A DNA stretch of 64,000 nucleotides from Chytriomyces cf. hyalinus JEL632 (Eukaryota > Chytridiomycota > Chytridiomycetes > Chytridiales > Chytriomycetaceae). Position numbers and translations under genes: made by a program. Every line of letters begins with the position of its first letter. The stretch's first letter is position 1. Shown in pieces: positions 1-64,000 of the stretch. The DNA is taken from NCBI GenBank assembly GCA_025435555.1, contig JAIWWG010000044.1, positions 62,001 through 126,000 on the forward strand. Direction: 5' to 3'. Below the pieces are notes generated by a model. The model was not told the origin of the DNA, did not search any database, and saw nothing but the letters and a program-made list of their open reading frames with translations.

Positions 1-2
1 GA

Positions 3-1031
3 ACGAGACCTGTTTTCGATACCATCAATCCGGTATGGGACGAAACTTTTTCGACGTTGCTGCCGCCAGTGTCGCACCTGGATGTGTTTCTATACTCAAA
101 GAACTTGATTTCGAGCAACGAACTCTGCGGAAAAACTCTCATTGACTTGAGCGGACGGTTGTCCCGTCTCCGTCAAAAACTCGGCGACCATCACACACAC
201 GACGTGTATATTGAGTTTGCGCCGCAGGGACGTGGGCTTGTGCGCATGACGCTGGAAGGGGAGCAGGAGGATGTGGACTACTGGTTCCGAAAGTCGCGCG
301 AACGGCTCAAGCGTACGCAGAACGATCTGCTACGGGCGCTGACTACACGCGTCAGCCCGTATCTCAGAGAGACGATTGTCAGAGTGATTAAAGAGCACGA
401 GTCTGTTGCCCTTAACCGGGGTTTCTTGCAAACTGCGCTGGGAACGGGATCCGTGCAGTACTCGAACCAGACAGCCGCTGGCGTCGCAATCGACAAGCCT
501 GTCACTCCCGCTGAGGCCGACTCTGCCATGAGTCCAGTCACTGAATATCTCAACAAGAATTTGGAGCTGCTATGCGCAAATTTGAGTCCGTCTATGGCAC
601 ACGAAGTCATCAAGAGACTTTGGGAAGAAGTCTTGCTGGATGTGGAGTATGTCTTGATTCCGCCCTTGTTTGGCCAGATTGAGAGTTCAAGGCGATACCT
701 GAACAAGCGACAAGTTAGCATGTGTGGATGGGCGCTAAGCGTGTTGCGCTCCTTTTTTCACGCGGATGGGGAAGCCTTGGGTCTTGCATACAAGATTTTA
801 GACAGCCGAAAGTATTTGGAGCTGACCACCCTCATGAGCGTGTATTTCAACGAGGTGCCCCGTATTAAGCGAGAGTACGAGTTGAGTACAAGTGTGAATG
901 GACGGCCCAAGGAGATGTTGATGCGACTAGTTCGGTTGCGGGCCGAGAAGCAGGAGGAGTTGACGCCAGCTGAGCGTGACGGGTTGCGAAAGTGGGTTGA
1001 TGTTGAGTTGTCTCGACGGAAGGAGCGGTGA
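3..1031 (+). CDS. C2/Munc13-like (MUN/MHD2) protein, 3' end only
   Basis: The reading frame is open from base 3, so the gene starts outside the window. The first residues contain NPVWDETF, the typical end of a C2 lipid-binding domain, followed by about 320 mostly helical residues with Arg/Leu-rich segments (for example WFRKSRERLKR and a later SRRYLNKRQVS). A C2 domain followed by such a helical C-terminus resembles the fungal Munc13/Ync13-type proteins that act at the plasma membrane in exocytosis and endocytosis. The C2 motif is seen; the MUN/MHD2 assignment is a family-level judgement. A stop (TGA) at 1029-1031 ends the gene, 164 bp before seipin on the same strand. Confidence 0.6.
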   Translation, partial: TRPVFDTINPVWDETFSTLLPPVSHLDVFLYSKNLISSNELCGKTLIDLSGRLSRLRQKLGDHHTHDVYIEFAPQGRGLVRMTLEGEQEDVDYWFRKSRERLKRTQNDLLRALTTRVSPYLRETIVRVIKEHESVALNRGFLQTALGTGSVQYSNQTAAGVAIDKPVTPAEADSAMSPVTEYLNKNLELLCANLSPSMAHEVIKRLWEEVLLDVEYVLIPPLFGQIESSRRYLNKRQVSMCGWALSVLRSFFHADGEALGLAYKILDSRKYLELTTLMSVYFNEVPRIKREYELSTSVNGRPKEMLMRLVRLRAEKQEELTPAERDGLRKWVDVELSRRKER

Positions 1032-1195
1032 AGACGCACGCGACGCACGCGTACGATGAATGCTGTATGAGTTTACCAGTACTATTGTTTACAACTATTA
1101 TTCTTGAATGTCATGTTGAGTAAAGACCTGGCTGAGACCCCACGTGCGTATATTTACAGATTAAATAAAGTAGTTGACGCAAAGTAAAAGCACAA

Positions 1196-3044
1196 ATGGA
1201 CTCGCTCGCAGCTGCAGTTACAGACAACCTTGTGACGAGCGCAGGGACGCGGCTGATCCAAGCGACCCTTCCACCGCATGTGCAGCAGCGTATCGCATCC
1301 CGCCTTGCTCCGCCCCTCGAGAGCGTGAGCACACAGCTGGCCGACATTGATGCAGACATGCTTCCACCCATCGACTTTGACATTGTAATTCTTCTTTCTT
1401 TCACCTTTGATGCATTCATTGGGTTGCGAGTGGCGGGCCAGTGTCTTGACTGACATGTCCTCCCTCCATCAACACACACGCACAGCCCACGAACTACTCT
1501 CAAGCTCGTCTGCTACTGCAACACAAAGTGATGCGTCCATCTAGACTCGCTTTCCGCAAAGTCGTCTTCGATCTTGGCGCTTGGGTAAAGCGAGCTTGGC
1601 TGCATGTTTCACCCAAGTTTCACTTAACGTTTCATGCTTCTTTAAAAGGTCACATCCGATGCGACGCAGCAGTCAGCACTGGGAACAGTTGTCTTTACAG
1701 TCCTGACAGTTTTGCTGTTTCTTCTGTCTGCCGTCACGTACGCCGTCTTCTATGCTGCATACATGCCCAATGACATTACGAGGGTGCCAGCGTACCTTAC
1801 CTTCCAGGATCCAATGGCGTTCGCTGTGAATGGAATGAAGTTCCCAGAGGCTGTTGGTGCGTGTGGTTTGTCTTGGACTGTTGGTTGCGGCGAAATTTAA
1901 TCAAGCAAACCACATCCCTTTCTCTTTACAGTTGATTTCACGAGCAAGAACGTTCTTCCCGAGGTACAAATACATCAGCTTCGATATATACAGATCCATC
2001 TGATCCCAATGTCGCATCTATTCTAGAACACGCTTCGTCCCGACCAACACTACACCATCGGCGTTGAGCTGCGAGTTCCTGACGCCCCTTCCAACTATGA
2101 ACCAGGAAACTTTATGATCTCATTGAACTTGACTGCCGCTGCCGCACCCAAAAAGCAGGCCCCGATTCTGGCCTCATCAGTCCGTCCTGCACTCGTTGCC
2201 TACAAATCACCTTTGTTTAGAATTATGGAAACGTTGTACCGTTCAGTGTCTCTTTTGAGCGGATGGACGACGGAAGGCCAGAGTATTCGAATTCTTATGA
2301 TTGACAACTATGTCGAACGCGAGGTTTGTCTGATGCTGTGTCTCGTTACTTTCTTTCAATAACTGTGTTGCCGAAACAAACCAGGATATGTCCCTGCATA
2401 TGGCCTCATTGAAAATACACACTACCGCCATACAAATCCAGGCATGCTATGTCACCCTTGCGGCCCACTTCCAAGGTCTTCGTCACTTTATGTACAACTG
2501 GTTCTACACCACAGCTCTGCTTTTCATTATCTTTTTCATGTTCTGGTACGCTGTTCTCGGACTGCTTCTCTGGAGAATGTTTGTGTCATGGTTCGAAGCG
2601 AAAGCAAACCAGCGCCGAATGCGAAAAGTCACGAAAAAGCGCGTTAATGCCGAAACCGGTGACGAAGAGGAATACGAAAGCGAAGAAGAAGTTTTCAGCG
2701 ATGACGAGGAAGTGAACGATTCGGACATGCTGACGCGTGTTCATGTTGATTTGGGAAAAGTGCTGAAGACTACGAGCACAGCTGTGGCGGATGCAGCAAG
2801 ATCGGGAGCAGCAGCTGCAAACAAAGTGGCAAATTCTCCAATGAGCCCTGTGTCACCCGGTGATGCTCCAACTCGTCCAACATTGTCAAGTGCCCCTCCT
2901 CCGTTGAGGCAACGGAAAGTGTTCAAAATGGACTCGTTAGATGAGGGCACCCCTGTTGGAGATGGTGAGGTTGGTTATGCGGTTGAGAGTTCTGGAACTG
3001 CATCTCCACGCTCTTCGTCTCTTCTTCGTGACAGCAACTTGTAG
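1196..3044 (+). CDS. SEI1: Seipin, lipid-droplet biogenesis protein
   Basis: Six exons (1196-1384, 1486-1527, 1649-1856, 1932-1963, 2027-2323, 2385-3044) join in frame to about 475 residues. A first membrane helix (VFTVLTVLLFLLSAVTY) is followed by a lumenal domain with the seipin pattern YTIGVELRVPDAPSNYEPGNFM, then a second helix (TALLFIIFFMFWYAVLGLLLW) and a long cytosolic acidic and Ser/Pro-rich tail. Seipin is an ER protein that forms rings at ER-lipid droplet contacts and controls triglyceride packaging. Both termini face the cytosol in the family. The acidic tail (EEYESEEEVFSDDEE) is longer than in budding yeast. Exon joins were chosen by phase; the second, 42 bp exon is the least certain. 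Confidence 0.88.
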
Positions 3045-3220
3045 AAGCTGTTTTTGCGACTTATCAGCCCCTTCGCTCACACTCATTTCGCGATTCGGAC
3101 ATGAAATGAAAGTGACTGTTTTATCGGTGCACTCTCGATTTCCAGTTGTCAATATTTATCGTCTGGATCGTAAAAAAGCTTGTGACAAGATTTATTTTTC
3201 TTTTTCATTGAAAGAGGAAC

Positions 3221-6200
3221 ATGCACCGCATCGCAATCGCAGCCAGCCGAACATCTGTGCGGACACCACGCAGCATGGCCCATGCCCAGTCACGGCATTC
3301 GATACCGGCATGCTGCTTTGGAAATGTGCGAAGGATGGGGACGGGCCAATCACCCTTGGACGAATGGAGCTCTTTAGTAGATGCAAGCAAGTCTGGCATC
3401 GCAAACAATACACCTTCCGTCAAACCTTCAGATGTGGTTGCTGAGTTTGACGCGCTGTTTGCTTCCCAGCGTACCTCAACACAGTCCAGCAAACAGGTAA
3501 AGGCCGAGGAACAAGCTCCAGCCCAACCCCCGGTGGACCCTCTTGCCGCCGCCTTATTCCCTCGAACCGCATCTACCGCATCCACAGCACCCGTTAAACC
3601 AACAACCTTGCATGCTTCGCAATTCTCTTCAGCCATAGACCAGCATTCTCCTACAATCAAAACTACTGCAAACTCGATTGCGCCTCAAGATGCAGCGCAC
3701 TTTCTCAGCGAGCGGTTTGCTCTTATTTATGCCTGTTTGGCTACTGGGGATATTCGGAGGGCGGAGGTGCTCTTTAACCGAACCGTGCGAGTGTTTCAAA
3801 TGAGCTTTGGGCAAAGCGCAAATGGAGAATCTATTGGGGGTGGTTTCGTTCTTGAGCGAGGCATGGTGAATGCATTCGTGGAGGTGAGTTTTCTGTCTTA
3901 CCAGTCCATGTTTTTTTCAAAGGAGTCATTCTCAATGGCCCTTTAAAAACAAGGCACACCTGCACACGCAGCCGACCCCGAACTTTCAAAAAGCATTAGA
4001 ATGGCACGTCCGGGCAGTCAGAGAGTTTGCCCTGCCATACGATGTCAGCACGTACGCAGCTCTCATCCATCACACTTTGATTGTCTCAAACAACATGTCT
4101 GCCGCAACAAAGCTTGTGCTCGAAATGAAGAATATCGGAAAACTGGATCCGAGCGAATTGATGGGCGACCGTCGGTTTGTCGAGCCAGAAAATTTGGCGA
4201 CTCTTCGAGCGTTGCTTCGTGGAATTGATGCTAGTTTCATTGTTGGAAACGAAGATGATGGAAAAATTACGCAAATGGTGCTGGAAGCCTCCATGAGATC
4301 CAACATTCAATCGAATGCTTCTGTTGGATCAAATTCACTTGGACCGAATGACTCGCTTCTCTTGGCCGCTTTGAAGGACAATGCCGAATCGGGCGAAGAA
4401 ACTTTGCCTGTTACTTCTGTCGCTCCCACAGCGGAAGAACCAAAACTCTCTGACTTGCGCGAAACCAACTCAATGGGTGTGAAAATTCTGCGCAAAACTC
4501 TCGCCAATCTGTCGCATAATTTAAACGGATCAGTCAACATGACGGCGAAAACTTTCGAAGAGAAATTGAAACTGCAAATGGAGCTTGAGGAAAAGGCATT
4601 GAGCGCTGCCGCCGAAGAGATGCACGCCAGTCATGAGAAGTTGCCTGATAATTTGAAATCAATCCTTCAATTACCCGGCCGACACACTGTGGATTGGAAT
4701 CGAGAATTAGTGTCTGCAATTCGAAACGAAATTGCTGCGCTCGAAGCGGATACGGCAGATGCTGATCAACACGGGCACGTGCCGTTTTTGAAGCTGTTGA
4801 CGCCTGAGCAACTTTCTCGAATCACCATTACAGAGTTTCTGCGTATTGACCATAAATCAAATTCGAATGAACCTGGGGGTGGGGGTGTGGGGGAGGGTGG
4901 TACTGTCATTGTTGATAATGGTGCCTCGCAGGCGGTTGCGACTGTGAGTATCCTGTCCAGGATCGGGACCAGCATTGAAACAGAGCACAACTTGCAACAA
5001 CTCCAAAAAAAGAAGAATCAAAAGCTGGTTCGTCATCCATTTTTCTTGTGTTTTGAGTGATCTAACGGTTGCTCAAACAAAACAAAGATTGACACAAACG
5101 CTGGAATACACAGTCTTCACATGAATGGTCGATTGTTCAACGCAACGATGCGCAAAGTCATTACTAAACTGGCAGCCGAAGAAGCAGACAAGGATGCAAA
5201 AGACAATTGGATCCCAAAATGGCCCATCACGACAAAAGTTCGGGCCGGATCAGTGCTAGCCATTCTTTTAATGAGAATAGCCAAGGTTCAAGTTCCTCAC
5301 GCTGATTTGATGAATCCACTGAGGGATGTGTAAGTGTCCCCTCATATCCTTGATACCTCCTGCGTGATAAATTGACCCAATCACAATCTAGTATGATGGA
5401 GGAGCCCGCATTTCAGCACGGTTACGCCAGCATGAAGGGTCGCAAATTCGGAGTCATCAAAATGCACCCGCTCATTCTCGAACAAATGGCCCTTGATCCG
5501 ATTCATGTCCATCCGCGTCTGCTTCCCATGGTTGTCCCACCACGGCCCTGGCTCTCCCGAAACAGCGGTGGATACGTGAACTACAAATCAGATGTATTGC
5601 GTACTCGCAGCAACGAACATATGGCATACCTTGCGGCAGCGGACGAACGGCAGCATTTGAGCGGTGTATACGAGTCATTAGATGTACTCGGAAAAACTGC
5701 CTGGAGCGTGAACGAACGGGTGTACGAAGTTGTCAAGACGGTATGGAACTCTGGCGAGGCGCTTGCAGAGTTCCCGCCAGTGCTTGAAGATGAACTTGGC
5801 AGAAGATCCAGTCGATCAAGAAGGCCAGATGACTGGGAAACGATGACCCCTGAATCGAAAAAAGCTTGGGCTATTGAGCTGCAGAAACAAGAAGCAAGTC
5901 GGCGGAATAACTTTTCTCAAAGATGCGACATCAACTACAAGATCGAGATTGCACGATCGGTGAGTTCGTTTTGATTTTCTTTTGATACTGTCGCTCTGAA
6001 CGTCCAATTTCTATCAATATGCGATATTGCGATCAGTTTATTGGCCAGACTATCTACTTTCCACACAATATGGATTTCAGAGGTCGTGCATACCCCATGC
6101 CAGCGCATTTGAACCATATGGGAAATGATTTCTGCCGTGGGTTACTCATGTTTGATCAAAAGAAGCGGTTAGGTGCGAGAGGACTGAAATGGCTCAAGAT

Positions 6201-7976
6201 TCAGGTTGCAAACTTGATGGGTAACAACAAGTAAGGCAGTGTTGTTTGATTTAGCCTCTCATTTTATTATTTTACTAACTCCCTCTCTCGCAGGATTTCC
6301 TTTGACGCTCGCGCCAAATTTGCTGAGGACCACATTGAAGACATTATGGACTCGGCTGACAAACCCCTTGATGGCAAAAGATGGTGGCTGACAGCTGAAG
6401 ATCCATGGCAAATGCTTGCAACATGTTTTGAGCTTACGGACGCAATGAGGTCTCCAAGCCCAATCGAGTTCCTGTCTTGTATTCCAGTGCACCAAGATGG
6501 AACCTGCAACGGACTGCAGCACTACGCCGCTCTTGGAGGAGACAAGTTGGGAGCAGCTCAAGTAAACTTGATGCCATCGGAAAAGCCTGGTGATATTTGT
6601 GAGTGTTTGGGATATGCTTTCTTTCAAGTACACCAGAAAGCCTTTCTGACCCTAGTTGTAATGCTACAGATAGTGGAGTTGCCGACAGGGTATCTGCAGC
6701 AATCGACAAGCTTGCCGAAACAGGCTGCGAGCTGAGTCTTTTGATGAAGGGCAAAATCACGCGTAAGCTCGTGAAACAAACGGTCATGACAAACACGTAT
6801 GGAGTCACATTCATTGGCGCCAGAGACCAAGTCCGATCGCGTCTCAAGGAACAGCCCGAATTGTATCCATTCACGGATGAGCAAATCCAGAAATGCTCGC
6901 TGCACATTACTCATTTAATTTTTGACAGTCTTGGAGAACTGTTTTCCGGTGCACGGGCGCTGCAGAATTGGCTCAACTCGACTGCCTCCATGATTGCAAA
7001 GAGTATTCCTGCGGCCGCTATTCCCGAAATTCAGCTTGAAGATGCGGCGTTCTTGCACAAGATTGGATGCTTGCCGAGTGCTTTCACGGTTGCAAGGGCG
7101 CAGGTGAAAGAAACGGAATCAAAAGAACGATCACATGAAGACAGGTTGGATAAAAAGGTCGAAGAGGCCGAAGTAGTGTCGTCCATGGATGAAATGTATG
7201 ACTCGCTCATGGATGCCGTTCTCGACGATGAAGCCAAGTCGACTGAGATGAAAGAATATGACGAAGACTTGTTCGATTTTTCAGCGGATATGGAAGCTTC
7301 GGCAGAGGCCGAATCTGCGATTGCTGCCGTCAACTCGGCAGCGGCGGTTGCGAATTCCAAAAAGAAGGTTGACAAGATGGCAAGTGTCATCTGGACCACA
7401 CCGCTGGGACTACCGATCGTGCAACCATACCGTCAGCACAAAACTCGGTCAGTCAACACCATGCTTCAGACGGTGACGATTCGTGACAGCACAGCAGTGA
7501 CGCCCGTGAACCCAATGAAACAATCAACAGCATTCCCGCCCAACTTTATTCACTCTTTGGACGCAACACATATGATGCTGTCTGCAATTGCATGTAACCA
7601 GGCTGGAATTGATTTCGCCTCGGTACACGATTCTTACTGGACGCATGCATGCGATATTGACACCATGTCCTCGACGCTGCGAGACACGTTCGTGACTCTT
7701 CACTCAAAAGACATTATGAACAACTTACAGAAGGAGCTGCAAGAGCGCAATGCAACCCACAAGTACCCTGTGACTGTAGAAGTGTCGGACCCAGAGATGC
7801 TGCAGAAATGGTCACAGCATTTAACTGATACCGGCCGAGCAGCAACGGCACAACGGACGAAGAAGGCGGCAAAGAAAAAGATTCTGACGTGGGTCGATCT
7901 GGCGATCCCTCCGCTACCTGCGAAGGGTGATTTTGATTTGAATCTTGTGAAGCAGAGTCCGTACTTTTTCCACTGA
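3221..7976 (+). CDS. RPO41: Mitochondrial DNA-directed RNA polymerase
   Basis: Seven exons (3221-3883, 3954-5027, 5088-5329, 5392-5959, 6037-6230, 6294-6598, 6670-7976) keep frame and give about 1450 residues. The N-terminus is Arg/Ser-rich and suits a mitochondrial presequence; a PPR-like stretch follows ([22 protein letters not shown]). The C-terminal half is a T7-type single-subunit polymerase: [13 protein letters not shown], catalytic Asp in [16 protein letters not shown], the Lys/Tyr finger motif ([10 protein letters not shown]), the second catalytic Asp in VHDSYWTHA, and the aromatic C-terminus SPYFFH. It transcribes mitochondrial DNA and makes replication primers. An acidic insert of roughly 95 residues sits between the fingers helix and [10 protein letters not shown] (about 7090-7383). 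It is the largest gene in the first half of the window. Confidence 0.95.
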
Positions 7977-8240
7977 GTAAAATGCTCGGTTTATTTTTTC
8001 TCCGTTACGAGCATGAGGAGAGTTTATTATTGGATGAAGGCTTCCCATTAGGAAGCATGTTACGAAGAATAAGACGTATTATAATGAGTGTGTGTTTTTT
8101 GTATGAATGACGATATGCGGGAATGCTTGTGGATGTGCATGTGTCTGTATCGTTGCGAAAAGCGTTCCCAGTTGGACGAGTTTTTGCATTTGTAGCTTTG
8201 AATCGGTCGGTTACAGGTCACCTGTGTCAGATCGAGCGCG

Positions 8241-9090
8241 TTGTTTTTGGTGGGATGGTATTTGTTTGACAATTTCAGCAAAACAAAGGTATTTGCCGCA
8301 TCTGAAAGTACATATAAACCAGAAGATACGGACAAACCATCCGTGGAAGTACTGCGATCGATTCTGATGCGAGCACAGATAGACGGTGGCTTGGCCCAGT
8401 TTGCGGGGGCGTGTCGCAAATTTGCGCTGGTTCTGGACGCTACCTTTGCACTGGCACATCTAAGACACCGCTTCCAGCTACCTACCGATGGCCCTTGCTT
8501 CGGCAGTTGCGCATAGAGAAGTGAATTGCGTTGAAGCCCTTCTCAACGATCCGCTTCAAAGGGTAACTCGCGCGGGGATGGACCAAGCAATGTGGATGTC
8601 CTGCGTTGAAGGATCGTATTGCATAACGGAAGTCTTGATCAAGCATGGCATATCACGTAGAGCCTTGAACACTGGGCAGAATGCCACTGTTTCAAGCGGT
8701 TCGTCCGTGTTGGTGGCACTTCTTTTCCATGCCACGACAACAACGCGTGTTTAAAACCAGCATTGCCTACAACAGCAACCAAGAAGTAGCTCGGCTTTTG
8801 CTTTCGGACAAACGTCTTTCAATTGCCGCTGATAACTACGCGGTCGTTCGGACGGCGTTGACAACAAGAAAACAAGTCATTCGATACTCTCTTGGGAAGA
8901 TGCAGAGGCTCTACGATTCATGGCCGCATTCTCGAATGAAGCTGGAGCGTAGGATTCTCGCAGATCGATCTTTGGCAGGATCATAATGCATTGTGAAGGT
9001 TTTGACAACAGGCCGCTCAGCCATCGATGAAGCTGCTGAAGTGGAGCAAAGCAAATACTTTTGTGAAGGAAAGAAGGCGCTTTTACTTTC
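8241..9090 (+). pseudogene. Ankyrin-repeat protein relic
   Basis: Ankyrin-like segments occur in at least two reading frames: AHREVNCVEALLNDP near 8510, and NQEVARLLLSDKR followed by ADNYAVVRTA near 8780-8850. Chytrid genomes carry many ankyrin proteins with the pattern GHxEVVRLLLxDxRVDPSADDNYAIRxA, and these fragments match that consensus loosely. No single frame joins them and no convincing introns bridge the breaks, so I read this as a decayed gene. The exact edges are uncertain. It lies between RPO41 and tRNA-Arg. Confidence 0.5.
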
Positions 9091-9274
9091 GAAATAAATC
9101 GGCTTCCTTGAAGATGACATCACGCATCCACAAAAGCCAAAGGAGGACAGCGACGGTTGGTATGCGCTTGGTCTCCCGCCCTAAAATGTATTTGAGCGAT
9201 GAGATACTTTTGATGAAGGTTTCTAACATGTAGTTTAAAACGTTGATATTGTCTCAAAATTTACAGAATATCAC

Positions 9275-9347
9275 GGGCGTATGGCAAAATGGTTACCGCG
9301 TCTGACTACGAATCAGGAGATTCCAGGTTCAACCCCTGGTACGCTCG
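9275..9347 (+). tRNA. tRNA-Arg (anticodon ACG)
   Basis: A 73-nt cloverleaf can be drawn by hand. The acceptor arm GGGCGTA pairs with TACGCTC and leaves discriminator G. The anticodon stem TCTGA/TCAGG encloses the loop CTACGAA, giving anticodon ACG. The T arm is CCAGG-TTCAACC-CCTGG. A run of six T (9349-9354) directly follows and serves as a Pol III terminator. There is no intron. Confidence 0.93.
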
Positions 9348-9698
9348 GTTTTTTCTTCCCTGCCGTACATAGAATGATGAAGAGAACCAACCACACGCTG
9401 CCATCGATCAAAACGAAAGACAATACTCTTCCTTGGTAAACAAGCGGTCATTGACATTTATTTAAATAGGCTTCAATATGGTATCAAAATTAACGTATAA
9501 GGTCACTTTAAATAGTAGCTGCTGCAGTTGTGTAGGTTCGGCGCATGCAGCGAAACACGGGGCAACCAAAGTGGCGCGTGTGTGTGATATTTACCGTCCA
9601 CGGTGGCCAACCAACAGTGAAGACTTGGGGTCAGCAGATTCATGGAAGGTTCGAGAGAGCCCTTCTCCAAATAGAAGATACAGAGTGCTGTTTCACAC
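9348..9698. other. Intergenic stretch, no gene seen
   Basis: After the T run that ends tRNA-Arg, about 350 bases hold only short ORFs without recognisable motifs. It separates the tRNA from the 3' end of the small minus-strand ORF. Confidence 0.5.
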
Positions 9699-10013
9699 TT
9701 AAGTCGACGATGGCAGAATGGGGATTCGACCGTAGTCCAGGGTGGGTCCATTGGGCCCGACTTCAAAGTAACAGCTCATGCGTTGCTCTTCCTGTCTTCG
9801 CCGCTTCTCTGCCGCTTGTTGTTTGCGTTTCATGTCGGATTCGACGGTATTGCTGGCAGTAGATGACGGCTTTGTTTCGGGGGTTGCAGTTGGAGTTGGA
9901 TGGACACTACGGCGTGCTTTGGTTCGCGCGGAATGAGTGGTGGGCGCCGGTGTGTCTGGACAGGGGATGAAGACCCACAGGCCCTTTGTCTCATTCTGGT
10001 GGTTGTTTTGCAT
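9699..10013 (-). CDS. Small hypothetical protein with WVFIP motif and basic helix
   Basis: A 104-residue frame starts at an ATG at 10013 (MQNNHQNETKGLWVFIP). A Pro/Thr/Ser-rich middle is followed by a charged helix (KRKQQAAEKRRRQEEQRM) and a short C-terminus (EVGPNGPTLDYGRIPILP). I do not recognise the family. The short segment G-x-WVFIP recurs at the start of the His/Met-rich protein at 40881 (RGQWVFIPDF), which hints at a shared short motif. A longer frame exists upstream, but this ATG is a natural start. The gene may be spurious. Confidence 0.4.
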   Translation of the reverse strand: MQNNHQNETKGLWVFIPCPDTPAPTTHSARTKARRSVHPTPTATPETKPSSTASNTVESDMKRKQQAAEKRRRQEEQRMSCYFEVGPNGPTLDYGRIPILPSST

Positions 10014-10172
10014 CGTTTTTGCTGGGTTGAATCGATGGTGTGCACAAGGGCACAAAGCGTGGGTATTTATTCGAAACTGACCCACGAATTGCTTGCTTGG
10101 AAGGAAATTTGACTCTCCATGATTTCGCCCAGACTCATTTAAATACAAACGGTTACTAAATACTGAGTTTAT

Positions 10173-10951
10173 TCAAAGACCTGCGAGCAAATCTTCGTCG
10201 TCGTCCGAGTCTGCGACAGGTCGTCGTGTGATCTAGATCGCGTACAGAGAGGGAGAGTGAGACAGAGACAACGCGAGAGAAAGCCTTGAAACTACACAAC
10301 GCACCTTGATCTTCGATTCCACCTTCGCAGCTTGCTGCTCATTCAGTTGCTCCAGCAGGTCAATCAGCATATTCTCGTTAATCTTCCCGCGCAATTGCCC
10401 GCTTTGTGCCTATCGTAAGGAGTTGTTCTGTGTCAGGTCCCAGAGTACAACTTGCTCCATAAAGAAGAGAAGAAACCATTCGAATCAAGAGATCTTCGAC
10501 AGCTCGCGCCTTTTCAGGTTTGACGATGGAAATACGAGCCACTGAATGTCCAGGAATAAGGAGACAACATTGGCAAGCACGCACAACGAACTTTACTTAC
10601 GCCGTTCCCTCGCACTGTTGTCCAGCAGTTGGATGAGCTTTCAGAAAAGTTTGAGAATGAGTCTTTCCTCCTTTCGTGCGAGCAATCAAAAAGCAAGCAC
10701 ACGCACCATTGTTCTGCGCATCTCGTCCATCTGGCTGTTATTAGAAAAGTAGCGGTTTGAGTGCATGAGCCGCATTCTGGATCCCACAACAGGCTCTCTC
10801 ACGCAAGTTTCTCGGCATCTTCTTTGCCCGATTTCGAAGGAGTCAGTCCCGCGGGAAGAGCCGTATTGGCACCTCCCGCCCCGCCCGTGCCTCTCATTTC
10901 CGCCATTCGTTTCGCCCGAATCGCGGCCAAGTCATCGTCGCCAGCGTCCAT
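10173..10951 (-). CDS. PDCD5: PDCD5/TFAR19 family DNA- or chaperone-binding protein
   Basis: Six small exons join to about 147 residues: an N-terminus with the family's acidic start and (AIRAKRMAEMRG), then LIQLLDNSARERLARISIVKPEK-ARAVEDLLIRM, a helical segment, and the acidic tail ADSDDDEDLL. This is the PDCD5 pattern ([30 protein letters not shown] in animals). Members bind the TRiC/CCT chaperonin, and in archaea DNA; human PDCD5 also stabilises TIP60. Each intron has GT-AG ends and preserved phase, for example GTAAGT after NSARER. The gene stands tail to head with LST8 on the same strand. Confidence 0.92.
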
Positions 10952-11080
10952 TTCGTATTTTTATGGTTCAGGAATTTGAGCATTTCCACCCTTTTGGAAC
11001 TGCCATCTCAGCTGGATAACAAGAGGGGAGGCTTTATTTACACAATCTCTCTTCTGCGTTGTCCTGATTCTTCTTCTGTT

Positions 11081-12600
11081 TTAAATGGAAATATCATGCA
11101 AAGCAACGCACACGACTGGCTTCTGATGTCCGTTGTAGTGACGGATGGTTTCAGAGTTGGACAAGTCCCATAGGCGCGCGCTGTTGTCCGATGAGCCTGA
11201 TCGTTATGTGAGATTGTTATTGTCAATATGCAGATACCCTCTGAGCTCTTCACATATTTTGCTCACCAGTAACGAGGTATGCCGAATCCGCAGAAAATGC
11301 AACATCCCAGACCCTTTTCGAATAAAGAAAGAACCGAGTCAGTTGCAATTCGAAACACTGAAAAAACAGCTAAAGCGGTTAAACCAGCGTTGATGACCCT
11401 TTAACGTTTTTTCAAGTTCAAAGCCGTGGTCGATGGAAGACCAGATTTTCACAGTATGGTCAGCAGAGCTAACAGGGAACAAAATGTCGTCAAAAGGTGA
11501 TGGCAGAAAAGGTTATTTCAGATGAGTTTGTCTATGTCCGCAAAACCGGGGAAATATAGGTACCATGTTGCTAGTGAACGCGTATCAGGACTCAGAAGAC
11601 ATTTCGTGATATAGGTCTTATGCGCTTGAACTTGCTTCACTGCCTCTAAGTCCGTGAAATCACCCTTGTTCTTGGTCCTCCATACATACACATTTCCCTG
11701 CGACGAGTAAACCCATGAATTTGAAACGGAATTCGCCATTCAGGAAAAACTTGGCTTACCTTGTTATTTCCAGCCACCAAGATACTCCCATCAATCGCCA
11801 TGCTAACACTTCTCACAGGGACATCTTCCTCCGGTACGAGTTCGTGTGTGCATCTGTTTTCTCCCAAATCCCAAACTTTAATGGTCCCGTTTTGATCGCA
11901 AGACACAAGTTCGCCTTGATTTGGATGAATAATCACGTCAGTCACAGGAGCTTTGAGTTGATAATCGCGCTGCACGTTTGGAGATCTGAATTGACGCTTG
12001 TGTTAGCAATGCACTTGAAAAATGCGTGACGGAGAGAGTTCGGGCGGGCGCTGCCAGAATACAAAAATCGAACCGGATGTCCCAAATTTTGATTGATCCG
12101 TCTTCACTTCCAGTCACGATCCAGCGACCTGCCGATTGAAATCCGAGGGCCGTCACGTTCGCGGTGTGACCTTCGAATGAGGTAATCTTTGAAAAATGTT
12201 TGAAGTGTTGGGTATGTGAGTGAGGTGCCACTGCGAAACTTGGTTCAGGTGAAAGGAGAGAGAGGCCAAACCGGATTCCCGTTGTTGGTCTGCGCATCGT
12301 ACAGCCGCACATGCGGGTTTCCTGATTCGAAAGTTGAATATCGGAAGAGTACTCAACAAGCGCAATTGAAAAACTCACCCGCTGCTGCCAGAAATCGCTT
12401 GTCCGGCGAGATTGCAATACGGTTGACTTGCTGTAAATGTGTACTCGCCATTAGCTGCTTCGGTGCGGGTTGGCATGGATTGCTGTCGCTACCGAGTCGG
12501 TGTGCTGGATTGTGCGCACACAGATGCCGGAAAGGGCTTCCCAGAAACGGATCGTGTGGTCGTAACCGGCGGTGGCGAGCAGAACTGACTGTTCAGCCAT
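11081..12600 (-). CDS. LST8: LST8, WD40 subunit of TORC1 and TORC2
   Basis: About nine short exons encode a seven-blade WD40 propeller of roughly 300 residues. The start [36 protein letters not shown] matches LST8 closely, as do [40 protein letters not shown] and the end [11 protein letters not shown]...[19 protein letters not shown]8 binds the TOR kinase domain and stabilises both TOR complexes. The stop codon is at 11081-11083. Some middle joins (around 11520-11560) were not fully resolved, but no break is evident. Confidence 0.92.
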
Positions 12601-12664
12601 GATGTGGGTTTATCCGAGGATGTTAAATATTTTACGCAATCATAAAACTTGAAACCTTCGGAAA

Positions 12665-13908
12665 ATGATGGGAGACAACTCTGGATACGGCGGCTACAGC
12701 AACAACAACAATAACAACACGGGCGCGTACAGTAATACCAACGCAAACAACAACAGCAATTTCGCGAGTCCATCGCAAACGATGGGGTATGGGGGCGGCT
12801 TTGTTGCTGGGTCGCAAGGCGGATCTGGTTCACCCGGTGCTGCACAGAGAGCATTCAAGGACCAGTCACTGGTTCCTGTTTCTATCAAAGCGTTGCTGCG
12901 TGCGAGACCAGAAGGCGGTGTCGAAGGACCTGTAATGCTGGATGGGAAGGAGCTGAATCTGGTATGAAGAAGCATCACTCGGCCCTTCAATTGCACGATG
13001 GGCCCACAACTCATTGTATTCAACCAATTGTATTCAATCTCCTTGTTTCTCTCTCTTTTGACAGGTCAAGCTTATGGGCCGCATCTCGCAGTCGACCGTA
13101 ACGTCCCAGTTCCTCAAGTATCTCGTGTCGGACGGCGTCAGCAGTGTCGAATGCACAAAGTTTATTGATTCTTCTGGAGACGCGGATGTTTCGACGCTGG
13201 CGTGAGTGCTACTGAGCTGTTTGGCGCATGTCCGAATTTTGTATAAACAGAGTTGAAAAAAAAACCCAGCGAAGGAACCTACGTCAAAGTATTCGGCACT
13301 GCGAAGTTTGTGTCGAAAACAAACACCATCCAAGTCAACAACTTTTTTGCGTATCCCGTCGCAAGCTTGGATGAAGTCACCTTCCACAACTTAGAGTGCG
13401 TCTATGTGCATTTGCAGCTGACGCGTGGGCCCACATCACTGGTTCTCAACACTTTTCATCTTTGTCTTTCATTTACTGGCAAAACTGATCACTGACATTC
13501 TCTTGTCTTGCAATTGCGACAGAACCCTGTCATGAGTGCAGACCAGGCAAACGCCTTCAACTCTTCGGCGTATGCAGCCGGAAGCAACGTTTACAACCCC
13601 GCACACGGAGCAGGTGGAAACATGGGAGGAGTTCAAAACGCGTATGCACACATGCCTCGTGTCGAGGCGGCCATCATGAGCCTGATCGACCAGCAGTCCT
13701 CGGGGCTGTATGTCGAAATGATTCAGTCGACGCTGAGAGGGCTTGCATCCGCCAAAGACATTGAGTGCGTAATTTTTTCGTTGTTTCTTGTTTTATTGGA
13801 GCGAGAATGATCTGATGCTAACAGAAACTGCGGTTACAGTATTGCGATCCAGGCGCTTGAATCGGAGGGTCACATTTACGACGGAGGGGAAGGATACAAG
13901 AAATCATG
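12665..13908 (+). CDS. RFA2: Replication protein A 32-kDa subunit (RPA2)
   Basis: Exons at 12665-12961, 13065-about 13201, about 13251-13442, 13523-13764 and 13840-13908 give the RPA2 layout. A Gly/Asn-rich N-terminus (the phospho-region in the family) is followed by the OB fold (VKLMGRISQSTVTSQFLKYLVSDG...GTYVKVFGTAKF...HNLECVYVHLQLTRG) and a C-terminal winged helix (VEAAIMSLIDQQSSGLYVEMIQSTL...ALESEGHIYDGGEGY). It binds single-stranded DNA as part of the RPA trimer. The exon 2/exon 3 join is out of frame by one base unless a nine-A run at 13256-13264 is miscounted or a weak donor at about 13188 is used. LST8 starts divergently 65 bp upstream. Confidence 0.9.
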
Positions 13909-13974
13909 AGCCGCCCACTGAAATAAAGCATTGGTGTTCAATTATAAGTATATCTGAAACCAGTCCACCAACGA

Positions 13975-15924
13975 ATGTCAGGCATCGGTGGACGGATGAG
14001 CAACTTGTACCGCCGCATGTCGGGTACCAAACTAGCGACAGATGCGAATGCCAACGATACGAATGAATCCGGGCAGGGCCAGCTCGAAACTGTAAAAGAG
14101 GTCCAAGACAAGGGCAAGGCCAACGCGAAGGAGAAGAAGGCTCATGGCCATTCCCTCGCCGAACAATTGATGGGTGCTCCATTGTCGCTTCTTGTTGCCG
14201 GAGCAGGTGATGGCTTGGGAAAGTCCCAGCTGGTGGATCGTGTGTTTGGGGTTGCCGTCGAGAGAGAGAAGAAGCCAAAAGAAGAAATCGATGGCGGTGC
14301 AACTGAAGCAGAGATCGGGAAAGAAGGAGTTGCAGAGGCTGATCCTGTGCCAGTTGTCCTGGTGGACAATTCGGAGCTCCTGCATCCAGATGCGTTCATT
14401 CTCGCTGCAGACAAGGCAGGATTCGTTCGTGTGGTTGAGATCAAGAGCGCTGCGGACTGTGTCCAGTACGGTGCGTAACTCAGACTCTTCAATCTCCACT
14501 TGCCTCGTTGACCCAGATTTCATTGTTTCTCAGTCAGCAGCGACACTCTCGCAGACGGAACTGCGACACTTGCATTCGACATGGCCTGGTACTTTGTTGC
14601 TGCCGACCAGTTTACGGAGGAGGACGAGCTTGCGTGTCATGCCATTCTGCAACGCAACATTCCACTTCTCGCGTGCATCTCTCGCGCGGACGAACTCACT
14701 CCAGAAAAGGCAGCACATGCTGAAGAAGTGCTGCGAACGAAGCTCGAAGAAATTGCATCTAGAACGGCCTCTGTGGCTGAAACTGCGGCATCTGAACCAA
14801 AGAAAGCCGACAGTAAGCCAGACGATGCGCAATCTCCATCCAAAGACGGCGCAATTGAAGTAGTAGCCATAACTGCTCCCCTCTTCGAAATCGTCCAAGT
14901 GTCCAACCCCCTTCCACCCACGTGCATGGAATGCGACTCCAAAACCTCAAAGCGACCCGTCGACGGCATGCCAACAATGCAAGGATGGTACTGCACAAAC
15001 AAAACATGCGATCTATACGGTCTATGTCCATTCAAAGTCAAAGAAATTCCATCGCCACCCCCACCCGCCTTTGAACAGACACTTCACACAAAATGCAAAT
15101 CATTGCTCTCAAAAACCCCACAAGCAACTCGAAGATACCAAATCGCACAGCTCATTGACACCGTCACGAAATTCGAATACGCAAAAACGTTTGTCATCAC
15201 AACCACTTTGATATCCACCGGCATCGGCGCAAACCCGCTTCCGTTTGTGGATGCGCCCATCCTCGTTGCCACGCAACTGGCTCTTGTCAATTCCATCTGC
15301 AGCGTTTACGGATTCGAAAACGCAAGCACGTACTGGGGCCTTTTCAAGAACGTGATGGCCACACCGTTTGTTGGTCTCATGGGCGCCGATTTGTTGAAAA
15401 TGATTCCTGGAGTTGGCACTGTTGTTGGAGGTGTCGTTGATGTGGTCATTTGCGCGACCATGACATTGAGTTTGGGAATTGCGACTGTGCGCATGTGTGA
15501 TGATTTGCTACTTGCGAGAAATCAGATGGGCGCTGGATTAGGTGTGGGCCGGCCGTTATTTAAGATTGATGCGGCAGTTGGAGCCGTATTTAAGGAAGTG
15601 TACAATTCTACAAAGGAGGCGATTCGCGGACTCTTAAAAAGTGGGAGCTTGAGCAAAGAGAATTTGATGGGAATGATGCAAGCACCAGCCGGAGCTGCCG
15701 CAGAAATGAAAGAACAGGTTGGAGTAGATGAAAAGGAAAGAGAAGCGGCAGCCGAGAAAGAGTTGGAAGGACTGGCATTTAATTTGGTGATTCATGAACG
15801 CGATGAATTGAAGAAAGGAGGCATTGTTGATAGGATTGGGAAGGATGGGGAGGGCGCACTGATTCCTTCTGTCGCACAGGCAAAAGCTGTGTCTGCTGCA
15901 CCGGCTGCCGAGCCTGCCAAGTGA
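13975..15924 (+). CDS. P-loop GTPase with DUF697-like C-terminal membrane domain
   Basis: Two exons (13975-14470, 14534-15924) join through a split Val codon. The N-terminal half has a Walker A motif (GAGDGLGKS) and a G4-like ISRAD in place of NKxD, with a long charged insert between. Four Cys in two CxxC-like pairs (CMEC, then CTNKTCDLYGLC) follow and may bind zinc. The C-terminus carries the DUF697/YcjF signature: GIGANPLPFVDAPILVATQLALVNSICSVYG and a Gly-rich hydrophobic segment (GLMGADLLKMIPGVGTVVGGVVD). Related bacterial and fungal proteins associate with membranes through this domain, but their role is poorly known. The unusual features are the non-canonical G4 motif and the Cys cluster. 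Confidence 0.72.
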
Positions 15925-16023
15925 AGACGTGGGGTGGAATTGGACCTGGAGAGTCCTCTATGATTTTAGTATTCATTGTCAAAACATTTATTCATCGACC
16001 TATCAAGCCATTCATTCGGTTTA

Positions 16024-16800
16024 TTGATTTCAAATAAGAAACTTCCAATCAAGCAGCATTTTGATGGACAAGTTGCGCTCGCCGAAATGCGTGCGCACAA
16101 ACACCAACGCCGCGTCCATGGCGCAAATCACAAGGGCCGATGCGGGAACAGAATCGAACGCAATGTCCGCACACACGAAAATAAGCGCGTAGCAAATGAG
16201 AATTCCCGGTTCGATCCCCCGGAGCATTGCGTGTCCGAAGCTGCGACGATCTTGAAGACATGGAATAAAGGAAGGGAACCATTGAGAATGACAATAGGTA
16301 AGGTTGAGTAACAGGACATTGTTCCACCGTTCGGGAACACGGATCCATGGTACACATCGGGAGTTGCTCCGAGAATCTTTTCCACAAACGTCTTGTCACG
16401 CGTCGTGTATTGGAACTCTTTGAAGTTCTGTTTTTAAATGTGAGACAGTTGCAGACATAGCATCAGCTAATTGGCCCAACTTGTCTATGAAATTGCAGAG
16501 GAACTGACAGTAAGGTACGCGGTCATTGCTGCATCGTCGGCACTCTTCATCTGCCGGTTGATTTGCTTCGCGGCTGCTCCGTCTGAGGGTGGGTGGTAAG
16601 TATCAACCATACCAGGTAGACCCGCATACAACTTACTCAATCATAGATTTGCGCTTTTCATCTGTCGGATAGATCGGACGAAAGACAAACTTCTTGGCAA
16701 GTCTTTGAAATCTTTGTGACGCCCGAGATGCGGGCCATGTACGACAAGATCTTCGGCAGTATGGCTTCCTCGGTAACCATTACCACCACCTTTTGTTGAG
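16024..16800 (-). CDS. Unidentified multi-exon membrane protein
   Basis: Several minus-strand pieces separated by plausible introns look coding. They read AKKFVFRPIYPTDEKRKSMIE (about 16640-16700), DGAAAKQINRQMKSADDAAMTAYLT (about 16510-16590), NFKEFQYTTRDKTFVEKILGATPDVYHGSVFPNGG (about 16330-16430), and a last exon with two hydrophobic helices (ILICYALIFVCADIAFDSV, ALVICAMDAALVFV) that ends in DWKFLI at about 16040. I do not recognise the family. The 5' end is unclear because the next sequence upstream belongs to the broken RCC1 copy. It converges on the GTPase gene. Confidence 0.45.
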
Positions 16801-16819
16801 AGTTTGGACCAACTTTTAC

Positions 16820-17433
16820 CTAATTTTTGCCAGTGGTTGTTAACCTCTTTAAATGCAGGTTCACCAAAACAAGAACTCTCCAATTTGGTGGGACACCACA
16901 AACGACCCCGGTCTCTTGGAAATGTCCGCTACCGATTGTCAATCCATCCAAAAGCGAAATGCGCGAGATTTCACAAGCACTTTTTGAAATCGAAACAGGC
17001 CTCCCAAATGACTTCATCAACGCGTCTTCGGCAACTTTTCTTGGTCCCAGTTTGCGTGGCGGGTGTTAATTCAAGGTTGTCTTGGATTTGGTGGCGAGCT
17101 GAGACGCGTAAGTGGGTTTGGGGAGTGGCTTTGCTGCCTGCAGGTGGCGAATATCACAGCAAGGCCGAGGTACACTGGGGACAGAGGTGTCCAGCTTTCT
17201 TGTGGGGTTGATAGGTTTGCTTGTTTTGAGATTTCTCTCGGTTACGGTCGTTGCCTGTGGTAATTTTTCGCTTGAAGTTTTGCTGTGTGCCTTGAGCTGG
17301 AATGAACAGTATCAGCAACGAACATCGTCACAGCGCGCAATTTTACCTTATTCGCAGCTGTCGATTGCGCGTTAACTTTCGGTGCGTGAGAACTCAATTG
17401 CATACGGGGGCGTGGGACGTGCTCGCTGAACAT
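16820..17433 (-). pseudogene. Broken copy of the 5' part of the RCC1 gene
   Basis: This is a diverged duplicate of the first two exons of the gene ending at 20387. The start codon context and first exon (MFSEHVPRPRMQL), the first intron with its ATTCCAG acceptor, and exon 2 through PLPKPTYASQLATKSKTTLN all match 24400-24811. An in-frame TAA then replaces the Leu codon of the parent. Homology continues for a further ~30 codons (HPPRK, MKSFG) before it fades around 16960. The remaining N-terminal repeats and RCC1 propeller are absent. Confidence 0.8.
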
Positions 17434-17525
17434 GACTGTTTGTTTGTATGATATTTGTCAACTCTGTTTGTCAGGCAATATAAAAAACTGCACAATTTAT
17501 TCGTGATGCGTATTGACAATGCACA

Positions 17526-18745
17526 CTAATCCTCGCTTTTTGGTGGAAGCTCTTCCGAAACACCCTTCAATGCTAGAAACCTTCCCTTCTCCCGTGGAAA
17601 GACCATGGCATCCTCAGGCCAAGGCCAACCCCCAAATTGCGTCATTCGGTAGTCATTAAACGCCTGCGCAATCTCCTGCTGCGTGTTCATCACAAACGGT
17701 CCATGTTTGGCAACCGGTTCTCCCATCTTTCTTCCTTGCAGAACAAGCACCTCCACCAGCTTGGGTCCCAAGTTCTCCAGTAACACTTCTTCTTGGCTTG
17801 GGTCCGCAAACTCGACTTGACTCAAGTCTGGCACTTTCGTTGCCCCGTTTAGAGTGAGCGCGGTACCTTCGACAAAGTAAAGACTTCGCGTGCTGCGAGA
17901 TGATGCGGCTTTTGGGAGCGTGATGCTGCCACCGGGTTGGATTTGCAGGAACCAGATGTTGACGTCATTTCCAGGGTTTGCTTCCTCGTTTGCCCATGAG
18001 TCGCGGATTGGGGGTAACGCTTTGTGGCCGTACAGGGATCCGGCCCATACGGTTGCAGTGGTGAGGGAATCTGGGGTTGTGAACTTTGTAATCTTCTCGG
18101 CCCAGTGCATCACTATTTTATGTTGTGCAGTTAGCAAAGATGTGGGATTACTGATAAATATGAGAAAGAAGCTCACTCTGGTTGGGATCGACCATCTTTG
18201 ACTTTTTGGGCAGATTGAGCCAGATTTGGAACCATTTGATCACGTTGCCGTCGGGAGTTTGCTTGATCAGCGGTAGCATTTCGCCATGCACGACACCCTT
18301 TCCTGCAGTCATCCACTGTAAATCCCCGTTTCCGTATCTGTAAGTCACGGCTGTTCAGCAAAACAGTGTATCCCAGCACCTGAATGAGCAATATACCGTC
18401 CAGCACAGCCGGTTGAATCCGTGTGATCAATTAGACCTTCGATCGTGCAAGTAACAGTCTCGAATCCTCTGTGTGGGTGCTGAGGGAATCCCGGTACGCG
18501 GTCGCCATGGTACATGCGATAAGGAGCTGCTACGCTCCAGTCGCTCCCGTTTCCTCGACGAGGAGCTTGCATTTGATCGTCACCGGCTGGGTAGTGGTCT
18601 TTGTGGTACACAGCAAAGAGGAATGGGTCTTGCGTTTCCTGAGAGTACAATTTGTGTCAGTGGGTGTTGGGGTGGTGAGTGGTATGCGAGTTGTCCTTAC
18701 CAAGGGTCTCGCAGCTGCGATGTTTCTGATTGTAAATTTGGACAT
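17526..18745 (-). CDS. Pirin-family cupin
   Basis: Four exons join in phase to about 300 residues. A short first exon ([15 protein letters not shown]) is followed by the cupin core with [16 protein letters not shown], the iron-binding [10 protein letters not shown] motif, [11 protein letters not shown] with the third His and the Glu, and the C-terminal cupin domain ([28 protein letters not shown]). Pirins are iron-binding nuclear or cytoplasmic proteins, and some have quercetinase activity. The motif ligands (His, His, His, Glu) are all present. The final 216-codon frame also contains an upstream intron read-through, so the real last exon begins at about 18116 ([10 protein letters not shown]). 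Confidence 0.92.
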
Positions 18746-20210
18746 TGTTGTTTGTGTTGCTGGATATATTGGAAGGTGGGGAGGTGGAATTGTGTTCCTT
18801 TTATAGTAAATCTGGATTGGAAATCCATTTCAAATGCGCCGAACAATTTTTTCACATTTTTGACATCAATTTTTTGGGCTTGATACATCTCTTCTTGCAT
18901 TCATCAATCGATGGGAATATATACCAATGATTACCAGACCGCGCACACTCTAAATTACACGTAAAAAAGTTCAATCTTTATTTCCAGCACTTGTTCGAAC
19001 AGTGGGGGGGTTTTTTCGTGCAAAGTTGATGCTGAGACCACACGAGTCCATCAGTCAGTAGCGTGCTCCTGGATTTCATTGAAACTCCGTATTTATGGTG
19101 GATTGTTTCTTTAGATTGATGACACGGCAGAATCCAAAACGTATTTCCAAGCATTTCTGTCTTTTGAGCGCAGGGCTCAGTGGGGATAGAATCTGATGTC
19201 GAGGGCACTATCACGGGCTTGACTAATATTGTTCAAGGGTCAAGGCAGAGTACTCTGTCCCTATTTTGCGACAAGAACGGCGTTGGAGGCACGTGGGACG
19301 ACTGGATTCCGTGAACTGAATCGCTCGCTAATGTAGCAAGTATGCCGGTTGCTGATGGTTTTAAAAATGCGAGTTTGCTCACAAAGAGTGACTATGCACC
19401 ATAAACGCGTCGGTCGGGGATGGGAGTTTGTTTGTGGTTCAGGTTTTTACAAAAAGCAAGCAGCAATCCATGTTGACGCGTCGGGGCTTGGATACGATCC
19501 ATACTGACATGGTTTGCTTTCTACTGGCGAAAGTGTAGCATTGTTGCTGCCTCGAGTTTCTGAGGAGCCATGGTTTAGGCTCGTCTAATACTTTTGCGAA
19601 ACTCGAACGCAGCTGCCCGAGATATTGACACTTGTCACAGCGGCAAAGTGGCCTGGCCGTTCACGATTGTCAAATCCGTCGGGCAATTCAGGCAAAACGT
19701 TTGATCTGATGAAGAAATCTGTTTCATTGGATATGAATGGTAAGGTCAAATGGCGCGTCACAATCATCGTCTGTTCACCTTGTTGTCTGGACACTTGAAA
19801 TAAACTGCACACGAGTCCGGCAAGTTCGAACCGCCGTATAAGTACTATCCTTTCGCCCATGTGCAAAGCCCTACAATAAATCCCAGCGGGTCAAGTTCAG
19901 CTGACTCGATAGCTCAAACACTCACACGATCCCAGAATTCCAGGCTTGCTGACACGGCCTGATTTACGCCACATGCTCTGCAGTACAGCTCTGCAACGTC
20001 CGAGGCCTCCGTTCCGCACAATACCCAGCACCGGATGTCGAGGCAGCACCGCCAACGAACGGAGGCAGCGGCACGTATGCTATCGATTGAGCGGCCGTGT
20101 GATTTGAAGAGCAACAGAAACGCGGTTCGTGGTCAGTTGCACCGCGTTTTTGAAGACAGATTTTTTTTGATAATTTATTTATTTAAAAATATTTCAACAA
20201 CGATTCAAAA
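18746..20210. other. Intergenic region with decayed duplicate fragments
   Basis: No intact gene was found. Short pieces resemble the duplicated segment further on: 19298-19317 repeats the text at 25133 (GGGACGACTGGATTCCG...), and the stretch around 19078-19105 resembles 26761-26790 (GAAACT-C/G-CG-ATTTATGGTGGATT). The two fragments occur in reverse order relative to the intact segment. A 93-residue minus-strand ORF (19585-19866) has no recognisable features. Confidence 0.45.
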
Positions 20211-20220
20211 AACTATAAAA

Positions 20221-20291
20221 CGGAGGGGGGGGACAAAAGTTTTTTTTCTTTTTTTTGTTTCTTTTTCTTTCTTTTTTTTTTCCTTTTTCTT

Positions 20292-20337
<46 letters not shown>
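20221..20337 (+). repeat. T-rich homopolymer tract
   Basis: About 115 bases are almost only T with scattered C and G; the last ~40 are uninterrupted T. It lies just beyond the stop codon of the minus-strand RCC1 gene, where it reads as an A tract in the transcript direction, so it could be a genomic A-rich 3' region or the tail of an old retroposed copy. Confidence 0.8.
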
Positions 20338-20386
20338 GCTTTAAACTTACAGGTCCCCTGTTGTTGAGGATGCGTAGATACCCGCA

Positions 20387-23300
20387 TCATTTGCCTGAGG
20401 CGGACAGAACGGCGAACTGGCATCCAGCAGACACCAGAATCGCCGTTCGTCCCTTCAGTGGCACTTGATGCGGGGTATAAATGGCATCCTCATCCATCTT
20501 CAACGCCAACTGGCCGTAGCAGTTGTATCCGCACGAAAAGAGCTCGCCATCGTCATTGATCAGATCTGTTCAAAAAAAAAAAAAACGCGTGAGAAAGTGA
20601 CAAGACAAAGAGTTGACCCCAACGTACACGTCTGGCTCCCAGACGTTGAGCAAGCGATGGAGGATATCTTGGCTGGCAAGTCAAGGCGGGTGAACACCTG
20701 CACGTGTTCCACCCCACTTCCCAAACCAAGTTGACCATTCTGTCCTCGACCTGCTACCCACACACTTCCATCTTTCCTCAAGAGAACCGTGTGCTGCAAT
20801 CCTCCTTTTATGTCCTCAATTTCCTGCCCTCTCATAGATTCCACCTCTGACAAATGCCATTTGATTGCAAAATCGCCCATTCCCAATTCGCCGTAACCGT
20901 TGCCACCACATGCATAGATTCTTGTTTGATGATCATCTGAATGACTTCCTTGCACGAATGTTGAAAACCCCGCTGCAAATATCCTTCGCACTTGAAAATT
21001 TGGCGGTAAAACAAATCGGACTCGTGAACATAGCTTTTGACGACCCTCAGGCCGGCTTGGCCAACCTAGCTGCCCATGGCTATTGATTCCCCATCCATAA
21101 ACTTTGCCTTTGCTGCACAGTGCCAACAGATGTGACTCGCCTGCGGCGATGGCCACGAACACTTGGCCCCGACTTCCCTCCAGGTTAATCGGCGTCTTTT
21201 GCCGTGAAGTGGTTGAGCTAAATTGTTCTTTTCCTTCCGTGTTCTGTCCAAAAGGTCAATAAGCAGAACCGAAAGGAAGCAGGTCCTTCACTCACCCTGA
21301 ATGAACCCCAGGCCCATATACGACCGTGGTTGTCTATCACTGCTGTAAAGCACTCTCCACATACAGCATCGCCTATTTTTGAATCAAACGAAATCAACTG
21401 CGGCTGCCAATTCTTCGAGCTGTCGATTCGTCCGATGAAATCAGCGGCACCCCAGGATAATACCTTTGGCACAATTTCATGTTAGCAAACTTAAACTGCA
21501 AAAACACAAGGATTGACAAGAACGTACCTCGCCGCTACTGGTCAACGCGACCGTGTGCATGCCTCCCGAGACAAGTTTCACCAACGGAGAGCAAACTGGC
21601 AGCTTCACGGCTTTCATTACGTTCGAGCATGGGATTCCGCCGCTGTACTCATCGTTGAATACACCCATTTGGCCGTCGTCGTTTTGTCCCTTCAACGTTA
21701 CCAACTTCGTCAGTTGTTCAGACACACAAAAAAACAAAACACAGCTCATACCACTGAGAATAAGTCGGCGGGATTTTGAAACACTTTTCTGATGTCAACT
21801 ATCGGTAAGTTAGGTCGAGTGATAAGGTTTTGATTTGCGTGCGAGGCTTAAAAGAAGTTGTCAACACTCAGACTGCATCACACCCCCACAGTACTACATA
21901 CCTAGAACATATTTCATGTAATCGAGCACGGCTTGAGACATTTCAGCGTCAGTATTGTTGGCCTGTGAGGTTAACTCAAGCTTTGGCTCCGAAGCAAAAG
22001 CGTTGAGGTGGATATCAAACCTGGATGCCCATAGTTGGATGCTTCTTTTGGGGCTTCGCTTCTCGGCAAAGACCAAGGATGTTCCGCGTTTGATCATTGT
22101 CGCCCGAGCTAATTTCGCTTCGTCTCCAGGACAAAGCGCACTGGGTTCCAATGCCGGTTGCTCTTTCATATCATCAAATGGCGTTGACCGTAAGACAGAT
22201 TGTTTCGTCAAAGATTCACTTTCGATATTGACGTCCTGGTTCACAGTCACACTGACATCCTCATGACGGAATGATTCATCCGGCTGCAGATCGCGAAAAC
22301 TGTGAGACAAAGGACTAGGTGACTGCGTGAAATGTCGCGAGCTGGGAATTTGAAAACTAAAGTCATCTAATCGGAAGCTCTCCTCAGCTTGATGGTTTTC
22401 GAGTATTATGGGACTCTGCCTGCTGGATTGAGGCACTTGCTCAAAAGCTTCCTCCAATCTGCCGACTTCAATAATTGTGGCGTCTTCCATGATGGTATTG
22501 TATAGTTGTGAACGTTGGTTCACAGCGTTTGAAGAGAAATATCTCTCAGTTATTCTTGATTGAGTAAAAGAGTCGTGTGAAATTGTCCTACACTCCAGCG
22601 CATTTTTTGGTAGAGCAGACGATGCATCTGAAACTGAGGAGACTGACAGAGTACCTCGACGGAAAGCTCCCATGTCGCTTGATTTTTGTAAAACAGGTGA
22701 ATCTGGCGTTCTTGTTCCAGTTTGTGATGGTGCGAGTTTGGTACATTTGTTTTCAGAAGACTGCTCTTTTACGGTGCTGAGGCTCTTGTACCGCTTTTTC
22801 GAAGAAGTAGCACTAGCCGGAGGGTGAGATGATGAATGGATGTGGTTTGAGATGGGATACGATGGGTTGAAAGATTCTTTCGTCGAAGCTGCCATTGGTG
22901 ACACAAAGTATGATCTGGCGGGTTTTGAAGTTTCTTGAAACCTGATCGATGATGTGCTTATTTCACTCCCTCTCGATTTGCGAGGGTTTGCCGCTGTCAT
23001 AGATCCCAGCAACGCCTTGGGGGCTGAGGGTTGCATGGTCTCCCGAGCAGGCTGCTTAGTGAATACTTTAGGGGCAGCAGGTTGCATGGATTCCCGAGCT
23101 GGCTGTCTCGACAATACTTCAGAGGCTAAGCGTTGCATGGTTTCCCGAGCAGGCTGCTTAGACAATTCTTTAGGGGCTGAGGCTTGCATGGATTCTCGAG
23201 AAGGTTGCCTGGATGGTAGCCGAGACAGGATCAATGGTGTTGAGTCCCTGGAAGATTTGCCAGCGAGGAACACGTTTACACTGGACTGATGATTCAGCAG

Positions 23301-24811
23301 TCGAGTCGAGGAATTGAATGTGGGATTGCCACCTTTGTTGGCATTGATTGAACGTGCATGAAGGTTTGCGTTCAGAATTTCCGACTTTCTTGCAAGAGCC
23401 GTTCCTTCAAAAACAACAAATGAGAAGAGAGTTTATAAGTCAGGTAAGACACTCACCAGTACGTGCATTGGCGGGCTGAATCGACAATGCTTCCCGGACT
23501 GCGGTTTGCACAGATTCGCGAGAAGACTGCCTGGATGGCAGCCCAGACGTGATCAATGGTTTCGAGTCCATGGAAGATTTGCCACCGACGGACATGTTAA
23601 CAGTGGACTGAGGATACAGCGATCGAGACGGGGGGCAAGTCTCTTTTACTGACATTCGTCGAACGTCCGTCAAGGCCTGCATTCAAAATTCCCGACTTTC
23701 TTGCAAGAGCCGTTCCTTCAAAAACAACAAATGAGAAGAGAGTTTATAAGTCAGGTAAGACACGTACCGGTATGTGTATTAAAAGGTGATGCTGCCAAAG
23801 GAGAGGTGCGTGCGTGAGGCTTTGTGGAAGTTTGAAAGACAGATGCGCTCTGAGTCTTTGTCAAACTCAGTGCCGGTCTCCTTTCCGCCTTTTGATTTTG
23901 CTGGAGTGACTCGGAGTTCAAGTTACTGAATGACTGAGCACACGTCGAAAGGGCGTTCAATGGTCGGATGTCACGCTGGCTTTCACGGTTATGACTTTGA
24001 ATGAGTTCATCCACTTCCAAAAGCATTTCGCTCATATTCTTGTTCAGTTTGGATTCTGGCCGAGAAAATGAAGCTGAAAAGCTGGAAGCTTGCTGCAGCA
24101 GCTGGTCGAGATTCTGAATGGCTCTCTCAAGTCTCCGCGTCTTTTCAGCAACTTCTACCGAGCTTGACTTGCTGCGACGGTCTTGTGCGAAGAGTTGCGC
24201 GGAAATGTTGACAAAACTGGTTTGGGTTCCGTTTGTGGGGCGGGGCGTAGCAGAGAACGGCTGGGGTTCTGCCGCAACGGCTGCATTATTTCCGTAGAAA
24301 GTGGACCGAGAAGCTGAAACTGAAGTTGATTTGCAGGTGGCTAGACCGGACGCTCGCAGACTGTTGTCGTTCGGGCGTTTGCCAAACGATTTCATCAACA
24401 AGTCACCAGCAGCTTTCATTGGCTCCATTTTGCGCAGCGGGTGCAAATTCAAGGTTGTCTTGGATTTGGTGGCGATCTGAGACGCGTAAGTGGGCTTGGG
24501 GAGTGGCTTTGCTGCCTGCAGATTGCGGATATCGCAGCCTGGCCGGTTGACACTGGGGACAATGGTGTTCAGCTTTCTTGTGGAGTTCATGGGTTTGCTT
24601 GTTGTGAGAATTCTCTCGGTTACGGTCATTGCTTGTGGTAATTTTTCGTTTGAAGACTTGCTGTGTGCCTTGAGCTGGAATGAACGGAATCAGCAACGTA
24701 CATCAACACAGCGCGCAACTTTACCTTGCTCGCAGCTGTCGATTGCGCGGTTACTTTCAGCGCGTGAGAATGCAATTGCATACGGGGGCGTGGGGCGTGC
24801 TCGCTAAACAT
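20387..24811 (-). CDS. RCC1-repeat protein with long repetitive N-terminus
   Basis: The gene starts MFSEHAPRPRMQLHSHAL at 24811 and ends at 20387. Exons 1-2 encode a basic, Ser-rich region and a short coiled stretch (RRLERAIQNLDQLLQQ). Two later exons are duplicates of each other (23465-23660 and 21894-23440). The larger one carries four ~19-residue repeats (QPARETMQxxAxKxL) and a Ser-rich disordered stretch. From about 21830 onward the product is an RCC1 propeller with repeated blades such as GQNDDGQMGVFN, VLSWGAADFIGR, KVYGWGINSHGQLGWP, ACGGNGYGELGMGD and SCGYNCYGQLAL. RCC1 proteins are often exchange factors or scaffolds, but the substrate cannot be told here. The exon at 21894 has a donor (GTATGT) right after YMKYVL, so it joins the propeller rather than ending there. 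Confidence 0.8.
23388..23765 (-). repeat. Tandem exon-intron duplication inside the RCC1 gene
   Basis: A block of about 68 bp (intron end plus exon start) at roughly 23388-23457 recurs almost exactly at 23698-23767, a 310 bp shift. The intervening exon is a diverged copy of the exon that follows (MSVGGKSSMDSKPLITSGLPSRQSSRES against VFLAGKSSRDSTPLILSRLPSRQPSRES). In the first copy the ancestral acceptor would give a frameshift and stop. An AG further in (the GTCAG before TAAAAGAG) restores the frame. Confidence 0.8.
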
Positions 24812-24934
24812 GACTAGTCAGTTTTTTGTTTGTTTGTTTGTTTGTGTGATACTTTTTAGCCCGCTCTTTTTGTAAGTTATGATTAGCAAAATCGGACCAT
24901 TTTGAAGAAACCCAGCCAGGACGAGGTGAACACA

Positions 24935-25132
24935 CTACCTCCGTGGGTTTCTGTTGAGCGCAACATGGATAATACTTGCGGAAGGTGCTCCCATTTCCTC
25001 GTTTACAGATTCTCGTTGAGTTTCTTTCTCCTTGGCTTTCACTCGAGAAGCGAAACGTGCCGCAGCTGTGGCCGCAATGGAGAAAGCTGAAAGCGAAATG
25101 ACGAAAACGAGGGTGGATTGGAGCCTGGACAT
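24935..25132 (-). CDS. Possible small single-pass membrane protein
   Basis: A 65-residue frame starts MSRLQSTLVFVISLSAFSIAATAAARF: a basic start and one hydrophobic segment. A charged stretch follows (VKAKEKETQRESVNEE). The shape is like a signal-anchored mitochondrial or ER microprotein; a PET117-like layout came to mind, but the sequence does not support it firmly. It sits 123 bp upstream of the RCC1 gene on the same strand. The same stretch may instead be a 3' exon of the duplicated locus that continues from 25207. Confidence 0.35.
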   Translation of the reverse strand: MSRLQSTLVFVISLSAFSIAATAAARFASRVKAKEKETQRESVNEEMGAPSASIIHVALNRNPRR

Positions 25133-25171
25133 GGGACGACTGGATTCCGAGTTCTGACTTGGTCGCTGATG

Positions 25172-26809
25172 TCAATCAGTTTGTTCTTGCCTGTGGGGAT
25201 GGTGGTCTACAGGTTACAATAAAAGAGCCAGAAATCCTCGTCAGTAAAACCACCAAACAACAACAAGCAAAAAAAATCCTTACAGTCATTGATGACGGCT
25301 TCAGCATCCCTGAGACTGCGCTTATTGAAAGTTCGATGAAGATCTGCCTCGCTGTATAGATTCGGGGTGGGGTCTTTGATCCGTCGTACAACTCCCGGAC
25401 CAAGCAGTACCGATTCATCGCCGCGCTTAATTCGCCGCTCGTATTCAACGGTATCGTACGTTTGACTTTGCAGGTTCCATGGTCGGTGCTCATTCGCTTG
25501 ATTCAAGCTGCAGTGTTTGAGTTTGCAACTTTTGCCAACACGGCGTAACCTGAACGCTGGACCTGAACGCTGGACAGCGTATATTCGACTCAAGGCAGAA
25601 TCTATTTTCGAAAATATTGTCACACCGGTCTCACCCTCGAGCTCGAAATGGTGTTCAGAGCACATAATCGGAGTGGGTGGGCTGGAACTGAATAAATTCG
25701 GATGAGCGCTCCATCGTCGCGAGAATAGACACGAGAAAGTCTTGCGCGCATTGGGAGGATGAAGTGTGTGAAACAATTGTGTGTGTTCATTCAGGCGTGA
25801 GGGAAAATGAAAGGTAAGCGCATCTCTCAAATTCACGACGCAATCATGAATATCAATCTCAACCTGTGGCTAGTATCCTTGCACATGTTTAAAGCTGTTG
25901 CATTTTTTTTTTGGGTGTTCTGGTCGCTTTTGTCGTTGACTACGTCCGCTTGCTTCGAGCCGATGAGGAAACCGTCTCGACGTCAGCGCCACGCTGTATG
26001 AACGTACTTGCATCAACTTAGTGGGCTCAGGGGAGCTGTCAACCCCAACCAGTCATCACAAGCTTCAACGCGTCCCCCTTGCACCCACTAATCAGATATT
26101 TCATCCGGTTCTCGCTGCTAGGGATTCATCCACTCAGTTCTTCAATATATGATACGGTCGAAATGCAAGTTGATCGGTCGGATATTGATGGGTCCGCTGG
26201 CTGCCTCCGCGTTGTGGATTCCGCAGATTCCCGGTCAGAAGGTCTCATCACAGGCGCTCTAATCTCGCCATGCCATTTTGCGACATCAAGCTCTCGTGCG
26301 TATATGCAGCAGCAACAGTGTGTGCGTATGGGAACTGCGTTGGCGACCGAAGACAAGTGGGCAAGGTTTGTGGCATTGTGCATTAACAATTTTTTTTTAT
26401 TCTGACCCATTTGCACGTCAGGTGCGAAAACTGGACAAAGAGAATGAAAGGAAATTTCCATCTTCACAACATTGCGCAGTGCTTGAATTACGAAGGAGTT
26501 GTCCTTGTTGGGTGCGAAAATGAGCAAGCAAACGGGATCGCTCGAACATCCCAAAACCAGAGCCTCAACGCGTTTGATTGTTAATTTCACACTCCGAAAC
26601 GGCATCCTTTTCCACAGGATTATTTGACCTATTTTTCATCAAGTTCGTCGAGTGCGTCTATGCAGGGAAGCTACTCAATGTAACATTTTTTTTACCATTC
26701 TATATCTCAGAGCGACTGGAACCCCGCACAAGTCAACAGCAGCGCGATCGCGCATTTCTTCGAAACTGCGCATTTATGGTGGATTTTTAGCTATGCGATC
26801 TGATAGGTA
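25172..26809. repeat. Segmental duplication, copy 1
   Basis: About 1.6 kb is a diverged direct repeat of 28312-29880. Matching blocks run in the same order: GCCTGTGGGGATGGT and CCTCGTCAGT at the start, TCGCGAGAATAGACACGAGAAAGTC, AACCAGTCATCACAAGCTTC, TGTTAATTTCACACTCCG, and GACTGGAACCCCGCACAAGTC near the end. Several small insertions and deletions separate the copies. Copy 1 keeps a 209-codon minus-strand frame that copy 2 has lost. Confidence 0.85.
25207..25836 (-). CDS. Uncharacterised protein of the duplicated locus
   Basis: A 209-codon frame, with a probable inner start at MCSEHHFELEGETG, contains IYAVQRSGPAFRLRRVGKSCKLK and DESVLLGPGVVRRIKDPTPNLYSEADLHRTFNKRSL. The equivalent stretch in copy 2 (28617-28955) keeps FELEGETGKAIFSRKESAL but is broken. 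Just after AEAVINDC lies GTAAGGATT, followed by a branch-like TTTTACTGACG and a CCCACAG acceptor, seen in both copies. The true gene therefore probably splices there and continues below 25190. I do not recognise the family. Confidence 0.4.
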   Translation of the reverse strand: MNLRDALTFHFPSRLNEHTQLFHTLHPPNARKTFSCLFSRRWSAHPNLFSSSPPTPIMCSEHHFELEGETGVTIFSKIDSALSRIYAVQRSGPAFRLRRVGKSCKLKHCSLNQANEHRPWNLQSQTYDTVEYERRIKRGDESVLLGPGVVRRIKDPTPNLYSEADLHRTFNKRSLRDAEAVINDCKDFFCLLLFGGFTDEDFWLFYCNL

Positions 26810-26994
26810 GGAAATTGCGGGTTCTGATTCAGGTAAACAAAGGGAAAGCACGAGCTCAAAAGATAGGAAAGAGCGCGTTTATTGCGAATTAGAATAAATT
26901 ACTGCATACTTTACAGGTATGCGATGCCGCAAATACGAGAGAAGAGAAGGAATAAAAATGAGAAACATCTAAAATATGTACGGAACAGAATCTA

Positions 26995-27379
26995 TCAAAA
27001 ACGGAAAGGAGACGACGGATAGAACTCAGGTGCGTATACGTTAAGACCCTTGGCTGACGCAGGCACAAATTTAGCTGCCAGAGGGTTTAAACGGTGCCTT
27101 GCACCATCGGGCTTGCCGAGCACTGGGGCTTCGCCAATGTGGTCAACAGCGTGTGACTCATTGGCTTTTGTTTGTGGTAGTCCAGTTTGCTCTGAAGAAG
27201 CGGGGGGATCTGGCAAGAAAACGGATACGCATCAATGGACCTGGACAGCACTTAACCCCACACTCACCCTCTTCTTTGAGAACCTGCTTGGCGTGCAGCC
27301 ACAAGGCCGTCGCGATCAAGCACACCTCGATCAGGTGGCGGTTGGCTGCGAGCTGCCTAAACATCTTCATGGATACCAT
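26995..27379 (-). CDS. Small protein with two tandem PAM2 motifs
   Basis: Two exons join in phase 1 across a GTGAGTGT...TTGCCAG intron (about 27214-27268) to about 108 residues. The first exon (MVSMKMFRQLAANRHLIEVCLIATALWLHAKQVL) has one hydrophobic helix. The C-terminus carries LNPLAAKFVP and, five residues later, LNVYAPEFYP. Both match the PAM2 consensus (LNxxAxEFxP) that docks on the MLLE domain of poly(A)-binding protein; eRF3 of animals has a similar overlapping pair. This suggests a membrane-attached or helical adaptor that recruits PABP. It lies between the two copies of the duplicated segment. The pairing of motifs is seen; the function is inference. Confidence 0.6.
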
Positions 27380-28311
27380 TTCTGATATGGTCAAAAGTCA
27401 AAGGGGTTGCAGTGAGTATAAAGCACCAGCATAGAGTGGAAATAGAGCATTGGTATGTACCTTATGTGTGATAGGAGTGTTGGGGGTTTGGAGGAACTTT
27501 TTTTTTTGTTCTGTCAAGTCTCTCTCTCAGCAGAATCGCATGAAAATCCCAACCTTGTTTTGATAATCCCTCCACCCCCTTTTGCTTCGTTTGTATGTTG
27601 TTGTGCCTGACAATTACTGTCTGAACTCAGCGCCGGTTCTTGCTTCATGACTGTTAGTCTCACATCACACAATTGAAACACTGAATTTTGAAACTTGCAT
27701 GGCGCTGGGAACCTGGTGGTATGCTTCGGTAGCTGCGCTTGCTCCCATCGTTCCGTCGCCGCACTTAACATGGCGGTACCTCCGCTGTTTCCATCGATTA
27801 CGCTCCTTCGTCCGTGTCTTGTGGGTGGTTTTATATGCGCAATTTATCCTTCTCATTTGACGTGTCGAAACTCGGCCTTGACGCCACCGGTGACATTGTA
27901 CAACCAACCCCGTATTTTTTCCCGGTAGGTCGTTATGGTTGTCGCATGGAGCTTGCTACCGCTTGCCGGTCATTTTGCCGCTTGGTACATGAAGCACCGC
28001 TGGTAGAAGTTCATTTACGCGGTCGACTGGTGCGTGATTTTGGATCGGCACGTTTATAATTATCAGACTGATTGCTGCGGAGTGAGTGAATTTGGTGCCA
28101 CGCACTTGAACAGAAAATTCTTGCGGTTGCAGACGCGGTGACTACGCTTGGTGTTCATCCTGCAAAAGTGGGTCTTAGGGTTTTGATAGCGTGTTGTTGG
28201 ATTCGAATGGGCGGTTCTTTGTTGAAATCCGGGTGTGGATTGGTGTCCTCGTTCTCGGTAATTTGGAACAGAGTTTCCAGTGTCAAATAAACCGGTCGCA
28301 ACCCCGTCGGT
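27380..28311. other. Spacer between duplicated copies, no gene assigned
   Basis: ORFs on both strands are short (for example 27814-28059 plus and 27665-27907 minus) and show no domain or conserved splice pattern. A pyrimidine-rich stretch (27508-27560) and several AT-rich runs occur. Confidence 0.4.
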
Positions 28312-29880
28312 CGGTGAAATCAGTGTTTGCCTGTGGGGATGGTTAAAATAATAAAGTCTGAAATCCTCGTCAGTGAAACCACCAAACAACAAGCAACAAA
28401 ATCCTTACAGTCTTGGATGACGGCTTCAGCACCCCTGCTATTGCGCTTATTGAAAGTTCGATGACGGTCTGCCTCGCTGTATAGATTCGGGCTGGGTCTT
28501 TGATCCGTCGTGCACCTCCCGGGGGGCCAAGCAGTACCGATTCATCTCCGCGCTTAATTCGCCGCTCGTATTCACCGGTATCATACGTTTGACTTTGCAG
28601 GTTCCATGGTCAGTGCTCACTCGCTGGATTCAAGCTTGCAACTTTTGCCGACACATCGTAACTTGAACGCTGGACCTAAACGCTGGACCGCATACATTCC
28701 AGCCAAGGCAGACTCTTTTCTGGAGAATATTGCCTTCCCGGTCTCGCCCTCGAGTTCGAATTGGTGTTTAAAGTACGAAATTGCAGTGGTTGGGCTGGAA
28801 GTGAATAAATTCGGATGAGCGCTCCATCGTCGCGGGAATAGACACGAGAAAGTCTTGCGCGCAGTGGGAGGATGAATGTGTGAGACAACTGCGTGTATGC
28901 ATTCATACGTGAGGGAAAATGAAAGGTAAGTGCATCTGTCAAATTCCCGATGCAATCATCGATATCAATTTCAACCAGTTACTAGTATGCGTGTACGTGT
29001 TTGAAGTTGTTGTTTGTTTGGGTGTTTTGGCAGCTTTTAATCTTTGAGCGACGTCCGCTTGCTTCGAGCCGTTGGGGAAACCGTCTCGGAATCAGTGGCA
29101 ACTGGCGGTTTATGAACGTACTTGCGTCAGCCTATCTGCCTCTGAGGGGCTGTCAACCTCAACCAGTCATCACAAGCTTCGACGCGTCCCCCTTGCACAC
29201 CCATTCATCAGATATTTCATCCGGTTCGCGCTGCCAGGGATTCCTCCACTCTACTCTTTGATCGATTATACGGTCGAGATGCAAGTTGATCAGTCGGATA
29301 TTTGATGGGTCCGGTGGCTGCCTCCGCGTTGTGGATTCCGCAGACCCGGTCAGAAGCTGTCATCACAGGCGCTTCAATCTCAACATGTCGTGTTACGAAA
29401 TCAAGAGCTCTCGCGTATATATAGCAGCAACAGCGTATGCACAGGGAAACTGCTTGGCGACATTGGGGAATTTGGGAAGGTTTGTGGCATTGCATTGTGC
29501 ATAGCAATTTTTTTATTCTCACGCGTGCGCAAACTGTACAATGAGAACGAAGGGAATTTCCATCTTTACCAATCAGTTGTTCCTTGATAGTGCGAAAATG
29601 AACAGCAGCAGCGTCGCCACAACAACAGCCTGAGCGCGTTTGATTGTTAATTTCACACTCCGATACGGCATCCTTTCCGCAGGATTATTTGAACTTTTTA
29701 TAATCAAATTCGTCGAGTACATCTGTGCAGGGAAGCTACTCACGGTATTATTTTCTTACCGCCATTTTTTATTCAGTACAACTGGAACCCCGCACAAGTC
29801 GACAGTACCGCGATCGCGCATTTCTTTTTACCGGCGCTGTTATGGTAGATTATACTGTTCGTTGTGCGATGTGATGGGTA
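28312..29880. repeat. Segmental duplication, copy 2
   Basis: This is the diverged direct repeat of 25172-26809. The minus-strand coding frame equivalent to copy 1 is broken by small indels; only FELEGETGKAIFSRKESALAGMYAVQRLGPAFKLRCVGKSCKLE remains open. The intron signals near 28410 (GTAAGGATTTTG, TTTCACTGACG, CCCCACAG) are kept. It reads as a decaying copy. Confidence 0.8.
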
Positions 29881-29969
29881 TCTGAGGCATTTTGCATCAA
29901 GTTCTCAAAGCATGTGTGGGGAAGCTCTCCAAAAATAAAAAATAAAACCCCCCAAATGTTTATTCCAAT

Positions 29970-30504
29970 TCAGCGATACAGCTGACACTTTTTAAAACAG
30001 TCCTTGACGTCGTCTCTCAGATACGGCGCTGTTGCAATGCACGCAGCGATTCCTTCTGGCTGCTCGATCCATTTGTGATGCAGAATGCCGCGCTCCTTCA
30101 GCTCTGCTTCAACCTTTGCGAGCGAGGCTTCGTTCTTTGTTTCGAGGACAACCTGGGTAGACAGTAGAGTGAGTGTTGGTATCTCGGTGAGTGAGCCTTG
30201 ATGCTGTTGATGTAATGCATGCGCGAGGATCACCTTTCGCATGCCCTCCACGTCAGAAAGATACTCTGCCACACGGGCTTCAGTGTGATGTTTTTGCAGC
30301 ACTGCTGTTGCTGCGTGTGCAGCGTTGCCAATCACGGATCCAACGGGCCAGTTGAGAGTCTGTCGCAGAGGGAGTTTTGGTCTCGGCACTTGTCTTTCTG
30401 TATACACCTGTCACCTTTGTCAAGTCCTTCCTCACAATCAGGAATATGGTCAAGAATTGCTGCGTGGGTGCGGAAGGGAGCGACACGTCACTTTCTGCCT
30501 CCAT
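29970..30504 (-). CDS. PTRHD1: PTRHD1-like peptidyl-tRNA hydrolase domain protein
   Basis: Three exons join in phase 0 to about 132 residues. The sequence follows the animal PTRHD1 pattern: FLIVRKDL, LNWPVGSVIGNAAHAATAVL, AEYLSDVEGMRKVVLETKNE, ILHHKWIEQPEGIAACIATAPYLRDDV and the Lys/Arg C-terminus. PTH2-fold proteins bind peptidyl-tRNA or the ubiquitin-like proteins, but PTRHD1 proper has uncertain hydrolase activity. The stop codon is at 29970-29972. The upstream neighbour is TRP5, on the same strand. Confidence 0.85.
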
Positions 30505-30671
30505 TTGGAATCACAAGTAAATAAAACCGAGTGAGCATTTATTGTTCATGGCGCGAACTTCGCAGCGGTCAGTTCGGCATCCTATTGCCCAGACGAGATT
30601 CACGCGTTACATGCACATTTTTATTACCATTCCAAACGCGTCACCCATAAAACAGAGAAAGGGAAATGCAT

Positions 30672-33205
<2,534 letters not shown>

Positions 33206-33983
33206 TGTGTATGTATGCTGTTGGTTTTTGGGATTCTTTTTAGGAAAGGCGTGAAACAAGCCAATTTTTATTGGTGTTGGATGAATGACATCACTGTGTC
33301 GGAAAATGATTCAGAACTGGGCGAGATCGATACCGGACTTTGCGTGCGCGTCAGCGACACCGATCCTGAGCCTGTCTGTGCCGGATCACTGTCTCCTGTG
33401 TGTGTTTGTGTGAATAGAAGAGCCAGTCTCTCCATGCGTGCACAGAAGCCTTGGACACAAGCAAGCAGACGTAGCATCTGCGGATGTTTCCGTGCCTATT
33501 CCACCGGTATCATGTACCTCTGCTGTAGCCTTGTGAATAAGGCCGTGGTGCAGCAGAGCAACGCTGGTGTTATCCGGTTTGGACTCACAAAAGCAACAAT
33601 TACAAATCACCTCAAATTAATTAAACTGAGTAAGCTGCGAGCATACAATCGCCGATGCAGAAGAGTCTGTCCAGGTGATCGAGAATGAAAGGTAACTGGT
33701 TGAGAAGGCTGCTGCGTCTTGGTTGACGTCGCTCAGGTGCTGACCCTGACCGACCACTACGGCCATGTAACATATCATCCGACCTTGGCTGAAGTAGTCA
33801 GTCAGATTTCTTTTGGTCCGTGCGAGCATCTGCCGGTCACAGCAGTCCTTGCCGTACACTCTCTCGACGCGCTTGTTGGGCATCAAATACAACTCAGGAA
33901 ACAAACAGTTGTAATATCAAGGATCCACAAATTAAAAAGAGAATCAATGGGAATAAACAAAAACGCGCTCATAAAACTAATTC
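33206..33983. other. Intergenic region, no gene assigned
   Basis: A 157-codon plus-strand frame (33215-33688) and a 95-codon minus-strand frame (33617-33904) overlap each other. Neither has a recognisable motif or splice pattern. The region separates the start of TRP5 from the end of gene A. Confidence 0.4.
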
Positions 33984-35980
33984 TCATCCGCGGCCATGCA
34001 CCCAGTACGTGTTCATTGTACCTTTGCCCTTGATGTTCATGACATCCGGTCCCTCAATCTTGAAGCCCTTCTTGTTGATGAGCTTGTACGTTGCTTCAGA
34101 GATGTGAATGCTCATTGGCTTGGATGTGGATTCCATCCTATCAAAAAAGAACAACTCTTAGTTACTCTCGCTTAACTCAGAAACCAAGCGGGCTTCTCCT
34201 ACCGCGAGGCGGTATTGACAGCATCACCGACAATACACCAATGTGGGTTACTGTCACCCAAAATACCCGCCGTAATACATCCCGAATTCAAACCCACACG
34301 CGTGACAAGCTCTTCCCCACTGTCTGTTCTGAAATCAGAAACCATACGAATCACATCAATCGCAAAGTTCGTGGCACGTTCGGCGTGATCCGGGATTCGT
34401 TCCGGTGCTCCAATCACTCCGAGGAAGGCATCACCGATCGTTTCAACCTTGTACATTCCCCAGCGCTTGCAAATGACGTCGTACTCTACCCAGAGTTTGT
34501 TTAGCATCGCCAGCATTTCTTTGGTCGAGTGTTTTGAGGAGAGCGCGATAAAGTTGGTGACGTCTGAGAAGAAAACTGTCACGGACGCGTACTCTTCGGA
34601 TCCAGTAGCTTTTCCTGCCTTCATGGCTTCAACGATACTGTGTCAAGGACAACGTTTAGGCGACATGGAGAACAAACTGTGTGCACAAGAGTATATACCT
34701 CGGCGGCATGAGCTTCTCGAGCAACTTGTCAGCCTGCGCCATCTGCGACTGAATCTCATCCGCAATACCTTCCATGCGCTTCGCCTTTGCATTCATACTC
34801 TCCTCCAACGTTGCATTCACCAAAATCAGCGTCAAAAACACTTTTGCCAAAATATCCGACCCACAAAACATCAACTCCCCAACTTCATACGAAACAATCT
34901 GGGCTCGCTGCACATACCACGTGAGCGTAAACGCATTCCACGCGGCAAGAGTCACGTATTTGGCCGTGGTGAGGGATTTTGCATCAAGTTTGCAGCTGGT
35001 TTTGCCTTGGATTGCGCTATTGTACATTTCGCTCAAGTTCCAGATTGTGTAGAAAAAGAAGATGGTTGATGTGCAAGCAAAGAATTCGGAGAAAGGTTGC
35101 TTGAAGATGCATGCAAAGTAGCCGAGCGCAATCAGTGTGTAATCGTAGGTGGCGGTGGGGTCGGCCATGGCGTGGTTGTCGGTGATTTCGGCAATCAGGT
35201 AAATTCTGAACAAACCGAACTTTGAGCAAGCACAAAGCCACATCCACACACTAACCGGAATTAAAACTCACAAAATGGGGCATGTTGTAAGCCATTCCAA
35301 AAAGCGACAGGGGTCCACAGGGTACCCAACGTAATCCGTAAACGTGGGAGTCAGTTCAAGGGCTTGAATAATGTACGTCGACATGGCAATGAAGTTTACA
35401 AGCACCAAAACCTGAACAAAAAAAAGTGAATCAGACGCGCTTCCGTCAAATCGACTTGCCGAATCGTAAACATTTGTCCAAAAAAATTTTCTCGCACCTT
35501 TCCAAGATCTCGTTTCTCATTGTTCTGGGCATTGGCATAAGCAATGTAAGAATACACCACCGCAATCAAAAACCCGCCGGCAGTATACGCGTACGCGTCT
35601 TTGGAAATGCCACGGTCAAACACAGGCTTCTTGTACCCATTGGACAGCAGATACATTCCAAACCCGGTCAAAACGACCCACACGGCGAAGTTTCGAAGCA
35701 CATAGTAAACAGCACCCGAAACATCTTTTTCTTTTTTAGCCTCATTGAGCTTTTCCTTCCAGTTGATCTCTGAAGGGAAGTGTTAACAGACACGCGTTTT
35801 GAAGGAGAATAGAAGGCTCACTCAACTGCCGCCAGCTTTACGGGCTTCCTTGACAACAATCTGATGGAAAACGGCACCGTGCCCGCAACCCCGGCAACGC
35901 TTTGTTCCCGATTGGATCTGATACACGGAGCACGTGCAGTTCTCGCAGTTTGCACGTTGATTGTCGTCCACGGATGTCAT
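33984..35980 (-). CDS. Rhodopsin-guanylyl cyclase A, catalytically complete
   Basis: Six exons (35827-35980, 35498-35769, 35272-35411, 34699-35205, 34203-34637, 33984-34137) give 553 residues. The N-terminal segment has paired Cys (CENC, then CRGCGH), followed by about eight membrane helices. Helix 3 reads FLEWLTTCPIL, placing Glu181 at the counterion position. Helix 7 has SDILAKVF, with Asp306 and the retinal Schiff-base Lys310. A coiled linker follows (NATLEESMNAKAKRMEGIADEI). The class III cyclase domain keeps both metal Asp (383, 427), guanine-selecting Glu423 and Cys492, and the transition-state pair Asn499 and Arg503 (VNTASRMES). It should make cGMP under light control, as its family does. 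It shares a divergent promoter region with gene B. Confidence 0.93.
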
Positions 35981-36345
35981 GGTGGCGAGCGTTTTTTTGT
36001 GGAAGTTTTTTGATGGAAGCGCATTGGAAGGAAAGGAGCAATTCTAAATTTGTTCGGCGCTTTTAAAAAAAAAAATGTGGGCATTGTCTTTTAATAATTA
36101 GGACTTTTGTATAAAATTGACGCGTGCTGTGATAAAGTTTGGGTAGTGAGCAGGGATGTTCATTTTTTTTATTTTGGTTTTTTCCCCGCTCCCTCCGTTA
36201 CCAGTGGGGTAAAGATCCTGGAATTGTTGAAACAAAACGTCGGAGAATTTCAGCCCACTTCCCAAGAAAGAAAAATTGCTTCCACTTTCGGCTCTCTTCC
36301 AGAAGTTCGTATCGGCCAAAAAAAAGATTCCCAAAGGGCGAAACA
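35981..36345. promoter_or_regulatory. Divergent promoter region between rhodopsin cyclases A and B
   Basis: The two start codons lie 365 bp apart and point away from each other. The stretch holds A/T-rich runs (36061-36075) and no coding frame that suits either gene. Co-regulation of the pair is an inference from the arrangement; no specific binding site was identified. Confidence 0.45.
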
Positions 36346-38323
36346 ATGAACAGCCTTCAGAGTAAGCTCCCTCTACTTTTTGCGTCGGCACCGTATACGG
36401 CGTGTCTGACAGCCATGTACATCTCAGAACCAGAAGTAAATGTGGAAAAGGCGCCGTTAATGACGTTCGTTTGGATCAACTTTGGAATGTGGGCCGTTGG
36501 CGTGTACTACACAGTCAGCCAGCGTCTCTTTGGCGGACACCGCGTAAAAGCGTTTGACCGCGGAGACGCCGACTTTTACTACAAGGGCCACTCGTTTGTA
36601 TTTCTCGTTGCAACAGCGTTCGCGTACCTCGGCTACATTGGCACCAAAAACGTTGTCAAGAAGAGTATGATTTGGATCATGTTGATGACAAATTCGGTGG
36701 TTTCGGCAAGTTGGTTTTTGTTGTATCTTCGTGCTGGAGTCACGTTTATGGACAACTCTGGGAACCCGGTGGATACTATTCGACACTTGGAGTGGTTCCA
36801 TGATCAGTCCAACTTGTAAGCATAACGCGTTTTGCAGCATCTTGTGACTTGATCTAAATATTTCAACTAATCGTGGCGCGTTTTGTTTAGGGTGTACGTC
36901 GCCTGCTTGCTCACATCAACAGATTACTGGTCCAGTGGCCGCGCCATTGCCTCTTCACACATGACATTTGTGTTTGGATTCTTGGCATGTCTTGCTCGTC
37001 ACCCGTACGACGAACTCTTTGCAACGCTGTCGATGGTGTCGCACTTGGTGTTGATGCAGGAGGTGATCAAGATGTACCAAAGAGCTATTGACGGCGAGGT
37101 TGAAAACAAGGTGGACCTGTGGACGCTCAAGAGATCTCGTGATGTCATTGTATTTTCATACGCGTACATTACTGTGGCTTGGTACCTTGTCAGAACGTAA
37201 GTATGCGTGGGAATTTGCGTGGATATCATTGGCGACTGACACAAAAACAAAAAACAGACACATTATCCGCTTTGACACTGGAGAACTGCATATTGCGATT
37301 GGTGAATTCATTGCCAAGATTGTATTTATGCTCGTGATTGTCAACAACTCGATGGAGGAGTCCCAAATCAGCGCCGTTCGTGAAATGGACTCCATTACGT
37401 CCAGCATGGATGAGCAGATGGCAGCGTCAGACAAACTTCTTGAGAAAATGATTCCTCCAGCGTGAGAGCTTTTTTTTTATCAAAGAAGCGTCAAGGAAAA
37501 TAACACAAGCAACTACCACGCAATTCAGTGTCCTCGAGCAGTTGAAGAGCGGACGCGCGACGGGAGCCGAAGAGTACGCATCAGTCACAATCTTCTTTTC
37601 CGACATTGCCAACTTTACTCCACTCTCTCAGCGAACATCGGTAGGGGAACAAAAACTGCTGTTCTGGGTAGTGGTATTCAAACAATATTCCTTTTCAGAC
37701 AAAAGACATGCTTGCGTCCCTCAACAACATGTGGGTCGAATACGACGCAATTTCCAAAAAGCATGGCATGTACAAAGTTGAAACAATCGGAGACGCGTTC
37801 CTCGGAGTTGTTGGAGCGCCGGATCGTGTACCGGACCATGCCGAGCGAGCTGCCAGCTTCTCATTGGGTGAGTTTCCTTTTCCTGTTGCATTGTGTGGTA
37901 AACTACAAAAAACCCGATTATATTTTTGCAGACATTATTGAAATGATCCGAGGTTTCCGCCTTGTGACTGGAGAGCCCATCCAGATCCGCGCGGGTCTCT
38001 GTTCCGGACCAGTGACAGCTGGAATCCTAGGCGAAACCAACCCGCACTGGTGTGTCGTTGGAGATACCGTCAGCATCGCGTCCAAGATGGAAGCCACGTC
38101 AAAACACATGAAAATCCACATTGCCGAAAGCACGTATAATCTCGTTAAAGGTTCTGGCAAGTTTGTTACGAGCCAAGGCGAGCCCGTTTCCATCAAAGTA
38201 ACCTCGCTTGCTTCTCTTCTTGTTTACATCAGCTGTCTGACACTTTACATCTCACTCACACTTCATGCTTATGCTTAACAGGGAACAACGCACAACACGT
38301 TTTTTATCGAAAGCCGAGTTTAA
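36346..38323 (+). CDS. NeoR: NeoR-type near-infrared rhodopsin-cyclase (gene B)
   Basis: Seven exons (36346-36815, 36891-37196, 37258-37461, 37529-37640, 37699-37867, 37932-38197, 38282-38323) give 522 residues. The rhodopsin half has Glu149 and Asp153 in helix 3 (HLEWFHDQSNL) and Glu275 four residues before the retinal Lys279 (GEFIAKIVF). The published NeoR triad is Glu136, Asp140, Glu262 with Lys266 as I recall; every spacing here is identical, shifted by 13. A coiled linker follows. The cyclase keeps the metal Asp residues (352, 396), Glu392 and Cys461, but the transition-state pair is replaced by Ser468 and Lys472 (VSIASKMEA). It therefore probably needs a partner such as A. The last, 42 bp exon ends at a stop inside the inverted repeat. 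Confidence 0.88.
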
Positions 38324-38599
38324 ATCTGAATTACTTTATTTATTTATTCTCTTCTCCTGGAATTTATTTAATCGTTGATACGTGTTGGTATCTTGTTGGT
38401 GAGGTATCTTGTTGATACGTGTTGGTGTCGGCGAAAATAACGATTTAATTGGCAAAATTCTCCGATCCGATCTATTTTTAGCAACATTTCACCTCACCAA
38501 CACGTATCAACAAGATACCTCACCAACAAGATACCAACACGTATCAACGATTAAATAAATTCCAGGAGAAGAGAATAAATAAATAAAGTAATTCAGATT
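38323..38599. repeat. Perfect 105-bp inverted repeat after gene B
   Basis: Arm 1 (38323-38427) and arm 2 (38495-38599) are reverse complements with no mismatch that I could find; the loop between them is 67 nt. Each arm holds a direct repeat of the unit GATACGTGTTGGT and ends in an AT-rich run (ATTTATTTATT in arm 1). Arm 1 starts at the last base of the gene B stop codon, so the transcript's 3' end could fold into a long hairpin. Confidence 0.92.
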
Positions 38600-38773
38600 G
38601 GAGGGGGAGGGCAAGGTTGATGATGAAAGGGAGGAGGTTGTAAAACTGCATTTTCGAATATATTTTATTCTTTTTATTTTATTGAAGCTATTCTTTGGAT
38701 TGTCAAGCGCAATAGATTGACCCTCGCCGATTGTTGCAAAAGTTCTGGTCGGAAAAAAAAAAATAAGCCCCGG

Positions 38774-40648
38774 ATGATTGGTACGAGCACCACCTGCGCG
38801 AACCCAATCTTGTTAAACGCCGAATCTTTTAAACTTTACAACTCAGGAGGAAGCAGTGAAGGGACACCCTCATCGACGGGTTATGTCTGGTTTAACTTCT
38901 GTCTCTGGGCCACGGCCGTACTATATTCCATCAGCCAACGTCACGCCATCCAACCCAGCGCCAAGTCGTTTGACCGCGGAGATTCGGATATTTACTATAT
39001 CCTTCAGTCACTGGTCTTTCTGGTAGCCTCGGCTGTCGCGTATGTCTCCTACAAGCGCACGAAGCACGGCGTGAAACAGGCCATGATCCAGGTCCTGATG
39101 CTTGTAAACACTGTAGTCGCAGTCAGTTGTTTCTTGATGTACTTGCGTGCTGGATACACAGTTTTGGATGGCGCTGGGAATCCCGCAGACAGCATCCGAC
39201 ATTTGGCGTGGTTTCATGACCAGTCCGATTTGTAAGCATCTCGAATGCTTTCATCCATTAATATTCATTCACATTTGATGTCCCAGGGTCTATGTTGCTT
39301 GTTTACTCACTGGCACCAACAACACGACACGTGGCAGAGCCACTGCATATTCGCGCATGACGTTTGTGTTTGGATTCTTTGCTTGCCTTGCCCGGCATCC
39401 ATACGATCAATTGTTTGGAACTATTGCGCTGGTTTGTCACTTGAGACTCATGAACGAAATTGTGGACATGTTCCAAGCTGCGATTGAAGGAACACAACGG
39501 GGACAAGGGATCTGTAGCGCAGATGTTTGGAGTCTCGAGCGATGCCGTGAAGTGATGGTATTTTCGTATGGGTATATTAGTGTTTCTTGGTTCCTTGTCA
39601 GGATGTGAGTTTTTTTTTTTTGGATTCCCAAAAAAGCACGCGTGATCAGACCCGCGAATCTGTAGAAACGCAATCCGGTTTGATACCGGGGAACTGCATA
39701 TTGCCGTGGGCGAAGTTGTGGCCAAGATTGTGTGCATGCTTGTCATTATCAACTGCTCGTTTAAAGAGCCGGTCTCTCTCGGCATTGCTGGACAGGGTTT
39801 AGATGGACAAGGTTTAGACGGTGTCGCATCCAGCGAGCCATTGCATGCTGTAGATAAATTAATTCAAGAGTAAGCGTCTTTGCGAGTGTCACGTCACGCA
39901 TTGTCTTCTGATTTTGTTTTTCAGAAATTCGCATCTTTTGTCGACGGGAGACGAATACGCGTGTGCCACAGTGTTTTGCTCCAGCATTGTCGGGTTTAAT
40001 AAGCTTTCGCATCAAACACCCGTGAGACACTTTGGATGAATCCTTGTGTTTTAATTTAAACAGTGTTGTTCTTTGACAGAAAAAGGAAATGCTTATCTTT
40101 CTCAACAACTTGTGGACGAACTACGACGCAATCTCCAAAAAACACGGCATAAAAAAAGTCGAAATCACGGGCGACGCATTCTTGGCCATCGTTGGTGCTC
40201 CTTCTCGCGTTACGGACCACGCAGAGCGAGCGGCGAGTTTTGCATTGGGTGAGTATTGAGCGCGATTCTGGAGTTGTATTGGTCATTCCATTGAATTCAT
40301 TTCAATTCGAATTCAGACATTCTCGAAATGATCAAAAACGTCAAGTCTGTATCCGGGGAACAAGTCCAAATTCGCATTGGGCTTTGCTCGGGGCCTGTAA
40401 CGGTACAATTCGTGGGAGAGATGAATCCAGTCTGGCTTCTTGCTGGAGATTCTGTGAGCACTGCAAAAAGAATGGAAGCCGCGTCGAAACAGTCGAGGAT
40501 ACATGTGTCACAGAGCACGTACAGCTTGATCAAGACCAAGTTTGTAATGAGGCGGTCCGAGCGTGTAAATACAGAGGTGGGTGACTTTGTAACGTCATCG
40601 TATCTTGGCTGTGCAAGCGAGACATTCTATGTGGACGGACGGCTGTGA
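38774..40648 (+). CDS. NeoR-like rhodopsin with degenerate cyclase (gene C)
   Basis: Six exons (38774-39231, 39287-39604, 39666-39869, 39925-40021, 40080-40248, 40317-40648) give 525 residues, with intron positions matching gene B. The rhodopsin half keeps Asp149, Glu275 and retinal Lys279 (GEVVAKIV), but the helix-3 Glu is Ala145 (HLAWFHDQSDL). The linker has lost its coiled-coil character and contains GQGLDGQGLDG. In the cyclase domain the first metal Asp is Ser347 (TVFCSSI), the Cys is Leu456 and the Asn is Ser463; Asp391, Glu387 and Arg467 remain. Retinal binding seems possible, but cyclase activity seems unlikely. The start ATG (38774) is the first in frame; the N-terminus is the least certain part. 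Confidence 0.85.
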
Positions 40649-40880
40649 CGGAATTGGGTCAGTTTGAGATGGCCTGGTTGTATATATACATGCATACAGC
40701 GTAACTTACACGCGCCATTAAAGTGAACACTTTGAAATTGGAGGTGCCTTTGAAATGGGGATTTCATAAAATCATGGGATAAATTTGTGGGGTTGCGAGA
40801 TTCGTGGGGTAAAACGCTGGTTGGTATAAAAACCAACTTGCAGAGACAGTGCAACTGCCATCAGCTATCGAATACACACA

Positions 40881-41786
40881 ATGGGAACATCCGCCGAACT
40901 CTACGACAACAACACTACCCCAGCTGCTGCTGCAACGAATCCAGCCACCGACGCACCGGCACCGCCACGCGGACAGTGGGTCTTCATCCCCGACTTTGAG
41001 GAGGACCAGACTGACATCGCTGCAGGCATGGCCGGCACGGGACTCGAGCCAAGCGGCACGCGAGTCTACTTTGATAACCACGGACGCAGCCACAAACACA
41101 ACCATGGCAGACATCACGCTGAACATCACGCCAAACATCACAAACACGGCGTCAAATCCGACTCTGATTCAGACTCCGAGTCAGAGTCAGACAATGTCTT
41201 TTCCGGCATGGACTCGGAGATGAAGCGCAACTTCAAAGACCAGATGCGCAAACACAAGGAACAGATGAAGACTCAGCGCAGGCAGATGAAGGAGCAGCAC
41301 AGACAAATGAAGGATCAGATGAGGCAGCAACACAAGATGCATCACCGTGGTCCGTTTGGCCGTCAGCCGCATGATCTTCACCACCACCACCACCATGGGC
41401 ATCACGGACACCCAGCTCCACCCATTCCTCCGATGCCGTTCATGCCGCCTATGCCACAGATGCCCCATATGCATCACGTGCCACATATGCCTCACATGCC
41501 TCCATTTGGCCAACCAACAGCCTTCCATTTCGGAAACGGACCATCTTCGTCCTCCGTTCCTACATCAACTGTTCCAGGCGTTCCATTCATGTTTGGATTC
41601 ACGAGCATTCCTCCTTTTGAAGCTCTCTCTGCAAAGCAGCAAGAAGCTGCCGACAATGGGGCTGAAGTGATCCGCGTGGCTGAGAGCAGCGAGGGCTGGG
41701 TATGCCGCGAGACTACCAAGAATGGTAAAGCTGCGTACGAGTTTTTCAAGCAGGAAAGCGCCAAAGAAAAGGGAAAGGAAGTCTGA
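40881..41786 (+). CDS. His/Met-rich low-complexity protein
   Basis: A single exon of 301 codons has distinct compositional blocks. They are an N-terminal GQWVFIPDFEEDQTD, His-rich stretches (HKHNHGRHHAEHHAKHHKH), a Ser/Asp acidic run, basic Met/Gln helices (KEQMKTQRRQMKEQ), a His cluster, then a Pro/Met repeat (PPMPFMPPMPQMPHMHHV). The C-terminus is more ordered (EVIRVAESSEGWVCRETTKNGKAAYEFF). The Met and His content suggests copper or zinc binding, but that is inference. No family was recognised. The short WVFIP segment resembles the protein at 9699-10013. Confidence 0.6.
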   Translation: MGTSAELYDNNTTPAAAATNPATDAPAPPRGQWVFIPDFEEDQTDIAAGMAGTGLEPSGTRVYFDNHGRSHKHNHGRHHAEHHAKHHKHGVKSDSDSDSESESDNVFSGMDSEMKRNFKDQMRKHKEQMKTQRRQMKEQHRQMKDQMRQQHKMHHRGPFGRQPHDLHHHHHHGHHGHPAPPIPPMPFMPPMPQMPHMHHVPHMPHMPPFGQPTAFHFGNGPSSSSVPTSTVPGVPFMFGFTSIPPFEALSAKQQEAADNGAEVIRVAESSEGWVCRETTKNGKAAYEFFKQESAKEKGKEV

Positions 41787-41852
41787 TCGCGCGTTTTTGT
41801 CTAAAGCCCAACTTATAAATAAAATCTGACCAATAAATATTTTTTGAACCAC

Positions 41853-42585
41853 ATGAACACCACCACAACTGGACGACCGCATCTCGTTCACGTCATCAGT
41901 GATACGAACGCCTCTCTTCTCACTAGCGGTGTCTGGCTCGTTGCAGTGCATGCAGATTCATGGTGTCCGTTTTCGAATGAGCTTCTGTCTCGCTGGGATG
42001 GTGAAGTTGCCGCCACACTCCAGGTCTTTCGCAGCCGTCGATTCTCTTGCTTTCTTTCACTGCATGTCTTAAACTTTGTTCCCCACTTCTTTGACCAGAA
42101 CAACAAGTCACTGCATTACCACAACAACTCGGCGTACAGGATCGCAACCATCGACGGTGCAGTCAACACACGAACCGCCGCGTTACTCGAAGTGCAAGCG
42201 TATCCAACTATCAAACTGATTCAGCAGGTATTTAGTCTGTTGTTTGTTCAATGGCAAATGGAAACTAATGCTTTCTTGTAAGGGCATGGTATGGACGTTC
42301 CGCAACACACAAAACATGACCACTTCAAACATTGTCCAATTCGCATCCGAAGACTGGAAAGAGTACGCGTGGTTCAACAAGCTGCCCACAACTTGGAGTG
42401 TGTGGTTTAAACTACAACTAGACTTGTTCAATACATTTTGCGGGATGCTCGCAGCCTTGGAAGCGAAGATGGGCACGCTTTCGACTTCAGCATCCATGGT
42501 GAATCTTCTTTCTTATACGGTGCTGGTAGGGTCTGTGATTGGGATCGGGGTGCTGTTGCCCTTCGGGATAGTTTACTTGACTTGA
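41853..42585 (+). CDS. Thioredoxin-fold membrane protein with CxxS site
   Basis: Three exons (41853-42023, 42099-42227, 42284-42585) join in phase 0. The thioredoxin fold is suggested by WLVAVHADSWCPFSNELL and a later cis-Pro segment (VQAYPTIKLIQQ). The active site is CPFS, so the second Cys is missing. A C-terminal helix (LLSYTVLVGSVIGIGVLLPFGIVYLT) anchors the protein. A CxxS site and C-terminal anchor recall the TMX/TXNDC15 group of ER proteins, though a close match was not established. The first in-frame ATG (41853) is used; the coding frame begins upstream with non-ATG codons. Confidence 0.6.
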
Positions 42586-43277
42586 AAAGGAAAAATAACA
42601 CGCGCTATCGTGCCTCGCATTTGTTGCAAACCCTGCTGAACTTGCAAATCTTCGACCCACGAAACCAACTCGATTTGAAAATTTTCGCAACACCCCACGA
42701 CTCAAACGTCGACAAAAACGTTATTTGCGAGGATATGGTGCCGCATTGTTTCACTGCTAAACCTACTCAAACACCAGCGAAAACTGAAGATGAAATTGCG
42801 TCGAATTTTTGCGCGCGTGTTTCTGGCTTCATCTCGGATGGAGAATCGGTGACACAATTACTTGGATTTGTGAACATGAAGAGGCGCTGCCACCCCAATC
42901 TCTCCAAGTATCTATGGACTCTTATCATAAATTTTTACATCCTGGCCTCCGCGACTTTTGTTTTATTTACTCTCTCTTCCAACGCAGCTGGGAACACTCA
43001 TCTTTCAGTCAGCCTCTGTAATCTTTTGGCCATGGTTGCTAAAAAACATTGTCGACATTTCCGGCGTTCATGCCACGTTTTTAGCTTGTGCACTCCCAGC
43101 TCGTTTGGGTAGATCTGGGCATACGCGTTCAATGAATCTCAGCGGAACAGACACACTTTGTCCCTTTTTCAATGAAGCGCTGATTCGGCAGTTGGAAAAG
43201 CCAGCGGTGGTAATGAAATCCACGGAACAATATTTTCACGTTTGTGCAAATTTATTAGACAGAATACGAGCATTGCA
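42586..43277 (+). other. Possible exon remnant, gene not assigned
   Basis: A plus-strand frame (42586-43112) continues past the stop of the thioredoxin-like gene in another frame. It reads LLQTLLNLQIFDPRNQLDLKIF and CARVSGFISDGESVTQLLGF, with a hydrophobic stretch (LIINFYILASATFVLFTLSS). It could be an unannotated gene or relic. No start, family or splice signals were established. Confidence 0.25.
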
Positions 43278-44929
43278 TCACTCCACTTTCCGATACAGAA
43301 CATCCGTCCTTGCAATATACTTGACGCCTTTGGTGACGCCGCTGCCTTCATGCAAAAGATTGCCCTTGACACTTCCATGCGGAAAGACCATGGCACACCC
43401 GGCACGCGGAACAACCGACTTGGCATCCAAAACACCGACACTGTCCTTGGACGGGACAAAATACGTTGTTTCACCGCCTTCAAACCCTTCATTGAGATAA
43501 ATCAAAAACGTAAGACGCGACCAGGTGGATCCTTGACTCGCATCAAATGTGTACGTGTCTGTATCGACATTATACTCGCTTTTGGGCCATCCTCCATCAA
43601 TATGTGGACGGTAGATGGCACCCGGCACGTACCGATACACACGCCACCGCGGGTTGATCCCGTCAAGAACACGGTGAGAAGTGCTTTCATTATTGTAAAC
43701 ATCGCCGTCTTCGGGCATCGTTGCTGGCAAATGCGGTGTCGATCGTTCGTGAATTGTTTGTGTGAGTTTCGGGTCCGTGAGCCAAATCACATTGTGCGCG
43801 AGCGTGCTGCGACTGTTTGCAGTGTCGACGACGGGTTCATCGGGTGTGAATCCGACGGATTCGGCTGCGAGAAGAATTTGGCGGCATTCATCGAGAGTCA
43901 AGAGATTTTGAATAAGGATTGTGTCTTGGAGGATGGGTGCTTGGATCTTTTTGGGTTGCACGTTGAGGGAATAGCGAATTATTGATGGATCTGATGTGTA
44001 AATTGTCATTGGGTAGTGGTTGGGTGGTCGACGCTCGTGGCCCTCTTCTTGACAAATGGTCTTGAGGAGCGGTTTGTATTGTGATTCTTGCGCAGGCGCT
44101 GGAACAAGAGAGCGCACGTCAGCATGGGTTGTCGCAAAATAAGCTTAACTTACATGGCACAACTTGAGTTCCCGACTGAACAAGCGTGTCCTTTTCGGGC
44201 CGGTCGGGATATGGGTCCCAGGTTCCGAGCATGCGAATACCGTCGACAACCTTAAAAGACTTCAAATCGCTCGTCCAAGCAGCCAATGCGCCATTTGTCT
44301 TTGGATCAGCCGTTCTTAAAATGGCATCCAACACACGCATGACTTGGGTGTCCCTCTTGAGCGTCGTGGTCGACGCAGCAGCATCGCAGTCCCGCACCCA
44401 CCTCTGCAGTGCACCGAGTCGTGGATACTGTCTCTGCGCACGCATTTCTGAAAGCGCATCCATTGCGTCCTGCCATCGCTGATCAGAGACTGAATATGTC
44501 AAGATGAGTCATCAGACTTCACACATTACAAAGTGAACCAATGAAACAAATACCTGCATCGCCGACCCGTCCCGACAACGAAGCTCCTGCGCCAATGCCC
44601 GCATGCACCTTTGCCTCAGCTCTGAGTGAATGCAGCACTGCTCGAAGCGGCTTGAACGTGTTACCCTTCAAAGCATCGGGCGCCGCCACAAACGCTTCCA
44701 GTACTTTCATTGTCGCCGAAATCTCGGCAAAAGACACGCGTGTGCCGCCAATCATGTGACACTCCATCCCTGGTTGTTGTTCGTCGTCCGCTTCAATCTC
44801 TGCTTCCGTGTCCGCATCTGGGACTGATCGTTTGAGTCCTGGAATGCGGGAGTCAGATTCCAGGGTGTCTGAAGTGGTCATTGCGTGGAGCTGCTTCAGC
44901 TTCTTGCGCTGCTTTCCCGTCTTGCCCAT
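43278..44929 (-). CDS. 2-oxoglutarate/Fe(II) oxygenase, prolyl 4-hydroxylase type
   Basis: Three exons join to an N-terminal domain plus a catalytic domain. The N-terminus is basic (MGKTGKQRKKLKQLHAM), followed by a helical region (RVSFAEISATMKVLEAFVAAPDAL...SDQRWQDAMDALSEMRAQRQYPRLGALQRWVRD). The C-terminal domain has the iron ligands HID (RPHIDGGW) and His (FPHGSVKG), with the 2OG-binding region at VKYIARTDVLY. This is the P4Hc pattern of peptidyl-prolyl hydroxylases. The helical N-terminus may be a protein-interaction module; its substrate is unknown. It lies convergent with the plus-strand gene at 41853. Confidence 0.82.
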
Positions 44930-46062
44930 CTGGTTTGTTTTTATGGAAATTCGAATAAAATAAAAAAGAAAGAAAGGGAACTGTTTCAAGTCAGAAGTCA
45001 GAACGTGGAAACCCATTAGATTATGTGACACGCGAAGGATTGACGTGACTCAATTCACCGGAGTCTGCCTTGGAAGACGAATACGACTCCGAAATCGGAC
45101 CAAAGCTGTGCATGGACTCGGGGTGAATGTTGAAGAGTGAGTGATTATGTCCATCATGTTGCGAATAACATGCACGCAACAAAGAAATATATACATGTAA
45201 AAAGCTGTTTCGCAACAACCAACACAATGCCCATTCAGACCTTAGCACAACCAGGTGGCTGCTGCTCGCGACTTGAGGAGTCCCAACTTCAGAATTGGTT
45301 TCAAGGACTTCACGTGTCGAATTTTGGGTGGCAGGCAGGACCGCCGAGCGTGCGTGCCACTCTGTCTTTGTCCACTCCGTTTTATCACGTCATTAGACTT
45401 TCTTCACTGCGGTCGCTCTTTCTTTCAACAGAGAAAATACGGAATTAAACTGATCCGGTCATGAGCCCAACGGGAGACACTCAAGGGCACCACTTTCAGA
45501 CGCGCGGTTGACGAAAAAGAATGAAATTAAGACAAAAACAGTGGGACCAGTGGTTGGCAGGACAAACACCATCAGATGAGGGCGAAGCAGAGAGTAAGGA
45601 AGGGAACCAAGAAGGAAAGTAACGAGAGACACAAGAAGTGAATCAAAATGTGACCATTGCTTTGACTGACAATGTCGTTTGCTGAAGTGCAGAGCGACCT
45701 TGCAAAACCTTTATTCCCAAAGCAATCTGATTTCTTGGAGATGGATTTGATGTGCGAAACGCGTGAAGAAAACTTGTGTCTTTGAAGGTTTGGACAGAAG
45801 ATGCATTAAATGCCCCTCACCAACTGACCCTCTGCCTTGTTTCCACAGAGCACACAACCACCAACAAAGACAACCCAGTGCAATATCATCGTCGAAAGTC
45901 GAATTTCTTCTCGTTGTTGGATTTGGATTTTGAACCTTTATACGTGTATTAACCTGTAAAATACCCACCAATGAAGCACACGCCAACACGGTAACAAAGT
46001 ACAATTCCAAAAGAGCGCCCATCAAAGTGGCCGCTCCACTTTTATTCAAAATCCGCTGTTTT
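44930..46062. other. Intergenic region, uncertain small ORFs
   Basis: About 1.1 kb lies between the hydroxylase start and the acyl-CoA dehydrogenase stop. A 112-codon minus-strand frame (45711-46049) has one hydrophobic segment (LLELYFVTVLACASLVGILQ), and another at 45021-45248 contains DGHNHSLFNIHPE. Neither is convincing. Confidence 0.35.
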
Positions 46063-48197
46063 TTAAAGTCTCGCGTTTTTAGGGTAAAACTTCATTGCCT
46101 GCCGAACTCCAAGGTCAAGCATAATCTCTTCAGAACCTCCAAGAATTGCTCCAAACTTGTGCACGCGGTTAAAGTTTTCAATAATGCGGCCCTACAAAAG
46201 AGAAAAGGGCGAGAAATTAGTTAAAACAACGACGCGCTTGGGAGCCCCATGAGTAGTTCTCACCATTCCAGTACGCGTAATCGCACGTCCTCCAAAGATT
46301 TGAACAGAATTGTCAGCTACGAGGTGCACCATTCTCGTGCAGCGGTACTATCAAAACAAAAAAATAAAGTTAATTGGCATCAGCCGAGAAAAACAGACAT
46401 ATAACCATGCCCAACTCACCTTCAACAAAGCAATCTGACCCGCAAGCTTCTTGTTTTGCTCGGCGTACGACATTTTGGTCATTTGATACGTGGTCATGTC
46501 TGTCCAACTCTGCGCAGACTCAAGCTCGGCAATCTTGGAAAAACGCATGAGACATTTTCAGACTCAACGCATTCAAATAACTCTATCAAACCATCTCTCC
46601 AAGCTTGTATCGAATGACGGGCTGTTCGATAAGCGCCTTTCCAAAAACTTTACGTTGTGTCGCCCATTTGAAGCATTCCTCAATCACTTGACGCTGCGTT
46701 GGGGAAAGAGATTTAGAAAATGCGCTCGGAGGAAGTTGGAGGCATGTTTGAAGAGCAAAACTCACAGCAGCAGAACAAGCAGCAGCGCACATGATCCATC
46801 TCTCACTACACACACACAAAACAGTGGCACATCAGCTACAAAAAACTCTATAAATACAAAACAAAAGAGCCACTTCACTGGTTAAAGTTGGACATGACAA
46901 CTTCGAATCCCCGTCCCTCCTTTCCAATCACATTTTCAACTGGAACTTTGACATTTTCAAAAGTAACGTAGGCAGTGCCTGCGGAGGTGGATCCGGAAGT
47001 TTTGATTGTTTCAGTGGAAACGCCTTGTCCGCGCTCAATCAGCAACACGGTCATATCGTAGCGTCCATCGCCAGTCTTGACAGCCGTTGTAAAGTAGTCG
47101 CAAAATGTTCCATTAGTGATCCACTTTTTCACACCGTTGACAATGTAGAACTTTCCACATGGCGTTCTGGGGGATATCCGTCAACACAAACGCGAGACAA
47201 TAAAAAAAAAAAAAAGAAAGGCAACTCAACTTGACAGCCTGTGTCGTCAGTCCAGCAACGTCGCTTCCAGCAGTAGGCTCGGTAATTGCCAAACAAACCA
47301 ACTTTCTCCCACTCAGAATCTCTGGAACAACCTTTTGCTGCATCCAGGCGGGACCAAACGCCATAATCGGCGGTAACCCAATCACCATCCCGCTTCCAAG
47401 TCCTTCACCATACCCATAGATTCCACAACGCGAAAACTCTTCATGAATGATACTCTCGTGGAAATAGTCGTATTCCTCAGGCTTGATCCCGCCGGGCAGT
47501 TTCAACCCTTTCAAATGTTTACCCGGCGCAATTCGGAGGGCAAGCAAGTTTGCCTCGCCCATCTTGAGAAAGATTTCCTTGTCAGGGACTTTGCCAGAGT
47601 TTCCGTATAGTTCGCAGTCGGGCTGGATGTGCTCGTCGCAGAAAGCGCGGATGGCTTTTTTGAAGGCGAGATGCGATTCGTTGTAGAATGGAGAAGGTCT
47701 TTGAATGGCTGACAGGCTTTCGGCGTATGGGACAGTAGACATGGATCCAAAGGCAGCGGGTTGCAAGAGAGACTGCTGGCCTTCGATGCTTCCGATACAG
47801 AGACGCTTGTACTTGAAGAGGATCTCTTGTCGGTGGAATGCAAAGAATTGCTCAGTTGCATCCTATTGGCGTGAGTGGGTGTGAGTAGTGAGCAGTTGTG
47901 AGAACTGTTGGCAAATGTAAGTCATTCCAAACCTGTCCAGCGACTTTCCAAAGAACCACGGCGCTTCCTGGGTGATCTTCGGCAAACTCTGCTCAATGGA
48001 TGCAAAGCGTTACTTGCAGTTGTAAGTCGGTGGGTGGGGGACTTCGAACCTGTCAAGTCATAGACATTCCCGTCAATGACAACCCAGAGGTCTTTGGGGC
48101 TGGAGTGTCTGGCCACCACTGCGCAGATCTGAGTAAGTTCGTTTGTTGTTCGTGTCCGAGAAAGGGACTCACCGTCGCGCGAATACGTTTTGGACAT
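46063..48197 (-). CDS. Cytochrome b5-acyl-CoA dehydrogenase fusion
   Basis: The start is MSKTYSRDGESLSRTRTTNELT at 48197. The first ~90 residues form a cytochrome b5 fold with HSSPKDLWVVIDGNVYDLTEFAEDHPGSAVVL and the second heme His in FFAFHR. The rest is an acyl-CoA dehydrogenase: LAITEPTAGSDVAGL, VNGVKKWITNGTFCDYFTTAV, ENVIGKEGRGFEVVMSNFNQER, a Gln-rich helix and the C-terminal QIFGGRAITRTGMGRI...GGSEEIMLDLGVRQ. It oxidises acyl-CoA in peroxisomal or mitochondrial beta-oxidation, and the b5 domain likely takes part in electron transfer. About eight exons; the last join lies within GRIIENF. The fusion occurs in fungi, but each domain was found here by eye. Confidence 0.88.
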
Positions 48198-49794
48198 GTT
48201 TTTTATTTTGGACTTGTTTCTAGATCTCAGCTTGTTCCAATCTTGCTTAGTTATTTATGTGTCCAGCCACCTCAATTTCAGTTACATATGTAATCACGAC
48301 CCACACATCAAACACATGACTTGCATCGCATTCAGAGTTCACAGTTCACGAGAAGCTGCCGCTAAAAAAAGGAATTGCACCAAAAACACCCGTCTTAGTC
48401 AGGCTTCGATCACGTCTTGAAGAAGCTGATTTGTTTCCCCCCACATTTTGAATAAAGCTCCAGTCCGTTACGATTTTGATGGCAGAAATATTTTGTTGAT
48501 GATCGTGAAATACGCGCTTTGAGATTTTGATACAATCAGATGCACTTTCGTTTTATTGTTAAAAGGGTGCTCCCAGCTGCGCACATCCTAATGCAGCCTT
48601 GTGCGTATTCAGAATCCAGTTTCCACACATTTTCGGACGGGGCATCTCCATTCTCGCGATCTGTCAGCACCTCGCCACGCGTCTTCCGCTTTTTTTTTCC
48701 TTGTCACTTCCATTTCATTTAAATACTGCTACTCTTTTCATCCTGAGCAGCGTGTTTCAAAAGCATGCCTTCAAAGGAAAAGGTTGAATGCGGCGCCACA
48801 GCATGCTCTAATCATATTTAAAATAAGTCATGCAATCAATATAAATAGTTCTTTGTGGAAAGATATATCAACAACCGCGCCATTTATGAAAAGAAAAGTG
48901 GAATGGTTACTTTCGGGAGGAGGCGTGATCAAGCATACACATTATTGACAGATAAAGCTGCGAATCGATCATCTGTATATTGCTATCGCGGTTGTTGTGG
49001 CGGTTCAAAATTAAACTGACACGCATCTCTCAGGGCGCAGTTTTCCTGGAAGCTGAAGGAGCAGCTGTACCGCCGACAGCTGCAAGAGAAGTGCTTTGAC
49101 ATGGAGATGCCGATCGTTTTTGTTGTGCTTCGAGCAAAATTTGAAATTGATTTCAGCAAACACAGTGACCAATGCTTCAGTACAGGATCTGTGAATGCAA
49201 GTGGGAAACAAATGCGTACAAACAACCTTCCACTGACTTTCGTCATCATCGAAAACTCCTCAGCAGCCAAGAGTCGAGCAGCAATGGACCGGCACACTCT
49301 ATAACACCCAATCAATACAAACAAGCAACGCAACGGTCGCAACTTGACACCTGGGTCTAAATGGGGTGAGCATAGCTCAATTGCAAGTAACTTTCCGATG
49401 GGACTTAACTGCAACTTGTCAGGCTGGCGGTACTTACGGCTTGCGACCTTCGCATTCCGGCACTGGTTATCGAAACAGCAAGCTTCCATCCACAAAAAAA
49501 GCAAGGTAATGCATTTTGAAGGCCCACATCACTGTTTCTCATTGCTTCAAGATTGACATTGCGCGCATGTCAGGTGCTCGACGAAATGACGGCTGATTTA
49601 AACCGCGTGCACCACGCGATCAACTCAAGACACCTCATTCATCACGCATGCAGAGTCGCAAGTGCTCGAATAAGTAGGATGCGGGCATTTCAAAAGGCTC
49701 AATGCACTGTTTCTCCTCAATTCTAGACTTGGCGTTGTGTGCATGTCGCGTGTTTGGCGCAACAACAGCTGCATCCGCAATCCGCACCGTGCAA
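48198..49794. other. Intergenic region with one long uncertain ORF
   Basis: A 173-codon minus-strand frame (48983-49504) ends in a Cys-rich stretch (SCSCRRYSCSFSFQENCALRDACQ). The Cys spacing does not fit the usual twin CX9C. Its start and splice pattern are unclear. No other supported gene was seen. Confidence 0.35.
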
Positions 49795-52230
49795 TCAACT
49801 CACAGTAAGAATATTAAAGGAATATAAGTACTTGAGCATCAATGTGAGTTTATATTTTTGCGCGCTCTTTCGATCCATCCTGACAACACATTCAAGCAAG
49901 ATACACGTACGCTGCAGATTCACCACTTTACCTCTCCAGATACTCGCGATCAATCAGTGACTCAATGCGTTTCTTCAGATCCGGCGCCTGTGTTTTATGC
50001 AAGGGTATCAGTAAGCATGCATCAAAATTACCCCGAAGCAACTCAGAAACCTTGATTGGAAACTTCAGCTGCTCAAACAACTCCGCAATTAAGAGCGCGT
50101 GCGGAAGCTTTTTACGCTCCTTCTTCGTGATCCGCACAATTGCTGCGTCCACCTGATATTGTCGATCCGCAAACACTTTTTCAGTTGTTTCCTTGTTTTC
50201 TTCCACAGTCTCTTTCATTTGAATGCTGTTGATTTTTATCCTGAATAGCGGGTTTTCAAACGCGTGGTTGAATAGGAACGTGTCCGTGGAGTGCACGTCG
50301 CGTCCTTTCGGTTCTTTTGTTAGAACTCGGAGTTTGCCGCATGCGAGTGATTGTAATGTGCGTTCGAGCTCTTTGGGCTCCATGTTGGTCGCGGCAAGAA
50401 TTTCGGCATACGATAGGACCGGCTTGTCGTTGAAGAGAAGCAATACTGCGCTTTGAAATAGCGAGACCGATAGTTCCTTTGTAGCCTTCATGCGCGAAGT
50501 TGTTTTTTGATACAGCATTCAGGAACAGGCGTCACTGCGCTAAACGAATGAAAGGATCACTCGCCTTTTTGAAGCTTGCCTTCAATACACAATGCCCCAG
50601 CTGATTCTGCCAAGTAATTCTACGTCCACTGTGTTTGCTCATGTAAAAGTCTTTGTAGACCGTTTGCAGACGCTCGAGCTACGTTGTCGCAGGAAATAAG
50701 TTGGATGCCTCCAAATATATTGGTGGATTGTGCAGCTAAGCTCAGCAGGAATCGTCAGTGGTGCAGGTGGATACGTGGGCCACATCCCTGCCGTCAAGAA
50801 ATTAACGTAAACTTCAACTGAACCAAGTTGCGTCATGAGCCGAGGAGACTGTGAATTATTATAATAGTCAGTTATCGCAGATAACGGTGTATCGACTCAC
50901 TTCTCTGAAACTGGTGACAAAGTCTTTCGATGTCTCGATATCTTTGAATATGTTTTCAAGTTTTGAAGTGAATGCAGCGCCGCATTCGACCTTGAGGTTC
51001 GACAGCATGCTCTTTTCAGAGTCCACGCTCGAACTTTCCCCAACAACAGTCTCTTTGCCAAATCCTTCTTGTAAAATGCTCCAAGGGCTTCCTTCCCTGT
51101 AAATGGTCGAAAATGAAGGTCAGAGCAATTTAACTTACTTCGCGTTAACCACATCGTTTAAGCCCCACCTTGAATAAATCGAAACAGTACAAGCCATTGA
51201 TCCAACAATTCCTCCGTCTCCGTTTCCGTGATTCCCTTCCCTGTTTTCATGAGTGAATCGACATGTTTGGCAATCAATTCAGAAGGCTTGTTGTGTCTCT
51301 TGTTGATGAACTTTTCAAAGGATTCGCGGATGACTTGCATAAATTCTTTTGAACTGGCAAACGCGGTGTTTGTCAGGTTCTCCATGCGCTTCTTGAAAGC
51401 AATTACGCCCAGAATCAATCGCGGTTCACATCGTTTACGATCGAAAGACCGACTTTCTGTTGTGCGAGATAAGCATTAAACTAGAAAGTCAATGATCCAA
51501 ATTCGTTACCGCAATGTAATCGCCAAAGTATTTGCAGATATTCACGAGCCCGTTGAAAATAGGGTACACATGCGTGCACGATCTTCCACCTGATCATTTT
51601 GGATCAAGTCATCAAATCCTGATCTCGAAAATCAACGTAAAAGCCTTTGAGGAGAAGCATCATTCGATGGTGAAAATAACTGCGAAAACGCACCCTTTCT
51701 CATCAGAGATTTAATGTGGTTTCGATCAAAATTCGCTCGACAATCGCAACCAAGCTCTTTCGCGATGCGAGTCTCAGATACCCCGTCATTCCACACCACA
51801 TTTTCTCTTCGTCAATTCGCTTTTCAGAGTGCGCTGAATAAGATCCAGCTGCAACTGCCTTCGCCCATATCCATCGAGCACCTTCAGACACATAGAAGGA
51901 CTTCGTAACTCCGAGAAATCGGGCCGTAAAAGCGGTCAAGTATATGCCGAGCTCCAAAAACATGGAAATCCGGGATTTCAAAAGGTGGGTTGGGGTTTGC
52001 TGTCAGGCTCTGTGGAGTACGCACATGTGAATATTGTGGATTGAAAACACGATGAGATCATACCGCTTGCATTCGATGACTGATAGTAGAGCATCGACAA
52101 CGCGCGTTTTGAAGGAATTGGGGGTTGAGATGGGTCCAACAAAAAATCGGAATTGTTTGAAAACGTCAGAAATCAGAAATCTGAACAAACGACCAAGTTG
52201 AAGAACCAAAGATGGCGCAAGTGATTGCAT
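49795..52230 (-). CDS. Cullin-4-like ubiquitin ligase scaffold, N-terminus short
   Basis: The C-terminal half is clearly cullin: [85 protein letters not shown] (neddylation region) and [19 protein letters not shown], followed by a last exon. The wording of these motifs is closest to CUL4. The N-terminus begins at [17 protein letters not shown], which corresponds to about residue 210 of animal CUL4. The first helical repeats, which bind the adaptor DDB1, are not present. The ATG at 52230 overlaps the start of CFAP100 by 19 bp. It scaffolds a RING E3 ligase. Confidence 0.78.
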
Positions 52231-54755
52231 CTCAGACGCCGCTCAATCTAATGGGACATGTAAGTTTGCTGTTTCGGAAAGAACGCGTCTTTCTTTCCCC
52301 AGTCTTGCTGATCTTCAGTCCCACCCTCCTCCCACACAATTCAGAAAAAACAAGGAAAGTCTGCGTTGATCCCGAAAATGATTGGTACGACTCTATTAGC
52401 GAACCTGTACTTGCCGAAATGAAAGCTGACAGCTACTCAAACAATACCCACATCCACATCAGCCACCCCGCGAAGCAAGATCCTCAAACTTCCCGAAATC
52501 ACAAACGAAGGAGCCGTAGCATCTCCTCAATCGAGCTTCCTGCGCAGAACAAAATCGCAAAACCACGTCAACCCGTTCCATTTACCCACAGATGCGGAAG
52601 TATTTGAAATGCGTGAAGAGGAGCGGTTGTTGAAGATGGAGGTTTTTGCTATTTTTGTTTGGAAATAACCCCCTGTGCCAGTCGCTCATTTTCTTATAAT
52701 CTGTTTCGAGAAAACGCAGGCCAAAGAAAAACTCAAAACTCTCAGCATTTACGAAAAGAACGTGACGACGCGCAAAAACTTTAAAGATCTCCTTGCGGAA
52801 GAAGACGATGACATCAATTTCTACGACGCGTTGAGAAAGCGGGACGCAGACAAGATTCTAATCAACCGACAGACGAGAGGTGAATAAATGTCTGTGAATT
52901 GGAGATAACGTCTCGTAACAAAACGAAACGATGCACAGCCGACAAGTACTTTGGCAAAGAAAACTTGCACGATTTTATCGCCAAAAAGCGGGAAATGTTT
53001 CTTGTTCAGTATGCGCTGGGAGTGAAGCGGCAGGAAATGAGAAAGCTTGAAGAGATTGCGCAGGTTTTGTTTTTTGAACTCTATTTTTGTTTTTGTCCAC
53101 ATTCTAATTCACACTCTATTTCACGCTCTATTTGTAAAGGCCGAGGAGCAGAAACTTCTCGACGATGAGAAAGCGCTCGAAGAAGACGCTGCAAAATTTG
53201 ACGCGTTTCTGAAGGAAAACGATAAAAACTCGGTCGAAGCAATTAAAAAGTATATAAAACAAGACACGATGCTCTTGAAGAAGAACAGCAAAACTAAACT
53301 CGCTCCACCAACCAATAAACCTAGAGCCGAACTCGAAACAAAAGCAAAACTCGAAAAAATCCAAGACATTAAAAAACTCAACATGCAAATCATGACGATC
53401 CGTTCAGACATGTCCAAGAACGAGGATCAGTTGAAAGATCTGCAAAAGTATCGACAGTTTCTGGACAAGCTCACGCCGCGCGAGTTTTTTGAAGATAATT
53501 TGAAGGGGAGCAAAAAGTCGGTTAGTTGCTTTTGTTTGATTACTTTTCTGAAAGAATGGCATCCTAAATTGTGTGGGGTTGGCTTTTTAGAAGTTTTTGG
53601 AAAATGCGAGGACACGTGCAGACGATGGTTCCGCAGGGGGCAGAAAATCAGCTCAGACATACCGCACATCTCTCAACTCCAAAAAACCGGGCAAATCCGC
53701 CAAAATCCGCGAAACAGGTGGAACAGCGTCCACAGAAGCGCTGTCAGAAATGCCAGGCAGTGGCGGCGAGAACGACGACGACCCGTCTTCCTCTCATCGA
53801 AACGCGGGAGGAGCAACGGCCGCCGAAGAAGAGTTTGACTTTGATGACGACTACTGGAACGATGAAGACGAAGCGCTTTTGTATTTCAAAACACCGCAAC
53901 AGTTGCTCGACATTTTCGCAGAGCTGGAAGAAAACAATCTTGCGTTGATTCAAAACTGTCAAGAAACGGAAGAAACGCTCGAAGAACTGAAACAAAAAAT
54001 TGTCGAGACGGAAGCACGAATGGAAAAGGAGACTCAGAGTCTCACACAGCAGATTGATTTTTTAAACGCGGCAATTGACAGAGAAGAAGAAAAGGCACAT
54101 ATGCTCGAAGAACGCGCCAAAATGTTTAGTTCAGGACTGGTGGGCGCAGAGAGCCAGGAGAAACTGCTGGATGATTTGAATCATAAAGTGAAGGAGGTGT
54201 ATCGGAGGTGTATTGGCGACAGCGATGCCAACTTGAGCACACTTCAAATGCTCACCAATATTGAGAATAAGCTGGAGCAGCTGTTTGAGACTATCGAGAG
54301 TATGCCCAGGGATAAAGTGGAGCAAGCTGAAAAGGTAGCTTACATTGTTTGCATGACTTCTACCATCCTCAAGAACTGTACTGACTGACATTTGCTCAAG
54401 ACAAAAGACAAGGAGCGCCGTCGAAGATTGAGAGAGGAAAAGATGGAGACACAGCGACTTCTTCAAGAAGAACGCGTCCAACGAGCCTTGGAACGGGCCA
54501 AAGCACCAGTCAAAAAGAAGGTGAAGTCCTTGACCGCGATGTCAGTTGTTTGCTGATTTTGCTAATTACGTAACTATTATTCAGGTCGGAAAACCAGTCG
54601 CTTTTCGGTCTGCGCCGCCTCAGAAAAAGAAAAAGAAGGAAGAGTTTACCAAAAAGGTAGGCCGTTATTTTATGTACGCACATTTGTCAGAGTACTCATT
54701 GTTTCCAACGCAGAAGGAGGAGGAGGATCTGGAGTACTACTTTTCCTTCAACTGA
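52212..54755 (+). CDS. CFAP100: CFAP100 (CCDC37/MIA1), axonemal inner-arm modifier
   Basis: At least seven exons. The signature sits in the middle: REMFLVQYALGVKRQEMRKLEEIAQAEEQKLLDDEKALEEDAAKFDAFLKENDKNSVEAIKK and MTIRSDMSKNEDQLKDLQKYRQFLDKLTPREFF. An acidic and coiled-coil C-terminal part follows, including EALLYFKTPQQLLDIFAELEENNLALIQNCQETEE. In Chlamydomonas the protein (MIA1) sits on the doublet and controls inner dynein arms; its presence fits a flagellated zoospore. A basic tail ends in DLEYYFSFN. The first exons (52212-52600) could not be joined cleanly, though FHLPTDAEVFEMREEERLLKME is in the right frame. Confidence 0.85.
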
Positions 54756-54859
54756 AAGTGCGCAATACCAAATGTCTGCTGCGCAGCCTTCTCTTTATAC
54801 TTTATTATAGACCGTTAAAAAAAGGCGTCTGAAGTAAAACATCGATATTCACACAGTGA

Positions 54860-55732
54860 TTAAGCAGAGGCAGCTGGTTTCAGTGCAAGCAATTGCGGCC
54901 AGTATACTTCGTGATTGTATTCAAAGTTAAACGTGCCGCCGTACTTGACAGGAAGCTGACTCGGATCAACAACGTCCAAGATATTAATCCAGCCGCCAGT
55001 ACCAGCGTTTGCGGATGCCTTGACGCCCTTATCCGGATCGTAAAAATTGATTTTGGCTTTGGTAACAGGATCCAAGAAGGGCCACAACATCGTCAACAGC
55101 ACCGACAGGTACCAAGAAGGTTTCACCATGATCCCAAGCGCCAGAGTCTCTGGGTAATGTGCAGAGAAAATGTTGAGATAGTTGAGCGAGACTGAAAGGG
55201 GTGTAGCATTGGCGCGAGCAACATCTTTATAGTCAATCACTAGAGCGATTCGTTCCGAGTTTTCGGGCATGGCTGCAATCGCTCGTTCAAGCATGAATAC
55301 GGAGAATGCAATCTGGCGTGGATGCGTTGTGTCTGCGGCGCGGGGGCGGGATGGGACGAGGAATAGGAGCGGGTGGCCGTGTTTGTCGAAGCCAGAGAGG
55401 AATGAGCGGCCGGAGCGGGCTTCGGGTTCGATGTCGGCACTGTTGATTTGGTCAGGTTTGTATTCGTGCCGCCATTGGAGTGTGGCTTTGAGTCTGTCGG
55501 CGGCACTGCGGATGTTGCGCCAGGATGTGGCTGTGAGGTAGCGGCGGCAGCATGATGGTGTTGCCCATGCAAGTAGTCGTTTGTGTGAGTCGCTGTCAGT
55601 GATGTTGAGTTCTTCGAGAAGGGTCAGCACGAGGGCGTGCAGCTCTTGCACGAGGTTCTCTTGTTCAGGGGTGAGCTTTGGACGAGGTGGGACCGGTGCC
55701 GGTGGTGTGAAGATGGGATTGAGAGATGCCAT
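54860..55732 (-). CDS. CRAL-TRIO/Sec14-like lipid-binding protein 1
   Basis: A single exon of 290 codons. An N-terminal helical CRAL-TRIO-N part (LTPEQENLVQELHALVLTLLEELNITDSDSHKRLLAWATPSCCRRYLTATSWRNIRSAADRLKATLQWR) is followed by the lipid-binding fold (GHPLLFLVPSRPRAAD, LVIDYKDVARANATPLSVSLNYLNIFSAHYPETLALGIMVKPSWY, FLDPVTKAKINFYDP). The end is LPVKYGGTFNFEYNHEVYWP. Such proteins transfer or sense phospholipids or other hydrophobic ligands. This copy is closest to the one ending at 59235. It belongs to a tandem set of four. Confidence 0.9.
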   Translation of the reverse strand: MASLNPIFTPPAPVPPRPKLTPEQENLVQELHALVLTLLEELNITDSDSHKRLLAWATPSCCRRYLTATSWRNIRSAADRLKATLQWRHEYKPDQINSADIEPEARSGRSFLSGFDKHGHPLLFLVPSRPRAADTTHPRQIAFSVFMLERAIAAMPENSERIALVIDYKDVARANATPLSVSLNYLNIFSAHYPETLALGIMVKPSWYLSVLLTMLWPFLDPVTKAKINFYDPDKGVKASANAGTGGWINILDVVDPSQLPVKYGGTFNFEYNHEVYWPQLLALKPAASA

Positions 55733-55819
55733 GACTTTTAGGGTTCAAGAGATGCCAAATAGGATTTCTTTTTATTGACAAGCTGACAGTAATATATCGT
55801 ATCATTGGCCTTCTCCAAA

Positions 55820-56464
55820 TCACAAAAGCAACGCAACAGCGCCAAGGACAAAGGAGGCCGCGGCAACGATGTCTGCGGAGGACTTGATGCTGGTTGGTGC
55901 CGCGAGGCTCGTAGCAGAGACAGTCTTCTGCGCAGCGGCAGAGGTGGCGGATTTAGTGCCAGTGGCGGTGCTCGTTTTTGGCACAACAGATGCAGAAGAG
56001 ACGGATGATCCAGACGCGTCAGTGGCAGGGCCAGAGGTGGGGTCAACTGGTGCGGCAGAGTCGTTGGCAACGGTAGTAGTGGCAGCAGCATCATCGGTGG
56101 GTGCAGCGTCGCTGGCAGAAGACACCGCCGCTGAAGAAGAAGCCTTGGTTCCAGAAACAGTTTGGCACAAGTTTGGCAGAACGGAGATCAAGCTGTCCCA
56201 GTCAGGCTTCGCCGATGCAGGGCAGGCCTTGGCCACACAAGCACTGAATGTTGGTACGTATGCGGCACAGAATGCGGTTGCGCTGGCAACGGTGGCAGGG
56301 AGGGTTGATCCTGGCACGGATGTGAAGCAGGATGTACCGCATGCTGGCTTGTTTGGCACGATGTTGGAGAAGTACTGGGCCACGCCGGCGGGAGTGCTGG
56401 GCAGGGATGGGATGACTTGGGCGGAGGCCGCGAGTGCGAATGCAAGGATGGACAAGGACTGCAT
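55820..56464 (-). CDS. CFEM-like secreted or GPI-anchored protein
   Basis: The start MQSLSILAFALAASAQVIPS is a clear signal peptide. The mature part has a Cys-patterned domain (CGTSCFTSV, FCAAYVPTFSACVAKACP, LCQTV) with about six Cys, fewer than the eight usual in CFEM. A long Ser/Ala/Thr-rich stretch follows, then a hydrophobic C-terminus (ADIVAAASFVLGAVALLL) that suits a GPI signal. CFEM proteins of fungi bind heme or sit in the wall. The six-Cys count makes this a CFEM-like rather than a canonical member. It lies between CRAL-TRIO genes 1 and 2. Confidence 0.78.
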   Translation of the reverse strand: MQSLSILAFALAASAQVIPSLPSTPAGVAQYFSNIVPNKPACGTSCFTSVPGSTLPATVASATAFCAAYVPTFSACVAKACPASAKPDWDSLISVLPNLCQTVSGTKASSSAAVSSASDAAPTDDAAATTTVANDSAAPVDPTSGPATDASGSSVSSASVVPKTSTATGTKSATSAAAQKTVSATSLAAPTSIKSSADIVAAASFVLGAVALLL

Positions 56465-56892
56465 GTGTGTATGTGTGTGTGTTTATGGAATGGTTTTTGT
56501 GTTTAGTTCTTGAATATATTTTATATTCAGGGTTGGCAGAAACCCTAAATTGATTGGGCGGTGTCTTCTTCTTCTTCTTCCTCTTCTCCACCTTCTTCCC
56601 GACTCGCTCCGTCTCTCTCGGTCTCACTCGGTGCTCATTCCCGTTGACAGCAAACTGCCCCAACCCAACCAACCACTGATCGCAGCACAGACGCTTAACG
56701 CGGTTCCAAGTTGCCGTGAATAAGTGAAGGACGATGGTGACTCGCAAGCAAAAAATGTTCGAATCTCGTAGCAATCACTTGTCACGAAACGGCAACACAG
56801 TTTCCCATAAATGATCAGCGTATATTTGGATTCTTAAATAGTTTGGAAGGACATAGAGCAACGAAGCAACGAAAGCAATCAAGATGGCCCCA

Positions 56893-57916
56893 TCACACCT
56901 TCTTGATCAGGTCCCAGAACACTTTGTGGTCATACTGAAAGTCGTGCGTGCCGCCGTACTGCGCTGGCAGCTGCGAAGGATCCACATACTGGAAGATATT
57001 CGTCCATCCACCCGTCCCAGGCTCCACATTCACATCCGAGCTGTTCGTCGATGAACTTGAAGTCCCAGCATTCAAATGATCATGGGGCCCCACATTTGCG
57101 AAATGCACTTTTGCGCGCGTGACGGGATCCATGAACGGAGAAATAATTCTAAACAGACCAAAAATGAACCAGGAAGGGTTCAGCATCACGGCCGTGTCCA
57201 GGCGCTGTGGGTAATGGGCCTCGGCGATGCCAATGAACTTGGACACGAATGAGACTGGTGGAGCGTTGAAGACTCCCAGGCCGCCATTGTCGATAAGGAA
57301 GGTCATGCGCTCGACGCCGGGCGGCATCACACGGATGCATTTCTCGAGCAGGAATATGCAGTAGCGCAGGTATCGATCAAAAGTCTTTGTCTTGTCCAGG
57401 CGGTGGATGCTGTACAGGAGTGGTTGGCCCTACACGCGCAATCAGAGCACATGAAGCGTTGAGTTTTCTGTTTCAAGTTTGGCGTTTCAAGTACCTTTCT
57501 GTCGAATCCGGATATGAACGACTTTCCAGACACGCCCTCAGGTTCGACCTCGTCAGCTGTGATCTTGTCTGGTTTGAAATCCTTCCTCCTGCAAGACCAA
57601 TTTCAAATCACCACTTGCTGTCAGATGAAGAAGAAAAGTCCGGGTTCACGTACCATTGCAGCGTATCTCTGAGCTTCGTCGCAGCCACATTGAACACCCA
57701 CTTCTGGGACACCAGGTACCTACGCACAGTCGAGATGTCGCACCATGCACTCAGTGTCGCGGTCTCTTCGGCCGTCACGCCGCCTTCCAAGCTCGTCACC
57801 ATCTCGGGCACCATTGCAGCCAGTTTCTTGACCTGCTCCTCCTGCTCCTGCGTGAATGCGACCGGCTCAATGACGGGCTTCGGGCTGCACTCGAGGATGG
57901 GAAGGGATGTCGGCAT
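56893..57916 (-). CDS. CRAL-TRIO/Sec14-like lipid-binding protein 2
   Basis: Three exons. The start is MPTSLPILECSPKPVIEPVAFTQEQEEQVKKLAAMVPEMVTSL; the helical N-domain ends in RRYLVSQKWVFNVAATKLRDTLQW. The lipid-binding fold has FISGFDRK, FLIDNGGLGVFNAPPVSFVSKFIGIAEAHYPQRLDTAVMLNPSWF and FMDPVTRAKVHFA. A Ser/Asn-rich insert (SSSSTNSSDVNV) sits before PGTGGWTNIFQYVDPSQLPAQYGG. It is a paralogue of the neighbouring copies. Its exact ligand is not known. Confidence 0.88.
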
Positions 57917-58029
57917 CTGTCTGTAATTGGGTCCACAAAGATTTCTTTTTTGTCTTTTTAGTGGGCTGGTGTTTCACAAGTTTTTATGGATGTGTTCAAA
58001 TACTTTGTCCTTGTTGCGGGGCTGACATC

Positions 58030-59160
58030 TCAGACCTCGCAGATTGCCTTCCAGTAAACCTCATGCGTGTATGTAAACTCGTTGGCTCCCCCAAATTCGA
58101 CAGGCAACTGGTCCGCGTCAATCAGGTCCAAGATGTCGGTCCAGCCACCCGTGCCCACCGTGTTTTCACTGTTTTCGGACGCTTTCGCAGATTCTCCTGC
58201 ACCGAATATGGATCCCCACACTCCGCCGGCGACGCTGGAACTTGGCTCGGTTGGCGGAGTTGTGGGCTGCTGCTCCGATAGTCCGAAAAAGTTGCCCCAG
58301 CCGCTCGCAGATTTCCCTTCCTTCTTCTCAGCTCCAGTGCTTTGCTCATCGACGGATTGCTCCGTAGGTGTTGCTGTTTTCCTGCCCATGTCCGCAAAAA
58401 AGACTTTTGCCTTGATGGCAGGGTCCAGAAACGGGGAGACAACGTTCCAAAGACCCCACCCGAACCAAGACGGCGACGATAAAATGCAATGTCCTAATCG
58501 CTCAGGGTAATGTTTTCTGGAAATTCGCCCACCAAGGGAATCAGTTCAAAAAATGAGGCGCAATCACTTCTTCGGGGAATTCGAAAAAACTCACTCTGTG
58601 ATCGAGACAAGCTGGAGCATGAACGAAACTGGTGGACTATTCCACAACCCCAACCCTTCATTGTCCAGCACGATCGTCAGCTTCTCGACACCCTGAGGCA
58701 TCAACCGGATGGCCCTTTCGACCAAAAACACGCAAAACCGCAGATTCCTATCCCACGTCTTCAAATCATCCAATCTCCCGCATCCATACAACACTGGCTG
58801 CCCGTCTTTCGAAAATCCATGCACGAACCCTTTCCCGCACACGGCTTCCGGTTCTACTTCTTCTGGCGGGATTTCAGAGGGTTTGAATTCGTTGCGCCAT
58901 TGAAGCGAGGCTTTCAGCTTTGTGGTTGCTGTTTCGAGGGTCCAGTGCGTTGCTTGTAGGTACCGTCTTGCAATGTCGCGGGTTGCCCAGGCTTGGAGGG
59001 TTGCAGATTCTGCGGGAGTGGCGTCAAGCGATTCGATCAGCGATGGAACTTGGTCTAGGAGTGATGCAATGCATTCGACTTGTTCCGGTGTGAGAGGTGG
59101 TATCTGCGATGGGACTGGATGTGTGATGCGCAGGATGGGCGCTGTTCTTGCGTCGTTCAT
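58030..59160 (-). CDS. CRAL-TRIO/Sec14-like lipid-binding protein 3
   Basis: Start MNDARTAPILRITHPVPSQIPPLTPEQVECIASLLDQVPSLIESL; N-domain ending in RRYLQATHWTLETATTKLKASLQW. The fold keeps FVHGFSKDGQPVLYG and LTIVLDNEGLGLWNSPPVSFMLQLVSITE, then after one intron HYPERLGHC, SPSWFGWGLW and FLDPAIKAKVFFADMG. A long Ser/Gly/Glu-rich insert (about 58150-58380) precedes GTGGWTDILDLIDADQLPVEFGG and FTYTHEVYW. Two exons. The insert length sets it apart from copies 1 and 4. Confidence 0.88.
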
Positions 59161-59234
59161 TTTCAGGTTAAAATTATTAATGCCACCTTGACAAGTACTT
59201 TCTACCTTTCACGCACACAAGTTTCATAAAAACT

Positions 59235-60308
59235 TCAGATGGCGTTGATCTCAGCCCAGAACACGTCATGTTTGTAAGTGAATGGATACGATCCGCCAAA
59301 CTCGATGGGCAACTGATCTACGTTTGAAATATCGAGAATGTTGGTCCATCCGCCCGTTCCTTCTTCCGTTGTTGGTTTCTCGGATTTGCTGGAGACCGTG
59401 TCGCTTGTTACGGCAGATGCGCTGCGGTTTACTTTTGTAAACTGCAGTTTCGATTTTGTCACTGGGTCCAAGAATGGGCTCAGCAACTTTGAAAGTGTAT
59501 GTTTTAGTTAATTGTGCAGAATAAGAGAGCATCGAAGGGGTGTGCACACCTTGAAGAAGCCTGAAAAGTACCAGCTTGCATTCACCATCACTGCCACGCC
59601 AAGTCTTTCTGGGTAGTGGTTGGACAGAACTGCCATGTAATTCATAGACACGGATAATGGCGTTGCGTTGAATAGGGACAGGTTCTCATAGTCGATGATA
59701 ACGGCAACCTGTTCGGTTTGTTGGCTCAGAAATCCGACATGCAGCCACACACACACTTGTACCTTCTCAACGCCTTCAGGCATCAGCTTAATGCATCTTT
59801 CGAGCATGTATACAGAGAATCGGATTTGTCGATCGTACGTCTTCGTGTTTTCATTGCGAGGTACAAGAAACAGCTGTGGACGGCCCGTCTTGTCGAATCC
59901 GTTGATGAACTGTTTACCCGTAACTGCTTCAGGCTCTACCTCGTCAGCAGTGATTTGATCTGCACGTGTAAGAGGTCAACCAACTGTCCAATCATCATTT
60001 GGCGCGCAAATCAACATTTCACCTGGCTTGTACTCATTCCTCCACTTCATTGTCGCAACAAGCCGCTTCTTTGCTGCTGCAACATCCCACGTCGTTGCTT
60101 TAAGAAACTGCCGCACAATGACGGGTTGACCCGCCCACCGCGCAAGGATCGTTTGCTCCTCGTCTGTTACCGAGTCAAGCTCTTTTACGACTTCAGGGAG
60201 CGCTGCGTAGAACGCTGTGATTGCAGATCCTTGTTCAGGGGCGGCAGCGGGTGCTGGTGTCGGCAGCTGCGGTGTGAAATCTAGTTTGAGCTTTGGTGCG
60301 GTGTTCAT
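59235..60308 (-). CDS. CRAL-TRIO/Sec14-like lipid-binding protein 4
   Basis: Start MNTAPKLKLDFTPQLPTPAPAAAPEQGSAITAFYAALPEVVKEL. Introns interrupt the fold near MKWRNEYKPG, after LMPEGVEKV and after NASWYFSGFFK. Conserved text: QFINGFDKTGRPQLFLVP, VIIDYENLSLFNATPLSVSMNYMAVLSNHYPERLGVAVMVNASWY, LLSPFLDPVTKSKLQF, and GTGGWTNILDISNVDQLPIEFGG. It resembles copy 1 most (NATPLSVSLNY). The four copies are all minus strand, in a 5.4 kb block. Confidence 0.88.
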
Positions 60309-60715
60309 GATTGGGTTTGACGTTTAAATGTTGATGTTGGGCCCAAGTGACAGCAACGACATTGCTTCTGGTGCTGTGTGTGCATGTCACGATTCATGGA
60401 TCAAGTTCGTTGTAGATACACCTTCGGTGACTTTATCTAAGCTACAGCCTATGAAAGCTCAGGGAAGCAGGGCGTTGCACCACCGTTGTTTCAAACTGAA
60501 ACCGGTGCCATTTGATCGAAATTAATCGACCAAGAATAAAGTCTGTGAACACCTGACTTTATACTTCCTTTATTGAACATAAACACGAGAGACTGCGTCA
60601 AACTCTGACAGTGCAAAGTACAGCTCTTTGGGGGTGACTGGACGGAGAGAAAAGACATCACAGATCACAACTGGAGAAATATCTATGTAGATACACAATG
60701 TGTCTAAAAAACAAA
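60309..60715. other. Intergenic stretch, no gene seen
   Basis: About 400 bases between the last CRAL-TRIO gene and the tRNA cluster hold only short frames without motifs. Confidence 0.4.
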
Positions 60716-60901
60716 ACAATCACAAGCAGTAGTTGTATAGTGGTTATTATGCCTGCCTTCCAAGCATGCGACCCGGGTTCGAATCCCGGCTACTGCACTT
60801 TTGGTTTTCATTCAATGCACTTTTGGCATCATCTCCCCCTCTCCTCTTATTCTAGCGCAATAATCGCACGCTACGGATAGGCCTACCCTGATGTTCATTT
60901 T
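60716..60901 (+). repeat. Inverted-repeat arm 1, carrying tRNA-Gly
   Basis: This 186 bp block is nearly identical to the reverse complement of 61682-61866, with a handful of mismatches towards its far end (near ATGTTCATTTT). It includes the tRNA and about 100 bp beyond it (CTTTTGGTTTTCATTCAATGC...). The mature tRNAs are identical. The two arms flank about 780 bp. Confidence 0.9.
60726..60797 (+). tRNA. tRNA-Gly (anticodon TCC), copy 1
   Basis: A 72-nt cloverleaf: acceptor GCAGTAG pairs with CTACTGC, with a discriminator A. The anticodon loop is CTTCCAA (anticodon TCC) on stem CCTGC/GCATG, which has one C-T mismatch at the second pair. The T arm is CCGGG-TTCGAAT-CCCGG. A CTTTT follows as terminator. 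Confidence 0.92.
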
Positions 60902-61681
60902 AAGTCAACGCGACACTCAGATGTAACTGCAACAATTTGGTGTGGTGGGCGGACTGTCTCAGGAATCGAACCAACCATACAACAGACAACTCCCCTTGAA
61001 TCATTGTAGAAAACAACTTCGGGTTGGGAAGACGATGTTGCAATAAATAATGTCACTGTCAAAACACCAGGGTGGGTGCGTGGGGGGGCATCAGGTTCGC
61101 TTGCTGGCAACGTACGTGATCCCTGATTGCAACTTCCACAACTGGGTACATTATGGATTCCACCCCATGTCGGACTGACCTGCGGTTTCCAATTACCTAT
61201 CCTGAACCTATCCTGAACCTATCCTGCTATCCTGAAACCAATCCTGAACCTGTCCAAAAAAAGTAATAAGATGTCCGCAGCACTGCCAAGGCACATGCCA
61301 GTGGACTATTCAGTGATACTTACTTGATAATGATGAAACCGTGGCAGCAATGATGACAAGGTGGTGATGATGTTAATGACAACAGTACCAGGAACTAAGA
61401 CAAGAGTGGCAGTGAGTCAATGGCAGAGGTTGTCTGGGTTGACTTGCACGTCAAGAGAAATGGCGTGATGGCAGTTATTTGGGAATTGGAATTCGGTTCC
61501 CATGTGGTTGTGTGTGAATTCATTGTTTCAGAGCTTGCCACGCACAACGGATTTTAAGGAATCATCCGTGCAACTGTGAATCAAAAGTATGGTTTCAACC
61601 TTCAATGCTGACAGTTTCTGAGCGCGTCCAATGCTCTGAAAAGCTCACATGGAGTGCTTGTTCGTTTAGGCCCCCATCAAC
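60902..61681. other. Spacer between inverted tRNA arms with CTATCCTGAA repeats
   Basis: About 780 bp. A tandem of near 11-mers based on CCTATCCTGAA occupies 61198-61254. A 71-codon minus-strand frame (60895-61110) has no recognisable family. The region may be a remnant of whatever duplicated the arms. Confidence 0.5.
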
Positions 61682-61866
61682 AAAATGAATATCAAGGTAG
61701 GCCCATCCGTAGCGCGCGATTATTGCGCTAGAATAAGAGGAGAGGGGGAGATGATGCCAAAAGTGCATTGAATGAAAACCAAAAGTGCAGTAGCCGGGAT
61801 TCGAACCCGGGTCGCATGCTTGGAAGGCAGGCATAATAACCACTATACAACTACTGCTTGTGATTG
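61682..61866 (-). repeat. Inverted-repeat arm 2, carrying tRNA-Gly
   Basis: Near-identical reverse complement of 60716-60901. The homology stops at the first bases of the LTR (61865). Confidence 0.9.
61786..61857 (-). tRNA. tRNA-Gly (anticodon TCC), copy 2
   Basis: The reverse strand reads the same 72-nt tRNA as copy 1, base for base, including the stem mismatch. It is transcribed towards smaller coordinates, away from the LTR. The LTR starts 8 bp upstream of its 5' end. Confidence 0.92.
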
Positions 61867-62273
61867 TAGTCACGTAATCTACACATTCCTTCACGCACGT
61901 CCAGAAGCTTCGCCACGCCAATCAAAATTCCCACAGACACAAAATTTACTCACAGCAATTCCAACACTCTAACACTCCCCAGACATGATCGCGTCTTCGT
62001 TATTACTTTTTCTATCATTTCAAGTGCCACTGTTGTCTTCCTTACATTTGCCACAAAGGCTATTTAAGAAGGCCTTTCTTGATTCAATAAAAAAAAAGTC
62101 TCTCAATAATCTCTTAACTCTCTCAACTCCTCTCAAGTCCTCTCCCAGTCTTGAAGCTGCAATCGAGCTCCTGACTACTTCCGTAACAATTGGTAGCATC
62201 GGCAAATTCCTCCAAGTAACTACCGACCTCTAAGAAAACCCCAAGAAAAACGCGTCCCATCACGAATCAAGAA

Positions 62274-63404
62274 ATGAATCCAGAAGCCCCAAGTGAACAA
62301 GTCCAAGTCCAGTTTCAAGCAGTAATCCAGAGGTACGAAGACCAACTCTCCGAGTACCGTGAAGCCCTCCACAACCTCTACAACGAAGTAGCAGCCCTCC
62401 GCACACCTCCAGTACCAGTCCAGACCACCCCAAGCGAACCTCCTGCCACCATCCAACGTCCATTGCCTCTCTTCAGAATGCCAGCTGTCAAGCCCCTCAT
62501 CTTCTCTGGGAACCACCGCAACCGTCCTGCTCATGAAATCCAGAACTACCTCGACGATTACCTCGAACGCTCCCGTGAAATCTGTACCCTCTATGGTTTT
62601 GCTCCTTCCACCAATGACCTGACCCAACAGAACCAGCCTACCTATGTCCAATTTGTTTCCTCTGGTCTCTCTGAAACTGCACGTGTTGCCTGGCGCCGTT
62701 TCCCCGAACAAGAACGCCACCACATGACCTGGAATGACTACGCCGCCTGGATCCAGAAAGCCTTTGGTTCCCACCTCACTCTCAAGCAAGCCATTGAAGC
62801 CATGGAAGACCTCCAACAGACCAGCTCAGCCACCCTCTACACCTCCAAGTTCAATGAACTCGTCTCTGCTATCGCCGCCTCAAGTGTCCAGTACCCAGTC
62901 AAGCATCTCTGTGTCAAGTACCTCCAAGGCCTCAAGTTCCACATCCGTACCAACCCAGCCATCTTTGCCATCGATGAAGACCTTGACCACCTCCAACAAG
63001 AAGCTGAAAAACTCGATGACCTCACTTTCCGTCACAACAAACGCAACGCCGCTGAAATCCGCAAGAACCCCTCAACGGCCTCCACGTCCCGTGCTTCAAC
63101 CAATCAGTCCTTTCGATCAGCCCAAGGCCACTCCTTCAAAACAGCCATCCCCGAAACCAACGACCCGATGGACCTTGGGAACACTCAGCAAACAACACCC
63201 TACCCACGTCTCACCCCAGAACAGAAAGCACTCTACCGTTCCAATGGCTGGTGCGTTTACTGTCAAGCCAAAGACCACGATACCGACCACTGCTCCAAAC
63301 TCCGTAACCGTCAAGCCCAGCTTGCCACCAAGCCCCCAGCCAGAATTAACAATGCCTCAACTCAAGCCGAAGGTGAAGAAGCAGACAGCGAAGTCGAACT
63401 CTAA
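62274..63404 (+). CDS. Retrotransposon Gag polyprotein
   Basis: A 376-codon frame: N-terminal coiled segment (RYEDQLSEYREALHNLYNEVAAL), then a capsid-like domain (FRMPAVKPLIFSGNHRNRPAHEIQNYLDDYLERSRE, WNDYAAWIQKAFGSHLTLKQAIEAMEDLQQT, VKHLCVKYLQGLKFHIRTN). A CCHC zinc knuckle is near the end (CVYCQAKDHDTDHC). The C-terminus is acidic (EGEEADSEVEL). Gag packages element RNA in virus-like particles. No disruption is seen, so the element may be young. Confidence 0.9.
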   Translation: MNPEAPSEQVQVQFQAVIQRYEDQLSEYREALHNLYNEVAALRTPPVPVQTTPSEPPATIQRPLPLFRMPAVKPLIFSGNHRNRPAHEIQNYLDDYLERSREICTLYGFAPSTNDLTQQNQPTYVQFVSSGLSETARVAWRRFPEQERHHMTWNDYAAWIQKAFGSHLTLKQAIEAMEDLQQTSSATLYTSKFNELVSAIAASSVQYPVKHLCVKYLQGLKFHIRTNPAIFAIDEDLDHLQQEAEKLDDLTFRHNKRNAAEIRKNPSTASTSRASTNQSFRSAQGHSFKTAIPETNDPMDLGNTQQTTPYPRLTPEQKALYRSNGWCVYCQAKDHDTDHCSKLRNRQAQLATKPPARINNASTQAEGEEADSEVEL

Positions 63405-64000
63405 TTGGTTCTCTGCCCTCCCCTTTGACAATCCACCTGACCACCTGACCCCAGTTACTGTCCCTGCTCCTTCCGTTCAAGTCCACTGTCCCAAGCTTCC
63501 CCTGTTCCAAGTCCAGACCCAGCACTCCACGCCCTACGCTGACAGTCCCGGCCTCCTCGTCTGCCAAGGTACCATCAATGAACACCCCATCTCCATCCTC
63601 ATTGACTCTGGAGCCAATCCAAGTTTCATCAACTCAAGCCTACCGTTCCTCCAAAACAAGCCCCTCGTTCCTCAAGCCTGCAAGATCAAGCTCGCCAACG
63701 GTTCTGTTGTTAAAGGCCAGCGTACCGAGCCTCTACAAGTGAAAATAAACAATACTTCCTTCCAAGACTACCGTTCTTTTACCACTGTCCCTGACCTCGC
63801 ATACGACCTGATCCTCGGAAAAGACTGGCTCGATGCCCACAATCCCTCCATTGACTGGCCAACAAACCATGTCCGCATTGGTCCACACAGCTGGAAATGC
63901 CGTTCTCCGCGTTCCTCTCCGGAAGTCCTTACCGCGCAGCAATTCATCAATCTCCTCCAGACCCTCCAGCCCGACGATTTCCTCGGAGCCATCCTGCCTC
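63361..64000 (+). CDS. Retrotransposon Pol start: aspartic protease, partial
   Basis: A frame shifted +1 relative to gag overlaps its last codons and stays open to the window end. It contains the retroviral-type protease motif ILIDSGANPSFI (63598-63633) and ILGKDWLDAHNPSIDW. The overlapping arrangement suggests a +1 ribosomal frameshift or reinitiation at the ATG about 63352 (MPQLKPKVKKQ). Reverse transcriptase and integrase lie beyond the window. The exact start of Pol cannot be fixed. Confidence 0.82.

What the first reader, a model, noticed from the sequence alone, without database searches (positions are those of the whole stretch)
33984..40648. Cluster of three rhodopsin-cyclases: one complete, one NeoR-type, one pseudo-cyclase
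Genes A, B and C lie within 6.7 kb: A and B diverge, B and C are in tandem. All three share an intron inside the same Leu codon after helix 3 (phase 2) and an intron after the coiled linker, so they derive from one ancestor. The catalytic residues are divided: A has the full set, B has metals and substrate residues but not Asn/Arg, and C has lost a metal Asp, the Cys and the Asn. This fits a heterodimer logic of the type published for NeoR, plus a third, possibly regulatory photoreceptor. Three-gene linkage with a degenerate third member is not something I know to be described.
Basis: partly seen in the sequence, partly recalled or inferred. Interest (0 to 1): 0.95.

Follow-up and report, generated by a model that had tools for sequence, protein, structure and literature searches.

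The report
Fungal photoreceptor cluster with dead third copy
A chytrid fungus carries a known kind of paired light-sensing enzyme (a visible-light and a far-red subunit) next to a third, tandem copy that keeps its light-sensing part but has lost the residues its enzyme half needs, and the same broken design is found in two related species, suggesting a possible non-enzymatic role.

Summary
The window is Chytriomyces cf. hyalinus JEL632. A is a complete rhodopsin-guanylyl cyclase (RGC). B is an ordinary neorhodopsin (NeoR): losing Asn/Arg is usual in that clade. C is a tandem NeoR paralog without a metal Asp, the base-recognising Cys and the Asn. Two corrections: a divergent three-gene RGC/NeoR cluster is already published for Rhizoclosmatium globosum and called common in chytrids; and an RGC:NeoR heterodimer is already shown to work in C. 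confervae, which has an RGC 99.1% identical to A. What may be new is C. It has also lost the primary Schiff-base counterion (E136 to Ala) and the helical linker, and the same losses recur in C. confervae and C. hyalinus (3 of 3 C-types). C is sister to B on a long stem. Its rhodopsin exon is under purifying selection (dN/dS 0.13-0.17), its cyclase end much less (0.39-0.49), against 0.02-0.04 for A and B. The genome holds a second, diverged copy of the cluster in which C is a pseudogene broken by an insertion. So C is either a retained non-catalytic photoreceptor subunit or a slowly decaying one; sequence alone does not decide. The PNAS 2023 survey of these genes could not be read.

The parts
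33984..35980 (-). Gene A, rhodopsin-guanylyl cyclase of the RGC1/2 type (553 aa); exons 35980-35827, 35769-35498, 35411-35272, 35205-34699, 34637-34203, 34137-33984
   Evidence: counterion E, Thr, Asp and full catalytic set; 99.1% identical to a C. confervae RGC P0048
35981..36345 (.). 365-bp intergenic region between the divergent genes A and B, candidate shared promoter
   Evidence: coordinates; bidirectional promoter idea from PMC8815786 and PMC12264004; not tested here
36346..38323 (+). Gene B, neorhodopsin (NeoR) rhodopsin-cyclase, 500 aa; exons 36346-36361, 36428-36815, 36891-37196, 37258-37461, 37529-37640, 37699-37867, 37932-38197, 38282-38323
   Evidence: identical to P0001; E/D/E triad, K, and S/K in place of Asn/Arg
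38774..40648 (+). Gene C, degenerate NeoR paralog (pseudo-cyclase), 503 or 525 aa; exons 38774-38780, 38847-39231, 39287-39604, 39666-39869, 39925-40021, 40080-40248, 40317-40648
   Evidence: identical to P0018; orthologs P0019 and P0044; residues; linker

Best explanation
A and B are the two subunits of a standard heterodimeric chytrid light-activated guanylyl cyclase. A is the visible-light rhodopsin that drives catalysis and supplies the Glu, Cys, Asn and Arg of the one active site; B is NeoR and supplies the two metal-binding Asp. C arose by tandem duplication of B, went through a burst of change mainly in its cyclase and linker, and was kept as a rhodopsin with a dead cyclase. It cannot complete an active site with A: as B's substitute it lacks a metal Asp, and at the other site it lacks Cys and Asn. 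Having lost the helical linker it probably cannot pass a light signal to a cyclase. The retained cyclase fold and the retinal-binding lysine fit a silent photoreceptor subunit: most likely it pairs with A or B as an inactive partner that limits the number of active A:B dimers, with a changed colour. Shown: sequences, losses, the same losses in three taxa, sister relation to B, purifying selection on the rhodopsin exon. Inferred: pairing, colour, attenuating function.
For: The losses are the same in 3 of 3 C-type proteins; of 53 aligned proteins with a letter at the first metal Asp, 50 have Asp and only the 3 C-types do not. Retinal Lys in 54 of 54. C-type sister to B with UFBoot 100, stem 0.836 against 0.055 for B; AU test rejects two alternatives, p 0.016 and 0.013. 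Rhodopsin exon of C against its second genomic copy: 13 nonsynonymous, 25 synonymous over 125 codons, dN/dS 0.126-0.167. Domain shift: B to five other NeoRs 60-66% in rhodopsin, 42-69% in linker, 71-89% in cyclase; B to C 64, 27 and 59%. AlphaFold2: both domains of C mostly confident, linker 272-311 below 50 and not a continuous helix; B has one helix 242-300, though its linker confidence is also low. Single-site logic from PMC12264004 sections 11-12; working C. confervae RGC1/NeoR1 pair from the discussion of PMC7655827.
Against: C evolves much faster than A: 86% against 99.1% identity to C. confervae. Its second copy in the same genome is a pseudogene, so it is dispensable there. No expression data. 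Loss of the coiled-coil linker argues against efficient dimerisation. Linkage of C to A is not shown in C. confervae: the listed contigs differ (69,025 and 31,776 bp). The cyclase-only tree does not resolve C (support 41), and the SH test does not reject one of the two alternatives (p 0.06). C keeps an Arg, the second Asp and the Glu.
Confidence: 0.45

Rival explanations
1. C is a dying paralog: redundant after duplication, losing parts gradually, without a present function.
For: Second copy destroyed by an insertion plus an 11-base deletion; dN/dS about four to seven times that of A and B in the rhodopsin exon, and 0.39-0.49 in the last exon; much lower conservation between species than A.
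Against: Reading frame intact in the NCBI models of three taxa; if the 63 differences to C. confervae were random substitutions, about 3 stop codons would be expected and an intact frame had a chance of about 0.03-0.04 (indels ignored). Rhodopsin exon clearly constrained, one-sided p below 1e-6 against neutrality. Retinal Lys and the other two carboxylates kept in 3 of 3.
Confidence: 0.3
2. C is an independent light sensor whose output is not cGMP, in the manner of green-algal Cop5/Vop5, described as having a degenerate cyclase, Cop5 also lacking Asp85.
For: The combination of counterion loss and inactive cyclase is described in PMC7693036 (passages); in C the rhodopsin exon is more constrained than the cyclase end.
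Against: Pfam finds only rhodopsin and cyclase in C, no added output domain; the signalling linker is lost.
Confidence: 0.17
3. C is a screening or energy-transfer pigment in the rumposome that shades or tunes the A:B receptor.
For: Retains lysine and much of the pocket; retinal-to-retinal energy transfer within a NeoR dimer is reported (title, abstract and passages of PMC12046560).
Against: No evidence on abundance; only about 3500 NeoR molecules per zoospore are reported for R. globosum, few for a screening pigment.
Confidence: 0.06
4. C is an annotation or assembly artefact.
For: A perfect 105-nt inverted repeat lies just upstream of C and could mark an assembly fold-back.
Against: Orthologs in two other genomes with the same losses; its rhodopsin exon and most of the last exon are also present in the second genomic copy.
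Confidence: 0.02

Closest known systems
R. globosum RGC1/RGC2/NeoR cluster (PMC7655827, PMC8815786, PMC12264004)
   Same: Three linked genes, one diverging from a tandem pair; heterodimeric RGC:NeoR; same residue sets for RGC and NeoR (checked on P0036 and the stand-in P0005)
   Different: There two RGC and one NeoR; here one RGC, one NeoR and one degenerate NeoR paralog
C. confervae CcRGC1/CcNeoR1 (677 and 362 nm; PMC7655827)
   Same: Same genus; a C. confervae RGC (P0048) is 99.1% identical to A; functional heterodimer reported in the paper
   Different: The paper's UniProt entries were not matched to P0048 or to B here; the C-type (P0019) is not mentioned in the sections and passages read
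Cop5/Vop5 (green-algal modular rhodopsins; PMC7693036, passages)
   Same: Rhodopsin joined to a cyclase without metal, substrate and transition-state residues; Cop5 lacks Asp85
   Different: They carry histidine-kinase and response-regulator parts (recalled); C groups with NeoR, not tested against them
Counterion variants of NeoR in other chytrids (P0004, P0006, P0008, P0089 with Gln; P0016 with Gly)
   Same: Primary counterion Glu replaced
   Different: P0004, P0006, P0008 and P0016 keep both metal Asp, Glu and Cys; P0089 is a 304-aa protein that ends before the cyclase

Membership tests
Heterodimeric RGC, visible-light subunit (gene A) | Rhodopsin joined to class III cyclase with complete catalytic set, in the RGC clade beside NeoR | tested here: met
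   Pfam run on P0048, 99.1% identical to A
Heterodimeric RGC, visible-light subunit (gene A) | Light-activated cGMP synthesis only together with NeoR | not testable with these tools
   reported in PMC7655827 for R. globosum; a functional CcRGC1/CcNeoR1 pair
NeoR (gene B) | Carboxylate triad E136/D140/E262 and lysine 266 | tested here: met
   numbering checked on P0005, 18 of 18 published positions
NeoR (gene B) | Near-infrared absorbing, bistable, fluorescent | not testable with these tools
   677/362 nm reported for CcNeoR1
NeoR (gene C) | Falls in the NeoR clade | tested here: met
   UFBoot 100 with B; AU test
NeoR (gene C) | Carboxylate triad | tested here: not met
   E136 position is Ala in 3 of 3 C-types; D140, E262 and K266 kept
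NeoR (gene C) | Two metal-binding Asp for the shared active site | tested here: not met
   first Asp is Ser in 3 of 3
Class III guanylyl cyclase, active (gene C) | Metal Asp pair, base-recognising Glu and Cys, catalytic Asn and Arg (the last two recalled) | tested here: not met
   S, D, E, L, S, R
Enzymerhodopsin signalling linker (gene C) | Continuous helix from TM7 through a coiled coil | tested here: not met
   home-made heptad score 0.31-0.43 in 3 C-types against 0.50-0.78 in the 51 others; AF2 models, low confidence in both linkers

The most novel reading that the evidence does not exclude
Chytriomyces fungi have evolved a pseudo-enzyme photoreceptor: a NeoR paralog that lost counterion, signalling linker and catalytic residues, is kept by selection on its rhodopsin, and tunes the neighbouring RGC:NeoR receptor as a light-sensitive silent subunit of altered colour.
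Probability: 0.28. Interest if true: 0.75.

Novelty: new variant of a known kind. Interest (0 to 1): 0.52.

Why it matters
Heterodimeric rhodopsin-cyclases are recent and of interest for optogenetics. A paralog that has lost a counterion thought important for NeoR's colour and the residues of the single active site, yet persists in three taxa, is a natural experiment on both: it tests whether the E136 counterion is needed for a stable pigment, and whether a dead third subunit can regulate a two-subunit photoreceptor. It would add a pseudo-enzyme layer to fungal vision. If C proves to be decaying, it still shows the order in which function is lost after duplication.

Tried and rejected
Considered and rejected: (1) that B is unusual for lacking Asn/Arg: this is usual in NeoR-type proteins. 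(2) That the three-gene linkage is undescribed: it is published. (3) That C belongs to another NeoR branch: AU test against, though the SH test rejects only one of the two alternatives and the cyclase-only tree is unresolved. (4) That C is an artefact: orthologs exist. (5) My first model of B without the N-terminal intron, which gave a frameshift in the second copy and was corrected. [quoted passage not shown] no held paper names Chytriomyces together with JEL632. The identification of P0048 as CcRGC1 and of B as the CcNeoR1 ortholog was not tested. Pfam at E 0.01 reports no rhodopsin domain in B although the alignment shows one, and no family in P0121. The Foldseek search with the C model listed cyclase structures in its 50 shown rows; the rhodopsin fold was not checked separately.
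Full report
WHAT THE WINDOW IS. The window is G000:C182:62001-126000 of a 37.8-Mb, 242-contig genome. Protein B is identical, letter for letter, to P0001 and C to P0018, both 'nucleotide cyclase' of Chytriomyces cf. hyalinus JEL632 on a 278,934-bp contig, the length of C182. The taxon is a chytrid of the order Chytridiales.

CHECK OF THE OBSERVATION. A gives 553 aa, B 500 aa, C 503 aa in the NCBI model (525 aa if its first intron is retained; C. confervae's model is of the unspliced kind). The second genomic copy showed that B has an N-terminal intron, 36362-36427, whose sequence has diverged while its flanks have not. A, B and C share a phase-2 intron in the Leu codon after helix 3 and a phase-2 intron after the linker; B and C share three more at the same or neighbouring columns (with the start of C's second exon corrected by one base).

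WHAT A AND B ARE. I aligned 54 proteins (51 from a database search, B and C among them, plus A and the second copies of A and B) and read the key columns, using P0005 (Rhizoclosmatium sp. JEL0117) as a stand-in for R. globosum NeoR because it agrees at 18 of 18 published positions. A has the conventional rhodopsin set (Glu, Thr, Asp, Lys) and the complete cyclase set. B has the NeoR triad Glu/Asp/Glu. Among NeoR-type rows other than C-types, Arg is Lys in 21 of 22 with a letter there, and Asn is Thr, Ser, Val or Ala in 16 of 20 and still Asn in 4 (JEL0842, Phlyctochytrium planicorne, Dinochytrium, Blyttiomyces). So B is an ordinary NeoR. A is 99.1% identical to a C. confervae RGC, P0048. Broser et al. 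2020 report that CcNeoR1 (677/362 nm) and CcRGC1 of C. confervae form a working heterodimer (discussion read); I did not match those UniProt entries to P0048 or B. In R. globosum only one of two sites is active, with base recognition from RGC1 and metals from NeoR (PMC12264004, sections 11-12 read). A and B have the residues for that division.

THE CLUSTER IS NOT NEW. In R. globosum all three genes are clustered, rgc1 and rgc2 in tandem and neor on the other strand, and the authors call the arrangement common for such genes in chytrids (PMC12264004 section 7; PMC8815786 section 5). The JEL632 cluster is its mirror: one RGC and two NeoR-type genes.

WHAT C IS. C and two other proteins, P0019 (C. 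confervae, 86% identical to the 525-aa model of C) and P0044 (C. hyalinus HDU81, 76%, N-terminus missing), form a group with the same losses in 3 of 3: primary counterion Glu to Ala, first metal Asp to Ser, Cys to Leu, Asn to Ser; they keep the retinal Lys, the other two carboxylates, the second metal Asp, the Glu and an Arg. Of 54 proteins, 53 have a letter at the first metal Asp; 50 have Asp and these three do not. A profile search with the three gave 18 hits and no fourth C-type, but only 8000 candidates were scored. The linker differs too: it is shortened, rich in Gly and Pro, and scores 0.31-0.43 on my own simple heptad scale against 0.50-0.78 for the other 51. AlphaFold2 gives B one helix from residue 242 to 300, through TM7 and linker; in C the helix ends at 265 and residues 272-311 have confidence below 50. 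B's linker confidence is also low (block means 39-59), so this is supporting, not decisive.

ORIGIN AND TEMPO. In a 50-protein tree C-types are sister to B and its second copy (UFBoot 100), on a stem of 0.836 against 0.055 for B, with short branches within. With 21 NeoR-type proteins the rhodopsin alone supports this at 96 and all sites at 100; the cyclase alone does not resolve it and puts C beside an MP71 protein with support 41. The AU test rejects two other placements, p 0.016 and 0.013; the SH test rejects one of them (p 0.026) and not the other (p 0.06). C's rhodopsin is no further from B (64%) than those of five other NeoRs are (60-66%), but its cyclase (59% against 71-89%) and linker (27% against 42-69%) are: change was concentrated in the output half. 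Between C-types the two halves are about equally conserved (C to C. hyalinus 80% and 82%, C to C. confervae 92% and 89%), whereas from B to the five NeoRs the cyclase is clearly the more conserved half.

SELECTION. The genome carries a second syntenic copy of the region on contig C215; the four main aligned blocks around the cluster are 82-89% identical. A and its copy give dN/dS 0.022-0.028 (6 nonsynonymous, 68 synonymous), B and its copy 0.030-0.039 (8, 65), by counting with three transition weights. The second copy of C is a pseudogene: everything from the intron after helix 3 to about window base 40367 in the last exon is replaced by a longer unrelated stretch, and the last exon has an 11-base deletion. 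I read the inserted stretch by eye as gag-like with a zinc-knuckle-like motif; Pfam finds no family in P0121, the chimeric protein that NCBI annotates there. The remaining rhodopsin exon still gives dN/dS 0.126-0.167 (13, 25 over 125 codons, one-sided p below 1e-6 against neutrality), the last exon 0.39-0.49 (14.5, 10.5 over 87 codons, p 0.02-0.05). Since one partner is broken, the intact copy's constraint may be stronger. The helix-3 protein stretch with the Ala is identical in both copies, so the counterion was lost before they separated. If the 63 differences between C and C. confervae's protein had been random substitutions, an unbroken frame would have had a chance of about 0.03-0.04 (indels ignored). 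Against full retention: C changes much faster than A (86% against 99.1% identity to C. confervae), its dN/dS is several times that of A and B, and one genomic copy is dead.

HOW IT MOST LIKELY WORKS. A:B makes cGMP in light; that is reported for relatives and inferred here. C cannot form an active site with A: B's place needs two metal Asp and C has one; the other site needs Cys and Asn. So a dimer with C should be silent. Retention of a cyclase fold without activity or linker suggests binding rather than catalysis; hence my first choice, a silent partner that limits A:B. The colour of C is open: the E136Q mutant of NeoR has a deprotonated chromophore, which suggests ultraviolet absorption, but the PNAS 2023 paper, which by my recall re-examines natural counterion variants, could not be read.

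WHAT IS NEW. Not the cluster, not the heterodimer, not B. The C-type, a NeoR paralog without catalytic residues, counterion and linker, present in three Chytriomyces taxa, is not mentioned in what I saw: sections and passages of PMC7655827, PMC8815786 and PMC12264004; passages only of PMC9616733, PMC9636224, PMC12046560 and PMC10743670; and the listings of paper searches. The nearest precedent is Cop5/Vop5 of green algae, with a cyclase described as degenerate, Cop5 also lacking Asp85 (PMC7693036, passages). The name CcNeoR1 may hint that its authors knew of a second C. confervae NeoR. In C. confervae the RGC and the C-type are listed on contigs of different length (69,025 and 31,776 bp), so three-gene linkage with a C-type is shown for JEL632 only.

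Noticed in passing
L015 and L017 (contigs C207 and C186): A fourth, unlinked RGC gene (counterion Asp and complete cyclase set, read by eye from its ORFs) lies next to two tandem genes on the opposite strand, in both genomic copies. All four copies carry a cyclic-nucleotide-binding domain by Pfam; their upstream exons look like channel membrane segments by eye, but Pfam finds no family in the four scanned: receptor and possible cGMP-gated channels side by side. Genome-wide there are 123 matches to that domain, so chance is not excluded.
   Followed up: partly
38323-38599: Perfect inverted repeat, two 105-nt arms with a 67-nt spacer, starting at the last base of B's stop codon; absent from the second copy of the locus, and a whole-genome DNA search found no other copy. 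Recent inverted duplication or assembly fold-back.
   Followed up: partly
contigs C182 and C215; C186 and C207: The genome holds two syntenic copies of these regions, main blocks about 82-91% identical, introns and intergenic DNA included: a hybrid, a very divergent diploid or a mixed culture.
   Followed up: partly
L013:5392-8030: The second copy of C is disrupted by a stretch that looks gag-like by eye (no Pfam family found in P0121); NCBI annotates the result as one 477-aa chimeric protein, P0121.
   Followed up: partly
P0016, Rhizoclosmatium sp. JEL0117: Another NeoR-like protein with all three carboxylates lost (Gly, Gly, Val) but lysine and the D, D, E, C cyclase set intact.
   Followed up: no
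P0008, P0011, P0013, P0054, P0089, P0094 (Chytriomyces sp. MP71): Six RGC or NeoR proteins listed with one contig length, 190,912 bp: apparently an expanded cluster.
   Followed up: no
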